A DNA stretch of 64,000 nt from Fidelibacterota bacterium (GTDB taxonomy: Bacteria; Fidelibacterota; Marinisomatia; Marinisomatales; Marinisomataceae): NCBI GenBank assembly GCA_028140795.1, contig JAOIOW010000001.1:336466-400465 (forward strand). The letters run 5' to 3'. Shown here in pieces: positions 1-64,000 of the stretch. Numbering within the stretch: position 1 is the stretch's first letter; every line of letters starts with the position of its first letter. The notes beneath the pieces were generated by a model. It searched no databases. It was not told the origin of the DNA and saw only the letters and a program-made list of their open reading frames with translations. The translations under genes were made by a program, and so were the position numbers.

Positions 1-1
1 T

Positions 2-91
2 GAAAAAGATTTTCTAATAGCAAGAAGAACGGTTGCTAAATATAGAAAGCTATTAGATATCAAAAATGTAAATCAAAGGATAGAAAAATGA
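2..91 (+). CDS. rpoN: RNA polymerase sigma-54 factor, C-terminal fragment (5' end outside window)
   Basis: Frame 2 reads EKDFLIARRTVAKYRKLLDIKNVNQRIEK*; ARRTVAKYR is the RpoN box. Stop overlaps argF start (ATGA). Confidence 0.85.
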   Translation, partial: EKDFLIARRTVAKYRKLLDIKNVNQRIEK

Positions 92-1011
92 GCGTAAAAC
101 ATTGTATAAAAGTAGACGACTTTAGTAAAAATGAGATCTTAGATTTATTTGAATTGGCTGCTGAATTAAAGTCTAAATATAGAAATAAAGAAAGTTATCA
201 ACCCTTCAAAGACCACTCTATGGCTATGATATTTGCAAAACCTTCTGCGCGAACCAGAGTTTCATTTGAAACAGGTTTTGCTTGGATGGGAGGGCATGCA
301 ATTTATTTAGCTCCCCAAGATATTGGCTTAGGAACTCGTGAGAGTGCAGGTGATTTAGCTCAACTTTTCAGTAGATATAATGATATGATTATGGCAAGAG
401 TATATAGTCATAATGATATGTTGGAATTTGAAAAACATGCTACTGTTCCAGTTGTGAATGGTCTAACTGATTATAATCATCCATGTCAAATTCTTACTGA
501 TATGTTTACAATTTGGGAGCAAAAAAAAGATAATTTAAGTGATTTAAAGATTGTATATGTTGGCGATGGAAATAATATTGTTAACTCATGGATTAGATTA
601 GCTTCAGTATTACCATTTGAATTCACTTGCGTCTGTCCTGAAGGGTATGAACCTGATGCAGAAACAATTTCATATGCCAATTCTAAAAATATCTCTTCAA
701 TAAATATTCTTCATGACCCAATTCAGGGAGTAAAAGATGCTGATGTTATCTATACAGATGTTTGGGCATCAATGGGTCAAAAAGAAGAAGTGAATGAAAG
801 GGTAAAAATATTTTCTCCTTTGCAGGTAAATAATAATTTGATTCAGCATGCAAAAAATGATTATATGTTTATGCATTGTTTGCCAGCTGAAAGAGGCAGA
901 GAAGTTACCGATCAAGTAATTGATTCTCAAAATTCCATAGTATTTGAGCAAGCTGAGAATAGACTACATACCCAAAATGCTATTATGTTAACTCTAGCAA
1001 ATAAAGTTTAG
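88..1011 (+). CDS. argF: Ornithine carbamoyltransferase
   Basis: KPSARTRVSFETGF carbamoyl-phosphate motif, HPCQILTD, HCLPAERGREVTD. Confidence 0.93.
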   Translation: MSVKHCIKVDDFSKNEILDLFELAAELKSKYRNKESYQPFKDHSMAMIFAKPSARTRVSFETGFAWMGGHAIYLAPQDIGLGTRESAGDLAQLFSRYNDMIMARVYSHNDMLEFEKHATVPVVNGLTDYNHPCQILTDMFTIWEQKKDNLSDLKIVYVGDGNNIVNSWIRLASVLPFEFTCVCPEGYEPDAETISYANSKNISSINILHDPIQGVKDADVIYTDVWASMGQKEEVNERVKIFSPLQVNNNLIQHAKNDYMFMHCLPAERGREVTDQVIDSQNSIVFEQAENRLHTQNAIMLTLANKV

Positions 1012-1743
1012 TTATAAACTTTTTATACTAATTGAATTACCATCATATTTGGCATAATTAAATTGTTGGTCACAACAATCATCAAGTATAATTAATTGTT
1101 TTTGATTTTCATTAAAATTAAATGAATGATGATAGTGACCCATGATTACAATGTCACAACTTTTATTCCACTTTGATCTAGCATATTCAATCAACTCTGA
1201 ATGAATTCTATCTAACTTTTTATCATCAATTTTGTGTGAATCTTTTCTTTCATATGAAATCTTTTCTGCAACTTTTAACGCAATACTTTTTGGTAATAAT
1301 GAGTATAAAAAACGAAAAATTTTACTTCTTAAAATAATCTTTAATAATCTATATCCTTTATCCCAAGATAGGATACCGTCTCCATGGGTGACATAAATTC
1401 TTTTATTACCTGCAAATAAAATTTGATCATTTAAAAAAGATTTTGTTGTTAGTGATTTAAATTCTTTTCCTATCCAAAAATCATGATTCCCTGCTATAAA
1501 ATATATTTCAATTCCTTTTCCTTTTATTTTTTCTAGTAATAAAAAAATCTTTTCAAAATAATTTGGATTATTTTTTTTGTATTCAAAGTAATAATCAAAA
1601 AAATCTCCCATAATAAAGATACTTCCTTTAGACTTTTCAATTACATGAATAAACTCTTCCATTTTCTTGATTTTACGTTCATTAGATAATGAAGGAGTTG
1701 GAGAAAAGTGATTATCTCCAAAAAAATAGATTGGCAATTGCAT
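1012..1743 (-). CDS. UDP-2,3-diacylglucosamine diphosphatase-like metallophosphoesterase (LpxH family)
   Basis: GDNHFS, GDFFDYYFEYK, GNHDFW, THGDG, MGHYHH calcineurin-like motifs. Confidence 0.75.
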   Translation of the reverse strand: MQLPIYFFGDNHFSPTPSLSNERKIKKMEEFIHVIEKSKGSIFIMGDFFDYYFEYKKNNPNYFEKIFLLLEKIKGKGIEIYFIAGNHDFWIGKEFKSLTTKSFLNDQILFAGNKRIYVTHGDGILSWDKGYRLLKIILRSKIFRFLYSLLPKSIALKVAEKISYERKDSHKIDDKKLDRIHSELIEYARSKWNKSCDIVIMGHYHHSFNFNENQKQLIILDDCCDQQFNYAKYDGNSISIKSL

Positions 1744-1889
1744 TAAAAAACTTAATCTTTTATAAAAATTGCATCAATGAATTAATAATTTAAAATTTTT
1801 GTCTTAAATTATACTATCTTTGATAATAAAAATATTTTGAATAAATAAATTATTTGAAACTTTATCAATTTTTTAACTTATAAAATCAT

Positions 1890-4800
1890 ATGCGCATTAT
1901 ACTTACTATATTATTATTAACTAATCTTTTATATCCACAAAGTTTTGGGCAAAATAAGGTTCAATATGAATCCTTTGATTGGGAGTACATTGTAAGTCCA
2001 AATACCAATATTTATTACTACGGAGATAATAAAGACCTAGCTATTTTTACATCTAAAGTAGCAGAAAGATCCATCGAGCAAATTGGAAAACATTTAAGAT
2101 GGAGAAGTAATAAGCCAATTAAAATTATTGTTTATACATCACATAACGATTTCCAGCAAACAAACGTTGTAAATGTATATATGTCAGAGGGTGTTGGGGG
2201 AGTAACGGAATTATATAAAAATAGAATTGTTATTCCTTTTGAAGGTTCTTATGAACAGTTTGAACATGTAATTCATCATGAGCTCGTTCATGCAGCGATA
2301 AATGAGCTGGTGTATGGAGGGAATGCACAAGGTTTGATAAGTGGAAGAATACGTGTACAAGTTCCGCTATGGGCTAATGAAGGTTTAGCTGAATTTTTAT
2401 CTGTTGACTGGGATACTAATTCAGATATGGTACTAAGAGATCTAGCAATAGAAGATAGACTGCCTTCAATACCTGAACTTAATTATTCTATTTTAGCATA
2501 TAAAGGAGGACAGTCTGTTTGGCAATACATTACTCAAAAATATGGTAGAGAGAAAGTTGGTGAAATTTTTCAGCAAATGAAAAGAGCGCAGAATGATGAG
2601 CGCGGTTTTGAAAGCGCTTTGGGAGTTGATTATGAAAAACTTACTGAAGATTGGCATGATTTTGTTAAAAGGGAATATTGGCCTGACCTCGTAAATAGGG
2701 AAAATTTTGATGACTTTTCAACAAAAATAACTGATAGAACTGAAACAAGAAATTTTTATAATGTTAGCCCTTCATTTTCGCCAGATGGTAATACTATTGC
2801 TTACTTTTCTGACCAAGATGGCTATATGGATTTAATTTTATATGAGGTTGATTCTGAAAAGCAAAAAAGGCGCCTAATTAGAGGAAATACTACTCCAGAT
2901 TTTGAGGAATTAAAATGGTTGCAACCCGGAATTTCGTGGTCACCAGATGGGAAATCTATATCATTTGCTTCTAAGAGTGGAGAGCAAGATTCAATTATCA
3001 TTGTAGATATTAGATCTGGAAAATATAAAAAGATTCCTATAGACCTTGATGGAGTTTTTACTACTTCATGGCACCCAACTGAAAATAAGATTGCATTTAT
3101 GGGTCACAAGGATGATTCAAGTGACATTTATGTTATTGATTTAACAACAAAAGAGGTTACAAATATTACCAATGATATTTTTTCAGAATCTTCTCCAAGC
3201 TGGTCTTCAAATGGTGAAATAATTTATTTTACTTCAGATAGAGGTCAAAATACTAGCACTAATAGTATGTATGATGTTGATTTTTCTCAAACTGATATAT
3301 TTCAATATAGTTATCAAACCAACACAGTTTCTCAAATAACTAATACTGAATATAATGAAAATTATCCAGTTGCAAGTTCAGATGGAAATTTATTTTATAC
3401 TGCAGACTATAATGGTATTACAAATATTTTTAAACATAATCTTAGTAACAATGAAGCTTTTCCAATTACTAATGTTGTTACGGGCGTTCAGCAGATAGAT
3501 TTAGATAGTAGTGATAATTTGGTTTTTTCAGGATTTAAGAAACGAGGTTGGGATTTATATATAATGAATAATCCTAATTCTTTTTCCGAAAAGGAAATTA
3601 AGCCTACAAAATTTTATGCAAATAAAAACCGTAGTACTGATTTTGAAGATCTAAGAACTTTTACAAGCAAAAAAGTCACATTAAGTCCAGAAGATTATTC
3701 CAAATATATTTTTGCCAGAAATTATCAGTACAGAAATAATAAGAAAGATAATAATGAAGAAGTAGAAGTTGATTCTTTGCGCTTTCAGGATGATTATTTA
3801 GCAAGAAAATATCAAACAGATTTTTCTGTAGATTATATCGCCACTACAGCAACCATTGATAATCTTTTTGGAACTCGCGGTGTCGCAAACTTATCATGGA
3901 GCGACGTAATGGGCGATCATAGAATCAACGTTGGTACCAATTTAGTTCTAGATTTAAATAATAGCGATTTAGTAGTTCAGTATGCATATCTAAAAAATAG
4001 AACAAATTATTATACTACATTATTTCAACAGGCTAATACATTTTCTTTGGGATATAATATGAATTATGACTTCATTGGCCAACTTAGAGATTACGGTATT
4101 GGATTTTACGGACAATACCCATTTTCCAAATTTATGAGATTAGATTTTGGAGCAACACTTAGAAATGTAGATTATGAAATTAAGCAATTTGATATTTTTA
4201 CTTTTCAGACATCAACAAATTATAAAGAAAATTTAAAAGCAGTGGTTCCTATTACAAGTTTTGTATTTGATAATTCTACTAATGGTTATACTGGTCCAGT
4301 GGATGGATTTAAGCAATATCTTACATTTCAATTCAGCCCTGATATAGGTTCAAATTCTATTCCATTTCAAACTCTAAAATTTGATATGCGAAAATATTAT
4401 AAGATTAACAGAAATTATAGTTTAGCGGCAAGGTTGATGTTGGGTAAAAGCGTTGGAGATAGACCTCAAAAGTTTTTCTTAGGTGGAAATTCACAAATGA
4501 TGATTTTTTCTGATACGCAAACAGAAGGAAGAGATGATTCGGGATTTTATGCTCAACGAGTCCTTGATTATGACAATACAAGCATTCTAGAGGATGTGTA
4601 TTTTAGTGAATATGTCTTTCCATTAAGAGGTGCAAGATATAGAGAAAGAGTGGGAGAAAATGTAGCTGTAGCTAACTTTGAATTTAGATTTCCATTTGTT
4701 AACTATGTTGATGTAAGTTTTCCTGCTAGAATTAGATTTGGTAATATTTTTGGTCATCTTTTTGTGGATGTTGGAGCAGCCTGGGATTCATCTGATGAAT

Positions 4801-4997
4801 TTAATAATAGTGAGTTAGTTAGAAATAAATATGGGCTTACAGACCCTGAAGCTTCTCCTATATTGACTACTTTTGGTATCGGAACGAAAATTTTTACTCC
4901 ATTTGCTTTAATTAGAATTGATACAGCATGGGATAAATACCCAAGCGGAGGTTATTCAAAACCTCAATATATAATATCTTTCGGCTACGACTGGTAA
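1890..4997 (+). CDS. Outer-membrane multidomain protein: zinc-peptidase (HEXXH) + TolB/PD40-like propeller + BamA/surface-antigen-like barrel
   Basis: Signal peptide; HHELVHA...WANEGLAEFLS zincin motif; repeated SFSPDG/SWSPDG/SWSSNG PD40 motifs; C-terminal GTKIFTPFALIRIDTAW...FGYDW. Confidence 0.75.
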   Translation: MRIILTILLLTNLLYPQSFGQNKVQYESFDWEYIVSPNTNIYYYGDNKDLAIFTSKVAERSIEQIGKHLRWRSNKPIKIIVYTSHNDFQQTNVVNVYMSEGVGGVTELYKNRIVIPFEGSYEQFEHVIHHELVHAAINELVYGGNAQGLISGRIRVQVPLWANEGLAEFLSVDWDTNSDMVLRDLAIEDRLPSIPELNYSILAYKGGQSVWQYITQKYGREKVGEIFQQMKRAQNDERGFESALGVDYEKLTEDWHDFVKREYWPDLVNRENFDDFSTKITDRTETRNFYNVSPSFSPDGNTIAYFSDQDGYMDLILYEVDSEKQKRRLIRGNTTPDFEELKWLQPGISWSPDGKSISFASKSGEQDSIIIVDIRSGKYKKIPIDLDGVFTTSWHPTENKIAFMGHKDDSSDIYVIDLTTKEVTNITNDIFSESSPSWSSNGEIIYFTSDRGQNTSTNSMYDVDFSQTDIFQYSYQTNTVSQITNTEYNENYPVASSDGNLFYTADYNGITNIFKHNLSNNEAFPITNVVTGVQQIDLDSSDNLVFSGFKKRGWDLYIMNNPNSFSEKEIKPTKFYANKNRSTDFEDLRTFTSKKVTLSPEDYSKYIFARNYQYRNNKKDNNEEVEVDSLRFQDDYLARKYQTDFSVDYIATTATIDNLFGTRGVANLSWSDVMGDHRINVGTNLVLDLNNSDLVVQYAYLKNRTNYYTTLFQQANTFSLGYNMNYDFIGQLRDYGIGFYGQYPFSKFMRLDFGATLRNVDYEIKQFDIFTFQTSTNYKENLKAVVPITSFVFDNSTNGYTGPVDGFKQYLTFQFSPDIGSNSIPFQTLKFDMRKYYKINRNYSLAARLMLGKSVGDRPQKFFLGGNSQMMIFSDTQTEGRDDSGFYAQRVLDYDNTSILEDVYFSEYVFPLRGARYRERVGENVAVANFEFRFPFVNYVDVSFPARIRFGNIFGHLFVDVGAAWDSSDEFNNSELVRNKYGLTDPEASPILTTFGIGTKIFTPFALIRIDTAWDKYPSGGYSKPQYIISFGYDW

Positions 4998-5002
4998 ATG
5001 TT

Positions 5003-6124
5003 TTGAAATTCTCAGTTTTATCTGAAGATAAGAATTCTCTAGCTAGAACAGGCTTGATCGAAACAGATCATTCCACAATTGAAACTCCAGTTTTTATGCC
5101 AGTAGGAACCCATGGTGTTGTTAAAACGCTATCTCCAGATGACTTAAATGCTATGAGCGTTCAAATAATGCTTTCAAATACATATCATTTATATTTAAGA
5201 CCGGGAACCGAGATTATAAATGAAAATGAAGGGTTGCATAAATTTTTAAATTGGGATAAAAGCATTCTAACTGATAGTGGTGGATATCAAGTATTCTCTT
5301 TAAGTAATATGAACGAAATAACTAGCGATGGTGTAAATTTTAGATCGCATTTAGATGGTAGTGAACATTTTTTTACTCCCCAAAAATCTATGGAAGTTCA
5401 AAGACAGTTAGGTTCTGACATAATTATGGCTTTTGATTATTGCCCTCCCGCAGATTGCTCGGAAAAAGAGCTTAGAAGAGCATCAACTTTAACTGAAAAA
5501 TGGACCAAGCAAGCTTTTGAATATCTAAACGATAAAACAAGCATTTATGGTCATAATCAAACGCTTTTCCCAATAATTCAAGGGGGTATTAATCCAGAAG
5601 AAAGATTAAAATGTTTGAATCAAATGCTTCCGTATGCTACATGTGGAATAGCAATCGGAGGACTTTCAGTTGGCGAAAAAAAAGAACCAATGCTTGATAT
5701 TGTTGAGTTATTAGGGAAAAATATGCCCGTCGATCAACCAAGATATTTGATGGGAGTTGGTAAGCCTACAGATTTGGTTAAAGCAATTTTACGAGGGGTA
5801 GATATGTTTGATTGTGTGCTGCCTGCCAGGAATGCAAGAAATGGTCAGATATTCACACATGATGGTGTTATAAACATTACGAATAGTGCTTATTCAAATG
5901 ATACATCACCAATAGATAAACATAGTTCAATAGAGTATGCAAAAACTTTTTCAAAGTCATATCTAAGACACCTTTTTAAAGTTAATGAGATGTTTGGACT
6001 GAGGATTGCAACCCTAATCAACATAGCATATTATTTGGATTTGATAAATGAAATAAAAAATGAAATTAATAATAATACTTTTGTAAAATGGTCTTATAAG
6101 TATTTAAAAATGTATGATAATTAA
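5003..6124 (+). CDS. tgt: Queuine tRNA-ribosyltransferase (tRNA-guanine transglycosylase), TTG start
   Basis: TPVFMPVGTHGVVKTLSP, DSGGYQVFSL, FDCVLPARNARNGQ. Confidence 0.92.
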   Translation: MKFSVLSEDKNSLARTGLIETDHSTIETPVFMPVGTHGVVKTLSPDDLNAMSVQIMLSNTYHLYLRPGTEIINENEGLHKFLNWDKSILTDSGGYQVFSLSNMNEITSDGVNFRSHLDGSEHFFTPQKSMEVQRQLGSDIIMAFDYCPPADCSEKELRRASTLTEKWTKQAFEYLNDKTSIYGHNQTLFPIIQGGINPEERLKCLNQMLPYATCGIAIGGLSVGEKKEPMLDIVELLGKNMPVDQPRYLMGVGKPTDLVKAILRGVDMFDCVLPARNARNGQIFTHDGVINITNSAYSNDTSPIDKHSSIEYAKTFSKSYLRHLFKVNEMFGLRIATLINIAYYLDLINEIKNEINNNTFVKWSYKYLKMYDN

Positions 6125-6127
6125 ATT

Positions 6128-6583
6128 ATGTTAAAAATTGGTCAAAAAGCTCCAGAGTTTTCATTGCCAAATCAGGATGATGTCGTTATATCTTTAAAAG
6201 ATTTTAAAGGTCAAAAGTTGCTGATATGGTTTTTCCCCAAGGCAAGTACAAGCGGTTGTACTAAAGAAGGAATAGGGTTCAATGAGTTCATCAAAAATTT
6301 TAACAAACAAAATATTTCTATCTTAGGTGTTAGTAAAGATTCAGTTAAAGCTCAAAAAAACTTTTGCACAAAAAATGAATTTAAATTTGATATTTTATCA
6401 GATACTAAATTAAGTGTCCTAAAAAAATATAAAGCATGGGGGCTTAAAAAAATGTATGGAAGAGAATATGAGGGTATTCTTAGGATATCTTATTTAATAG
6501 ATGAAAATGGAATGATTGAACAAGCTTATAGTAAAGTAAAAACTGCAACACATGCATCTGATGTTCTTGAATCAATTAAATAA
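6128..6583 (+). CDS. Peroxiredoxin, Bcp/AhpC-TSA type
   Basis: FPKASTSGCTKEGIGFNE around the peroxidatic Cys, AhpC/TSA fold pattern. Confidence 0.85.
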   Translation: MLKIGQKAPEFSLPNQDDVVISLKDFKGQKLLIWFFPKASTSGCTKEGIGFNEFIKNFNKQNISILGVSKDSVKAQKNFCTKNEFKFDILSDTKLSVLKKYKAWGLKKMYGREYEGILRISYLIDENGMIEQAYSKVKTATHASDVLESIK

Positions 6584-7613
6584 GATACTCTTAGCTCTAT
6601 GTTTGCTAGTTCTATTTTCATGTGCATCTGTTAAAGAGCCTCAAGGAGGACCTTTAGATTCTGATCCACCAAAATTAAAGTCAACCACTCCAGCAATTTT
6701 AACCAATCTAAATCAAGGGCAAAAAATTACCTTATCTTTTAATGAGTTTATTAAAGAAGAATCTCTTAAAAATGCAATCGAACTTTTTCCAACCGTAAAT
6801 CAAAAAATTGATTTTGAATATTATGGAAAAGAGGTAATAATTACGTTACCGTCCAATCTTGATGATGACAAAACATATGTTATATCATTGAATTCTAATT
6901 TATCTGATGAGCAAAATGTTAAGTTAAATGATAACATTATTATTCCAATAAGTCTTTCAAATTCAATCAATCAAGCAGCAATTAAAGGAAAAATATTTGG
7001 ATTATATAGCAAGCCCTCAATCTTATTATGGAAAGGGATAATTGATAAGAGTGAATTACCTTCAAGGAAACCCGATTATATAATTTCTTCTAATGATAAA
7101 TTTAGTTTTGGTTTTTTAGCATACGATAAATACACTGTGTTGGCTGTCGATTTATATAATCCAAAATTATCATTAGAAAAAAATAAATTATCATTTTTTT
7201 CAGAAAACTTTATTGAATTAACAAAAGATAATACTCCAGATTTAAATTTCTTTTTTAATGCTGAAGAAGTTGAAGTTGAATTAGACTCTTTGAATGTAAC
7301 AGAGGATATTGAGCAATTTGCAAATATTGTAGGTAATATTAATGGCAATTATATTCTCCCTGTAGTTGTTGAATTAAGAAATGAAGATAATAGTTTTAAA
7401 ACAGAATTATCTTTTGATGGAAAATTTAAAATTGATAATGTAAATAGTGGAACGTATCAATTATTTGCCTACCAAGATCGAAATAATAATAAGATTCTTA
7501 ATACTGGGAATTTGCAAGATGATAGTAACTCAGAAAAATTCTACGTTTATCCAGATTCATTAATATTAAGGGCAAATTGGGAATTAGAAATAGAAGATTG
7601 GGAAATAAATTAA
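6552..7613 (+). CDS. Lipoprotein with SbsA-like Ig domain
   Basis: Lipobox LFSC; DSDPPKLKSTTPAILTNLNQGQKITLSFNEFIKEESLKNAIELFPTV; start may lie downstream of 6552. Confidence 0.65.
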   Translation: MHLMFLNQLNKILLALCLLVLFSCASVKEPQGGPLDSDPPKLKSTTPAILTNLNQGQKITLSFNEFIKEESLKNAIELFPTVNQKIDFEYYGKEVIITLPSNLDDDKTYVISLNSNLSDEQNVKLNDNIIIPISLSNSINQAAIKGKIFGLYSKPSILLWKGIIDKSELPSRKPDYIISSNDKFSFGFLAYDKYTVLAVDLYNPKLSLEKNKLSFFSENFIELTKDNTPDLNFFFNAEEVEVELDSLNVTEDIEQFANIVGNINGNYILPVVVELRNEDNSFKTELSFDGKFKIDNVNSGTYQLFAYQDRNNNKILNTGNLQDDSNSEKFYVYPDSLILRANWELEIEDWEIN

Positions 7614-8023
7614 TGAAGAAAGAAATAGTAGTAGCTGTTAGTGGATATTTTGATCCAATTCATGTTGGACATTTAGAGTATTTACAGCTCGCTAGTCAAT
7701 TGGGAGATAAATTAATTGTTATTATAAATAATAATCATCAAGCAGAAATCAAAAAAAGAGAGTTTTTTATGCATGAGAATGACAGAATGGAAATTGTCGC
7801 TGCCCTTAAATGCGTTGATGAAGTTTTTTTAAGTATTGATTCAGATGAAAGTGTTTGTAAAAGTTTAGAAGCAATAAAACCTGATATTTTTGCAAATGGG
7901 GGAGATAGATCTTTGGAGGAAATTCCTGAAACTACAGTTATGAAAAAATATAATATTAAAATGGTCGATGGTTTGGGTGATAAAATCAGAAGCAGTAGTG
8001 ATTTAACTGGAATTGGAAAATGA
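7613..8023 (+). CDS. Cytidylyltransferase-like nucleotidyltransferase (RfaE C-terminal-like)
   Basis: SGYFDPIHVGHLEYLQLA (HxGH motif); start chosen at 7613 (TAATG overlap with upstream stop). Confidence 0.8.
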   Translation: MKKEIVVAVSGYFDPIHVGHLEYLQLASQLGDKLIVIINNNHQAEIKKREFFMHENDRMEIVAALKCVDEVFLSIDSDESVCKSLEAIKPDIFANGGDRSLEEIPETTVMKKYNIKMVDGLGDKIRSSSDLTGIGK

Positions 8024-8298
8024 AAAAAAAGCCTGATAAAAAGAAAACACAATTATTAGAAGATTTCCTAGAACTTGGAGAAAAATGTAACATAAAGATC
8101 ATACATGATAAAGGTGATTTCAATGGCGATAACTGTTTATTATTTTCCAATGATACCATTGTAATCAATAAGCATAAACCCCTTGAACAGAGATTGTATG
8201 TTTTAGCAAAGTGTTTTAGTCAAATTAATCTTGATAATGTTTATATTAAACCCATGCTAAGGGATTTAATTAATCAAGCCAAAATAGATAATACATGA
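8020..8298 (+). CDS. Conserved hypothetical protein
   Basis: ORF overlapping both neighbours by 4 nt in an operon. Confidence 0.55.
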   Translation: MKKKPDKKKTQLLEDFLELGEKCNIKIIHDKGDFNGDNCLLFSNDTIVINKHKPLEQRLYVLAKCFSQINLDNVYIKPMLRDLINQAKIDNT

Positions 8299-8792
8299 GT
8301 GATCAAAAACATTTATGGGCTCCATGGAAAATGGATTACCTTAAAAATAAGAAGCAAGATTCTCAAAAGATTTTTTCCGATTTTATAAATGAAGATAACG
8401 ATAAAGAACATTTAATCCTTCATCGTGCAAAACATTGCTATGTAATAATGAATTATTATCCTTATAATAATGGACATTTGATGGTTATTCCTTATAAAGA
8501 AGTTGATAGATTTGAAGAACTCGAAGATGAAGTTTTATCAGAGATTATGTCTATTTCCAAAAAAGTGATGAAAATATTAAGAAGTAGTTTTAATTGTGAT
8601 GGATTTAATTTTGGAGCTAACGTAGGTGAAGGCTCTGGTGCTTCTATTCAATCTCATTTACATTTTCATATAGTTCCTCGCTGGAAAAGCGACACATCTT
8701 TTATGCCTGTTATTGGAAATACAAAAGTGATGGTTCAAACGTTAGATGATACTTATGAGCAATTATTCAAATTATTTAAGAAAGAACTATAA
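8295..8792 (+). CDS. HIT family hydrolase
   Basis: QSHLHFHIVPRW histidine-triad motif. Confidence 0.88.
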   Translation: MSDQKHLWAPWKMDYLKNKKQDSQKIFSDFINEDNDKEHLILHRAKHCYVIMNYYPYNNGHLMVIPYKEVDRFEELEDEVLSEIMSISKKVMKILRSSFNCDGFNFGANVGEGSGASIQSHLHFHIVPRWKSDTSFMPVIGNTKVMVQTLDDTYEQLFKLFKKEL

Positions 8793-9076
8793 TGGATTTA
8801 TTTTCACATTCCTGGCTTCCTTTTATGTACCAATATGGTTTTGGTATATTGATTTTTGGCGGTGGGCTTTTTGCAGTATTTAAAGCTTATGGTGGCAAAG
8901 AATTCTGGAATCAATATAAGATATGGATTCAGATTTTGATTTGGGGATTCATTTACGTTTCTTCTATTCACTTATTAATGACTGTTTCAGCACTGAATGA
9001 TTACCCTCAGTTATATCTAGTAATTTTATCACTATATATATTTAATGTCTTTTTATTAACCAGGAAAATTACATGA
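8792..9076 (+). CDS. Small multi-pass membrane protein, hypothetical
   Basis: Three hydrophobic segments; overlaps transporter start. Confidence 0.5.
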   Translation: MDLFSHSWLPFMYQYGFGILIFGGGLFAVFKAYGGKEFWNQYKIWIQILIWGFIYVSSIHLLMTVSALNDYPQLYLVILSLYIFNVFLLTRKIT

Positions 9077-10941
9077 ATACCATTGCTACTTCAGAATTAT
9101 TTTGGGTTATCTTAGCTGGCTATGTGTTCTTTGTATTAGGTGCGGGATTATTTTTTGCAAGAAATAATCAATCAACCGAAGATTTCTTTTTTGGCGGAAG
9201 AAGATTTTCATGGTGGTTAATTGGAATGTCAATGTTGGCAACTGGTGTGGGCTCACATAGTTTTGCCAAATATGCATCTAAAGGTTTTGAATATGGGTTT
9301 TCATCCACCATGACCTATATGAATGATTGGTTTTTTATGCCTTTATTGTTATTTGGTTGGATTCCAATTATTTATTACATGCAGGTCAATTCTATTCCTG
9401 AATATTTTGAACGTAGATTTAATTCCACTGTAAGAAATTTATCTACGATAACAATGCTTTTATACCTCATAGGATATATAGGTATTGGATTATTGGCCTT
9501 AGGATCATTATTACAGCCAATTTTAGGATGGGAAATTAATACTATTATTATAGTAGTAGCTGTTATATCGGGCACTTATGTATCATTAGGTGGCCAAACT
9601 GCAATTATATTTACTGACTTTTTACAAGGTGTCATTCTGCTATTTGCAGGGTTACTAATTTTTGGTTTGGGTATTGCTTATTTGGGAGGATTTGATTTCT
9701 TCTGGAGTAATTTGTCAGCTACAAATAAGTTGCCATTGGCAGATTTTAACTCCCCACCTGACTTTAACTTTGTTGGAATTTTCTGGCAAGACGGAGTAGT
9801 TGGTTCAGTTGGATTTGCATTTATGAATCAGGCAGTAATTATGAGATTTTTAGCATCTCGATCTGTTATTCATGCTCGAAGAGCAACTATGATGAACGTA
9901 TTGGTTTTCTTACCAATAGGTACTGTTGCAGTTTCAAATTCTGGTTGGTTGGCTAGAGCTATAGAAAATATGACCCCTGGTGTTATCACTGATTTATTAC
10001 CAAATGGAAGTGCAAATGGTGTATTTACTGTTGTTGCTTCCCTGGTAGCAAATTCAGAAGCAATTTTTGCTTTCCTAGTGGCAGCAGTAGTTGCTGCTTT
10101 AATGTCTAGCTTGGATTCGCAAATTAATGCATCAGCAGCGGTGGCGGTTAATGATGTATATGCGCCATTAAGTAAGAATCCTTCTGAAAAAACACGCCTA
10201 AGAGTTTCCATGTTTACTTCCTTGCTCGTTACTTTTGTTGGGATACAAGCAGCATTCTTATTTGCACAATATGGAACCATTTATGAGGCTCATGGTGCAT
10301 TTCATAGTGTAGTGACTCCACCAATGGTTACGGTTATTTTCCTTGGTATTTTCTGGCAGCGCTTTTCATCAAGAGCAGCTGTATTAACGTTTGTCCTAGG
10401 TGCAGCATTTATTTTTCTTGGGATCGAGTATCCTCAAATTTTTGTTCAACCATTCTCACATGGGATTGAATATGTTGAAGCAAAACCATGGTCATATATT
10501 AGAGCATTATATAATGTAGTGGCATGTACATCCATTGGAATCATAGTAACCTTACTTAATTCAAAACCAAATCAATCGCACTATGAACAAATTAAAGGAT
10601 TAACTCTTTGGACAATTAAAGATGGTCCACAATTTTTTAAAGGTTCAGAGGTTAATGAAAATGCAGGTAGTAAAATCACCTTTAATGGTGATATGATTAA
10701 AGTTGTGGATGATACAGATAATAAAATATATTTACCAGCAGACTTAATGAAAGATCTTGGTGCAAAAGAAGGAGATTTTGCATATATATCTGACACAAGA
10801 TGGTACTTAGGTGGAATCAAATCTACTCATGCGTATATTGGAAAAATGTCATCAAGTAATAAAATTGAAATCTCTAAAAATGTCCAGAATCATGGTCAAT
10901 TTGATCCTTCAAAAAAATTATTTATCGAGTTAGAATTGTAA
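9073..10941 (+). CDS. Sodium:solute symporter family protein with soluble C-terminal domain
   Basis: FFFGGRRFSWWLIGMSMLATGVGS, multiple TM segments, C-terminal IYLPADLMKDLGAKEGDFAYISD. Confidence 0.85.
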   Translation: MNTIATSELFWVILAGYVFFVLGAGLFFARNNQSTEDFFFGGRRFSWWLIGMSMLATGVGSHSFAKYASKGFEYGFSSTMTYMNDWFFMPLLLFGWIPIIYYMQVNSIPEYFERRFNSTVRNLSTITMLLYLIGYIGIGLLALGSLLQPILGWEINTIIIVVAVISGTYVSLGGQTAIIFTDFLQGVILLFAGLLIFGLGIAYLGGFDFFWSNLSATNKLPLADFNSPPDFNFVGIFWQDGVVGSVGFAFMNQAVIMRFLASRSVIHARRATMMNVLVFLPIGTVAVSNSGWLARAIENMTPGVITDLLPNGSANGVFTVVASLVANSEAIFAFLVAAVVAALMSSLDSQINASAAVAVNDVYAPLSKNPSEKTRLRVSMFTSLLVTFVGIQAAFLFAQYGTIYEAHGAFHSVVTPPMVTVIFLGIFWQRFSSRAAVLTFVLGAAFIFLGIEYPQIFVQPFSHGIEYVEAKPWSYIRALYNVVACTSIGIIVTLLNSKPNQSHYEQIKGLTLWTIKDGPQFFKGSEVNENAGSKITFNGDMIKVVDDTDNKIYLPADLMKDLGAKEGDFAYISDTRWYLGGIKSTHAYIGKMSSSNKIEISKNVQNHGQFDPSKKLFIELEL

Positions 10942-10967
10942 TTTTCTACTGTTTTCAAAAAAAAATA

Positions 10968-10996
10968 TTGACAAATAATTTTCATATATTTTAAAC
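10968..10996 (+). promoter_or_regulatory. Candidate sigma70-type promoter (TTGACA, 17-nt spacer, TTAAAC)
   Basis: Perfect TTGACA at 10968-10973; weak -10 at 10991-10996; places a start just before the first leader repeat. Confidence 0.35.
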
Positions 10997-11013
10997 TTCC
11001 ATAGTTAAAATCG

Positions 11014-11214
11014 CTTTTTAAGATGTTGAAGCAGATCTTAATGAAAAAATTGATCTGGCCATGCACTTAAAAAGAGTTTTATTACTTTTTAAGAGTTGAA
11101 GCAGATGTGGATGAGAAAACATATCTGGCCATGCGATTAAAAAAGTCTTAGGGGGCGTTTTTAAAAGTTGAAGCTAATTTTATGAAAAGGAGATTAGGCC
11201 ATGCGATTAAAAAC
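11014..11214 (+). repeat. Three tandem ~70-nt copies of a structured leader element (candidate riboswitch-like RNA)
   Basis: GTTGAAGC at 11025, 11095, 11167 and GGCCATGC at 11057, 11127, 11197; outer (TTTTTAA/TTAAAAA) and inner stems in each copy with compensatory changes. Confidence 0.75.
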
Positions 11215-13936
11215 AATTATACTATCCGTATGTCTTGTCACATCACATTTATTTTCACAAACAGGTAATTTATTAGGAACAGTTTCAGATTCAAATGGTT
11301 CCTTTCCATTACCAGGTGCCAATGTTTATTTGGAGGGAACTAACTTTGGAGGAATAACTGATTCCGGAGGCAAGGTATATCTTTCAAATCTACCAGCAGG
11401 AAATTATAAGCTAGTAGTGTCGTACATTGGATATGAAAATCAAGAAAAAGATATTTCTATTGATGCTGAAAGTTTGAATACTTTTTTAGTAGAATTATCA
11501 GTTGGAACATTAGTTGGAAACGATATTGATGTAATTGGTAATTCTTTATCGGGCCAGGCTAGAGCGTTAAATAATCAAAAAAATAAATCAAATGTTAGTA
11601 ATGTAATTTCATCCGATCAGGTTGGAAAGTTTCCAGACTCAAATATTGGAGATGCGTTAAAACGTGTCCCTGGAATTGCTGTATACAATGATATGGGTGA
11701 AGCTAGATTTGGGCATGTTCGCGGAACTCCATCTAGTTTTAATTCAGCAACCATTAATGGGGAAAGAATGCCTTCCGCAGAGGCTACAACAAGAAGCAAC
11801 CAGTTGGACATAATTCCTGCTGATATGATTCAAACTGTTGAAGTTATTAAAGCACTTACTCCAGATATGGATGCAGATGCAATAGGAGGGTCTATTAATC
11901 TTATTACACGAAAAGCTGCTGGAACACGAACATCAGTTACTGTTGGAAGAGGTGAAAATACCTTAGATCAAGCTGGTAAAATAGTACAGTTATCTGGAAT
12001 GCATTCCAATAGATCAGAAGATAGCAATTTTGGATATATGTTTAATTTTTCTTTTTATGATAACTGGACAGGTACTGATAACATTGAAGCAGAATGGGAT
12101 GATGAAGGAAATATTGTTGAACATGATATTAGAAAATATTTAGTTCATCGTGAAAGAAAGAGTCTTGGATTGAGATTCGATTATAATTTGGGTAATACAG
12201 AATTATATACAGATCTAAATTATAATGATCGTGATGATTACGAAAATAGATATCGTCAAAGAATAAAGGATTTAGATGAAGGCGAAGGAAGCCAAGAGGT
12301 TAGAAGACAAACCAAGGCAGGATTGCCAGGTAATGAATATGGAAGACTGGAAGACCAAAAGCTTTTTTCCTATAAATTTGGTGGAACAAGTCTTTTAGAT
12401 AAGCTAAAACTAGATTATTCTTTTAAAATTTCAGAGGCTTCAGAGTTAAGACCAAACGAAAGATATCTAGCTTTAAGATTAAAAAAACAAACTGCCGTTT
12501 GGAATCAAAGTACTGAAAAGCCAAACTTTACTTTCACAAATGCAATCGCTGCAGACTTAAATAATTCATGGGATTTTAGAAACTTAATTGAAGAACGCAG
12601 AGATACTTATGAAAAAGCACAGAGCTTTAAGTTGGACGCTGACTACAATTTTAATGACAACCTAAAATTAGAAGCTGGATTGAAAATTAGTTCAAGAAAA
12701 AAGGAAAGACGTAATGAGTTCTACGAATTTGAACCAGTAGATGAAGATGCTTTTTTAGCAGATGCATTTTCAAACATCGTTAGTCAAGATAAAAGTGAAT
12801 GGCTAAATGATGGGGATGGTACTTCTTATAATTCAGGGTCTTACGTAAGTAGAGAATTTCTTGGAAATTTAGATTTATCAAATACAGAACTTTTTGAGAG
12901 AGTTATTGTTGAAGAAGAGTTGGCTGGCAACTTCAAAGCCTCTGAAGACATCACTTCATTCTATGGAATGGCTTCATATGATTATTCAGACCAATTGCTA
13001 GTTGTAGGTGGTATAAGATTAGAAAGAACATCCTTATATGATTTAGAAGCAAGAAGCTATGACGAAGATAATGATCAAAATAATATCATTACAGCCGCTG
13101 ATAACGACTATACTGATTTATTACCCTCATTGCACTTCATATATGATTTAGATGTGGCATCAAAGATTAGGGTTGCTTTAACAAAGTCTTTAGCAAGACC
13201 AAATTACTTTGATACCGTTCCATATCAACAAGTAAAAGTGGAAGATGAAGAGATAAAGGTTGGTAATCCTGAATTAGAGCCTACCATTTCAGCAAATTTC
13301 GATATTTCTTTCGAAAGATATTTTGATGATGTTGGGCTTTTCTCAGCAGGAATGTTTACGAAAGATATAGATAACTTTGTTGTTTACACATCAGGCTATG
13401 TAACTCAAGCTGACAATCTACCAGACTACAATGGCTTTCAGTTAGACAAAGCATTGAATGGTGGAAATGCATCTATATTTGGAGTTGAAATTGCATTTCA
13501 AAGGCAAATATTACCGGGACTAGGTTTATATGCCAATGTTACTGCTATTGACTCAAAAATAGATAATTTAGATCCAAAGCTTCAAGAAGACAGACCGGAT
13601 GTAAAAGATAATCCTATGCCAGGTACGTCTGAGCTTAGTTACAATCTTTCTATGTCATATGAAAGAGGGCCAATGACCGTACGTTTATCTCTTAATCATC
13701 AAGGAGAGTTTCTTGAAGAATTTGGTGATTCCAAATCTGAAGATAGATGGTATGATAAAGCAACCTATGTTGATTTGAATGCAAATTATAATATCAGAGA
13801 AAATATTTCTCTTTATGCTGACTTTAATAATTTAACTAATCAACCATTGAGATATTACCAAGGAAGTAGTAGATATTTAATGCAAGAAGAATATTATAAT
13901 ACAAAATTTACAATCGGTATAAAGGCTGATTTGTAA
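11201..13936 (+). CDS. TonB-dependent receptor with CarboxypepD_reg-like domain
   Basis: Signal peptide; GTVSDSNGSFPLPGANVYLEGT; plug FGHVRGTPSSFNSATINGERMPS; C-terminal barrel. Confidence 0.9.
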   Translation: MRLKTIILSVCLVTSHLFSQTGNLLGTVSDSNGSFPLPGANVYLEGTNFGGITDSGGKVYLSNLPAGNYKLVVSYIGYENQEKDISIDAESLNTFLVELSVGTLVGNDIDVIGNSLSGQARALNNQKNKSNVSNVISSDQVGKFPDSNIGDALKRVPGIAVYNDMGEARFGHVRGTPSSFNSATINGERMPSAEATTRSNQLDIIPADMIQTVEVIKALTPDMDADAIGGSINLITRKAAGTRTSVTVGRGENTLDQAGKIVQLSGMHSNRSEDSNFGYMFNFSFYDNWTGTDNIEAEWDDEGNIVEHDIRKYLVHRERKSLGLRFDYNLGNTELYTDLNYNDRDDYENRYRQRIKDLDEGEGSQEVRRQTKAGLPGNEYGRLEDQKLFSYKFGGTSLLDKLKLDYSFKISEASELRPNERYLALRLKKQTAVWNQSTEKPNFTFTNAIAADLNNSWDFRNLIEERRDTYEKAQSFKLDADYNFNDNLKLEAGLKISSRKKERRNEFYEFEPVDEDAFLADAFSNIVSQDKSEWLNDGDGTSYNSGSYVSREFLGNLDLSNTELFERVIVEEELAGNFKASEDITSFYGMASYDYSDQLLVVGGIRLERTSLYDLEARSYDEDNDQNNIITAADNDYTDLLPSLHFIYDLDVASKIRVALTKSLARPNYFDTVPYQQVKVEDEEIKVGNPELEPTISANFDISFERYFDDVGLFSAGMFTKDIDNFVVYTSGYVTQADNLPDYNGFQLDKALNGGNASIFGVEIAFQRQILPGLGLYANVTAIDSKIDNLDPKLQEDRPDVKDNPMPGTSELSYNLSMSYERGPMTVRLSLNHQGEFLEEFGDSKSEDRWYDKATYVDLNANYNIRENISLYADFNNLTNQPLRYYQGSSRYLMQEEYYNTKFTIGIKADL

Positions 13937-13944
13937 ATTTGGGT

Positions 13945-13988
13945 GTTATTATTCTTATCGAAAATAAAAGTAATAATACTTGTTTTTT
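13945..13988 (+). terminator. Possible rho-independent terminator after TonB receptor
   Basis: TTATTATTCTTAT...AAGTAATAATA imperfect hairpin followed by TTGTTTTTT; AT-only stem. Confidence 0.35.
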
Positions 13989-14018
13989 CGATAATAATAT
14001 TAAAAATTTCTACCATCT

Positions 14019-14091
14019 TCCGGAGTAGCTCAGTTGGTAGAGCGAGTGACTGTTAATCACCAGGTCGGGGGTTCGAGTCCCTCCTCCGGAG
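14019..14091 (+). tRNA. tRNA-Asn (GTT)
   Basis: TCCGGAG/CTCCGGA acceptor, loop CTGTTAA, GGTTCGAGTCC T-arm. Confidence 0.95.
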
Positions 14092-14127
14092 CTTGCATGT
14101 CAGGCTCAATAAAAGGAAATAAATAAA

Positions 14128-15102
14128 ATGGATTTTTTAACACTATGGTCTTTGTTGGGCTTTCTATTTGCGGTATATGCTGTAACTGCAAATGATAGTA
14201 TTCAAACTCTAGGTACGTATATTTCATCAAATAGAGATATCAAGTGGTATTGGATGTTTGGATACATGGGTTCAATTTTTCTTTTCACTATGATTCAAGG
14301 CTTTTCAATAAACGATCCAGCATTTGGAAGATTAGATAAATTTGAACCAATTACCATTCAATGGTATCATGCATTAGCTCCGCTTGTTTTAGTGGCATTA
14401 ACAAGATTAAAAATTCCAGTTTCCACGACATTCCTAGTACTTTCCGTTTTTGCTACCTCTATAGTAATGGAGCAAATGCTTATTAAGAGTTTTGTTGGTT
14501 ACGCTGTTTCATTCGTCTTTGCATGTGGCTCATGGTATCTCATCAGCAAATATTTCTTATATGAAGGCGAAAAAGGTAACAATAAATACAATAATTATTG
14601 GAGAGTTGCTCAGTGGTTAACTACTGGATGGTTGTGGTCAACATGGCTAAAGCATGATCTAGCCAATATTATGATTTTCTTACCAAGATATAGTATGGTG
14701 CAGTCATTTCAATTCCAGCTGTTTGTTGTATCAATAATGTTATTAGGTTTAGCATTCATGTTTTATGAACGAGGTGGGCGAATTCAAGAAATTGTTTTAT
14801 CTAAAACTAATACTCGATATGTTAGATCTGCTACCCTAATCGATTTAGTCTATTGTTTTGTTCTATATTATTTTAAAGAGGTAAATAATATTCCCATGAG
14901 TACAACTTTTGTATTTATGGGAATGTTAGCCGGAAGAGAGCTAGGTATTTGGTTGTCAATTGGTTATGGAAAGTTGACATATACTGACAGACATAAAAAA
15001 GCTATTTTTCCTATGCTTTATATGGATTTCTTAAGATTAATGCTAGGCTTAATGATTAGCGTGTCTCTTGCTTATGGAATTCAATGGTATTCCAGTCTAT
15101 AA
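14128..15102 (+). CDS. PiT-like inorganic phosphate transporter family membrane protein
   Basis: VTANDSIQTLGT and two (P)VSTT/PMSTT motifs (KIPVSTTFLVLS, NIPMSTTFVFMG). Confidence 0.65.
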   Translation: MDFLTLWSLLGFLFAVYAVTANDSIQTLGTYISSNRDIKWYWMFGYMGSIFLFTMIQGFSINDPAFGRLDKFEPITIQWYHALAPLVLVALTRLKIPVSTTFLVLSVFATSIVMEQMLIKSFVGYAVSFVFACGSWYLISKYFLYEGEKGNNKYNNYWRVAQWLTTGWLWSTWLKHDLANIMIFLPRYSMVQSFQFQLFVVSIMLLGLAFMFYERGGRIQEIVLSKTNTRYVRSATLIDLVYCFVLYYFKEVNNIPMSTTFVFMGMLAGRELGIWLSIGYGKLTYTDRHKKAIFPMLYMDFLRLMLGLMISVSLAYGIQWYSSL

Positions 15103-15118
15103 TATTTTATTTTAACAT

Positions 15119-15952
15119 ATGAATCTTAAAAATAAACTTGTTCTTATTACTGGAGGAGCTAAAGGTATAGGTTTAGCTACTGCACAAAGAATTCTAAACG
15201 AAGGTGGAAAAGTAATACTTTGGGATTTCAAGGAAGATGATCTAAACAAAACAGTTAATAATTTTAAAGAGCAAGGATTTGATGTTTTTTCACAAATTTG
15301 TGATGTTACTAACAAAGAGCAGGTATATAGTAACGCAAATATTATTAAAGAAAAGTTTGGTAGTTTAGATATACTAATTAATAATGCTGGTACTGTTTAT
15401 ACAGGGTATATGCTAGATAGAAGTGATGAAGAGCTTGAAAATCTTATTAATGTAAACTTCACATCAATGATATATACCATTCGTGCATTCATGCCAGCTA
15501 TGTTAGATAAAAACTCTGGTCACATTATCAATATTTCTTCTGCATCATCTATGACAGGTGCTCCCAAGCTAGCCGTATACGCTGCTACAAAATGGGCTGT
15601 AGCAGGACTTACTGAATCTTTAAGGCTTGAAGTACAAAAGATGGGTAAGTCAGGTGTTAAATTTTCTTCCATTCACCCAAACTTTTTGAAAAAAGGATTA
15701 TTTGAAGGAACCAAGCTTAATTTTTTAGGTCAGCTATTAGCACCAGGTGTAAAGAGTCATGATGCTGTAGCTAAAGTCATTGTGAACCGTGCCATTAAAC
15801 TTGGATTTCATTCGCCAAAAGTTCCATGGATTATGAATCAAATAGTTTTACTTAGAGCGCTACTTCCTAGCTCTCTTTTAATCAAGTTTAGCAGTCTTTA
15901 TGGTCTTTACGATATGATGGATGATTATAAAGGTTATGAAGATGGAAGATAA
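15119..15952 (+). CDS. Short-chain dehydrogenase/reductase
   Basis: TGGAKGIGLA, NNAG, YAATK motifs. Confidence 0.88.
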   Translation: MNLKNKLVLITGGAKGIGLATAQRILNEGGKVILWDFKEDDLNKTVNNFKEQGFDVFSQICDVTNKEQVYSNANIIKEKFGSLDILINNAGTVYTGYMLDRSDEELENLINVNFTSMIYTIRAFMPAMLDKNSGHIINISSASSMTGAPKLAVYAATKWAVAGLTESLRLEVQKMGKSGVKFSSIHPNFLKKGLFEGTKLNFLGQLLAPGVKSHDAVAKVIVNRAIKLGFHSPKVPWIMNQIVLLRALLPSSLLIKFSSLYGLYDMMDDYKGYEDGR

Positions 15953-15994
15953 TTTTTTCTTTACTCTTCTTTTGAATGATAATAGAATACAAGC

Positions 15995-16750
15995 ATGAAA
16001 AATATATTTAAAATTCAACTAGCAATTTCTTGTCTTTTATTATTTTCTTGCTCATCAGAAAGTAATGCGTCCAAACAAGTAGATAATGAGCCTATTGTAA
16101 CTTTTCAGGATTCATTGAGTTATACAATGGGAGTTAATATCGGTCAAAATCTTCCAGAAACAGAAATTAATCATGATTTGCTGATTGAGGGATTACAAGA
16201 TTTTTGGGATAATACTGAACCAAGAATTAATGCACCAAGTAGACTTGAAGTATTAAGAGCATTCAATATTCAAAATTCTGAAATAGAAAGAGAGCTAATG
16301 AAATCTCTTAGTGAAAAGTCCAAAAAAATGTCTAGAGAAAATAAAATGGCTGGTCAGGAGTTTTTGGAAAAAAATAAATACAATGAAGGTGTTAGAGTGT
16401 TTAGTAGAAGTCAAATTCAATATAAAGTTATGCAAGAAGGCAGTGGTAGAATTCCAGACTTTGATGACGCTGTTGTAGTGCATTATAACGGATATTTAAT
16501 TGACGGTACAAAATTTGATAGTAGTTATGATCGAGGTGAACCAGCAACCTTTGCACTTAACGGAGTAATTCAAGGTTGGCAACAAATTTTACAAAAAATG
16601 CCAGTTGGTTCTAAATGGAAAGTCTTTATCCCTGAAAATTTAGGTTATGGTATTACAGGAGTGTATAAGGACGCTAAAAAAGGCGAATATATTATTCCAC
16701 CATCTTCTACTTTAGTCTTTGATATTGAACTACTTAGTATAGTAGAATAA
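15995..16750 (+). CDS. FKBP-type peptidyl-prolyl isomerase, lipoprotein
   Basis: Lipobox LFSC; VVVHYNGYLIDGTKFDSSYDRGEPATFALNGVIQGW. Confidence 0.9.
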   Translation: MKNIFKIQLAISCLLLFSCSSESNASKQVDNEPIVTFQDSLSYTMGVNIGQNLPETEINHDLLIEGLQDFWDNTEPRINAPSRLEVLRAFNIQNSEIERELMKSLSEKSKKMSRENKMAGQEFLEKNKYNEGVRVFSRSQIQYKVMQEGSGRIPDFDDAVVVHYNGYLIDGTKFDSSYDRGEPATFALNGVIQGWQQILQKMPVGSKWKVFIPENLGYGITGVYKDAKKGEYIIPPSSTLVFDIELLSIVE

Positions 16751-16753
16751 TAT

Positions 16754-17701
16754 ATGAAGATCTTAAAATTTTACCTTATCAGTTCTTTGTTTTTCATCAT
16801 TGGATGTAATTCCAAGCCTAGTGTTATTATCTTGGATAGCCCGATGTTCGTAACAGAATCTGTTGCTGACGCAGGAATGGACAGTATTGGATTCTTAATG
16901 AGAAAACATGTTATTGTAGTGACAGTAAAAGATAAAAATGAACTGCATGTATATGGTGCTATGAATGGAAAGTTTAAAAAATCTATTAAGCGAGAAAATG
17001 CCTATCCAAATGGAATTACCACTATTAATGATCAGTTTGTTTTAGTTACAGAAAGAGATAATAAGCAGGTTGCTGTATTTAATTCATCGATGGAATTTTT
17101 AGGTACTTTTGGAAATGAAGAGTTACGCAGCCCTTATGGAATTACATTTTATAAACAAGAGAACAACTCTTATAAAGTTTTAGTTACTGATAGTTATGAA
17201 TATAATAACCCAAGAGAAGATCGAATTCTTAGTTGGGATTTCACCATTGAAAATGGAGAATTTTCAGTCGGACCAGCTACAGTGCTAGGAAATCCTACGC
17301 TTTATCAAGTAGAAAGTATTCAAGCTGATAAATATTATCAAACTTTGTTAGTGGCAGAAGAAATGAAAGAGCACCACAAGGTTATGGCGTTAGATTTAAT
17401 GACAGGTGAAGTTATAAAAGAAGATTTAGGTAATTTTGATAGAGGAAATGACCCTGAAGGCATTGCGTTAGTAATTAATAAAGATAACAATGGTTATTGG
17501 ATTTGTACTGAGCAAAGTAAAACTGATAACCGTTTTCACTTATACGATCGCAAAACATTAGAGTATAAGACTACTATGTACTTAGATAATGTTTCCTATA
17601 CTGATGGTATTGCCACAGCATACATGCATGGAAAATGGTTTCTATATGCAGTAGATAATGATGCTCGAGTTGTTGCATTTGAACTGCCAGAAATCAATTA
17701 A
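16754..17701 (+). CDS. Phytase-like beta-propeller lipoprotein
   Basis: Lipobox IIGC; DPEGIAL, WICTEQSKTDNRFHLYDRK resembles beta-propeller phytase repeats. Confidence 0.55.
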   Translation: MKILKFYLISSLFFIIGCNSKPSVIILDSPMFVTESVADAGMDSIGFLMRKHVIVVTVKDKNELHVYGAMNGKFKKSIKRENAYPNGITTINDQFVLVTERDNKQVAVFNSSMEFLGTFGNEELRSPYGITFYKQENNSYKVLVTDSYEYNNPREDRILSWDFTIENGEFSVGPATVLGNPTLYQVESIQADKYYQTLLVAEEMKEHHKVMALDLMTGEVIKEDLGNFDRGNDPEGIALVINKDNNGYWICTEQSKTDNRFHLYDRKTLEYKTTMYLDNVSYTDGIATAYMHGKWFLYAVDNDARVVAFELPEIN

Positions 17702-18568
17702 GTGAACATACCCTACTTCCTGATATTTTTTTTCGTTTTTCTTATAGTTATATTTTTTTTTAGAAATTCAATTATTCAAAACATTTATAAACTGCCAATT
17801 ATACGAAAATCGTGGCAGCTCCCGTATATGGATGCACGCAGTGTTAATTTGATTAATAATGATAAACCTGTAGTTGTATGTTGTGGTGACAGTATTACAC
17901 ATGGTCATATTGGATATGACTGGGTGAGTTCTTTAAGAAATTTAGATGAAACTAAGATTTATATAAATGCAGGCATAAATGCTGATCTAACTTGGAATTT
18001 AAATCAAAGATTAGATGATATTATTAAGCATAATCCAGACTATGTTACCATTCTAATTGGCACAAATGACGCAATAGGAAGCCAGCCTGTAAAATTAATT
18101 CAGGATTATTATATTCAAACAAAAAATCTTCCAAAAGTTCCTTCAATTGATTGGTTTGAAGAGCAGATTGAAATTTTTGTAAAGGAAATCAAAGCAAAAA
18201 CCTCTGCTAAAATTGCCATTACAACTCTTCCATGGCTTGGTGAACAAGAGGATGCATCAATAATAAGCGTCATTAAAAATCATAATAAAATAATTAAAAG
18301 GATTGCTTTGAAATATGATTTATCAATCCTTGATCTATTTTCAAAATTCAAAGAACAAATAAGTTTTAGTAATAGCGTTCCATATACTACTTCTGAACTT
18401 CGAAGATTACGAGGTCTAAGAGCTGTAATACTTTATTATGTCTTTGGTTGGAGTTGGACAAAGATTGGAGAAAAGTATAGGCTACAGTTGCTTTGCGATC
18501 ATATTCACCTGAATGAAAAGGGTGGAGATTTGATGGAGCAACTTGTCAAAGAATTTCTATCTAATTAA
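17702..18568 (+). CDS. SGNH/GDSL hydrolase (GTG start)
   Basis: CCGDSITHGHIG, ILIGTNDA, CDHIHLNEKG. Confidence 0.85.
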   Translation: MNIPYFLIFFFVFLIVIFFFRNSIIQNIYKLPIIRKSWQLPYMDARSVNLINNDKPVVVCCGDSITHGHIGYDWVSSLRNLDETKIYINAGINADLTWNLNQRLDDIIKHNPDYVTILIGTNDAIGSQPVKLIQDYYIQTKNLPKVPSIDWFEEQIEIFVKEIKAKTSAKIAITTLPWLGEQEDASIISVIKNHNKIIKRIALKYDLSILDLFSKFKEQISFSNSVPYTTSELRRLRGLRAVILYYVFGWSWTKIGEKYRLQLLCDHIHLNEKGGDLMEQLVKEFLSN

Positions 18569-18572
18569 AGAT

Positions 18573-18854
18573 CTAATCCAATTCTTTTAAAGCTTCTACA
18601 AGTTCAAATTCTTTATCAAATCTTTCTTTCATGCCACCTTCTTCTTTAAGTAAAATGTACCCATAAGATTTTGATCCGATTGCAATTTTGTCTCCGTAGC
18701 GAGTATCATACCAATATTGATCACCTTTACTATCAATGATTACTTGGTATCTACCATTTTGATTTTCTTCATCATGATCATCAAATCCCATTATTAGAAA
18801 TAGGTTAACAGTTGTTAAAATTCCGATTATAAAACTTTTGATATCTAATTTCAT
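18573..18854 (-). CDS. Small membrane-anchored hypothetical protein
   Basis: 93-aa ORF with N-terminal hydrophobic segment. Confidence 0.5.
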   Translation of the reverse strand: MKLDIKSFIIGILTTVNLFLIMGFDDHDEENQNGRYQVIIDSKGDQYWYDTRYGDKIAIGSKSYGYILLKEEGGMKERFDKEFELVEALKELD

Positions 18855-18922
18855 ATAACTCTCCTAATTGGTTTATATAAATATAATGGTTTGGTTTTAT
18901 GAAATAAAGTAAGGATTTATTG

Positions 18923-18996
18923 TACCCCGGACAGGATTCGAACCTGTGACCTACGGATTAGAAATCCGTTGCTCTATCCAGCTGAGCTACCGGGGC
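18923..18996 (-). tRNA. tRNA-Arg (TCT)
   Basis: GCCCCGGTAGCTC..., anticodon loop TTTCTAA, T-arm GGTTCGAATCC. Confidence 0.95.
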
Positions 18997-19043
18997 ATGG
19001 GCCAAATTTAACTAATTAATAAAAATTTTAAAGCTTTTTTGTA

Positions 19044-19076
19044 AAATTCTCCCGAGGAGTCTCCGACGAGAAATTT
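19044..19076. promoter_or_regulatory. Tandem GC-rich palindromes CTCC-CGA-GGAG and TCTC-CGAC-GAGA between divergent tRNA-Arg and small-protein gene
   Basis: Adjacent perfect inverted repeats 19049-19059 and 19060-19071 in very AT-rich surroundings. Confidence 0.45.
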
Positions 19077-19077
19077 C

Positions 19078-19106
19078 TTGCAAAAAATCAAGTTTAGTAG
19101 TAGAAT
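19078..19106 (+). promoter_or_regulatory. Candidate promoter TTGCAA-17-TAGAAT
   Basis: -35 at 19078-19083, -10 at 19101-19106, directly ahead of 19149 ORF. Confidence 0.5.
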
Positions 19107-19148
19107 ATTAAAATAAGCTTATTCACTAAACTTTTTAAGGAGAATAAA

Positions 19149-19376
19149 ATGGCTGAAAAAGTAAAAACATGTGGTGTTAGCAAAGAAAAAGGCTATCTAT
19201 ACTACTTAGGTAAAGATGGTAACGTATGGCGCTCAGGTATGTCAAGAGGCGGATCTGGTGGCGGTAATGCTGAAAAAGTTGCTGATGCAGGTGTAACACG
19301 TGAAAGTGGTTACCTATACTTCATCGATAAAGACGGTGATGTATCTCGCGCACCTATGGCTAGAGGTAGAGGTTAA
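19149..19376 (+). CDS. 75-aa small protein made of two internal repeats
   Basis: GVSKEKGYLYYLGKDGNVWRSGMSRG vs GVTRESGYLYFIDKDGDVSRAPMARG; AAGGAG ribosome-binding site; own promoter and terminator. Confidence 0.8.
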   Translation: MAEKVKTCGVSKEKGYLYYLGKDGNVWRSGMSRGGSGGGNAEKVADAGVTRESGYLYFIDKDGDVSRAPMARGRG

Positions 19377-19403
19377 TAAACTTTTATCTTATTAGGTTTA
19401 ATT

Positions 19404-19437
19404 AAAAAAAGGAGCATTTCGGTGCTCCTTTTTTTTA
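19404..19437 (+). terminator. Rho-independent terminator (probably bidirectional)
   Basis: AAAAAAAGGAGCA-TTTCGG-TGCTCCTTTTTTTT. Confidence 0.88.
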
Positions 19438-20055
19438 TTTAACTATAGAATTTTTATGACTTCCAACCATTCCGCTTGAAACAATCATTCTGAAGCCTTC
19501 TTCAACATTTAAATCTGCTAAAGTAGTATCTTCTTTAGGAATGATAAGAAAAAATCCTGATGTAGGATTTGGTGTGGTTGGTACAAAAAGGTGATAAAAC
19601 TCTTCATCATGTTCGTTTGTGGATTCACTAGTAACAAAACCTAATGTCCATGTACCTTTTCTTGGATATTCGACGTATACAACTTTTTGAAAAGAATTAT
19701 TTTGTGATCCAGAAACTGTTTCAATAATTTGTTTAGTTGTTCCATAGATTGTATCAATTAAAGGGATTTTTTTAAAGATTCCTTCAAACCAATTAACAAC
19801 TCTTTTGCCAAACACATTTCTAGCTAAAGCTCCAAAGATGATAAGAGCCAATAAAACAATTAAAAGACCTACAATTGAGCTGATAATACCGAAACCTGGA
19901 AAAGTCACATTAACAAATCTTTCCAGTGGCTCTGCAACAGTTCCACCAAGCCAAATAGTTATTTCTAATGTAACTTGAATAACATAAACAGTTAGCGCCA
20001 GGGGTACAATAGTTGCTATACCAGCGAGAAGGTTTGATTTAATTTTTTCAACCAT
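19435..20055 (-). CDS. DUF502 family membrane protein
   Basis: KSNLLAGIATIVPLALTVYVI, GFVTSESTN, VFVPTTPNPTSGFF pattern. Confidence 0.85.
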   Translation of the reverse strand: MVEKIKSNLLAGIATIVPLALTVYVIQVTLEITIWLGGTVAEPLERFVNVTFPGFGIISSIVGLLIVLLALIIFGALARNVFGKRVVNWFEGIFKKIPLIDTIYGTTKQIIETVSGSQNNSFQKVVYVEYPRKGTWTLGFVTSESTNEHDEEFYHLFVPTTPNPTSGFFLIIPKEDTTLADLNVEEGFRMIVSSGMVGSHKNSIVK

Positions 20056-20080
20056 AATTTAATTTATTATAAAATAGGCT

Positions 20081-20962
20081 CTATTTCCTATATATAAGTA
20101 TAGAACTTCCAAGAATAAATAAGGTTCCAATAATTTCTTTTGTTGTAAGTATTTCTCCTAAAAATACCCAACCAAGTAGTATGGCAACTATTGGAGGGAA
20201 GATAGCAACATAAGTAACTTGTGTTACATTAAGGTATTGGTACAGCCAGAAATAAATCCCCCAAGAAATAAATCCTCCAAAAATTATAAGATATAATGTT
20301 GAAAGTATAAGCTCATTTGTCCATAATATAACTGAAGTATCTTCTTTTACTAGAAATGACATAAAAAGCATTACAAAGCCTGTTAATACCTGACACACAG
20401 CATTCATTTGATACGGACCAACTTCGTCATTGTATTTTTTATAAAGAACACTTGGATATGCTGCTATAATAATTACTGCAATTAAAACAAGAATTGCCAA
20501 AAACGATTGAGAGGCTAAATCAATTTCTTGATTAGTACTCATAATTATAACTCCTGCAAGACCAGTAAATAGAGCTGCAATTTTATTTTTATTCAATCTT
20601 TCATTAGGATCATCTTTAATCATAAAATGAGCCATCAAGCTTGTAAAGAGTGGAAATAGACCCCATAGAATCGATGAGATGCTAGAAAAAATATATTGAG
20701 TGGCCCAATAAGTCATTCCATAAGATAGACTGAAGTTTAATAGTCCAAACGAGAGGTATAATTTTATTGCTTGCGGGGTAAATGGTATAGATAGCTTTTT
20801 GTAATAAATATATAAGTAAAAAATAATTCCAGAAAAAAGAAATCTTAATCCCACTCCATAAAAAGGTGGAACCCCAGCATTTAAAGAAATTTTAATGAAA
20901 TACCATGTAGAACCCCAAATCACGCACAATGCAATGAATGGAAATAAAATCTTATTATTCAT
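20081..20962 (-). CDS. EamA/DMT family transporter
   Basis: ALCVIWGSTWYFIKISL, ten hydrophobic segments, two EamA repeats. Confidence 0.85.
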   Translation of the reverse strand: MNNKILFPFIALCVIWGSTWYFIKISLNAGVPPFYGVGLRFLFSGIIFYLYIYYKKLSIPFTPQAIKLYLSFGLLNFSLSYGMTYWATQYIFSSISSILWGLFPLFTSLMAHFMIKDDPNERLNKNKIAALFTGLAGVIIMSTNQEIDLASQSFLAILVLIAVIIIAAYPSVLYKKYNDEVGPYQMNAVCQVLTGFVMLFMSFLVKEDTSVILWTNELILSTLYLIIFGGFISWGIYFWLYQYLNVTQVTYVAIFPPIVAILLGWVFLGEILTTKEIIGTLFILGSSILIYRK

Positions 20963-21885
20963 TATTTGTTAGAAGATTGGTAGATGGTTGCAAGCAGTGC
21001 ACTGGCAATATAAATACTAGAATAAGTACCTACAATCACACCAACTAACATAGTAAAAGAGAATGGTCTTATTACTTCACCGCCATAAACGAGCAAAACA
21101 ATAATAACAAACAGTGTCGTCAAAGAAGTAATTAAAGTTCTGCTCAGGGATTGATTAATGCTTTTATTAATAGTTGATTCAAACATTACAGTACCAGATG
21201 ATTTCATATTTTCTCTAATTCTATCTAAAATAACAATTGTATCATTTAAGGAGTATCCAACAATAGTTAAAAAAGCAGCAACCGTACTTAGTGTAATTTC
21301 AAAACCAGTTAGAGAAAAAATTCCTAATGTAATAACTACATCATGAACTAGAGCTAAAATAGCCCCTAAAGCAAATCTAAACTCAAACCTTACAGATATA
21401 TAAAACAGGATTAAGACTAAAGCAGATACAACAGACCAAAATGCTTTTCCACTTAACTCAGATCCTACTTTTGGACTTACTGAGCCTAGCGAAAGAATAA
21501 AATCATTTTTGTTTTCTGGTGCTTTTGCTGACATAGAATCATACAAATGGTTAATAACTATTTGACCAAAGTTTTCAGGTTCATTATCAAGAGACTTTAT
21601 TTTAATCATAACATCACTTTGACTTCCAAAATATTTAATTTCTTCTCCACTTAAATCTACTACGCTATCGTTCAAAGATACTGATTTAAGTGAGCCCCTT
21701 ACTTCTTGTATGGATACATCCTCAGAAAAACTAACTCCAATTGCTGTTCCACCTTTAAAGTCAATGCCAAGATTCACGCCCATAAGGAGAAGTATAATTG
21801 ATCCAAATGCTAACACGGACGAGAGACCAAATCCAAATGATTTGAACTTCATAAAATTGATTTTAGTGTTTTCCATGAATTTCAT
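20962..21885 (-). CDS. secF: Protein translocase subunit SecF
   Basis: GVNLGIDFKGGTAIGVSF, VGYSLNDTIVILDRIRENM. Confidence 0.93.
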   Translation of the reverse strand: MKFMENTKINFMKFKSFGFGLSSVLAFGSIILLLMGVNLGIDFKGGTAIGVSFSEDVSIQEVRGSLKSVSLNDSVVDLSGEEIKYFGSQSDVMIKIKSLDNEPENFGQIVINHLYDSMSAKAPENKNDFILSLGSVSPKVGSELSGKAFWSVVSALVLILFYISVRFEFRFALGAILALVHDVVITLGIFSLTGFEITLSTVAAFLTIVGYSLNDTIVILDRIRENMKSSGTVMFESTINKSINQSLSRTLITSLTTLFVIIVLLVYGGEVIRPFSFTMLVGVIVGTYSSIYIASALLATIYQSSNK

Positions 21886-21887
21886 AA

Positions 21888-23681
21888 TTATATACTCAGT
21901 CTTTCTATATTTTTTCTCGTTGTTACAAAATCAAAAACAAATCTTGTTACAATAATAGCAGTAAACATACTTACAATAATCCCCCAGAAGAGTACAGTTG
22001 CAAAACCTTTTATTGGACCACTACCATATTGATAAAGCACTGCTGCTGCAATACCTGTAGTTAAATTAGCATCTACAATTGTCCTAATTGCTCTTTCATA
22101 ACCTGAATCAATAGCGGATCTAACTGATTTTCCATTACGCAATTCTTCTTTAATTCTTTCAAAAATAATAACATTAGCATCAACTGACATACCAACTGTT
22201 AATATTAGTCCTGCGATTCCAGGGAGAGTTAACGTTGCTTCTAGAAGTGCTAAGACACCTAATAATAAAATTAGAGTCCACATAACAGAGAAGCTTGCAA
22301 TTAAACCTGACATCTTATAGAAGAATACAATGAAGCATACCACTAGTAGTAAACCAATTGCCATTGATAGTGTACCTTTGCTAATTGAATCTGCTCCTAA
22401 AGATGCCCCAACAGTTCTTTCTTCAGCAATTGTAACAGGAACAGGTAAAGCACCCGCTCTCAAAACAATAGCTATATCTTCAGCTTCTTCGATTGAATCT
22501 AATCCTTCAATAACAGTTCCTCCGCCAAAAATTTGACTTCTAATGACAGGAGCCATGTGCACTTTCTTATCAAGTACAATAGCAATTCTATTGTTTATAT
22601 TAGCTCCTGTAATTCTAGCCCATTCTCTGGAACCTTCACTATTCATTTCAACTTCAACAACAGCCTGTCCAGCAGTAACTCCTGCTTGGCTTAATCTCAT
22701 TTGAGCATCTTCTATTACTCCTCCAGTAAGCTCAGCATTATTAAATAAATGGAATAGTGTATAAAATTCTTCTTCTTCACCAATTTCATTTATAAGCTTA
22801 ATAGAAGAGTCGCTCGTCAAAATAGTACTATTGGTTGCTTCTAAAATTTGTTTAACATCTTCTTTCGATAAAATATCTTTAAGAGCAGTTAAGTCTTTTG
22901 AAGCAATTGCTAGGTTTCCTCCGACCGATATCAGCAATGAAGAAAATCCTAGTTCAGATGATGAGCTTGAATCAAATAATTCATTAATTTGATCATTTTG
23001 TTCAACATTACCATTTGAAGCTGTCATAATACTATCAATTTGTCTAATGATTGCATTTGTGCTTTCAACATTTTTAACAATCATCAATTCTAATAATGCT
23101 GTACTTTGAAGAAGGTCTCTAGCTCTTTCTGAGTCTTCAATTCCTGCTAGCTCTACAATAACTCTATTATTTCCTTGTTTTTGAATTGTTGGTTCAGCCA
23201 CACCAAATTGGTCTACACGATTTTGAATAATTTCAATAACTCTTTTAATGGAATCTTCAGATTGTAAAGATAGTTGAGTGATTATTTGGTCTTTTGTTTT
23301 TCCATAATTAATAAAATATCTTGGAAGTTTTAATTCTTTTTCATCTGCTAAATTTTCAAAGACAGTAAAAAAATCACTTGAAGAGTTATTATATTCATTT
23401 TTTAAATCAATTAAAAACCCATTAAAATTATTGTCCTTGTTTTTAGCTAAATTATCAATCAATTGTGGTAAATCAACTTCAAGAACAATATAAATTCCAC
23501 CTTTTAAGTCTAATCCTTGTTTGATACTTCTTGACTCAAAATAATCTATTTGATCATCAGAAAGATTTGATTTTTTCTCTTCATCCATCAATGAATATCT
23601 AAGTGATGGAAGAAGAGCATATATTCCCAATCCAAAAACAAACAATATTGTTAATAATCTATTTCTTATTGAACTATCCAT
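21888..23681 (-). CDS. secD: Protein translocase subunit SecD
   Basis: GLDLKGGIYIVLEVD, VGMSVDANVIIFERIKEELRNGKS. Confidence 0.94.
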   Translation of the reverse strand: MDSSIRNRLLTILFVFGLGIYALLPSLRYSLMDEEKKSNLSDDQIDYFESRSIKQGLDLKGGIYIVLEVDLPQLIDNLAKNKDNNFNGFLIDLKNEYNNSSSDFFTVFENLADEKELKLPRYFINYGKTKDQIITQLSLQSEDSIKRVIEIIQNRVDQFGVAEPTIQKQGNNRVIVELAGIEDSERARDLLQSTALLELMIVKNVESTNAIIRQIDSIMTASNGNVEQNDQINELFDSSSSSELGFSSLLISVGGNLAIASKDLTALKDILSKEDVKQILEATNSTILTSDSSIKLINEIGEEEEFYTLFHLFNNAELTGGVIEDAQMRLSQAGVTAGQAVVEVEMNSEGSREWARITGANINNRIAIVLDKKVHMAPVIRSQIFGGGTVIEGLDSIEEAEDIAIVLRAGALPVPVTIAEERTVGASLGADSISKGTLSMAIGLLLVVCFIVFFYKMSGLIASFSVMWTLILLLGVLALLEATLTLPGIAGLILTVGMSVDANVIIFERIKEELRNGKSVRSAIDSGYERAIRTIVDANLTTGIAAAVLYQYGSGPIKGFATVLFWGIIVSMFTAIIVTRFVFDFVTTRKNIERLSI

Positions 23682-23725
23682 AAGTGAGAGAATTTAACAC
23701 ATTAAGCTATTTTTTCACTATTTTT

Positions 23726-24904
23726 TTAAATAATATTTAGAGATTTACCGCATTCCTTAAAAGCACTAATTGAATGTTTTAATTGATCCAAAGTATGAGA
23801 AGAAGATAATTGTACCCTTATTCTTGCTTGATTTTTTGGAACGACTGGAAATGAAAATGGAATTACGTAAATATTTTTTTCTAATAACATTTCAGACAAA
23901 GCAACTGCTTGCTTGGCATCATAAATCATTATCGGAACAATTGGATGTGAATCTCCTTTTACTTCATAACCAATTTCAGTGATTTGTTCTCTAAAGTATA
24001 ATGTATTATCATGAAGCTTAGTGATAAGGTTTTTATTATTATTGATTATTTCCAGTGCTTTTAAGCATGCTACAACCAATGCTGGTGCTAAGCTATTTGA
24101 AAAAAGGTAAGGTCTAGATTTTTGTCTAAGCGTATCTACAATATTTTTTGATGCAGAGATAAATCCTCCCGACGCTCCTCCAAGAGCTTTACCAAAAGTT
24201 GATGAAATAATATCAACTTCATCTAAGACTCCACAATGCTCTCCACTCCCTTTTCCATTTGTTCCAATAAAGCCAGTAGCATGACAATCATCTACCATAA
24301 CTAATGCATTATATTTTTTTGCTAATTGAACAATCAAGTCTACAGGTGCAATTGTTCCGTCCATACTAAAAACTCCATCTGTAACAATCAGCTTAACCCT
24401 TGCATCTGAATTACTTAATTTTTCTTGTAAATCTTCCATATCGCAATTTTTATATCTATACTTTTGAGCTTTACATAATCTGATACCATCAATAATTGAA
24501 GCATGATTTAGCTCATCTGAAAAAACAGCATCTTCTTCACCTAAGATTGTTTCAAATAAACCGCCATTTGCATCAAAGCAGGAAGAATACAAGATTGTAT
24601 CATCTTTTTTTAAAAAATTACTAACTGATTGCTCTAATTCTTTATGTATTGTTTGAGTTCCGCATATGAATCTGACTGAACCTAAGCCGAAACCCCATTC
24701 TTGAATAGCTTGCATTGCTGCTTTTCTAATTTCACTGTTGTTTGCAAGACCTAAATAATTATTTGCACAAAAGTTTAGTACTTTTTTGCCATTTACATTT
24801 ATTTCTGATTCTTGAGCAGTTTCGATTACCCTTTCTTCTTTAAAGGTACCTTGCTCTTTGATGTCATTTAACTGAGATTGTAATATTTGATCTATTTTTT
24901 TCAT
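23726..24904 (-). CDS. kbl: Glycine C-acetyltransferase (2-amino-3-ketobutyrate CoA ligase)
   Basis: NFCANNYLGLANN, GVFSMDGTIAPVD, TFGKALGGASGGF. Confidence 0.88.
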   Translation of the reverse strand: MKKIDQILQSQLNDIKEQGTFKEERVIETAQESEINVNGKKVLNFCANNYLGLANNSEIRKAAMQAIQEWGFGLGSVRFICGTQTIHKELEQSVSNFLKKDDTILYSSCFDANGGLFETILGEEDAVFSDELNHASIIDGIRLCKAQKYRYKNCDMEDLQEKLSNSDARVKLIVTDGVFSMDGTIAPVDLIVQLAKKYNALVMVDDCHATGFIGTNGKGSGEHCGVLDEVDIISSTFGKALGGASGGFISASKNIVDTLRQKSRPYLFSNSLAPALVVACLKALEIINNNKNLITKLHDNTLYFREQITEIGYEVKGDSHPIVPIMIYDAKQAVALSEMLLEKNIYVIPFSFPVVPKNQARIRVQLSSSHTLDQLKHSISAFKECGKSLNII

Positions 24905-24906
24905 AT

Positions 24907-25857
24907 TTATTTATTAATTATTTTTTCCAAAAACACTTCAAAGTCTTGTTCTTTTGAGAAATTCCAAAATTTATTCGCTCTCTCACAATTTAAACTTGAG
25001 GGCCATGTATCTGCAACTGATTGAAAACTTTTATCTTCATTATACTTAATTTGAAAAGAAGGAAATTTTAGTGATAGGAAATCACTTAGTTCTTTAACAG
25101 AAAAACTAGCTTCTTGAACATTAAATGCTCTCAATTTAGACTCGATTATTTCTAAATCCATTATGTCAATAATAGATGATATTGTTTTATCTATACCTAT
25201 AAATGGTAGTTCTGTGTTTGGAGATAACTTGCATTCAAATTTTTCACCTTTTTTTGCATTATTTATCATTTGTGGAGCATAATCTGTAGTACCACCATAT
25301 GGAACAGTATCATAACTTATTACTCCTGGAAACCTAATTGATCTAAAATCTAATCCAATTTTTTTAAATAGACTTTGTTCATGTAATTTACTTCCATATT
25401 GTTCAATGATAAGTTTATTATTTCCGTAAATTGTTGTTGGTTTAATAATATCTTGCTCCGAAGCATTTTCAATTTTTCTTGGACCATAAACAGCAATTGA
25501 ACTAGGAAAAAAAAATCTTGTGATACAATTATTTTTTTTTCCTAAACTGTACGAACAATCAATTAAGTTTTTCGATGCTTTTTCGTTTATTTCAAATGCC
25601 AATTCAGGGTTTTCTGCAGCTGTTTGGCTAAGTAGAGCAGCAAAGTGATAAACTTCACTAATATGATAATCGTTAAATATTGAATTTATTAGTTTTTTAT
25701 TAGTTATAGTGTCTTTGATGTATTTAACGGAATGAATTTTTTCTTTTGGATCATTTATATCTAAAGCAATAACCGATTTACCTATGCCAACTAATTCTTT
25801 GAGTGTTTTACTACCCAATTCGCCATTGTATCCAGTAATTAATATTTTTTCTTTCAC
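24907..25857 (-). CDS. NAD-dependent epimerase family, likely SDR-type L-threonine dehydrogenase
   Basis: ITGYNGELGSK, SSIAVYGP, TTIYGNNK; adjacency to kbl; DFRSIRFPGVISY. Confidence 0.8.
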   Translation of the reverse strand: MKEKILITGYNGELGSKTLKELVGIGKSVIALDINDPKEKIHSVKYIKDTITNKKLINSIFNDYHISEVYHFAALLSQTAAENPELAFEINEKASKNLIDCSYSLGKKNNCITRFFFPSSIAVYGPRKIENASEQDIIKPTTIYGNNKLIIEQYGSKLHEQSLFKKIGLDFRSIRFPGVISYDTVPYGGTTDYAPQMINNAKKGEKFECKLSPNTELPFIGIDKTISSIIDIMDLEIIESKLRAFNVQEASFSVKELSDFLSLKFPSFQIKYNEDKSFQSVADTWPSSLNCERANKFWNFSKEQDFEVFLEKIINK

Positions 25858-25935
25858 TCTTAAAGTTAAGTTAGATAAAATGATTTTTTAAAAACTTTGT
25901 ATTACCCTTATTTACCGATTAAATTTTTCATTCAT

Positions 25936-26700
25936 ATGAAAAAAATTATTTCCATAATAAATCAAAAAGGGGGAGTAGGCAAAACTACTACTGCAATTAA
26001 TTTAGCTGCTAGCTTAGGTATCTTAGAAAAGAAAACTTTATTAATTGATTTTGATCCTCAAGCCAATGCTTCGACAGGATTAAATGATTTTGATATTAAT
26101 AATGAATTTTCAATCTATGATGCAATTACTGGAAATAAAAAAATAGTAGACATTATTTCAAACACATCTATTGAATATATGGATTTTATAAAATCAGACA
26201 CCAATTTAGTTGGATGTGAAGTAGAGCTGGTTTCATTACCAAATAGAGAAAAGCAGTTATTAAAATTGATAAATAATGTGAAAAAAAATTATGACTATAT
26301 CCTAATAGACTGTCCTCCCTCATTAGGTCTTTTAACATTAAATGCTTTAACTGCTTCAACAGATGTTTTAATTCCTATTCAAAGCGAATTTTTTGCACTT
26401 GAAGGTTTAAGAAGTTTACAGGAAACGATTAAAATTGTTAAAGAGAATATAAATGGTAAGCTGAATATTCTTGGATTGCTGATTACAATGCATACAAAGA
26501 GACTGAGACTTTCTAAAAAAGTTGAGAGTTTGTTAAAAACAAATTTTAAAAATAAATTATTTAGAACTAAAATTAATCGAAATGTAAGATTAGCTGAAGC
26601 ACCAGACGATGGAAAACCTGCAATTATGTATGATGTAAATTGTTCGGGTGCAAAAGATTATATGGACTTAGCATTGGAGATAATTAATGAAAAAAAATAA
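25936..26700 (+). CDS. parA: ParA/Soj chromosome partitioning ATPase
   Basis: NQKGGVGKTTTAINLAASLG, LLIDFDPQANAS, IDCPPSLG; start set at 25936. Confidence 0.93.
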   Translation: MKKIISIINQKGGVGKTTTAINLAASLGILEKKTLLIDFDPQANASTGLNDFDINNEFSIYDAITGNKKIVDIISNTSIEYMDFIKSDTNLVGCEVELVSLPNREKQLLKLINNVKKNYDYILIDCPPSLGLLTLNALTASTDVLIPIQSEFFALEGLRSLQETIKIVKENINGKLNILGLLITMHTKRLRLSKKVESLLKTNFKNKLFRTKINRNVRLAEAPDDGKPAIMYDVNCSGAKDYMDLALEIINEKK

Positions 26701-27517
26701 ACAGCTCGGTCAAGGACTAGGAGCTCTTTTAACTCCTTCAAAGAACAATCTTGAAGATTTTAATCAAAGCAGTATTCTTTTAAGCAAAATTAAACCCAAC
26801 CCTAATCAGCCTAGAAAAAATTTTGAAGACAAATCTCTTAAACAATTAGCTCAATCCATAGATGAAAAAGGTTTAATTAGTCCAATTACTGTTAAAAAAG
26901 TCGACAACAAATATATTATTGTAGCTGGTGAAAGAAGATATAGAGCCCACAAACTATTAAACAAAAAAAGAATTTTAGCTTACGTTATTGATGCAGATAC
27001 AACTAAAGATGTAATGTATATGGCTCTAATTGAGAATATTCAAAGAGAAGACCTCAACCCAATTGAAGAGGCAAAAGGATATAAATACCTACAAGAAAAT
27101 TTACAATCTTCAATAACTGAAATAGCAAAAACTGTTGGTAAATCAAGGCCTGCAGTTTCTAATGCTTTAAGACTATTAAAGCTTCCTGATCAAATCCAAG
27201 ATAGCATCTTAAAAGGTGAAATTAATGCAGGGCAAGCAAGAGCAATTTTACAGAGAAAAACTACCCAAGGGATGCTTCAGCTTTGGCAAAAACTATTAAC
27301 AGAGAAGATATCAGTACGTAAAACTGAGAAACTAGCTTCAAAAAGAAAGGTTTCTCCTCAATTACAAAACATTCAAGATAAGCTTTCGAGATTGATTGGT
27401 GAAAAAGTAGTTATTAATCAAAATCCTAAAACAAAAAAAGGTTTTATTAAGATTAATTTCAGTAAAAAAACAGTCAGCAGGGTATTAGATAAGCTAAAAT
27501 CAATTAAGTCTGATTAA
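26687..27517 (+). CDS. parB: ParB/Spo0J partition protein
   Basis: GLGALL, PNPNQPRKNF, AGERRYRAHKL, ENIQREDLNPIEEA. Confidence 0.93.
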   Translation: MKKNKQLGQGLGALLTPSKNNLEDFNQSSILLSKIKPNPNQPRKNFEDKSLKQLAQSIDEKGLISPITVKKVDNKYIIVAGERRYRAHKLLNKKRILAYVIDADTTKDVMYMALIENIQREDLNPIEEAKGYKYLQENLQSSITEIAKTVGKSRPAVSNALRLLKLPDQIQDSILKGEINAGQARAILQRKTTQGMLQLWQKLLTEKISVRKTEKLASKRKVSPQLQNIQDKLSRLIGEKVVINQNPKTKKGFIKINFSKKTVSRVLDKLKSIKSD

Positions 27518-27521
27518 CTTT

Positions 27522-28256
27522 ATGAAATTAAGTAAATATAAAATTTTATTTATATCTCCATTTTCAGATAAATCATGGCAAATAGAATTTAGTAGATTAA
27601 CATTTATTTCATCGATTATAGTATTATCAATAATGGTTCTTTGCTCAATTGCACTTTTATATTTTTCATCCCCAATTGTAAAAGAATACTTAAGAGTTTC
27701 AACGATAAACAAAGAAATAAAGCAGCAACAAGAAATCATTAGTAACATTGATAAGTCGATTGAAGAGATTGCCTTAATGAAATCTTATATTGATTCAATT
27801 ATTGGTACAGAAAAGGGCAATGATTTAAATGAAAACAACATTAGATATATCTTGGCAAATAATCTTCCCACAGTTAAGCCTGCAGATGGTTTGATTAGCA
27901 GAACATATGATACAGAAACTAAACATTTAGGAATAGATGTTGTAAATATTGAAGGAACACCTATTTTTGCGACAGCGGACGGACAAATTGTCTTTAGTGA
28001 TTTCTCAGATGATTTTGGAAATTTTATTATCATAGATCATCAAAATGGGTATCTCTCACATTATTATCATAACCAGGAAAATTTTTTTAAAAAGGGGGAT
28101 ACAGTTAAAGCGGGAGACGTAATTGCTAAATTAGGCAATACTGGAATGTCCACCGGTCCTCATTTACATTTTGAAATTTGGAAAGATGGAAATTCTATTG
28201 ATCCAATTAATTTTTTTGAAGATTTTAACTTAAAATCCGATAAATTATCTCAATGA
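27522..28256 (+). CDS. M23 family metallopeptidase
   Basis: HLGIDVV, GPHLHFEIWKDG. Confidence 0.88.
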   Translation: MKLSKYKILFISPFSDKSWQIEFSRLTFISSIIVLSIMVLCSIALLYFSSPIVKEYLRVSTINKEIKQQQEIISNIDKSIEEIALMKSYIDSIIGTEKGNDLNENNIRYILANNLPTVKPADGLISRTYDTETKHLGIDVVNIEGTPIFATADGQIVFSDFSDDFGNFIIIDHQNGYLSHYYHNQENFFKKGDTVKAGDVIAKLGNTGMSTGPHLHFEIWKDGNSIDPINFFEDFNLKSDKLSQ

Positions 28257-28597
28257 AAATTCAATCCAAAGCAACTAATAGTCAAACAATCATTGCTGAA
28301 GATGTAGCCATTGATGGTAATGTACTTTTAAATGGCAATGTTACCATTTATGGAGAGATAAAAGGCTCTGTCAAAACGAATGGAGCAATTCAATTAGCAA
28401 AAAGTGGAAAAATTTACGGTGATGTTGAAGCTTCAATGATTCAAATTAATGGTTATATTGAGGGCGATGCATTCATTAATGGCCCAGCTGAACTTCTAAA
28501 AGGCTGTGAGCTTGTTGGAAATCTAAAGTATAAAATTCTTACTATTGAAGATGGTGCTCAATTTTCAGGAAGATGTGACATCATAGTTGATGAGTAA
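28253..28597 (+). CDS. Bactofilin family protein
   Basis: IAEDVAIDGNVLLNGNVTIYGEIKGSVKTNGAIQLAKSGKIYGDVEASMIQINGYIEGD beta-helix. Confidence 0.88.
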   Translation: MKIQSKATNSQTIIAEDVAIDGNVLLNGNVTIYGEIKGSVKTNGAIQLAKSGKIYGDVEASMIQINGYIEGDAFINGPAELLKGCELVGNLKYKILTIEDGAQFSGRCDIIVDE

Positions 28598-28784
28598 AAA
28601 GAAAAAACTAAGTTCTATTTTAGCTGAAAGTTATTCAGTCTATTTTGAATTCATCGGAATTATTATATCTTGGCTTTTAATAGCTTATTTTCTGTTTAAC
28701 GATTTTTGGAAAATTTTTGTAATCATTATTGGAGTTTTTCATGCTTCTTATCGTGCATATCAACATGTAAAAAATAATAATTAA
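28587..28784 (+). CDS. Putative AtpZ/AtpI-like ATP synthase accessory protein
   Basis: Two-TM protein immediately upstream of atpB. Confidence 0.55.
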   Translation: MMSKKKKLSSILAESYSVYFEFIGIIISWLLIAYFLFNDFWKIFVIIIGVFHASYRAYQHVKNNN

Positions 28785-28838
28785 GATTTACACTTTTTTT
28801 TCTGTTTTTCCTTACAACTTTCTATTTATATTTCGTCG

Positions 28839-29810
28839 ATGTTTATTGCTGAAAAAGTTGGAAAAGAATGGACAATGGATCAAGCTCCTCAATATGCTAT
28901 TGATCACGTTGCAAACAGCAAAAAAAATATTTTTGAATTTGAATTTCTTAATTCGCTCTCAGAAAAGATTTCTAATTTTTTTGGCATTTCTAGTGAATCT
29001 TTATTTTATATTGATTTAGGAATTTCAAAGCACGTTTTTTTACTTTTCTTTGTTTCCTTTATAGTGGTTTCAACCATTGTAACACTAATTCAAGGTTATA
29101 TTTCTCATAAGAAAAATATCCCTAACAAGTTTATGAGTATTATTGAGATGTTTGTTATCTATTTAAGAGATGATGTTCTTAAAAATTTTATTGGAGATAA
29201 AGAATATAGATCATGGGCGCCTTTGGTCTATACAATTTTCTTTTTTGTTCTTTTTGGAAATGTTTTAGGACTGATACCAATTTTTGATTTGACAGGATTG
29301 ATAGGTAAAATTGGATATAAAGCTGAAATGTTAGGTAAGGACAATATATTATATTTATTATCAAAAGGTGGCCACACAGTTACAGCAAATGTTAATGTTA
29401 CTTTTGCAATAGCTACTATTACATTTGTTGCTTTTATTGCTGCTGGAATTCAAAAATATGGCTTTGTTCAACATTGGAAAAATTTAGCACCTTCTGGATT
29501 ACCTTGGCCGCTATATTTTGTTGTTGTGCCTATTGAATTCATGGGATTATTCATTCGTCCACTTGCTTTGACTCTAAGGCTAGCTGGAAATATGATGGGT
29601 GGACATATTGCTTTAATAATTTTTATAACATTTATTTTTAGTGCAACTGCAGAATTGGGAGGTTTAGCTGGTTTCGGAATAGCTCCTTTTTCAATCTCGC
29701 TTGCATTAGGATTAACTATGCTTGAACTGTTAGTTGCAGTAATACAAGCATATGTTTTTGCATTATTAACAGCCGTTTTTATTGGAATGGCTATACACGT
29801 AGATCACTAA
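28839..29810 (+). CDS. atpB: F0F1 ATP synthase subunit a
   Basis: FIRPLALTLRLAGNMMGGH, LELLVAVIQAYVFALLTAVFIG. Confidence 0.94.
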   Translation: MFIAEKVGKEWTMDQAPQYAIDHVANSKKNIFEFEFLNSLSEKISNFFGISSESLFYIDLGISKHVFLLFFVSFIVVSTIVTLIQGYISHKKNIPNKFMSIIEMFVIYLRDDVLKNFIGDKEYRSWAPLVYTIFFFVLFGNVLGLIPIFDLTGLIGKIGYKAEMLGKDNILYLLSKGGHTVTANVNVTFAIATITFVAFIAAGIQKYGFVQHWKNLAPSGLPWPLYFVVVPIEFMGLFIRPLALTLRLAGNMMGGHIALIIFITFIFSATAELGGLAGFGIAPFSISLALGLTMLELLVAVIQAYVFALLTAVFIGMAIHVDH

Positions 29811-29830
29811 CAAAAAAAAGGAGTCTCACT

Positions 29831-30013
29831 ATGGGAGCAGGTTTAGCAGTAATTGGTGCCGGAATTGGTATCGGTTTAATTGGTTATGGAGTAGCTCAAG
29901 CTATTGCAAGACAACCTGAAGCAGCTGGAGAAATTAGATCACAAACATTTCTTTTAGCTATTTTAGTTGAAGGTGCAGCAATTTTGCTTGGATTGTTATC
30001 ACTAGTTCTGTAA
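29831..30013 (+). CDS. atpE: F0F1 ATP synthase subunit c
   Basis: GAGIGIGLIGYG...ARQPEAAGEIR...ILVEGAAILLGLLS. Confidence 0.94.
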   Translation: MGAGLAVIGAGIGIGLIGYGVAQAIARQPEAAGEIRSQTFLLAILVEGAAILLGLLSLVL

Positions 30014-30031
30014 TCAAAATAAGGAAATAAT

Positions 30032-30538
30032 ATGAATCCATTATTAACGCCAGAACTAGGCACATATGTCTGGTCATTAGTTATTTTTATGACTGTACTT
30101 TTTGTATTAAGAAAGTATGCATGGAACCCTCTTTTAGACTTTTTAGAAGAAAGAGAAAAAGATATTGCAGAATCTCTTAAGATGGCAGAAAGCGCTAAGA
30201 CTGATCTTGAACAAATTAAAGATGAGTCTGAAAAAATACTTAATGAGGCCAAAAAAGAAGGTAAAGCAATTGTAGGAGATAGTAAGCTTAGAGCTGAAGA
30301 GTCTGCAGCTAAAATACTTAATGATGCAAAAGCAAAATCTAATGAATTTCTTGATGACGCTAAGTCAAAGATAGAGATTGAGAAGAAAAGAGCTATTAAA
30401 GAAATTAAGGAAGAAGTTGTAGATCTTAGTCTAGAGTTAGCTACAAAAGTTTTACAAAGAAATGTTAAGGATGATGACAATAGCAAGTTTATTAAATCAT
30501 CATTAGAAGCAGTGAAAGTAGATGAAGCAAAATCTTAA
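30032..30538 (+). CDS. atpF: F0F1 ATP synthase subunit b
   Basis: Single TM plus long coiled coil, position in operon. Confidence 0.9.
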   Translation: MNPLLTPELGTYVWSLVIFMTVLFVLRKYAWNPLLDFLEEREKDIAESLKMAESAKTDLEQIKDESEKILNEAKKEGKAIVGDSKLRAEESAAKILNDAKAKSNEFLDDAKSKIEIEKKRAIKEIKEEVVDLSLELATKVLQRNVKDDDNSKFIKSSLEAVKVDEAKS

Positions 30539-31064
30539 AAAGATAAATATTTATTCCAATCTATTGAATGATTCCGTTAATTCATTTGACGACTTTAAAG
30601 GCGTTAAAAATGGATTGGATGAATTTAATGCTTCATTAAAAGACAATTTATCTATCAATACTTTTTTCAAATCGAAGACTGTTGATAATGTAGAAAAAAT
30701 GAGTCTTTTTGAGAAAGCTGTTTCAAACTCAATGAGTGTAATTTTGGTAGAAGTTTTAAAAGTAGTAATTGAAAATGATGACATTAATCTATTAAAAGAT
30801 GTTGCCAAAAATTTTACATTGCTATCAAAACAAAAACTAAATATTGCATTTGTTGAAGTGGTTTCTTCAAATGAAATGAATAGTGATCAAAAAGATGATA
30901 TAACTAATTCTTTGAGTGAACTTATCAATAAGAAAATTGATATCAACTTTGATGTTGATAAAAATTTAATTGGGGGACTTAAAATTAAAGTAGACGACAC
31001 ATTATACGATAGTAGTCTGCAAACAAAATTAGAAAACGCGAAATCAAAATTAGTAGGGGTATAA
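30522..31064 (+). CDS. atpH: F0F1 ATP synthase subunit delta
   Basis: Operon position; C-terminal LIGGLKIKVDDTLYDSSLQTKLENAKSKL. Confidence 0.9.
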   Translation: MKQNLKKINIYSNLLNDSVNSFDDFKGVKNGLDEFNASLKDNLSINTFFKSKTVDNVEKMSLFEKAVSNSMSVILVEVLKVVIENDDINLLKDVAKNFTLLSKQKLNIAFVEVVSSNEMNSDQKDDITNSLSELINKKIDINFDVDKNLIGGLKIKVDDTLYDSSLQTKLENAKSKLVGV

Positions 31065-32582
31065 ATGGATATTAAGACAAATGAAATCGGTGATTTGCTA
31101 CGAAGTCAGATTAAAAATATCAATGAAAGTGTTGATGTTAATGAAGTTGGCGAAGTTTTAGAAATTGGCGATGGTGTTGCTAGAACAAGCGGGCTTGGAA
31201 GTGTAATGAGTTCTGAGCTCGTTGAGTTTCCAAATAATGTATTTGGAATGGCTTTAAATTTAGAAGAAGAAAATGTTGGTGCAGTACTATTTGGTGATAG
31301 TAGTCTTGTAAAAGAAGGTGATACTGTTAAAAGAACTGGTAAAGTTGTCGAAGTACCAGTGGGTAAAGAACTTTTAGGTCGTGTCGTTGACCCTCTAGGT
31401 CAGCCAATGGATGGTAAGGGCCCTATAAACGCTAAAGAGACTTTACCAATTGAAAGAAAAGCATTAGGTGTTATGCAAAGATTTCCAGTCAAAGAACCCC
31501 TACAAACTGGATTGAAATCAATTGACAGCATGATTCCAATTGGTAGAGGTCAAAGAGAGCTAATTATTGGTGATAGGCAAACTGGAAAATCAGCAATTGC
31601 AATTGATGCTATTATTAATCAAAAATCCACTCATAGTTCAGATAGCCCAGTATATTGCGTTTATGTTGCTGTTGGTCAAAAGGCATCAACAGTTGCTAAG
31701 CTTGTTGCCGAGCTTGAAGCCAACGGAGCAATGGAGTATACAACTGTAGTGGTAGCAAATGCTTCTGATCCAGCTCCATTACAATATATTGCTCCTTATT
31801 CAGGATGTGCTATGGGAGAATATTATAGAGATAATGGTATGCATGGTTTAATTGTTTATGATGATTTATCAAAACAAGCTACTGCATATAGGCAGATGTC
31901 TCTTGTTTTGAGAAGACCTCCTGGTAGAGAAGCATTCCCAGGTGATGTATTCTACTTACATAGTAGATTGTTAGAAAGAGCTTCAAAGCTTTCAGAAGAT
32001 TTAGGTTCTGGCTCGCTTACAGCGCTTCCAGTTATTGAAACTCAAGAAGGAGATGTATCTGCATATATTCCAACAAACGTAATATCTATTACAGATGGAC
32101 AGATTTATTTAGATACAAACTTGTTTAACGGAGGAGTTAGACCGGCAGTTGATGTTGGATTATCTGTTTCAAGAGTTGGTGGTAGTGCTCAGATTAAAGC
32201 TATGAAAAAAATTGCAGGTAAATTAAGGTTGGACTTAGCTCAATTTAGAGAATTGGAAGCTTTTGCAAAATTTGCATCAGATTTGGATGAATCAACTGCA
32301 GCTCAAATTACAAGAGGAAGAAGAATGGTTGAAATTCTAAAACAGAATCAATATGTACCTATGACAACTGAAAAGCAGGTTGCAATTATTTATGCTGCAA
32401 GTCAGGGTTATTTAGATGATATTGAATTAGAGTCAGTTAAGGAATTTGAAGTAGGTCTTCTTGAGCATTTTGAATCAAAGCATTCTGAATGCTTAAAAGA
32501 AATAAATAGCTCAGGAGATATTTCAGACGATCTTGGTGAAAAGATGAATAAGGCAATAGAGGAATTCAAAAAGAGCTTCTAA
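31065..32582 (+). CDS. atpA: F0F1 ATP synthase subunit alpha
   Basis: [39 protein letters not shown]. Confidence 0.97.
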
Positions 32583-32583
32583 T

Positions 32584-35125
<2,542 letters not shown>

Positions 35126-35142
35126 TTATTAGATTATTATAA

Positions 35143-36894
35143 ATGACTATTAGAACACATAATTGTGGTGAACTGAATAATAATCATATTGACAAGACCG
35201 TTCAGCTTTCAGGATGGGTAAACTCTATAAGAACCCATGGTCAGATTATATTTATAGATATTCGTGATCGCTTTGGTAAAACGCAGGTTATACTAAGTTC
35301 TGATGAATTAATTGAAATCGGTAAAACCTTGTCAAATGAAGATGTTATTCATGTATCCGGTAAAGTTTCTGCAAGAGAAAAAGATTTAATCAATCCTGAT
35401 TTATCAACAGGTGAAATTGAAGTTTTAGTTGAAAAAATTGATTTATTAAGTACTGCTGAACCTATGCCTCTATCCATACAAGATCGAGAAGCGTCATCTG
35501 AAGAGCATAGATTAAAATATAGATATTTAGAGCTTAGAAATTCTTCTCTTCAAAATAATTTGATTATAAGACATAAAACAGCTCAGGTAGTAAGAAATTT
35601 CTTATCAGAAAATAATTTTCTAGAGATTGAAACACCAGTGTTGATGAAGTCCACTCCAGAAGGTGCTAGAGATTATTTAGTGCCAAGCAGAGTTCACAAC
35701 GGTCAATTCTATGCGTTACCACAATCTCCACAAATGTATAAACAACTATTTATGATTTCAGGCTTAGACCGATATTTTCAAATCGTTAAGTGTTTTAGGG
35801 ATGAAGATTTAAGATCTGATCGTCAACCTGAGTTCACTCAAATTGATTTAGAAATGAGTTTTGTTGATGAAGATGAAGTCAGAAATTTAGTTCAAAATTT
35901 AATTGTCAAAGTATTTAAAGATATAATCAATGTAGATTTAAATGATTTTCCAGTTCTTACATACAAGGAAGCTATTGAAAAATATGGTACTGATAAGCCT
36001 GATTTAAGATTTGAAATGCTTATCAATGATTTCAAACCTTTTTCAGACAAATCTGATTTTAAAGCATTTTCTTCTTGCGAGGCTGTAAGAATGATTCACA
36101 TTCAAGAAGCTGATAAATTTTCCAGAAAAGTTATAGATGAAATGGATGCTTATGCTCAATCAATTGGAGCTAAAGGACTAGCGTGGTATAAAGTTAATAA
36201 TGGTGATTTTGAGGGTGGAATTTCTAAATTTTTTGATTCTGAACTTCGTAATGAAATAATTAGCAATTTTGGAATTAAGGATAACTCAATATGTTTTATG
36301 ATTGGTGATAATCTAAATGATTCACTCAAAATTCTTGGAAAAGTAAGAAATAGGCTTGGCGATATATTAAATCTTAAGGATAATAGCTTGTTTGCCCCTG
36401 TTTGGATTGTAGATTTTCCTTTATTTGATTGGAATGATGAGACTGAAAGATTTGATTCTGTAAATCATCCTTTTACTGCTCCAAAAGATTCTGATATAGA
36501 AAATGTCCTATCAAATCCTGGAGATATTATTTCTAAAGGCTATGATATAGTAATTAATGGATTTGAAGTAGCTGGAGGTTCAGTAAGAATCCATGACCAT
36601 AAATTACAAAAAGATATATTTAAAATAATGAATCTATCTGATGAGGAAATTTCGGAAAAATTTGGATTTTTTATAGATGCACTTAAATATGGTACTCCTC
36701 CACATGGTGGTATTGCATTTGGTTTAGATAGATTAGTCATGTTGTTAGCAGGAGTAACAAATATTAGAGACGTTATTGCATTTCCAAAGACAACATCAGC
36801 ATCTGCTTTGATGGAAGAAGCTCCAAACCTTGTTTCAGAAGAACAATTAAATGAACTTGGAATAAAGATTGTAGATGATGAAAAAAACGTTTGA
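35143..36894 (+). CDS. aspS: Aspartyl-tRNA synthetase
   Basis: FLEIETPVLMKSTPEGARDYLVPSR, QPEFTQIDLEMSF, GGIAFGLDRLVMLL. Confidence 0.95.
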   Translation: MTIRTHNCGELNNNHIDKTVQLSGWVNSIRTHGQIIFIDIRDRFGKTQVILSSDELIEIGKTLSNEDVIHVSGKVSAREKDLINPDLSTGEIEVLVEKIDLLSTAEPMPLSIQDREASSEEHRLKYRYLELRNSSLQNNLIIRHKTAQVVRNFLSENNFLEIETPVLMKSTPEGARDYLVPSRVHNGQFYALPQSPQMYKQLFMISGLDRYFQIVKCFRDEDLRSDRQPEFTQIDLEMSFVDEDEVRNLVQNLIVKVFKDIINVDLNDFPVLTYKEAIEKYGTDKPDLRFEMLINDFKPFSDKSDFKAFSSCEAVRMIHIQEADKFSRKVIDEMDAYAQSIGAKGLAWYKVNNGDFEGGISKFFDSELRNEIISNFGIKDNSICFMIGDNLNDSLKILGKVRNRLGDILNLKDNSLFAPVWIVDFPLFDWNDETERFDSVNHPFTAPKDSDIENVLSNPGDIISKGYDIVINGFEVAGGSVRIHDHKLQKDIFKIMNLSDEEISEKFGFFIDALKYGTPPHGGIAFGLDRLVMLLAGVTNIRDVIAFPKTTSASALMEEAPNLVSEEQLNELGIKIVDDEKNV

Positions 36895-37822
36895 AATAAA
36901 AGGCGTAGATTTAACAAGTCTGTATGGAGTTGGTGATAAAAATATTATTTTTTTAGAAAAACAACTTCCTCTTCAATTAAATGTTAGAGGAAACAATATT
37001 TTTTGCCAAGGTCTAAAAAAAGATATAAATCATTTTGATTCAGTTTTAAATCAAATGATCGACTCAATTAAAAAGGGTAATACCTTATCACAAAAAGATA
37101 TATCACAATTAGTTGCTTTAAATGCATCCGAACCATTATCAAAATCTAATGGCTCCATTGAGAACGTATTATTTTATGGTAAAAAGGGTCCAGTTTTTCC
37201 TAGAACTGATGGTCAGAAAGAATTAGTTCAATCTTTTTTGAAAAACGATATTATTATTTCTGTAGGTCCAGCAGGAACAGGAAAAACATTCCTTGCTGTG
37301 GCATATGCATTATCATTACTTGAAAAACATGAAATTGAAAAAATTATTTTTTGTAGACCTGCTGTTGAGGCTGGAGAAAATTTAGGATTTCTTCCAGGAG
37401 ACCTTAAAGATAAAATCGATCCATATCTTGCACCTTTATATGATGCACTTCATGAATTATTACCAAAAAATAAAATTCAAAATTTTTTAGATAGAGGTAT
37501 TATTGAGATAATACCATTGGCATATATGAGGGGGAGAACTATCAATCGTTCAGCTATGATTCTTGATGAGGCTCAAAATGCTTCATCAATCCAAATGAAA
37601 ATGTTTCTAACAAGATTAGGAATTGAATCAAGAGCGATAATAACTGGTGACGAATCACAGATTGATTTACCAACAAAGTCCAATTCTGGATTGATTGATG
37701 TTTTAAAAATATTAAAAAATATTAATGATATTGGGATTGTAAAACTAAGTGAGCATGATATTGCAAGACATCATCTTGTAAAACATATTATTGATGCTTA
37801 TTCAAAATCCAAAAATAAATAG
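36875..37822 (+). CDS. PhoH family ATPase
   Basis: SVGPAGTGKTFLAVAYAL, CRPAVEAGENLGFLPGDLKDKIDPYL, LDEAQNA. Confidence 0.93.
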   Translation: MMKKTFEIKGVDLTSLYGVGDKNIIFLEKQLPLQLNVRGNNIFCQGLKKDINHFDSVLNQMIDSIKKGNTLSQKDISQLVALNASEPLSKSNGSIENVLFYGKKGPVFPRTDGQKELVQSFLKNDIIISVGPAGTGKTFLAVAYALSLLEKHEIEKIIFCRPAVEAGENLGFLPGDLKDKIDPYLAPLYDALHELLPKNKIQNFLDRGIIEIIPLAYMRGRTINRSAMILDEAQNASSIQMKMFLTRLGIESRAIITGDESQIDLPTKSNSGLIDVLKILKNINDIGIVKLSEHDIARHHLVKHIIDAYSKSKNK

Positions 37823-37831
37823 GAAATTATT

Positions 37832-38896
37832 ATGGCGAAAATTTTTGAAAAAATATCTGATAAAAATCATGAACAAGTTGTCTATTGCAATGATCCTTCT
37901 TCTGGATTAAAAGCAATCATTGCAGTGCATAATACTGTTTTAGGACCTGCTTTAGGAGGATGTAGAATGTATCCATATAAGAGCGAAGAAGATGCGCTTG
38001 TTGATGTTCTAAGATTATCGAGAGGCATGACATATAAAGCTTCTATTTCCAATTTAAATTTAGGTGGTGGTAAAGCTGTGATTATTGGAGATCCAAATTC
38101 AGATAAATCTGAAGTACTTTTACGATCATTTGGAAAATTTGTACAAAGTCTAGGAGGGAAGTATATCACAGCTGAAGATGTTGGAATGACTGTTCATGAT
38201 ATGGAATTTATAAGAATGGAAACAGATCATGTTACAGGAATTCAAAGAGCAATGGGTGGAAGCGGTGATCCATCTATTCTTACTGCTTTAGGAGTTTTTG
38301 TTGGAATGAAGGCCGCATTGAAAAAAAGATTAAATATTCAATCATTAAATGGACTTAAAATAGGTGTTCAAGGCTTTGGTAAGGTGGGATATTATTTATG
38401 TTCTCATTTAAATAATGAAGGTGCAGAAATATATGGCCATGATATTAATGACGAGTCTCTTGAAAGAGTTAAAAATGAATTTGGTGTTAATCCAGTAAGT
38501 GCTGATGATCTAATGTCAATGGATTTAGATGTTTTTTCTCCATGTGCAATGGGAGCAGTAATTAATCCCACTACGATTGAAAGTTTAAAGTGTAGTGTTA
38601 TTGCAGGCGCTGCTAATAATCAGTTAGAAAAAGAAGATAGAGATTCAAAATTACTGCAGGAAAAAGAAATTATGTATGTTCCTGATTATGTAATTAATGC
38701 TGGCGGCTTAATGAATGTTGCAAATGAACTTCAGGGTTACAATAAAGAAAAAGCAAAATATCAAGTTGAAGGTATTTACTACATTCTTACAAGAATTTTT
38801 GATTATGCAGCAAATAATAATATTTCGACACTTGAGGCAGCAAATCTTTTAGCTGAGAGAAGAATTCAAGACTATATTAAATGGAATCATCAGTAA
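37832..38896 (+). CDS. Glu/Leu/Phe/Val dehydrogenase (leucine dehydrogenase-like)
   Basis: GPALGGCRMYPYKSEEDALVDVLRLSRGMTYKASISNLNLGGGKAVI. Confidence 0.9.
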   Translation: MAKIFEKISDKNHEQVVYCNDPSSGLKAIIAVHNTVLGPALGGCRMYPYKSEEDALVDVLRLSRGMTYKASISNLNLGGGKAVIIGDPNSDKSEVLLRSFGKFVQSLGGKYITAEDVGMTVHDMEFIRMETDHVTGIQRAMGGSGDPSILTALGVFVGMKAALKKRLNIQSLNGLKIGVQGFGKVGYYLCSHLNNEGAEIYGHDINDESLERVKNEFGVNPVSADDLMSMDLDVFSPCAMGAVINPTTIESLKCSVIAGAANNQLEKEDRDSKLLQEKEIMYVPDYVINAGGLMNVANELQGYNKEKAKYQVEGIYYILTRIFDYAANNNISTLEAANLLAERRIQDYIKWNHQ

Positions 38897-38903
38897 CTAC
38901 ATC

Positions 38904-39326
38904 ATGGCAAAAAGTGTAAAACAGCAAAGAAAGTTAGCAAGAGAGGCCGTATTACAAGCACTTTATGCAAAGCATGTATCAAATGAGGAAGCAAAAAAAG
39001 TCTTACATGATATTTTGATAAGATATGAATTTGACAAAATGACTAAAAAATTTGTAGAAGAACTCTTTAATTTAACAATCAAATTTTCTGGTGATTTAGA
39101 TAAGCATATTGAAAGTAATCTTGATAATTGGACAGTAGATAGATTAAATGTTATAGATAGACTAATTATGCAAATGTCTTTATGCGAAATGATTCATCTA
39201 AAGTCATATGATATTTCTCACAAGGTTACTATTAGTTCTGCTATAGAAAATGCTAAAAAATTTAGCTCAGAAGATAGTACTTCGTTTGTTAACGGTGTCC
39301 TTGACTCAATTTATAAGGAGTTATAG
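38904..39326 (+). CDS. nusB: Transcription antitermination factor NusB
   Basis: RKLAREAVLQALYA; NGVLDSI C-terminus. Confidence 0.88.
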   Translation: MAKSVKQQRKLAREAVLQALYAKHVSNEEAKKVLHDILIRYEFDKMTKKFVEELFNLTIKFSGDLDKHIESNLDNWTVDRLNVIDRLIMQMSLCEMIHLKSYDISHKVTISSAIENAKKFSSEDSTSFVNGVLDSIYKEL

Positions 39327-42300
39327 TTGGGTATTTTAACAAAAATATTTGGAACAAAATCAGATAGAGAAATAAAGAAAATTTTACCTATTGTAAAGCA
39401 AGTAAATGAATTTTATGCTACTCTTGAAGGAAAAGATTTATCCTATTTACAAGATCGAACAAAAGAATTACAAGCCGTAATCAAAGAATCCATAGCTGAG
39501 CAAGAAAGTAAAAAGCTAAATAATGTAGATGACTCTAAAGAGCTAAAAAAAATAAGATCTCAAATTGCAGAAAATGTTTTAGAACAACATTTAGTTGAAG
39601 CTTTTGCTCTTGTAAAACATGCCTGTAGACTTTTATATGGCAAAGAATGGGAAGTGGTTGGTCAAAAAATTAAGTGGGAAATGATTCCTTATGATGAACA
39701 GATCATTGGTGGGATAGTTTTACATCAAGGAAAGATTTCAGAAATGAAGACTGGAGAGGGTAAGACACTGGTTGCTACTTTTCCAATTTACCTCAATGCT
39801 CTTTCAGGAAGAGGTGTTCATGTGATTACTGTAAATGACTATCTTGCTCAAAGAGATGCAGAATGGATGGGAAAAGTTTTTGAAACTCTTGGATTATCTG
39901 TTGGATTTATTTTAAATAGTATGAACCCTCAACAAAGAAAATCGTCATATAATTGTGATATAACGTATGGAACAAATAATGAATTTGGATTTGATTATTT
40001 AAGAGATAATATGACTATTGATAGTGAATTTTTGGTGCAGAGAAAGCATAATTATGCAATTGTTGATGAAGTCGATAGTGTGCTTATAGATGAGGCAAGA
40101 ACACCTTTAATTATCTCTGGTCCTGTTGAGACAAAAATAAATCAATCTTATGTAGATTTAAAGCGACCTGTACAATCTCTTGTTGTAAAACAAACTCAAC
40201 TAATTAGTACACTTGTTTCTGAAGCGCAAACATTATTAAAAAATGAAACTCTATCTGATGATGAAAAACAACAAGCTGGATTGCTTCTTCTAAAGGCTAA
40301 AAGAGGGTTACCTAAATTTCAAAAACTACAAGATTTATTCCAAGAGCAGGGAACAATTAAGATGATGAATGCTGTGGAATCAGAATATATTGCAGATAAG
40401 AAAACTTATTTATTGGATGAAGATTTATTATTCTCGATTGACGAACAATCTAATAGTGTTGATTTATCAGATAAGGGTAGAGAAGCATTATCTCCTGACA
40501 ATAAAGATGCATTTACTATTCCAGATTTAGGCGAATTACTTTCAGATATTGATGAGCAAAATCTTTCAGATGAACAAAAACAATTAAAAAAAGAAAAAGT
40601 ATATAAGTTGCATTCTGAAAGAAGTAGTAAGATTCATTATCTTAGTCAATTGTTAAAAGCGTATACTCTTTTTGATAAGGATGTTGAATATGTTGTTCAA
40701 AATGGTCAAGTGTTAATCGTTGATGAATTTACAGGAAGAGTTCTTCCGGGAAGAAGATTTAGCGGAGGTCTTCATCAAGCATTGGAGGCAAAAGAAAATG
40801 TTAAAATTGAAAAAGAAACACAAACATTAGCATCAATAACGATTCAAAATTATTTTAGAATGTATGATAAATTATCCGGAATGACAGGTACAGCTGATAC
40901 AGAAGCTGCGGAATTTGAAAAAATTTATAATCTTGGAGTTACTGTAATCCCAACTCATAGACCTATTAAGAGAAATGATTTTAATGATGTCATCTATAAA
41001 TCAATGCAAGCAAAATATAAGGCAGTAATAAAAGAAGTAAGTGAATATTACTCAAAAGGCCAACCAGTTTTAATTGGAACAGTTTCTGTTGAGGTATCTG
41101 AGTTACTTTCAAAAATGTTAAAACAAAAAGGAATTCCTCACAATGTACTAAATGCAAAACAACATCAAAGCGAAGCACAAATTGTAGCTCAAGCTGGTTT
41201 AAAAAAATCAATTACTATTGCTACAAATATGGCAGGTAGAGGAACAGATATTAAGTTAGGACCTGGCGTTGAAGAGTTAGGAGGGTTACATATAATTGGT
41301 ACAGCCAGACATGAGTCAAGAAGGATAGATTTGCAATTAATGGGTAGATCTGGACGACAAGGTGATAATGGGTCTTCAAGATTTTATATTTCTTTAGAAG
41401 ATGACCTGATGAGACTATTTAATATGGATAGACTTGCAACATACATGGATCGACTCTCGATGGATGAAGATCAAGAGCTAAGTGCAGGGATGTTGAATAG
41501 AGGTGTTAGTAATGCTCAAAAGAAAGTTGAAGAAAGAAATTTTGCAATGAGAAAACATCTGTTAGAGTATGATGATGTTTTAAATCAGCAAAGAGAAATA
41601 ATATATGATTTACGAAACAAAGCACTTCTTTCTGAATCGATTAAAGATACTATAAATGAGTTTATTGAAGATTTTATTTTTGATACTGTTGGAGATTTAG
41701 ATTTTAAACAAATAAAAGATTGGGATTGGCAAAGTATTAATCAACAGTTAAATAGTAATTTACTTGTCAATATTGATGTTAACGAAATTGAATCTCTACA
41801 ATCTTTAGATGAGCTAATTGATTACATAAATGAGGAAGCATTAAAATATTATAAACTTAAAGAAGATGTTATTCCTTCAGAGTTATTAAGAAAAGTTGAA
41901 AAATTTATCGTACTAAAAACTATTGATGAAAAATGGAGAAATCATTTATTGGGAATGGATCAATTAAGAGAAGGAATAGGGTTAAGAGCTTATGGACAGA
42001 AAAATCCATTAATTGAATATAAATCTGAATCATATAACTTTTTTCAAGAATTAATGGTTAGCTTAAGAAGCACTATTATTCAAAGAGTTTTTCATGCGCA
42101 AGTGAGCGATCAAGTTCAGACTCAACAAAATCCGTTACAAAAAAATATTCAACTTCAACATGATGAAGCAGCAAAAAGTGATTCAAATGAAATCCCTAAA
42201 AATATTCCTTCACAGGAAGATATGTCAAATGAATCTGAATTAAAGCTTGGAAGAAATGATAAAGTCGAACTTATTGCTCCTTCAGGAGAAAGAGTAAAAG

Positions 42301-42353
42301 TAAAATTTAAAAAAATTGATCAGTATTTAATGAAAGGATATACTCGTGGCTAA
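39327..42353 (+). CDS. secA: Preprotein translocase SecA (TTG start)
   Basis: MKTGEGKTLVATFPIYLNAL, VDEVDSVLIDEARTPLIISG, TNMAGRGTDIKLG. Confidence 0.96.
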   Translation: MGILTKIFGTKSDREIKKILPIVKQVNEFYATLEGKDLSYLQDRTKELQAVIKESIAEQESKKLNNVDDSKELKKIRSQIAENVLEQHLVEAFALVKHACRLLYGKEWEVVGQKIKWEMIPYDEQIIGGIVLHQGKISEMKTGEGKTLVATFPIYLNALSGRGVHVITVNDYLAQRDAEWMGKVFETLGLSVGFILNSMNPQQRKSSYNCDITYGTNNEFGFDYLRDNMTIDSEFLVQRKHNYAIVDEVDSVLIDEARTPLIISGPVETKINQSYVDLKRPVQSLVVKQTQLISTLVSEAQTLLKNETLSDDEKQQAGLLLLKAKRGLPKFQKLQDLFQEQGTIKMMNAVESEYIADKKTYLLDEDLLFSIDEQSNSVDLSDKGREALSPDNKDAFTIPDLGELLSDIDEQNLSDEQKQLKKEKVYKLHSERSSKIHYLSQLLKAYTLFDKDVEYVVQNGQVLIVDEFTGRVLPGRRFSGGLHQALEAKENVKIEKETQTLASITIQNYFRMYDKLSGMTGTADTEAAEFEKIYNLGVTVIPTHRPIKRNDFNDVIYKSMQAKYKAVIKEVSEYYSKGQPVLIGTVSVEVSELLSKMLKQKGIPHNVLNAKQHQSEAQIVAQAGLKKSITIATNMAGRGTDIKLGPGVEELGGLHIIGTARHESRRIDLQLMGRSGRQGDNGSSRFYISLEDDLMRLFNMDRLATYMDRLSMDEDQELSAGMLNRGVSNAQKKVEERNFAMRKHLLEYDDVLNQQREIIYDLRNKALLSESIKDTINEFIEDFIFDTVGDLDFKQIKDWDWQSINQQLNSNLLVNIDVNEIESLQSLDELIDYINEEALKYYKLKEDVIPSELLRKVEKFIVLKTIDEKWRNHLLGMDQLREGIGLRAYGQKNPLIEYKSESYNFFQELMVSLRSTIIQRVFHAQVSDQVQTQQNPLQKNIQLQHDEAAKSDSNEIPKNIPSQEDMSNESELKLGRNDKVELIAPSGERVKVKFKKIDQYLMKGYTRG

Positions 42354-43518
42354 GAATAAAAAAAATACAAAGTTCTTAACTAAATCTATTCATACTGGTA
42401 ATAGAATAGATGAAACAGGCGCTGCAGTTACTCCTCTTCATTTAACCTCAACTTTTAGACAGCCAAGTTTTAGTAGCTCTGAACAATTTGTTTATTCTAG
42501 AACTGGTGGTCCAACAATTGATGCATTAGAAGAAAATTTTGCAATGTTAGAAGATGCAAAGTTTTCTTTTGCTTTTGCATCTGGTATGGCAGCTATGTCA
42601 GCAATATTTTTAATGTTTAAGCCAGGAGATCATGTTTTAATTTCACAAAATGTATATGGCGGTGTCTTTAGGCTTGTTACAAAAGTATTAAATGATAATG
42701 GAGTTGATTTTGACTTTATTGATACTACAAACTTAAACATTATCAAAGATTCAATAAGGAATAATACAAAATTAATTCACTTAGAAACACCGAGTAACCC
42801 ATTACTTGAGATTGCAGATATTTCTTCAGTAAGTAAGCTATGTAAGCCTAAAAATATTTTAGTAAGTGTCGATAATACTTTTATGAGTCCTTGTGGACAA
42901 AAGCCACTTAATCTTGGCGCTGATATTGTCATGCACAGTACTACAAAATATATTGGAGGTCATTCTGATATTTTAAGTGGGGCACTAATGGTTAACGATA
43001 AGAGTTCTGCAGAAAAAATTACCCTAATTCAAAATACTGCAGGAGCCTTGCCAAGCCCTTTTGATGCCTGGCTACTTCTTCGTTCTGTTAAAACTTTATC
43101 ATTGAGGGTAGAAAGACATTTTAGCAATGCGATGATCATTGCAAATTGGCTTAAAAATCATAAAAAAGTTACAAGAGTAATTTATCCAGGACTTAAAGAT
43201 CATCCGCAACATGCTATAGCAAAAAAACAACAGAAGAACCCTGAAGGAAAATCAGTTTTCGGAGGAATCATTTCTTTTGAACTTAATAGTGCAGTTAATG
43301 TTAATAAATTTGCAAAGAAATTAAACTTTATTACTTTAGCTGAGAGCTTGGGCGGAGTAAAGACTTTAATTTCATGTCCTTATTCTATGACTCATGCATC
43401 TGTTCCAAAGAAAGAAAAAGAAAAGTTGGGAATTACAAAAAATCTATTAAGGCTTTCTGTTGGTATTGAGGATGTAGAAGATTTAATTTCTGAGCTTGAT
43501 TTAGCTATCAATCATTAA
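42346..43518 (+). CDS. Cys/Met metabolism PLP-dependent enzyme (methionine gamma-lyase / cystathionine gamma-synthase type)
   Basis: YSRTGGPTIDALEENFAMLE, MHSTTKYIGGHSDILSGALMV. Confidence 0.9.
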   Translation: MAKNKKNTKFLTKSIHTGNRIDETGAAVTPLHLTSTFRQPSFSSSEQFVYSRTGGPTIDALEENFAMLEDAKFSFAFASGMAAMSAIFLMFKPGDHVLISQNVYGGVFRLVTKVLNDNGVDFDFIDTTNLNIIKDSIRNNTKLIHLETPSNPLLEIADISSVSKLCKPKNILVSVDNTFMSPCGQKPLNLGADIVMHSTTKYIGGHSDILSGALMVNDKSSAEKITLIQNTAGALPSPFDAWLLLRSVKTLSLRVERHFSNAMIIANWLKNHKKVTRVIYPGLKDHPQHAIAKKQQKNPEGKSVFGGIISFELNSAVNVNKFAKKLNFITLAESLGGVKTLISCPYSMTHASVPKKEKEKLGITKNLLRLSVGIEDVEDLISELDLAINH

Positions 43519-43560
43519 GTAAACTTTTTTTACTTTTTATCTTTATATTTCGATAAACAT

Positions 43561-43642
43561 GCCGTGGTGGCGGAATTGGTAGACGCGCTGGTCTTAGGAA
43601 CCAGTATCGTAAGATGTGAAGGTTCGAGTCCTTTCCACGGTA
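43561..43642 (+). tRNA. tRNA-Leu (TAG)
   Basis: GCCGTGG/CCACGGT acceptor, anticodon loop CTTAGGA, long variable arm. Confidence 0.95.
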
Positions 43643-43645
43643 CTT

Positions 43646-45436
43646 ATGGAAATTTTATTCCTAGGTGCAATAATTTTGGTAGCTTTAGTATTATTTGTTA
43701 CTGAATTATTTCCAATAGATGTAACAGCATTATTAGTTTTAGGATTGTTACTAATTCTAGGATTAGTGAGTCCAACTGAAAGTCTTGCAGGATTTTCTAA
43801 TCCTGCAGTCATTACAATTGCTTGCTTATTTATTTTAAGTCATGCTTTACAAAAATCTCATGTACTTGAATATTTAATAATAAACATCAATTCTTTGATA
43901 GATAAATCTCGAGTTTTAGGTATGATTGCTTATCTATTTGCCATTGGAGTAGCTTCTGCTGTAGTCAATAATACTGCTATTGTAGCGATTTTTATGCCTG
44001 TAACCATAAGGCTTGCTGATAAATATAACATAAGTCCATCTAAAGTGCTTATTCCATTGAGTTATGCAGCTATCTTAGGAGGCACTCTAACACTCGTAGG
44101 AACATCTACAAATTTAATTGTTAATTCGATTTTAGTTGATTCTTCCAATGGACAAGTGTCGCTAGGTATGCTTGAGTTTGCTAAGTTCGGAATTATAAAA
44201 TTTGTAGTTGGTTTATTATATATTTTTACTATTGGATATAAGCTTTTGCCAATAAGAGTAGCAAAATCATCAAGTATTGAAGATTATAGATTGGATGGTT
44301 ATTTAACAGAATTTAAAGTTTCTAAAAATTCACCACTCACGGGTAAAACATTACTAGATAGAAAAATAAACGAAAACTATGATGTGATAGTACTTGATGT
44401 ACTAAGGAATGGTGAAATCATCAATTCTAATCTTCGTAATATGGTAATACAAGAAGATGATATACTTTTTGTAAAAGGTTCATTTGATAATTTTCAAAGA
44501 CTAAAAGAGATTGAAAATTTGGTTATGTTAGCTGATGAAAAACTTACACAAGATGAACTAGAGCAGGAGGATAATATATTAGCTGAATGTCTAGTTACTG
44601 ACAATTCAGATTTAATAGGTCTTTCTTTGCAAGAAGCTAATTTTAGAAGATCTTTCGGAAGTTTTGTTTTAGCAATACGAAGAGAAGGGGAAATCATTCG
44701 TAGAAAACTGGCTCATTTTATTTTAAAGCCTTTCGATACGTTATTAGTTTATGGCCCAAAAGATAGAATTAATCAGCTAGCTAATAAGGAAGGATTCATT
44801 GTATTGGGTAAAGTGGATGGTTCGCTTGATGGACATCCTTTTTGGTGGCTTAGTTTAGCATCTATATTGTTAGCAGTAACATTGGCTATTTTTGATATTG
44901 TGCCTATTGTTGTTGGTGTTATTCTCGGTGTAATTGCATTATTGCTTTCAAAAGTAATAACTCCAAATGAGGCATATAGTTCAATTCATTGGCAAGTTAT
45001 TATAGTGATTGCTGCATTTCTTCCTATGGGGGCAGCAATTCAACGAACAGGATTAGATGTTATCATAAGTGATTCAATCTCAAGTGTTGTAAACTTATTT
45101 CCTGCAGAAATACTTCCATATTTATTATTAGCATTAATATATTTTATTACTATGATTCTTACTGAGATTGCGTCAAATGCTGCTACCGCAATTATTATGA
45201 CTCCAATTACATTATCTCTAGCAGCAAGTTTCGGATTTGATCCAAAGCCTTTTATATTTGCTGTTTGCTATGCAGCGTCAGCTTCATTTATCACTCCTGT
45301 AGGATATCAAACAAATTTGATGGTGTTTGGTCCTGGAGGATATAGATATTCTGATTACATTAAAGTTGGATTACCTTTAGGAATAATTCTTTGGGTTATT
45401 TCAGTTATTATGATTCCTATGATTTGGCCATTCTAG
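43646..45436 (+). CDS. SLC13/ArsB-like permease with two TrkA-C (RCK_C) domains
   Basis: 12-TM-like profile, VGTSTNLIVNS, EYSPLTGKTL-like RCK_C repeats; start re-set to 43646, downstream of tRNA-Leu. Confidence 0.88.
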   Translation: MEILFLGAIILVALVLFVTELFPIDVTALLVLGLLLILGLVSPTESLAGFSNPAVITIACLFILSHALQKSHVLEYLIININSLIDKSRVLGMIAYLFAIGVASAVVNNTAIVAIFMPVTIRLADKYNISPSKVLIPLSYAAILGGTLTLVGTSTNLIVNSILVDSSNGQVSLGMLEFAKFGIIKFVVGLLYIFTIGYKLLPIRVAKSSSIEDYRLDGYLTEFKVSKNSPLTGKTLLDRKINENYDVIVLDVLRNGEIINSNLRNMVIQEDDILFVKGSFDNFQRLKEIENLVMLADEKLTQDELEQEDNILAECLVTDNSDLIGLSLQEANFRRSFGSFVLAIRREGEIIRRKLAHFILKPFDTLLVYGPKDRINQLANKEGFIVLGKVDGSLDGHPFWWLSLASILLAVTLAIFDIVPIVVGVILGVIALLLSKVITPNEAYSSIHWQVIIVIAAFLPMGAAIQRTGLDVIISDSISSVVNLFPAEILPYLLLALIYFITMILTEIASNAATAIIMTPITLSLAASFGFDPKPFIFAVCYAASASFITPVGYQTNLMVFGPGGYRYSDYIKVGLPLGIILWVISVIMIPMIWPF

Positions 45437-45437
45437 T

Positions 45438-45671
45438 ATGCAGTGGAACGAAATAGATAAAACAATTTCTAAAACTTTTGAATTTAATTCTTATTTAGAT
45501 GGCATAGATTTTGTAAATGAAATTGCAAATTTAGCTGAACAAGAAAATCATCATCCTGATATTATTATTGGATATTGCAAAGTTACGGTATCATTAACAA
45601 CACATGATGCTGGAGAAATCACAGAAAAAGACTATAGGCTTGCAAAACTCATTGATGATTTAAGGGTCTGA
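45438..45671 (+). CDS. 4a-hydroxytetrahydrobiopterin dehydratase
   Basis: ENHHPDIIIGYCKVTVSLTTHDAGEITEKDYRLAKLID. Confidence 0.88.
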   Translation: MQWNEIDKTISKTFEFNSYLDGIDFVNEIANLAEQENHHPDIIIGYCKVTVSLTTHDAGEITEKDYRLAKLIDDLRV

Positions 45672-46505
45672 GTGATATATCTCATCATAGTATCAATTCT
45701 TTGGTCGTTTTCTTTTGGTATTATAAAATATGGTCTACCTGGTATCGATTCAGCATTTATTAGCTTTATGAGAAATCTAATTGCACTAGTTTTTTTTTCA
45801 ACTCTAACCATATACAATTTTAAAAAATTTAGTTTCGATCTAAGGTTAATATTAATTGGTGCAATCCAATTTGGACTTATGTACATTTTCTACATTCAGT
45901 CCTACGAATATTTACCTTCATACCTTATTGCAACTTTCACAATAACAACTCCTATTTTTGTGGGTTTATTCTCACAGTTTCTAATCAATGGATCTTTTTC
46001 TTTAAAAGGCTTTATTGCAGTCATATTAATTATAATTGGGTCATTTATGATGCGATATAATATTGTTAATCCTATAGATTATTGGACTGGTTTTCTTTTA
46101 ATTCAAGTTGCTAATATATGTTTTGCTTTTGGTCAAGTGATGTTTAAAAAATGGCATTCAAATAATAGTTCAACGGATATCATTCATAATTTTTCACAAA
46201 TGTTTTTGGGTGCAGCGCTAATTACTTCCATATTTTTTATTTCAAATTCTGATAATACACAATTGTTGACCACATCAAACTTGTTAGCTTTATTATTTCT
46301 TGGTTTGGTTTCCACAGGTTTTGGTTTTCTAGCATGGAACATAGGAGCGACAAGAGTTTCTAATGAAAAATTAGCATTGATGAATAACGCTGTTATACCA
46401 ATTGCAATTTTAAATTCTTATTTGATTTTTGGAGAGGCAATAGGTTTTACGCTATTCTTGCCAGGATTGGTCTTATTTTACGTAGCCTTTAAGCTGATAA
46501 GTTAG
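45672..46505 (+). CDS. EamA/DMT family transporter (GTG start)
   Basis: Ten hydrophobic segments, SILWSFSFGIIKYGL. Confidence 0.82.
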   Translation: MIYLIIVSILWSFSFGIIKYGLPGIDSAFISFMRNLIALVFFSTLTIYNFKKFSFDLRLILIGAIQFGLMYIFYIQSYEYLPSYLIATFTITTPIFVGLFSQFLINGSFSLKGFIAVILIIIGSFMMRYNIVNPIDYWTGFLLIQVANICFAFGQVMFKKWHSNNSSTDIIHNFSQMFLGAALITSIFFISNSDNTQLLTTSNLLALLFLGLVSTGFGFLAWNIGATRVSNEKLALMNNAVIPIAILNSYLIFGEAIGFTLFLPGLVLFYVAFKLIS

Positions 46506-47289
46506 ATTGATTCTTTAATCGAAACTTATCATGTTTTTTTTGAAATGCTCTTCCCATGACTATGTAGATTAGTCTTCTGAGAAGAACAACTATATTCCAT
46601 TGCCAAGGAAAAATAAATACCTTTCTTCTTTTATCCAATGCGCGAACTATTTTTTTTGCTGCTTTTTCTGTACCAATTAAGAACGGTTTAAATTCAACAG
46701 GATCTGTCATTTCACTTTTTACAAATCCTGGACAAATTAAAGTAACAGCTATTTGTTTTGGTAGAGAATTTCTTAAAGAACCTGTTAATGCTCTTACAGC
46801 CCATTTTGAGCCAGCATATGCTCCTGAACCAGGCCACGCAACATAACTTGCTACTGAACCTACTACAGCAATATGTCCACTATATTGTTCAAGCATTTTT
46901 GGTATAAACGGTACCACAGTATTGTTTACACCAATTACGTTGGTATTAATTATATCATTCATTACTGAAGGATCTCCTTTTTCAACAAAATCAAGCAGTC
47001 CTAAACCTGCATTTGCAAAAACCAAATCAATTGTAGGAACTTTACTTAAAAAATCTTCAATTGATTCTTTCGTTGAATGTTGATCTGTGACATCTACGGA
47101 ATAGGTATATATTTTTGCACCTAAAGACTCACACTTTTGAGCAATATTTTCTAATTTTTCCTTACGTCTAGCACATAGTGCAATAGTTGCACCTCTTTTA
47201 CTATATTCGTAAGCAACATATTCTCCAATACCACTACTGGCTCCTGTAATAAAAATATACATCGGCAATACTACAAATTTATCAGTCAC
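46489..47289 (-). CDS. Short-chain dehydrogenase/reductase
   Basis: ITGASSGIGEYVA, FANAGLG, YAGSKWAV. Confidence 0.9.
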   Translation of the reverse strand: MTDKFVVLPMYIFITGASSGIGEYVAYEYSKRGATIALCARRKEKLENIAQKCESLGAKIYTYSVDVTDQHSTKESIEDFLSKVPTIDLVFANAGLGLLDFVEKGDPSVMNDIINTNVIGVNNTVVPFIPKMLEQYSGHIAVVGSVASYVAWPGSGAYAGSKWAVRALTGSLRNSLPKQIAVTLICPGFVKSEMTDPVEFKPFLIGTEKAAKKIVRALDKRRKVFIFPWQWNIVVLLRRLIYIVMGRAFQKKHDKFRLKNQSNLSA

Positions 47290-47322
47290 AATTCCATAAA
47301 AACTATTTATATTATCGATTGT

Positions 47323-48294
47323 ATGGGAAAAAGTGAAATAAATGGGTTATCACAATCAATTCTTGAGAGTGTTTCTTCTCAACTTTTAGAAGTATCTAAA
47401 AGAATTGACGATGATATTCAACAGGCTTCAGAATTAATCATTAATCATCCAGGAAAACTCGTTGTGTGCGGTTTGGGAAAATCTGGTCTAATAGGGCAGA
47501 AGATAGTTGCAACTTTATGTAGCACTGGCACGCAAAGTGTCTACATGCATGCTGCAGAGGCAATTCATGGAGACTTAGGAATCTATAATCCTGGAGATCC
47601 TACTATTTTAATTTCTAAAAGTGGTAATACTGAAGAGATAGTCAAATTGATTCCTATACTTAAAGAATTTAAATCTCCAATCATAGCAATTGTTGGAAAT
47701 GTAGATTCATTCATTGCTAAAAATGCTGACATCATTTTGAATGCAACAGTGGAAAAAGAAATAGATCCACTTGGCGTTGTTCCAACAACTAGTTCATTAG
47801 TAGCACTAGCGATAGGGGATGCTCTAGCATCCGTTTTAATGGTTCGAAGAGGTTTTGATAAAGAAGATTTTGCGAGAAATCATCCCGGAGGTGAATTAGG
47901 TAAGCAATTAGCTTTAAAAGTCGAAAATATTATGCATCCAATTAATGATGTAGCTCAAATAAACAATAAAGACTCAATAAGCTCTTGTGCAAAAAAGATG
48001 ACTGATAATCCCTTAGGTGCTGCATTACTTTTAGAAAATGGCTCTTTAAAAGGAATTGTAACTGAAGGAGACTTACGAAAATCAATAGCTTCTAATTTGG
48101 ACCTTTCCAATTCAATTGAACCTTTCATAAATGATAATCCAATTTCAATACATTCTTCTGTATCCATCTTAGATGCAATGAAAATTATGGAAGATAGAAG
48201 TTCAAAGATTTCATGTTTACCGGTAATAGACAGTGATGGTAAATGCCTGGGTCTACTTACAATACACGATTTATATCAAACAAAATTAGTATAA
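47323..48294 (+). CDS. kdsD: D-arabinose-5-phosphate isomerase (SIS + CBS domains)
   Basis: CGLGKSGLIGQKIVATLCSTGT, HAAEAIHGDLG, NHPGGELGK, two CBS domains. Confidence 0.92.
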   Translation: MGKSEINGLSQSILESVSSQLLEVSKRIDDDIQQASELIINHPGKLVVCGLGKSGLIGQKIVATLCSTGTQSVYMHAAEAIHGDLGIYNPGDPTILISKSGNTEEIVKLIPILKEFKSPIIAIVGNVDSFIAKNADIILNATVEKEIDPLGVVPTTSSLVALAIGDALASVLMVRRGFDKEDFARNHPGGELGKQLALKVENIMHPINDVAQINNKDSISSCAKKMTDNPLGAALLLENGSLKGIVTEGDLRKSIASNLDLSNSIEPFINDNPISIHSSVSILDAMKIMEDRSSKISCLPVIDSDGKCLGLLTIHDLYQTKLV

Positions 48295-48302
48295 GACAAT
48301 AA

Positions 48303-51300
48303 TTATCTTACAATAACCATTTTCTTGGTTTTATTATAATCGCTTTGTCCGTCAACATTCGCTCTTAATTGATAGAAGTATACTCCACTACTTACATTTT
48401 CTCCATCATCATTTTTACCATCCCAAATAGTGGTATGTTGACCTGCACCTTTATCACCTTCATCGATTGTTCTAACAAGCTTACCAAGTGTATTATAAAT
48501 GTGTATTTCTACATCAGCCATGTTTACCATAAGTGAAGGAATATCATACATAATAGTGGTTTGATTACTAAATGGATTTGGATAATTCTGATATAAGTTA
48601 AACTCATCAGGATTTCTAAGTTGCATCATACCATTTCCTATCATTCCATCTTTTGAGAATAGTTGATAGCTTAATTCTAAATTAGTTGAAATAGGTGCTC
48701 CATCAATATTTATTACAATCTTATTGTCATTAGAAGATAGGTTTCCAAATTCAACTTCATAATATTGATTTAGTTCATCTTCATTTTCTAAAACAATGTA
48801 TCCTTGTTTTTGATCTGTATTAAAGTCATAAATATTTTTGAGGTTACCAATTTCAAATCTTCCTGCCGTTATACCTTCAGGTAGCTCAATAATTATTTGA
48901 TTACCAAGTATTTCTGCTTCAAACTCAGTAGGCATGATTTCAATATCTTGAGCTGTTCTTCCTTGTGACTTTGTCCATAACCAATTTCTTGAGAATACAC
49001 TTAAATCATTAATATCATTAGTATTATCAAATGTTGGTATTAAATATGGGCTAGCACCTGTTGCTGGTCCAATATCCACAGTTGTTTCAAGTCCAGAATT
49101 TGGCCATGCGTTTACAAAAGCATTTAAATCTTCTACATCAACATCCCAGTCATTATCAAGGTCCCCAAGCAAGGATGTATAAACAGTAAATCCTTCAATG
49201 ACAAAACTTGAGACATTTCCAGCACCATCAACCGCGGCTACCTTTAAGAAATGTTCAGTGAAATCATTTAAATCTAAACCTGTAAGTTGAAGGTCTGTTA
49301 GCCCAACATTGGTATATTGTACTATATCAGCATCATTGTCATTAGCGCTTGAACCAATTCCCATAAAAAATGCTTCAATACCAGAATTATCAGACCATCC
49401 ATCAACAGTAATACTCACTTCACTATTACTTCTTAAATAACTAGTATCCACAAGATCATTTATTGTAACAGTTCCAGCAGTTGGTCCAAGGCTATCTAAT
49501 AAGAAACTTACCTCATCGCTCATAGTTTCATTACCATCTGAATCTATGGCACTAACTCTGTAGTACCATGTATCTCCCTGATTTAATCCTTCATGAGTAT
49601 AAGAGTCTACACTAAATGTTTGCCTAAAGACAAATGTAGTATCTGGCCATGGTGTAGTTGAAGGGGATGGTTCAAAATGTTCAGAATCTATATTACCTAA
49701 AGTTCCTACTCCTAATAATGTACTACTATCTGCAGTAAACCCTTCATTTTGACTACCATACACATTATATGAAGCAAAGTCACTTTCTAAGCTTCTGTTC
49801 CAAAGAAGATCAATTCCATCAGCAGTTGGAACCCATTGTGTATTTGCATCATCATATTCTAATTCATTTACAACAATTAAGCCCTGTGGAGATAACGGAG
49901 CACCAGTTGCATCAAGTTGTCCAGCAGTCAATGTCATTGAGTCAAAGAACATATATCCCTGATTAGCTGTTTTGACATGAAAAGCAACTCTAACACTTGT
50001 CCCAGCGTAAGATGATAAATCATATGTTCTCTGTTCCCAAGCTGATACCGTTTCTGTTCTTGAATCAAGGGTGACTGTAAAGTCTTCAACAGCAGTACCA
50101 CCAGTTGGAGAAAGCAATACATCGTATGACTCTTCACCAGCATTAGAATTGACATAAAATGATAAAAGATTATCAGTTCCAGGTCTCAGCCATAATAATG
50201 GACTAATAAGGTAGTCATCTGCAGTACCACTTCCTGCCATTCCAAGACCTGCCATCCAATGACTATTAAATGCAGCACCATAACCAGCAGTATAATACCA
50301 CCAACTAAATGATTCAGCATCATTATTTGCATTAATACTTCCAAATGCATGAACATCTCTACGTCCATCTGCCCATCCATAAGGGTTCGTTTCAAATCCT
50401 TCTTCCCAAAGTGTATCTTGAACTGCAGTAGCCCAGATTAAATTATTTTTTGTAGTTACACTATTGTTAGTACCATCGCTTACAGTTAATGAAACAGTGT
50501 AACGTCCAGAATCATTATAAGTGTGTGAAGGGTTTTGATCACTGCTAGTAGATCCGTCACCAAAATCCCAAGACCATGATGAAACATTTCCAGTTGAACG
50601 ATCTACAAAATTAACATCTAATGGAAAAACACCAGAAGTTTTGCTTGGAGAGAAAGCTGCATTTAATGGTGCTGTTGAAGTAAACCCAGGTGAGGTAAAC
50701 TGACCACGACCAAATGTACCTGCAGACATTTCTCCATCAGAATTCATTGCTAACATATCAACTCTTACGTTTGCAAGTCCATCATTAGAAGGATTCCATG
50801 TTACTGATGAGCTTGTTACGTCATCGGACACCCATACTCCAACTTCTGTGGCGATAGCTACTTGATTAAAATTATCTCTATTATATAAGCCCCATCTTAC
50901 AGGTATGTCTGGTAAATCACCTTCAATATCAACCCAAGCATTAGAACCTCCACCAGAAATAGTTTCATAAACTGAATTGATTCCATAATTCGATAAGGTT
51001 ATTAAAATTTGATTATCATTTTTACCTACATCGATAGATGAAATATAACCAGTGGTTTGAGATGGACTAATTTCAGTGACAGCATAATTATCAGTATGAG
51101 CATCAGTAATTTTGAATACTCTTCCACTAGCTGTACCTACAAAAAGCACTCCGCTAGTATGAGGAGAAACTTTGTAGGCTGTAGCACCTGAGCCTAAATT
51201 AATATTAATAAAGTCATGTGCAGATAACTTAGTATAATCTTTTTGTCTTAAAATGCTTACGGTATCAAATGTTACATACATTGCTTTATTCACGCCATCA

Positions 51301-53048
51301 ATCACGCTTGGATTGATAAAAAATCCAGCATCGGTTCCATCACTATTGGTTACATTTGAATACGAACCAAATGATTGACCTCCATTAACGCTCCTAAAAA
51401 TATTACCATAAGTAGTAGCACCAAATTGATAATCAGGATCAACTTGATCAATGTGAGCAAATCCACCGTCTCCTCCATAAACCTCAACACCAGCTTGTTT
51501 ACCAGCTGTATTTAGTCTCCAAGTACCATTATCTTGAGTACCACCAAGTACATAATCAGAATCTGTTGGATGAATAGCTGTTGAATAAAATTGTGTAGTT
51601 ACCATGTTATCATTTTTCATGGTAAATGTATTTCCACCATCAGTAGTTAAAAATACACCACCATCATTTGACATAAGTATTTTATCACTATCAATAAATA
51701 CGATATTATGATGATCAGCATGGACATAAGGTAAAGAGAACCCTGTTCCACGCCATTCTGAAATTTCAGTCCAAGTTTCTCCAGAATCTGTAGATTTATG
51801 TATTGATTGCGCTCCAGCAGCGTAAATTGTATTAGTATCATTTGGATCAACACCTAAGAATCCCCAATAATCCATTGAGCCTTGGTAATCACCAAATGGA
51901 TTTCCATTCTCATCAAGTCCAATTGATTTTTGGGTCCAAGTAAGTCCTCCATCTTCAGATTTTCCAAGCCAGGTAATATAACCAGTGCTTGCATTTTCAA
52001 ACATTGCATAAAGTACATTCGGATCACTTGGAGAGACATCAACAAATGTTCTATCAAATTGACCTAATGCGCCAATTGTGTAGGGACTAAAAACAGCACC
52101 ATCATCACTGTAGAAGATTTGACCACCACCATCTCCAAAAGTATTTGTTCTAGTACCAACAATTAGTCTGTTATTTGAATCTATTTCTAAGTCCGTTACA
52201 TGATGACTTGAACCTTCTGCTATTTCTCCTAGAACTTCAGTCCAAGTAGCACCACCGTCCGTTGATTTTTGTAATCCATTTATTCCAGTATATTCTCCTT
52301 CGGATAAAGATCTTCCTCCTCCAACATAAACAGCTCCAACACCACCTTCATCTCTAACAATTATAGTATCAATCCACTTAAAACCTGTTGATGAAGAAAG
52401 TTGATTCCATGTGGAGCCTCCATCTGAAGTTTTCCAAACACCAAATCCTTTGAGGCCCATTCCTCTTTTTTCTCCAGTTCCAACATAAATGATGTTAGCA
52501 TCTGTTGGGTCTGTTGCAACACTAGTAATATTTAATGTATCCCAAAAATCAGAAACTTTTGTCCATTCAGAACTTGCATTTTCAATATTTGTTATTGACC
52601 AAAGTCCACCACTTACTCCAGCAGCCCATACTTTATTATTAGAGCTAAAATTTCCATCGAGCATTAAGGCTCTAGTTCTTCCAGCTTGTTTACTAGGACC
52701 TCTTTCTGTCCAATTGATTTCAGTTTGTCTGTTTAAATAGGAGCGAGAATTTAGCTTGGCATCTCTTAGCTTAATTGCATCTAAAACTCTTTCGGAAGGA
52801 ACAGAGTTTGTGCTTGGATCTCTTGTCATCAAAAAATCATGATAATTTTTTAAATCGGGTCTAAGTTTTTTTGGAAGGCTTTTTACATAACTTCTTTTAA
52901 AAGATTTATCACTTAAATATTCTGCTAAATACTTTTCATTTTTAATACGTTTATTTTCATAGTAGATATTACTTAACGGCTCAAAAGAGATAGTTAAAAT
53001 TAAAATTGCTACTAATATATATGTAATTTTTTTCATTGTTTTACTCAT
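48303..53048 (-). CDS. Large secreted BNR/sortilin-like repeat protein with PKD, dockerin-like segment and T9SS type A sorting domain
   Basis: Repeated KSTDGGxTW motifs; [42 protein letters not shown]...[31 protein letters not shown]...GVYFYQLRA sorting domain. Confidence 0.88.
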
Positions 53049-54087
53049 TAATTAAAATATATGCTCCAACAGCATCATTAATTGTAATTTCTCCACCATC
53101 AACATCAAGCATCAAACTACCACTGCCTCCAACTGATGCATCTAGATTAATATCTACTGATGTATCAACCGAACCATTAAAAGTAAAGTTTACGGTTGCA
53201 ATTACCCCATCTCCATCATTTGATGGAAGATCACTTGATAAAGATGATGTATAAATGATAACTCTATTAGCTCCAGGATTACTAGTGACGACTAATAACG
53301 GATCTGAATCGCCTTTCAAAAAATCTCCTGCTGTTACACTATCATAGGTCATTAAACTATTGTCGTAAAATATTACAACTTGGGCAGCAGCCATTCCTGA
53401 TACTCCAAGAACTTTGATGTCAATAGGTATAGATGACCCTGAAGTTGTTTCAATATACTTAGGATCAAAAACTATTGCAGGTGTTTGTATATCATCAACA
53501 GTTATGTATCCTGATAGTACATTGGTATCTGAACCACCTTCACCAACAACTGATAATGTCACATCAAAGTTTCCAGCCGTAGTATAGGTGTGGACAGGGT
53601 TATCTTCAGTACTTGTGTTGCCATCTCCAAAATCCCATACAGAGCTATTGTATCTTAATGATGAATTTGAAAATTCTACCCTTAAATCTTTTTTACCTGA
53701 AGTTGGTTCTCCTGTAAATAACGCAGCAGGAGGTGATGCTGAAACTGTAACATAATTACTTCTAGTAAGAACATCAGTACCATTTGGCCCAGTTGCTGTT
53801 AATGTTACCGTATATGTCCCTGCTTCTGCATAAGTATACTGAACCAAAACTCCTGATGCATCTAAAATACCATCTCCGTTAAAATCCCAGTCATGAGTGG
53901 TTGCATTAGTTGATGTAGAAGTAAAGTTTACAGCTAATGGAGCTGCTCCACTAAGCGGACTTGCTGAAAAACTAGCTACAGGAGGATCATTGCTTGGGCC
54001 TGCACCCGAATCTTCTCCACCGCCTCCACCGCCTCCGCAGTTAATTAGGAATAATATTAAAAAAAGTGATAGTGATTTTTTAAACAT
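53041..54087 (-). CDS. Lipoprotein with PKD domains and C-terminal cohesin-like domain
   Basis: Lipobox LINC followed by polyglycine; PKD motifs [18 protein letters not shown]; cohesin-like [29 protein letters not shown]...[14 protein letters not shown]. Confidence 0.75.
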
Positions 54088-54149
54088 TAGACAATGTACA
54101 ATAGAAAGAGATTTGGTATCAATACTAAAATGAACTTATCAGAAAAATA

Positions 54150-55232
54150 TCAAATTTGTGATATTTTGACATTTCTTGATGATAAGTAATCAAAAAGAAA
54201 ATTAATACAAGGCTCATTAGCGCCGACAATTTCAGGAGGGGAAACACCTTTTTTTGACCAAAGGTTTTCTAATAACATATTTACAGTTGCAGTGGCTGTA
54301 TAGCCAGTAGTTCTAGCCATTGAAGAAGATTTTGAAAGCATATCCATTTCATCATAAAGGTGATAATGGACATTTTGTTTATCTGCATTAATATTAATAT
54401 CTAGTACTGTGAATTCTGGTTCATGGTTTTCAAGTTTCCATTCAGAAAATAATTTTTCAACAGTTTGGTCAAAATTATTTTTATCAAATAAATTTTTATC
54501 AATCATCGATTGTATCAATAAAGCGTGTCCAGGATATCTTAAAGTTTTTTCTTTCATATTTGGTATGTGTGACATTGTAGTTAATATCGAACGAAGACCG
54601 TCAGTATTAAATGCTTCTAAAATTCCAACATTATAAATTTTTAGTTCTTCAATATCTGATAGCGCAGGTTTTATTTCCACTTTAGAATTAATCATCATTC
54701 TTGCAGGTCGGGTATATTCTTCAATAACATCTATGGGAGAAAATGGAGCTTTATAATTAAAAGGTGGAGATGGATTTTTTGGTAAGCCTCCTACCATATA
54801 ATCAAAAGAATTCACTTTAATTTTTTCATTCCAATATCCCAATAAAAAATTTGGTATACCTGGAGCTACGCCTGCATCTACAACGGCACAAACATCATTT
54901 TCTATTGCCAAATCGTTAAGCGAAAGAACATTCTCTGGAGAAAAAGATATATCAACAACATTTTTTTTACACTCGATAATTAAACGTAAAGCTTCAAATC
55001 CTAAAAATCCTGGAACAGCCAAAAGCACGATATCAGCATCAGCTATCCATGTGCGAAAATTTTCTTTATCTTGAATATCTATTTTTTGTATATGTATTGA
55101 CTGGTCTTCATTTTTGATTTCATTTAACAGATCTAAATTGGTGTCACCAAGATGAAGTTCATGATTTTTCGATAAATCAAGTGCCATTGTTTTTCCTACA
55201 AGACCAGCACCTACTTGGAAAATTTTTTTCAT
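54150..55232 (-). CDS. Saccharopine dehydrogenase family protein
   Basis: QVGAGLVGKTMALDLSK Rossmann motif; AVVDAGVAPGIPNFLLGYW; ARTTGYTATATVNMLLE. Confidence 0.85.
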   Translation of the reverse strand: MKKIFQVGAGLVGKTMALDLSKNHELHLGDTNLDLLNEIKNEDQSIHIQKIDIQDKENFRTWIADADIVLLAVPGFLGFEALRLIIECKKNVVDISFSPENVLSLNDLAIENDVCAVVDAGVAPGIPNFLLGYWNEKIKVNSFDYMVGGLPKNPSPPFNYKAPFSPIDVIEEYTRPARMMINSKVEIKPALSDIEELKIYNVGILEAFNTDGLRSILTTMSHIPNMKEKTLRYPGHALLIQSMIDKNLFDKNNFDQTVEKLFSEWKLENHEPEFTVLDININADKQNVHYHLYDEMDMLSKSSSMARTTGYTATATVNMLLENLWSKKGVSPPEIVGANEPCINFLFDYLSSRNVKISQI

Positions 55233-55241
55233 TGAAAGTTG

Positions 55242-55315
<74 letters not shown>

Positions 55316-55318
55316 AAA

Positions 55319-55534
55319 TTATTTTTTGCTTAACAAAGCCATTGGAATTATAACCAAATAGCCAGCTAATAAAAGTAGTGGAGAAATAACTAAGCTTTGA
55401 AAACTATCTACTTCTCCTGAATACATTATCAAATAACCCATAATTATAACGAAAACTCCAACACCAAACAAAACATAATTTTTTCTTTTGTATGGCCATG
55501 AAAACTGTAAAGTTTTTTTATTTTTGTTTTCCAT
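55319..55534 (-). CDS. DUF3098-like small membrane protein
   Basis: FSWPYKRKNYVLFGVGVFVIIMGYLIM; start re-set to internal Met. Confidence 0.7.
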   Translation of the reverse strand: MENKNKKTLQFSWPYKRKNYVLFGVGVFVIIMGYLIMYSGEVDSFQSLVISPLLLLAGYLVIIPMALLSKK

Positions 55535-55627
55535 AATTGGAAAGTTAGTTGCGATAATTGTTGTTTGCAAAAATATTATTACATCCATTGATTTGAAATA
55601 AGAAATAAGGTAATTTCTAGCCCTCAG

Positions 55628-56617
55628 ATGAAAGAAATAAATACTACCTTATCTACAGCAATAACAATACTTATTATTTTTGTTACAAGTATGCTTTCAG
55701 TAAATAATCGTGAAGTAAATTCATCTGTCATAACTATTGAAAAAGGGATGTCATTAAATTCAGTTTCTAATTTATTATTGGAAAATGAAATTATAGTAAA
55801 TCAAAATATATTTAAGCTAAAAGTTATCACCAGAGGCTTAGCATCAAAAATTCCAACAGGTAGATTCTCAATTGATGGAAAGATATCAGACGCTATATTA
55901 ATTGATCTCATTTTTAATAAAGGTCCAATAAAATTAAAACTAACAATACCGGAAGGTTCACAATCGAAGAATCTTTTCAAAGATATTAATACATTATTGA
56001 ATACAGATTATGATTTTAACAAATACTTTAATTCAACCGAGATTTTAGAACAATATCAAGTGGATGCTTCATCGCTTGAAGGTTATCTTTACCCGGATAC
56101 ATATTATTTATATCATGATTCATCTCCAGAAATAATTATAGATCTTTTGTTGTCAGAATTTTGGAAAAAATTTGATAAAAATTTACAAGATAGAGCGAAT
56201 CAATTAGGATTTTCGGTACATGAAGTTGTAACTTTGGCGTCGATTATTGAAGGAGAAGCGATGCTAGATAGTGAGCGAAGTACAATTTCTTCAGTATATC
56301 ATAATAGATTAAAAATTAATATGAAACTACAAGCCGACCCAACGATACAATATATAATACCAGGTCCTCCAAAAACATTATCTAATAGAGATTTAAGAAT
56401 TAAGTCTGATTATAATACGTATCAGAATTATGGTTTGCCTCCCGGGCCAATAAATAATCCAGGCATTGCATCAATTAAAGCAGCATTATATCCTGAAGAT
56501 ACCAATTTCTTATTTTTTGTTGCACAAGGAGATGGGTCGCATGCATTTACAACAAATGAAAAAGACCATGAAGAGGCAAAAAGGATTTATAAAATTAACA
56601 AAAGAAAGAATAGATGA
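55628..56617 (+). CDS. mltG: Endolytic transglycosylase MltG (YceG-like)
   Basis: TLASIIEGEA, DERSTISSVYHNRLKINMKLQADPTIQY, NTYQNYGLPPGPINNPG. Confidence 0.9.
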   Translation: MKEINTTLSTAITILIIFVTSMLSVNNREVNSSVITIEKGMSLNSVSNLLLENEIIVNQNIFKLKVITRGLASKIPTGRFSIDGKISDAILIDLIFNKGPIKLKLTIPEGSQSKNLFKDINTLLNTDYDFNKYFNSTEILEQYQVDASSLEGYLYPDTYYLYHDSSPEIIIDLLLSEFWKKFDKNLQDRANQLGFSVHEVVTLASIIEGEAMLDSERSTISSVYHNRLKINMKLQADPTIQYIIPGPPKTLSNRDLRIKSDYNTYQNYGLPPGPINNPGIASIKAALYPEDTNFLFFVAQGDGSHAFTTNEKDHEEAKRIYKINKRKNR

Positions 56618-58779
56618 AGTTACAAGATTTAAACACTCAACAACTAAAAGCAGTCCAAACAGTAAATAAACCTGTTCTAGTGTTTGCAGGAGCAGGAAGT
56701 GGAAAAACAAGAGTACTTACTTATAAAGTTTGGCATTTAATCAAAGAAAAGCTTTTTAAGCCAGAAGAAATATTAGCATTAACCTTCACCAATAAAGCCG
56801 CCGCAGAAATGAAATTAAGAATTCAAGAAAGTATATCTTGTGATGGAGTAAATGTTGGAACATTTCATTCAATAGGTGCTCGTATGTTAAGAATGCACAT
56901 CTCAACATTGGATGAAGGATATAATTCTAGTTTTACTATTTACGATACTTCCGATCAAAAATCTGTTATTAAAGAGGTTGTTGAAAATTTGAATCTTTCT
57001 GAATTTAAAGAGCTCAACGTTGGTTTCTTGAAAGTTCAAATTGATAAGTTTAAAAATGATAATCTTTCAATTAAAGATATAGAATCCAAAGCTCAAACAT
57101 TTGAAGATGAAAAAATTGTTGAGGTTTATAAGGCATATTGTGAAAAATTAAAATCAAACAATGCACTAGATTTTAATGATTTAATTCTCCTCCCAATTCG
57201 TCTATTAAAAGAAAATGCTAAAATTTTAAATTTTTATCAAAGCACATGGAAGTATGTATTAGTTGATGAATTTCAAGATACCAATTCACCACAATTTGAA
57301 ATTGTATCTTTACTAGCTGGAAAACATCAAAATATTACTGTAGTTGGCGATGATGACCAATCCATTTATGGTTGGAGAGGAGCTAATATTGATAATATCC
57401 TTACCAACTTTCAAGATACATTCTCAAAAAACATTGAGATTAAGCTTGAAAAAAATTATAGATCAACTCAACGTATTCTTGATGGAGCTTGGTCCGTTGT
57501 TTCAAATAATAAAAACAGAGCTGAAAAGAAGTTGGAAGCAACAAGAGGAAAAGGAGAAAAGATTTCACTGATTTCCACTGGAAGTGATGAAGAAGAATCA
57601 AATGCCATATGTGATGCAATTAAGTCTGAAATAAAACTTAATAAAAGTACTTTTAAAGATTTTGCAGTTTTATACAGAACAAATGCACAGTCAAGATCTA
57701 TAGAGCAAGCGATGGTAAAAGAAGGAATTCCATATAATATTGTAGGTGGGACAAAATTCTATGATAGGAAAGAGATTAAAGATGTGTTAGCATATTTAAC
57801 TTTGGTGGCAAATAGTAATGATGATGTAGCTCTTAGGCGTATCATTAATTTTCCTGTTAGAGGCATTGGAGAAAAATCAATAAAAATGTTTGTTGAGTTA
57901 GCATCCAAAAAGAAAATTTCACTGTTTGATAGTCTTGAATTTTGTAGAGATTTGAAATTAAGAGGAAAGCAACAAGATTCAATTGAAAGTTTTCATGCCT
58001 CAATCAAAAAATTTAGCAGTTTACTAGAAACTCTTGACCCTAAAGAGTTATTAAGAACTTTATTAGAAGAGTTTAATATTGAAAATTATTATAAAAATAA
58101 TCCTGTTGAACAAGATCGATATGATAATATTCAAGAGCTTAAAGCATCTGTTGATAAATTTTCTGATCAAGTTGGTGGAAATTTAAGAGACTTTCTCCAA
58201 GAAATTTCACTGTTTACAGATATTGATGAATGGGATGATAAAGATAATTCTATTACACTAATGACTGTACATGCAGCAAAAGGTCTTGAATTTCCAACCG
58301 TATTTATCGCTGGACTTGAACAAGGACTTTTTCCACTAGTTAGAATTGATGATGGACCCGATCAAATGGAAGAAGAAAGAAGATTATTTTATGTTGCGGT
58401 AACAAGAGCTATGGATCAGGTATACCTTTTAAATGCAAAATACAGAAGAAGATTTGGAGCTATGAATACCACATCATTTGTTCAATCAGATTTTTTAAAT
58501 GAAATTGATGAAGATGTTATAAAAGTTAAATCTTATAAATCAGTTTATACTCGAAGAATTGTTGGTACTGGAGAACAGAAAAAAATTCAAATTTCAAGAA
58601 CAGTTACAGAGTTTGATGACTTTAAAATTGGAGATCAAGTTCAACATAATCTTTTTGGAATAGGCACCATTCTTGTTTTGAGTGGTACAGGTGAAAATCA
58701 AAAAGTTGGTGTTGAATTTGATGGTGGTTTAAGAAAAAAATTAATTGTTAAGTACGCTCGTTTAAAAAAAATAGATTAA
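56614..58779 (+). CDS. UvrD/PcrA-type DNA helicase
   Basis: VFAGAGSGKTRVLTYKV, DDDQSIYGWRGA, VHAAKGLEFPTVFIAGLE. Confidence 0.95.
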   Translation: MKLQDLNTQQLKAVQTVNKPVLVFAGAGSGKTRVLTYKVWHLIKEKLFKPEEILALTFTNKAAAEMKLRIQESISCDGVNVGTFHSIGARMLRMHISTLDEGYNSSFTIYDTSDQKSVIKEVVENLNLSEFKELNVGFLKVQIDKFKNDNLSIKDIESKAQTFEDEKIVEVYKAYCEKLKSNNALDFNDLILLPIRLLKENAKILNFYQSTWKYVLVDEFQDTNSPQFEIVSLLAGKHQNITVVGDDDQSIYGWRGANIDNILTNFQDTFSKNIEIKLEKNYRSTQRILDGAWSVVSNNKNRAEKKLEATRGKGEKISLISTGSDEEESNAICDAIKSEIKLNKSTFKDFAVLYRTNAQSRSIEQAMVKEGIPYNIVGGTKFYDRKEIKDVLAYLTLVANSNDDVALRRIINFPVRGIGEKSIKMFVELASKKKISLFDSLEFCRDLKLRGKQQDSIESFHASIKKFSSLLETLDPKELLRTLLEEFNIENYYKNNPVEQDRYDNIQELKASVDKFSDQVGGNLRDFLQEISLFTDIDEWDDKDNSITLMTVHAAKGLEFPTVFIAGLEQGLFPLVRIDDGPDQMEEERRLFYVAVTRAMDQVYLLNAKYRRRFGAMNTTSFVQSDFLNEIDEDVIKVKSYKSVYTRRIVGTGEQKKIQISRTVTEFDDFKIGDQVQHNLFGIGTILVLSGTGENQKVGVEFDGGLRKKLIVKYARLKKID

Positions 58780-58798
58780 AAAATCAATTTAGTGTAAT

Positions 58799-59272
58799 TT
58801 GATATATATGCAAAATTTAATACCATGTAGATTTCATATAGAAGTTGAGGCAGTCCTCAAAAGTGAAGGGTTGAGAGCTACTAAACAAAGGCTTGACATT
58901 TGGGATGAGCTTTGTTCTACAGATAGTCATCGTGATATTGAAACCATTCTTAGCGATCTTAAAAAAAAGAAAATTAATGTTTCAAGAGCCACATTATATA
59001 GAACAATTGATGTATTTGTAAAACATGGTCTTTTAAAGAAAATAACTTTAGATAGCGGAAAATTTCTTTATGAGCACAATAAAAAAACAATTACTCCAAA
59101 TCATGATCATATTGTCTGCGAAGATTGCGGAGAAATATTTGAATTTTATGATAATAAAATTCCCTCAATCGAAAAGAAAATTGCTGATGACTTAAATATG
59201 AGCCTTACAAAACGCGTACATCAATTATCCGCTACTTGTAAAGATAGCAATTGTGCACATTCAAAAAATTAA
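58799..59272 (+). CDS. Fur family transcriptional regulator
   Basis: LRATKQRLDIW, SRATLYRTIDVFVKHGLL, HDHIVCEDCGEIFEF. Confidence 0.88.
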   Translation: MIYMQNLIPCRFHIEVEAVLKSEGLRATKQRLDIWDELCSTDSHRDIETILSDLKKKKINVSRATLYRTIDVFVKHGLLKKITLDSGKFLYEHNKKTITPNHDHIVCEDCGEIFEFYDNKIPSIEKKIADDLNMSLTKRVHQLSATCKDSNCAHSKN

Positions 59273-59276
59273 TAAG

Positions 59277-60158
59277 ATGAAATCCATTCTTATTTCAAAT
59301 ATGGTTGCTGATATGAAGCTTCAAGGATTCTATTTATGTTTAGAAAAAAAATCACTTAAGAAAAAAGACGGTTCAACCTATTTAAATTTACTTTTGCAAG
59401 ATAAGTCGGGTCTAATTAGAGCAAGAATATGGGATAATGTTCAAAAACTTTCTAAAAAGTTTAGTAATGGAGACCCCGTAGCTGTAAAAGGTGTAACATA
59501 TCAATATGGAGAAAATGTATTAATCAAAATTGATAATATTTCTCGTGCTAATGAGAAAAAATATAAAAAATATGGATTCGAAGCATCTGACTTAATTCCA
59601 ACTTCTAAAAAAAATCCAAGTGAATTGTGGAAAGAATTGACTAAAGAAGTAAACTTAATTTCAAAGAACCATTTGAAAAAAGTCACAAAAAATATCTTAA
59701 GAGACCATAAGGAAAAGTTTAAAGTTTATCCTGCTAGCATCTCATATCATTACAATTATCAAAATGGTTTAATGGAGCAAACAGTATCACTTTTAAAAAT
59801 TGCAAAGCAGGTTGGTTCACATTATAATATCGATATAGATTTATTAATATCTGGAGTATGCCTTCATCAAATTGGTAAGCTTTATTCTATTAATCTTGGT
59901 TCTTCAATCTCTAAATCGAATCATAAATCTTTAGTTGGAAATGCTATCCTTTCAAGAGACATTGTTAATAAATATATTTCTGAAGTTAAAAATTTTCCAG
60001 AAGATGATAAGCTTAGTTTAGAACATTTAATTTTATCGTATCAAGGAAGAAAAGAGTGGCAAAGCCCTGTAGAGCCCCAAACGCTTGAAGCAATATTATT
60101 ACATTCTATCAATTTTATAGATTCTAAAATTAATTTTATGAGAAGAGATGAATCATAA
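59277..60158 (+). CDS. YhaM-like protein: OB-fold plus degenerate HD domain
   Basis: N-terminal OB-fold QDKSGLIRARIWDN; HD-domain scaffold with substituted ligands (MEQTVSL, LHQIGK, SYQGR). Confidence 0.7.
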   Translation: MKSILISNMVADMKLQGFYLCLEKKSLKKKDGSTYLNLLLQDKSGLIRARIWDNVQKLSKKFSNGDPVAVKGVTYQYGENVLIKIDNISRANEKKYKKYGFEASDLIPTSKKNPSELWKELTKEVNLISKNHLKKVTKNILRDHKEKFKVYPASISYHYNYQNGLMEQTVSLLKIAKQVGSHYNIDIDLLISGVCLHQIGKLYSINLGSSISKSNHKSLVGNAILSRDIVNKYISEVKNFPEDDKLSLEHLILSYQGRKEWQSPVEPQTLEAILLHSINFIDSKINFMRRDES

Positions 60159-61773
60159 AAAAATTTATGTTTTATTTTCTTTTCTAACTTCCATTGTTTT
60201 TACACAAGAAAGTATTCCTTTTGATATCTCTAAACAATTTGCAGTCCCTTTGGAAAACAATCAGCTTATTTGGAATTCAGATATATCATTTAACAATCTG
60301 TTGATTGATAGATCTACTAGGAATTTTAAGACTAAATTTGAGAAATTAAAGTTCGAAGCAATTCCTGAAGATTCATCTTATGTGAAAAGTAAATTCATTT
60401 ATGAATTTGGTGATTATGGATATGATAAATTGAGCGTTGGATTAAAAAAGCATTCTCCTAATGAAACATTTCAATTTTCAGGATCAAAGAAAAGTTATTT
60501 TGGTCAGTATTCAGAATTTTCAAATGCGGAAAATCCTCCATTAAGTTTATTTTATCAATTTGATTTTTCAAAAAAATTTGATAAAAATAAACTGTATTCT
60601 TCTGTTGGATACTTTAGGGAAGAATCACAATTTAACTTTAACTCTACTGAGTTTGACTCGTCTTTAAATAGTGAATTTTCTGATTTTTTGTCACTAACAA
60701 TTGGAAATAAGTTTATTAAAAATAATTACAATTTTGATTTACAATTAAATCACGTAAGTAAATTTGAATCTTTACTTCTTAATGAATATGCTATTAATAA
60801 CAAATATGATTTAGAAAGAAATAGATTAAAAGCTTCAATTCAAAAAAATAACTTCTTAGCTCTAAATGTTATTCTAAATAATAGTTATTATTTTGATGAA
60901 AGATCTTCAAATGGATTTTCTTTGAATGCTTTAACCCTTACTACACAAATTAATAACTTTCCAACGCCTAAAGGAAGTTCCTATCCAGTTGGTGAAATTG
61001 TTTATGGCATTGATTTAATTGAAAACAGTGTTAAGCCAAATATCTACTATAAAAATATATTTGGAAATCTTGATGTAGTTTTTAAAACAAGAAATCAGCA
61101 TTCAATGGTTCTTTTTGATGTTTATGATTTTGATGGCAAGGGAAGATTCAGAGGAAATGAAGTTGAAGAATGGAAGAACTTATCACTTACATACTATTTT
61201 AATACCAAAATAGATTTTTCAGCTTCATTAAAGTATGTTGAGGCAGATAATGTTATTGTACCTATTGAGTTGGGAGAGGTCTTCATTCCAGAATCTGATA
61301 GATATGAGTTTATCGATGACAATATGATGTCTATTCAATCAAACTTTAAAATTCCAATGAAATATGGATCATTAAATCTTAATCATTCTTATAATTTTTA
61401 TGATAGCTTAATAAGTTCAAATAGAAAGCATAATCTCAGACTTGATTATTTATATAATTTATCATTTGTCAAAAATAACTTAGGGATTAATGGAAAGCTG
61501 AGCTTAGAATACATGTCCAAAAATAATTCCGATATGAGTTTTAATTATTTTAAAAATATGCCAGAAAGAAGAAATAATATTGATTCTGATGATTATATCA
61601 ATATTTCTATAAACGCTGATATTTTAATATCTGATGTAATACTTACTGTTAGACTTCAAAATGCATTAAATAAGTTTAATTCAGACAAAGACTACTCATT
61701 GAGAAATCATGAATATTTTAACCCAATAAGTAGTCTATTAACATTTGGTATTATCTGGGAATTTGATGATTAG
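60148..61773 (+). CDS. Outer-membrane beta-barrel-like hypothetical protein
   Basis: Signal peptide; alternating aromatic/polar beta-strand pattern to C-terminus LLTFGIIWEF. Confidence 0.6.
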   Translation: MNHKKIYVLFSFLTSIVFTQESIPFDISKQFAVPLENNQLIWNSDISFNNLLIDRSTRNFKTKFEKLKFEAIPEDSSYVKSKFIYEFGDYGYDKLSVGLKKHSPNETFQFSGSKKSYFGQYSEFSNAENPPLSLFYQFDFSKKFDKNKLYSSVGYFREESQFNFNSTEFDSSLNSEFSDFLSLTIGNKFIKNNYNFDLQLNHVSKFESLLLNEYAINNKYDLERNRLKASIQKNNFLALNVILNNSYYFDERSSNGFSLNALTLTTQINNFPTPKGSSYPVGEIVYGIDLIENSVKPNIYYKNIFGNLDVVFKTRNQHSMVLFDVYDFDGKGRFRGNEVEEWKNLSLTYYFNTKIDFSASLKYVEADNVIVPIELGEVFIPESDRYEFIDDNMMSIQSNFKIPMKYGSLNLNHSYNFYDSLISSNRKHNLRLDYLYNLSFVKNNLGINGKLSLEYMSKNNSDMSFNYFKNMPERRNNIDSDDYINISINADILISDVILTVRLQNALNKFNSDKDYSLRNHEYFNPISSLLTFGIIWEFDD

Positions 61774-63836
61774 ATTTTATACTCTAAAGTAAAATTCACA
61801 CTTCTTCCAGGTTCAGGATATCCAATTGTAGATATATATTCCTCATCCAACAGGTTATCTACTGTTAAATTAAATACTACTACGTTTCTTCCTTGCCAGT
61901 TAAAAAGGTTTGAAACACCAAAACTAAGTAATCCATACGATTCATCATCTACTTGCTCTGCAAACGATGACGCATACTGCAAGATTCTATTTCCAGTAAA
62001 TTTATAATTGAGCGAATAATGGGTTGAGTTGTTTTGTTTATAAACCATTAACAGACTAGCTGAATTATCAGGAACATATAAGAGTTTTTCATCAATATCT
62101 TTGTCTAAGGATTCATAAACATTATATGATAATTGCATTTGAAAATTTGAAAACTCCTTTAAATACTGAATATTATATGAAGTTCGTTCAGCTGATGATA
62201 CATTTATTGGAATATATTTGAAATCTTCGTTAGGCTGCCACACAATCAAATCTTTATAATCTTTAATTGAGGCAGTTAATTTAATTTTACCTAAAAACGA
62301 TTGATTTGACATTGAAAAGGCGAAATATTGACTTTCTTCAGGCTTGAGCTCTTCATTTCCTGCACTGTACAGACCATCAGGCCAAAACAAATCATTCATT
62401 GTTGGAAATTGAAATGAAGAACCTACATCTAAATTAAAATCAAAAGAACTTTTCGAATTGTTAAATTGGTTCAAGGCTTCAAATCCTAAATTAAATGTAG
62501 ATTTTTTATTTTCTTCTCTTGAATCAAATCTTAATGATGGAGATAATTTATAGTCATTTTCAATATTAACATAATTACCAGAAAATGCGTAGGAAGTAGT
62601 TTTTAATTCACGTCTACTAAGATCACTGCTATCCACGCGTTCTGTTTTTTCGGTAAATGATGCTTCATAATTCAATGAAGGACTTATTGAATATTTTCCA
62701 TCAACTTTAAATGATGAATATTCTAATTCATGTTCACTAAGAGTTGGAAAAGATCCATTAGAATCATCATAAACTTGATTATTATCAGATCTATTCATAG
62801 AAATATTTAATGAACCTTTTTTAAAAAATTTATTAAATGATAATGCAAATAGTTCAAAGTCATCAGTTCTCGTTGCGCTATCAGATGGAAAGCTAGTGCT
62901 TCCAGCTACTCCGCGAGTATTTTCAGTTTTTAGAGTAAACATATTTACTATAAAATCATCTCTAACTATAAATTGCCTGTCAATAGCTAGAAAAAATTGA
63001 TCTAAATAGTTATTTAAGCGCTCAATTTTTTGTCCAGTAATTGAATCATTAAATTTATAGTCACCATCATAAGATGTTTTACCAAACATTATATTCCTTT
63101 TTGATGTTGATCTATTTATGGAATAATTTGCTCCATATTGTGAAAAGCCAAAGTCACCAACACTAAAAAACGCATTATTTTCTGTTACGTTGTTATTAAT
63201 GTTTAGTGAGCCATCTATAGAACCAGAACCATATTTGGTCCCTGAGTTTAATCTGTAGTTGATAGATTTTAGAGCAAAGGATGGTAAAGTAGAAAGATCA
63301 ACTTGTCCATTCATTGCATCTGTTAAATCAACGCCGTTATAAAGCACTTTAGTATGTCTAGCAAATCCACCATCAAATGATGCTGATGATACACCAGCAT
63401 ATCCACCGTAAGTTCTCATCTCTAATGATGGAATATGATTCAGAGAACCTCCTCTGGAATAACTTCCTAAACTATTTAAAGATGTCTTATTTTTTAGATA
63501 CTGGTCATTATTTGAGCCGTAAACATCTACTGCTTCAAGTGCAATATCTTCACTCAATAATACAATTGATTTTCCTTTAATTTCATTTATTGCAAGCGAA
63601 GTCTTTTTGAATCCAATTCTTTCAAAAGATAATTGTGCAGTATTTGAAGCATTGATTGTAAACACACCATTGAAATCTGTAATTGCCCAATTTTTTTTGT
63701 CAACATTTGAATTAACCTCTTCAATAATAACATATGGTATTGGTTCACCAGAAATATCTTTCACTAGACCTGTAAACGACTGCCCTAAAAGATTACTTAG
63801 AATTAAAGCAAAAAATATATATGATTTTTTCATCAT
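61770..63836 (-). CDS. TonB-dependent receptor, BtuB-like (vitamin B12), with CarboxypepD_reg-like domain
   Basis: C-terminal VDNLLDEEYISTIGYPEPGRSVNFTLEYKI; preceded by a cobalamin riboswitch. Confidence 0.85.
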   Translation of the reverse strand: MMKKSYIFFALILSNLLGQSFTGLVKDISGEPIPYVIIEEVNSNVDKKNWAITDFNGVFTINASNTAQLSFERIGFKKTSLAINEIKGKSIVLLSEDIALEAVDVYGSNNDQYLKNKTSLNSLGSYSRGGSLNHIPSLEMRTYGGYAGVSSASFDGGFARHTKVLYNGVDLTDAMNGQVDLSTLPSFALKSINYRLNSGTKYGSGSIDGSLNINNNVTENNAFFSVGDFGFSQYGANYSINRSTSKRNIMFGKTSYDGDYKFNDSITGQKIERLNNYLDQFFLAIDRQFIVRDDFIVNMFTLKTENTRGVAGSTSFPSDSATRTDDFELFALSFNKFFKKGSLNISMNRSDNNQVYDDSNGSFPTLSEHELEYSSFKVDGKYSISPSLNYEASFTEKTERVDSSDLSRRELKTTSYAFSGNYVNIENDYKLSPSLRFDSREENKKSTFNLGFEALNQFNNSKSSFDFNLDVGSSFQFPTMNDLFWPDGLYSAGNEELKPEESQYFAFSMSNQSFLGKIKLTASIKDYKDLIVWQPNEDFKYIPINVSSAERTSYNIQYLKEFSNFQMQLSYNVYESLDKDIDEKLLYVPDNSASLLMVYKQNNSTHYSLNYKFTGNRILQYASSFAEQVDDESYGLLSFGVSNLFNWQGRNVVVFNLTVDNLLDEEYISTIGYPEPGRSVNFTLEYKI

Positions 63837-63863
63837 ACTTTCCTCCGAAGTTTATTAATATTT

Positions 63864-63997
63864 GCAAATAAGGTCTCCTGGCTTATACCTAAAATGATTT
63901 AATTCCTTCTCCAACAATGTTGAATGGTTATTATTAAATCTCAGTAATTACAGTAGCGGGGACTGCTAAAGTTTTTCACTTTATTCCCTACATTTGC
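63864..63997 (-). promoter_or_regulatory. Cobalamin riboswitch (compact)
   Basis: Minus strand: GCAAAT...GGGAATAAAGTGAAAAACTTTAGCAGTCCCCGCTACTGTAA...AGCCAGGAGACC...ATTTGC; B12 box and closing P1 stem. Confidence 0.9.
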
Positions 63998-64000
63998 TTT

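Follow-up and report, generated by a model that had tools for sequence, protein, structure and literature searches.

A triple-hairpin RNA leader overlapping the start of a TonB receptor gene in Candidatus Marinimicrobia, with a possible link to phosphorus acquisition

A TonB-dependent receptor gene that begins inside a repeated RNA structure raises the question of what the structure controls and to what it responds. The DNA analysed here, a stretch of 64,000 nucleotides that we call the window, comes from a Candidatus Marinimicrobia genome of ~0.92 Mb, and a preliminary description had reported three tandem structured copies running into the receptor's start codon. Its repeat coordinates, P1 arms, P2 stems and placement of the ATG in the third GGCCATGC all proved correct. 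Three structured modules of ~65 nt each occupy 11012-11217, 5' of the receptor gene and overlapping its start, and each follows the same plan, in which an outer stem P1 is followed by an internal loop (GUUGAAGC / GGCCAUGC), an inner stem P2 and a variable apical loop. GTTGAAGC and GGCCATGC recur in all three (Table 1), and the receptor ATG lies within the third copy of the latter.

Table 1. Positions of the leader, its parts and the adjoining genes in the window
Feature	Position	Strand	Remark
Sigma-70-like promoter	10968..10997	+	TTGACA, 18-nt spacer, TAAACT
Probable transcription start and invariant 5' segment AGTTAAAAT	11003..11011	+	start site inferred from conservation
Helix PL, 5' strand	11006..11023	+	transcript 5' end
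Module 1	11012..11077	+	86 bits with model R1
Module 1 P1	11014-11022/11066-11074	+	
Module 1 P2	11032-11037/11052-11057	+	
Module 1 loops	GTTGAAGC 11025-11032, GGCCATGC 11057-11064	+	
Inter-module hairpin of alternative fold	11066..11093	+	module 1 3' arm with module 2 5' arm
Module 2	11082..11147	+	82 bits with R1
Module 2 P1	11086-11092/11137-11143	+	
Module 2 P2	from 11102, with 11127	+	loops at 11095 (GTTGAAGC) and 11127 (GGCCATGC)
Helix PL, 3' strand TCTTAGGGGGCGTTTTTA	11146..11163	+	linker 2-3 and module 3 5' arm
Module 3	11154..11217	+	overlaps receptor start; 74 bits with R1
Module 3 P1	11157-11164/11207-11214	+	
Module 3 P2	11174-11181/11190-11197	+	loops at 11167 (GTTGAAGC) and 11197 (GGCCATGC)
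Receptor Shine-Dalgarno AAGGAG	11187..11192	+	8 nt 5' of ATG
TonB-dependent receptor	11201..13936	+	TIGR01782; CarboxypepD_reg, plug and barrel domains; gene behind leader
tRNA-Asn	14019..14091	+	leader 5' of it here, 3' of it in G002, G022 and G023
PiT-like (distant PHO4) membrane protein	14128..15102	+	gene behind leader in G002, G022 and G023

Orthologues of the promoter have TTGACT or TTGACA ~17 nt 5' of TATTAT, at an unchanged distance from the leader. When nine leaders are compared, conservation sets in at AGTTAAAATCGC, ~6-7 nt past the -10 box, and this onset looks like the transcription start. At the other end of the leader, the receptor's AAGGAG spans the apical loop and the P2 3' strand of module 3, with GGAG facing a U-run (11178-11181), and the AUG sits in the module's conserved loop. 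The folding model predicts that both are buried, at an opening cost of ~7-11 kcal/mol. This enclosure of AAGGAG in the P2 hairpin is absent from the preliminary description, as is a pairing between the leader's 5' end and the linker of modules 2 and 3. Modules 1 and 2 retain the ATG (except module 2 of G002) without any Shine-Dalgarno sequence, which suggests that in these modules the ATG belongs to the recognition sequence.

Covarying stems had been claimed for both helices, and the claim holds well for P2. Across 16 distinct copies, 23 cells of P2 are changed on both sides, against 6.3 in shuffles, and 0-4 such cells are left when the partner is shifted by 1-3 columns. Among orthologous copies, five compensatory double changes in P2 map onto the gene tree, with A-U and G-C exchanged three times in module 1 and U-A and C-G twice in module 2; in no case did one side change alone. 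The P1 arms are as described and their covariation is weak (6 of 9 pairs never vary); being almost invariant, P1 is backed by conservation more than by covariation. An apical ATGARAA, said to be kept, is not conserved in relatives, since three other species have ACGTAAAGG, ATTAAAAGG or ATAAAAAAGG in module 3. Comparison of G000 with G002 shows the leader identical at 144 of 165 positions (87%) versus 175 of 324 third codon positions of the PiT-like gene (54%; p~4e-14), by which measure the leader is under purifying selection. Only one genus yielded the element, which limits its diversity, and few independent events underlie the covariation.

No family in Rfam matched the leader by cmscan, in agreement with the view that it belongs to no known riboswitch class; a search of 10940-11260 at the gathering score and at E up to 10 gave only unrelated sub-threshold matches, and RF00174 (cobalamin) did not match there. 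An RF00174 riboswitch is present near the window end (63871-63989, minus strand, 72.9 bits). With a covariance model, R1, built from the 16 distinct module copies, the element was found in 10 of 24 congeneric genomes, at one locus per genome, as three tandem modules in nine of them and as a single module in G015. Nothing came up in the remaining 106 genomes of the order, and across the phylum (245 genomes) there was no credible match outside the genus; a 29.5-bit match in G131, which by eye is where the coding sequence of a secE-like gene next to tRNA-Trp begins, was set aside as chance. A pattern scan of IMG/VR together with phage and plasmid searches returned only a 24-nt chance match. Rfam-negative, covarying, under strong selection and predicted to bury the Shine-Dalgarno sequence and AUG, the leader thus supports the original proposal of a conserved cis-regulatory RNA, structured and in tandem copies, that takes in the start codon.

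The three-hairpin fold has a long-range competitor. The two strands of helix PL are complementary over 18 nt with one mismatch (duplex -17.6 kcal/mol); for the 14-nt core of the linker the pairing energy is -13.9 kcal/mol, and shuffled linkers average -5.1 (p = 2e-4, somewhat optimistic because the helix was picked after the fold was seen), and 13-14 of the 14 linker positions are identical in distant species. The inter-module hairpin of the same fold has 9 pairs and shows one C-G to A-U double change, in G002 and G023. Helix PL is used by the consensus fold of nine leaders. Leaders in front of a receptor mostly prefer the three-module fold, G008 being an exception in the ensemble, with a small energy gap between the two folds in most cases; leaders that have no receptor behind them prefer the long-range fold. 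The idea that the PL fold is the ON state is unsupported, since constrained folding leaves the Shine-Dalgarno sequence paired in both folds, and the energy model therefore gives no basis for an on/off assignment.

Gene order around the leader takes two forms. Six genomes have the leader in front of the receptor, with tRNA-Asn and the PiT-like gene further downstream, and in G002, G022 and G023 promoter and leader stand between tRNA-Asn and the PiT-like gene, with no receptor. In these three, module 3 is followed by sequence similar to the start of the receptor's signal peptide, which makes loss of the receptor probable. Their modules 1 and 2 are intact and module 3, the former holder of the start codon, has decayed: in G002, 1 of 32 loop positions has changed in modules 1-2 versus 6 of 16 in module 3 (p = 0.004), which indicates that modules 1 and 2 are maintained without a receptor. 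The PiT start lies ~80 nt further on, and because the start-codon module is lost, the same mechanism cannot act unchanged on this gene. The single module of G015 is joined to the tail end of a broken receptor gene, and its PiT-like gene is broken too. Receptor homologues of 67-68% identity in G007, G016, G018 and G061 are leaderless and have an ordinary AAGGAG or GAGGAG site. On the PiT gene tree, whose inner support is weak, presence and absence of the leader require three changes, which a single gain and two losses would account for. Near the PiT-like gene in receptorless leader species is a porin-like gene (L115:2379-3323 and L117:3168-4124; assigned by eye, no Pfam match), directly 3' of PiT in G022 and three genes downstream in G002, which may replace the lost receptor.

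A role in phosphorus uptake is suggested indirectly for the receptor by its neighbours. PHO4 was matched by 7 of 8 homologues of the PiT-like protein (best E 1.2e-5), but the window protein, at 15.2 bits, is under the Pfam gathering score of 33.7, and so are the proteins of all genus genomes; a PDB profile search with the protein gave no match, and its structure prediction was uninformative (mean pLDDT 37). A beta-propeller-like lipoprotein encoded at 16754-17701 of the window is phytase-like by eye and has only a weak NHL repeat in Pfam. PstC, PhoU and PhoB had no match in any of the nine genomes whose triple leader is intact, four of these genomes being 92-98% complete. PhoU and PhoB-like genes are found in the leaderless G005, G007, G018 and G020, a PhoB-like gene in the leaderless G016, and a weaker PhoB-like match in G010, also leaderless. 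Mutual exclusion of an intact leader and PhoB/PhoU has a Fisher p of 0.05, uncorrected for ancestry and amounting to about two independent cases on the tree, and is suggestive only, as several leaderless species likewise have neither PhoB nor PhoU. Indirect support for phosphate as the signal comes from the position of the leader before the PiT-like gene in three species and from its absence or decay alongside PhoB, PhoU or Pst.

Two of the genomes deserve description in their own right. G015 has a Pst-PhoU-PhoB cluster (C2:10604-14918) with the sole PstC among the 24 genus genomes, and its leader, receptor and PiT-like gene are decayed. In G018 (C2:327507-335610, locus L119), PiT has PhoU directly 5' of it and is accompanied by a TonB-receptor-like frame and by a gene for a PKD-domain protein; the receptor is followed by a phytase-like gene (PF02333, E 4e-4), and a PhoB-like gene lies ~6.5 kb away. 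This phosphorus island stands in place of the tRNA-Asn/leader arrangement, and the downstream gene order is kept.

We lean towards a cis-acting leader that represses translation of phosphorus-acquisition genes. The promoter just upstream would yield a 5' leader RNA with three hairpin copies sharing the conserved internal loop, and the fold of module 3 would hide the receptor's Shine-Dalgarno sequence and start codon, so that the folded state blocks translation. Modules 1 and 2, as further copies of the recognition element, might sharpen the response. The internal loop could be recognised by a small molecule reflecting phosphorus status or by an RNA-binding protein, and the bound factor would shift the balance between the three-module fold and the fold that joins the 5' end to the linker ahead of module 3; the genes under control would be those of phosphorus acquisition. 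Start site, translational repression, switching and phosphorus signal are all steps that we infer. As is expected of a riboswitch, the locus has a conserved, structured 5' leader RNA with covarying helices. We regard as doubtful the narrower proposal of a new class of tandem riboswitch that would sense the cell's phosphorus status, through phosphate or through a phosphorylated signal, control genes of phosphorus acquisition and so serve as an RNA replacement for the Pho regulon in genomes without PhoB, PhoU and Pst.

The term "aptamer-like" for the modules is plausible, and an array of protein-binding sites would look identical. Such an array is the main competing reading: an RNA-binding repressor protein bound to the internal loop of module 3 would block ribosomes, and modules 1 and 2 would add sites. 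It accounts for all features as well as an aptamer does, and the small size, the one conserved-loop hairpin per module, the tandem copies and the very narrow distribution all suit it. However, no obvious regulator gene adjoins the leader in either context and the alternative helix suggests an RNA switch, and we rate the protein array as possible but on the unlikely side. The ATGs of modules 1 and 2 open frames of 12 and 6 codons, both present in the window, with the first frame's stop codon in the loop of module 2; translation of each frame could control folding of the next module, the repeats then being duplicated start regions, and a receptor-start-like sequence does trail each module. We think this improbable, because neither ATG is preceded by a Shine-Dalgarno sequence, changes in the frames are mostly non-synonymous, and the second frame of G002 has lost its ATG while the RNA fold is retained. 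For the same reasons a leader-peptide attenuator or uORF, which would have a translated and conserved short frame, was rejected.

The UUUU-GGAG pairing in P2 is what a fourU-type RNA thermometer would use, and the folding model places it in module 3 alone, where it would melt with temperature. This would leave the conserved internal loops and modules 1 and 2 unexplained, the latter being equally conserved without a Shine-Dalgarno sequence, and a thermometer is accordingly very improbable. Even less credit can be given to an action of the repeats as DNA, in the form of an operator array, or to a passive tandem duplication: the P1 arms are AT-rich and near-palindromic and the copies are in tandem, but P2 has compensatory changes, conservation is far above neutral, and the modules are downstream of the promoter.

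The leader represents an RNA family missing from Rfam in an uncultured marine group, with an unusual build that joins three near-identical modules, a ribosome site and start codon within the last, and a competing long-range helix. According to a review, none of the known riboswitch classes reports phosphorus status or primarily regulates phosphorus-homeostasis genes (PMC10043782; see also PMC9971707). Searches of titles and abstracts of open-access papers found neither a natural phosphate riboswitch nor a Marinimicrobia riboswitch of this kind. Should the leader respond to phosphorus, it would close a gap named explicitly by the field itself and would show PhoB-free regulation of phosphorus uptake in streamlined ocean bacteria.

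Triplet riboswitches are known, namely the c-di-GMP-I triplet of Bacillus thuringiensis (PMC4759541; survey in PMC9481103). That triplet likewise places three structured, nearly identical modules in the 5' leader of one gene, whereas the present leader differs from tandem and triplet riboswitches in being Rfam-negative, in its simple one-hairpin module and in the start codon inside its last module. The tandem-aptamer system of a streamlined marine bacterium shares the compact tandem elements, with translational control as one reported level, but it combines two different aptamers for a known ligand, in contrast to three copies of one element of unrelated sequence. Cobalamin riboswitches (RF00174) control TonB receptors and so offer a parallel, an RNA leader before an outer-membrane TonB receptor gene; their size and fold are unlike those of the leader, which RF00174 does not match. 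FourU thermometers resemble module 3 in the U-run paired with the Shine-Dalgarno sequence; the leader differs from them by its conserved internal loops and by two more modules that have no Shine-Dalgarno sequence.
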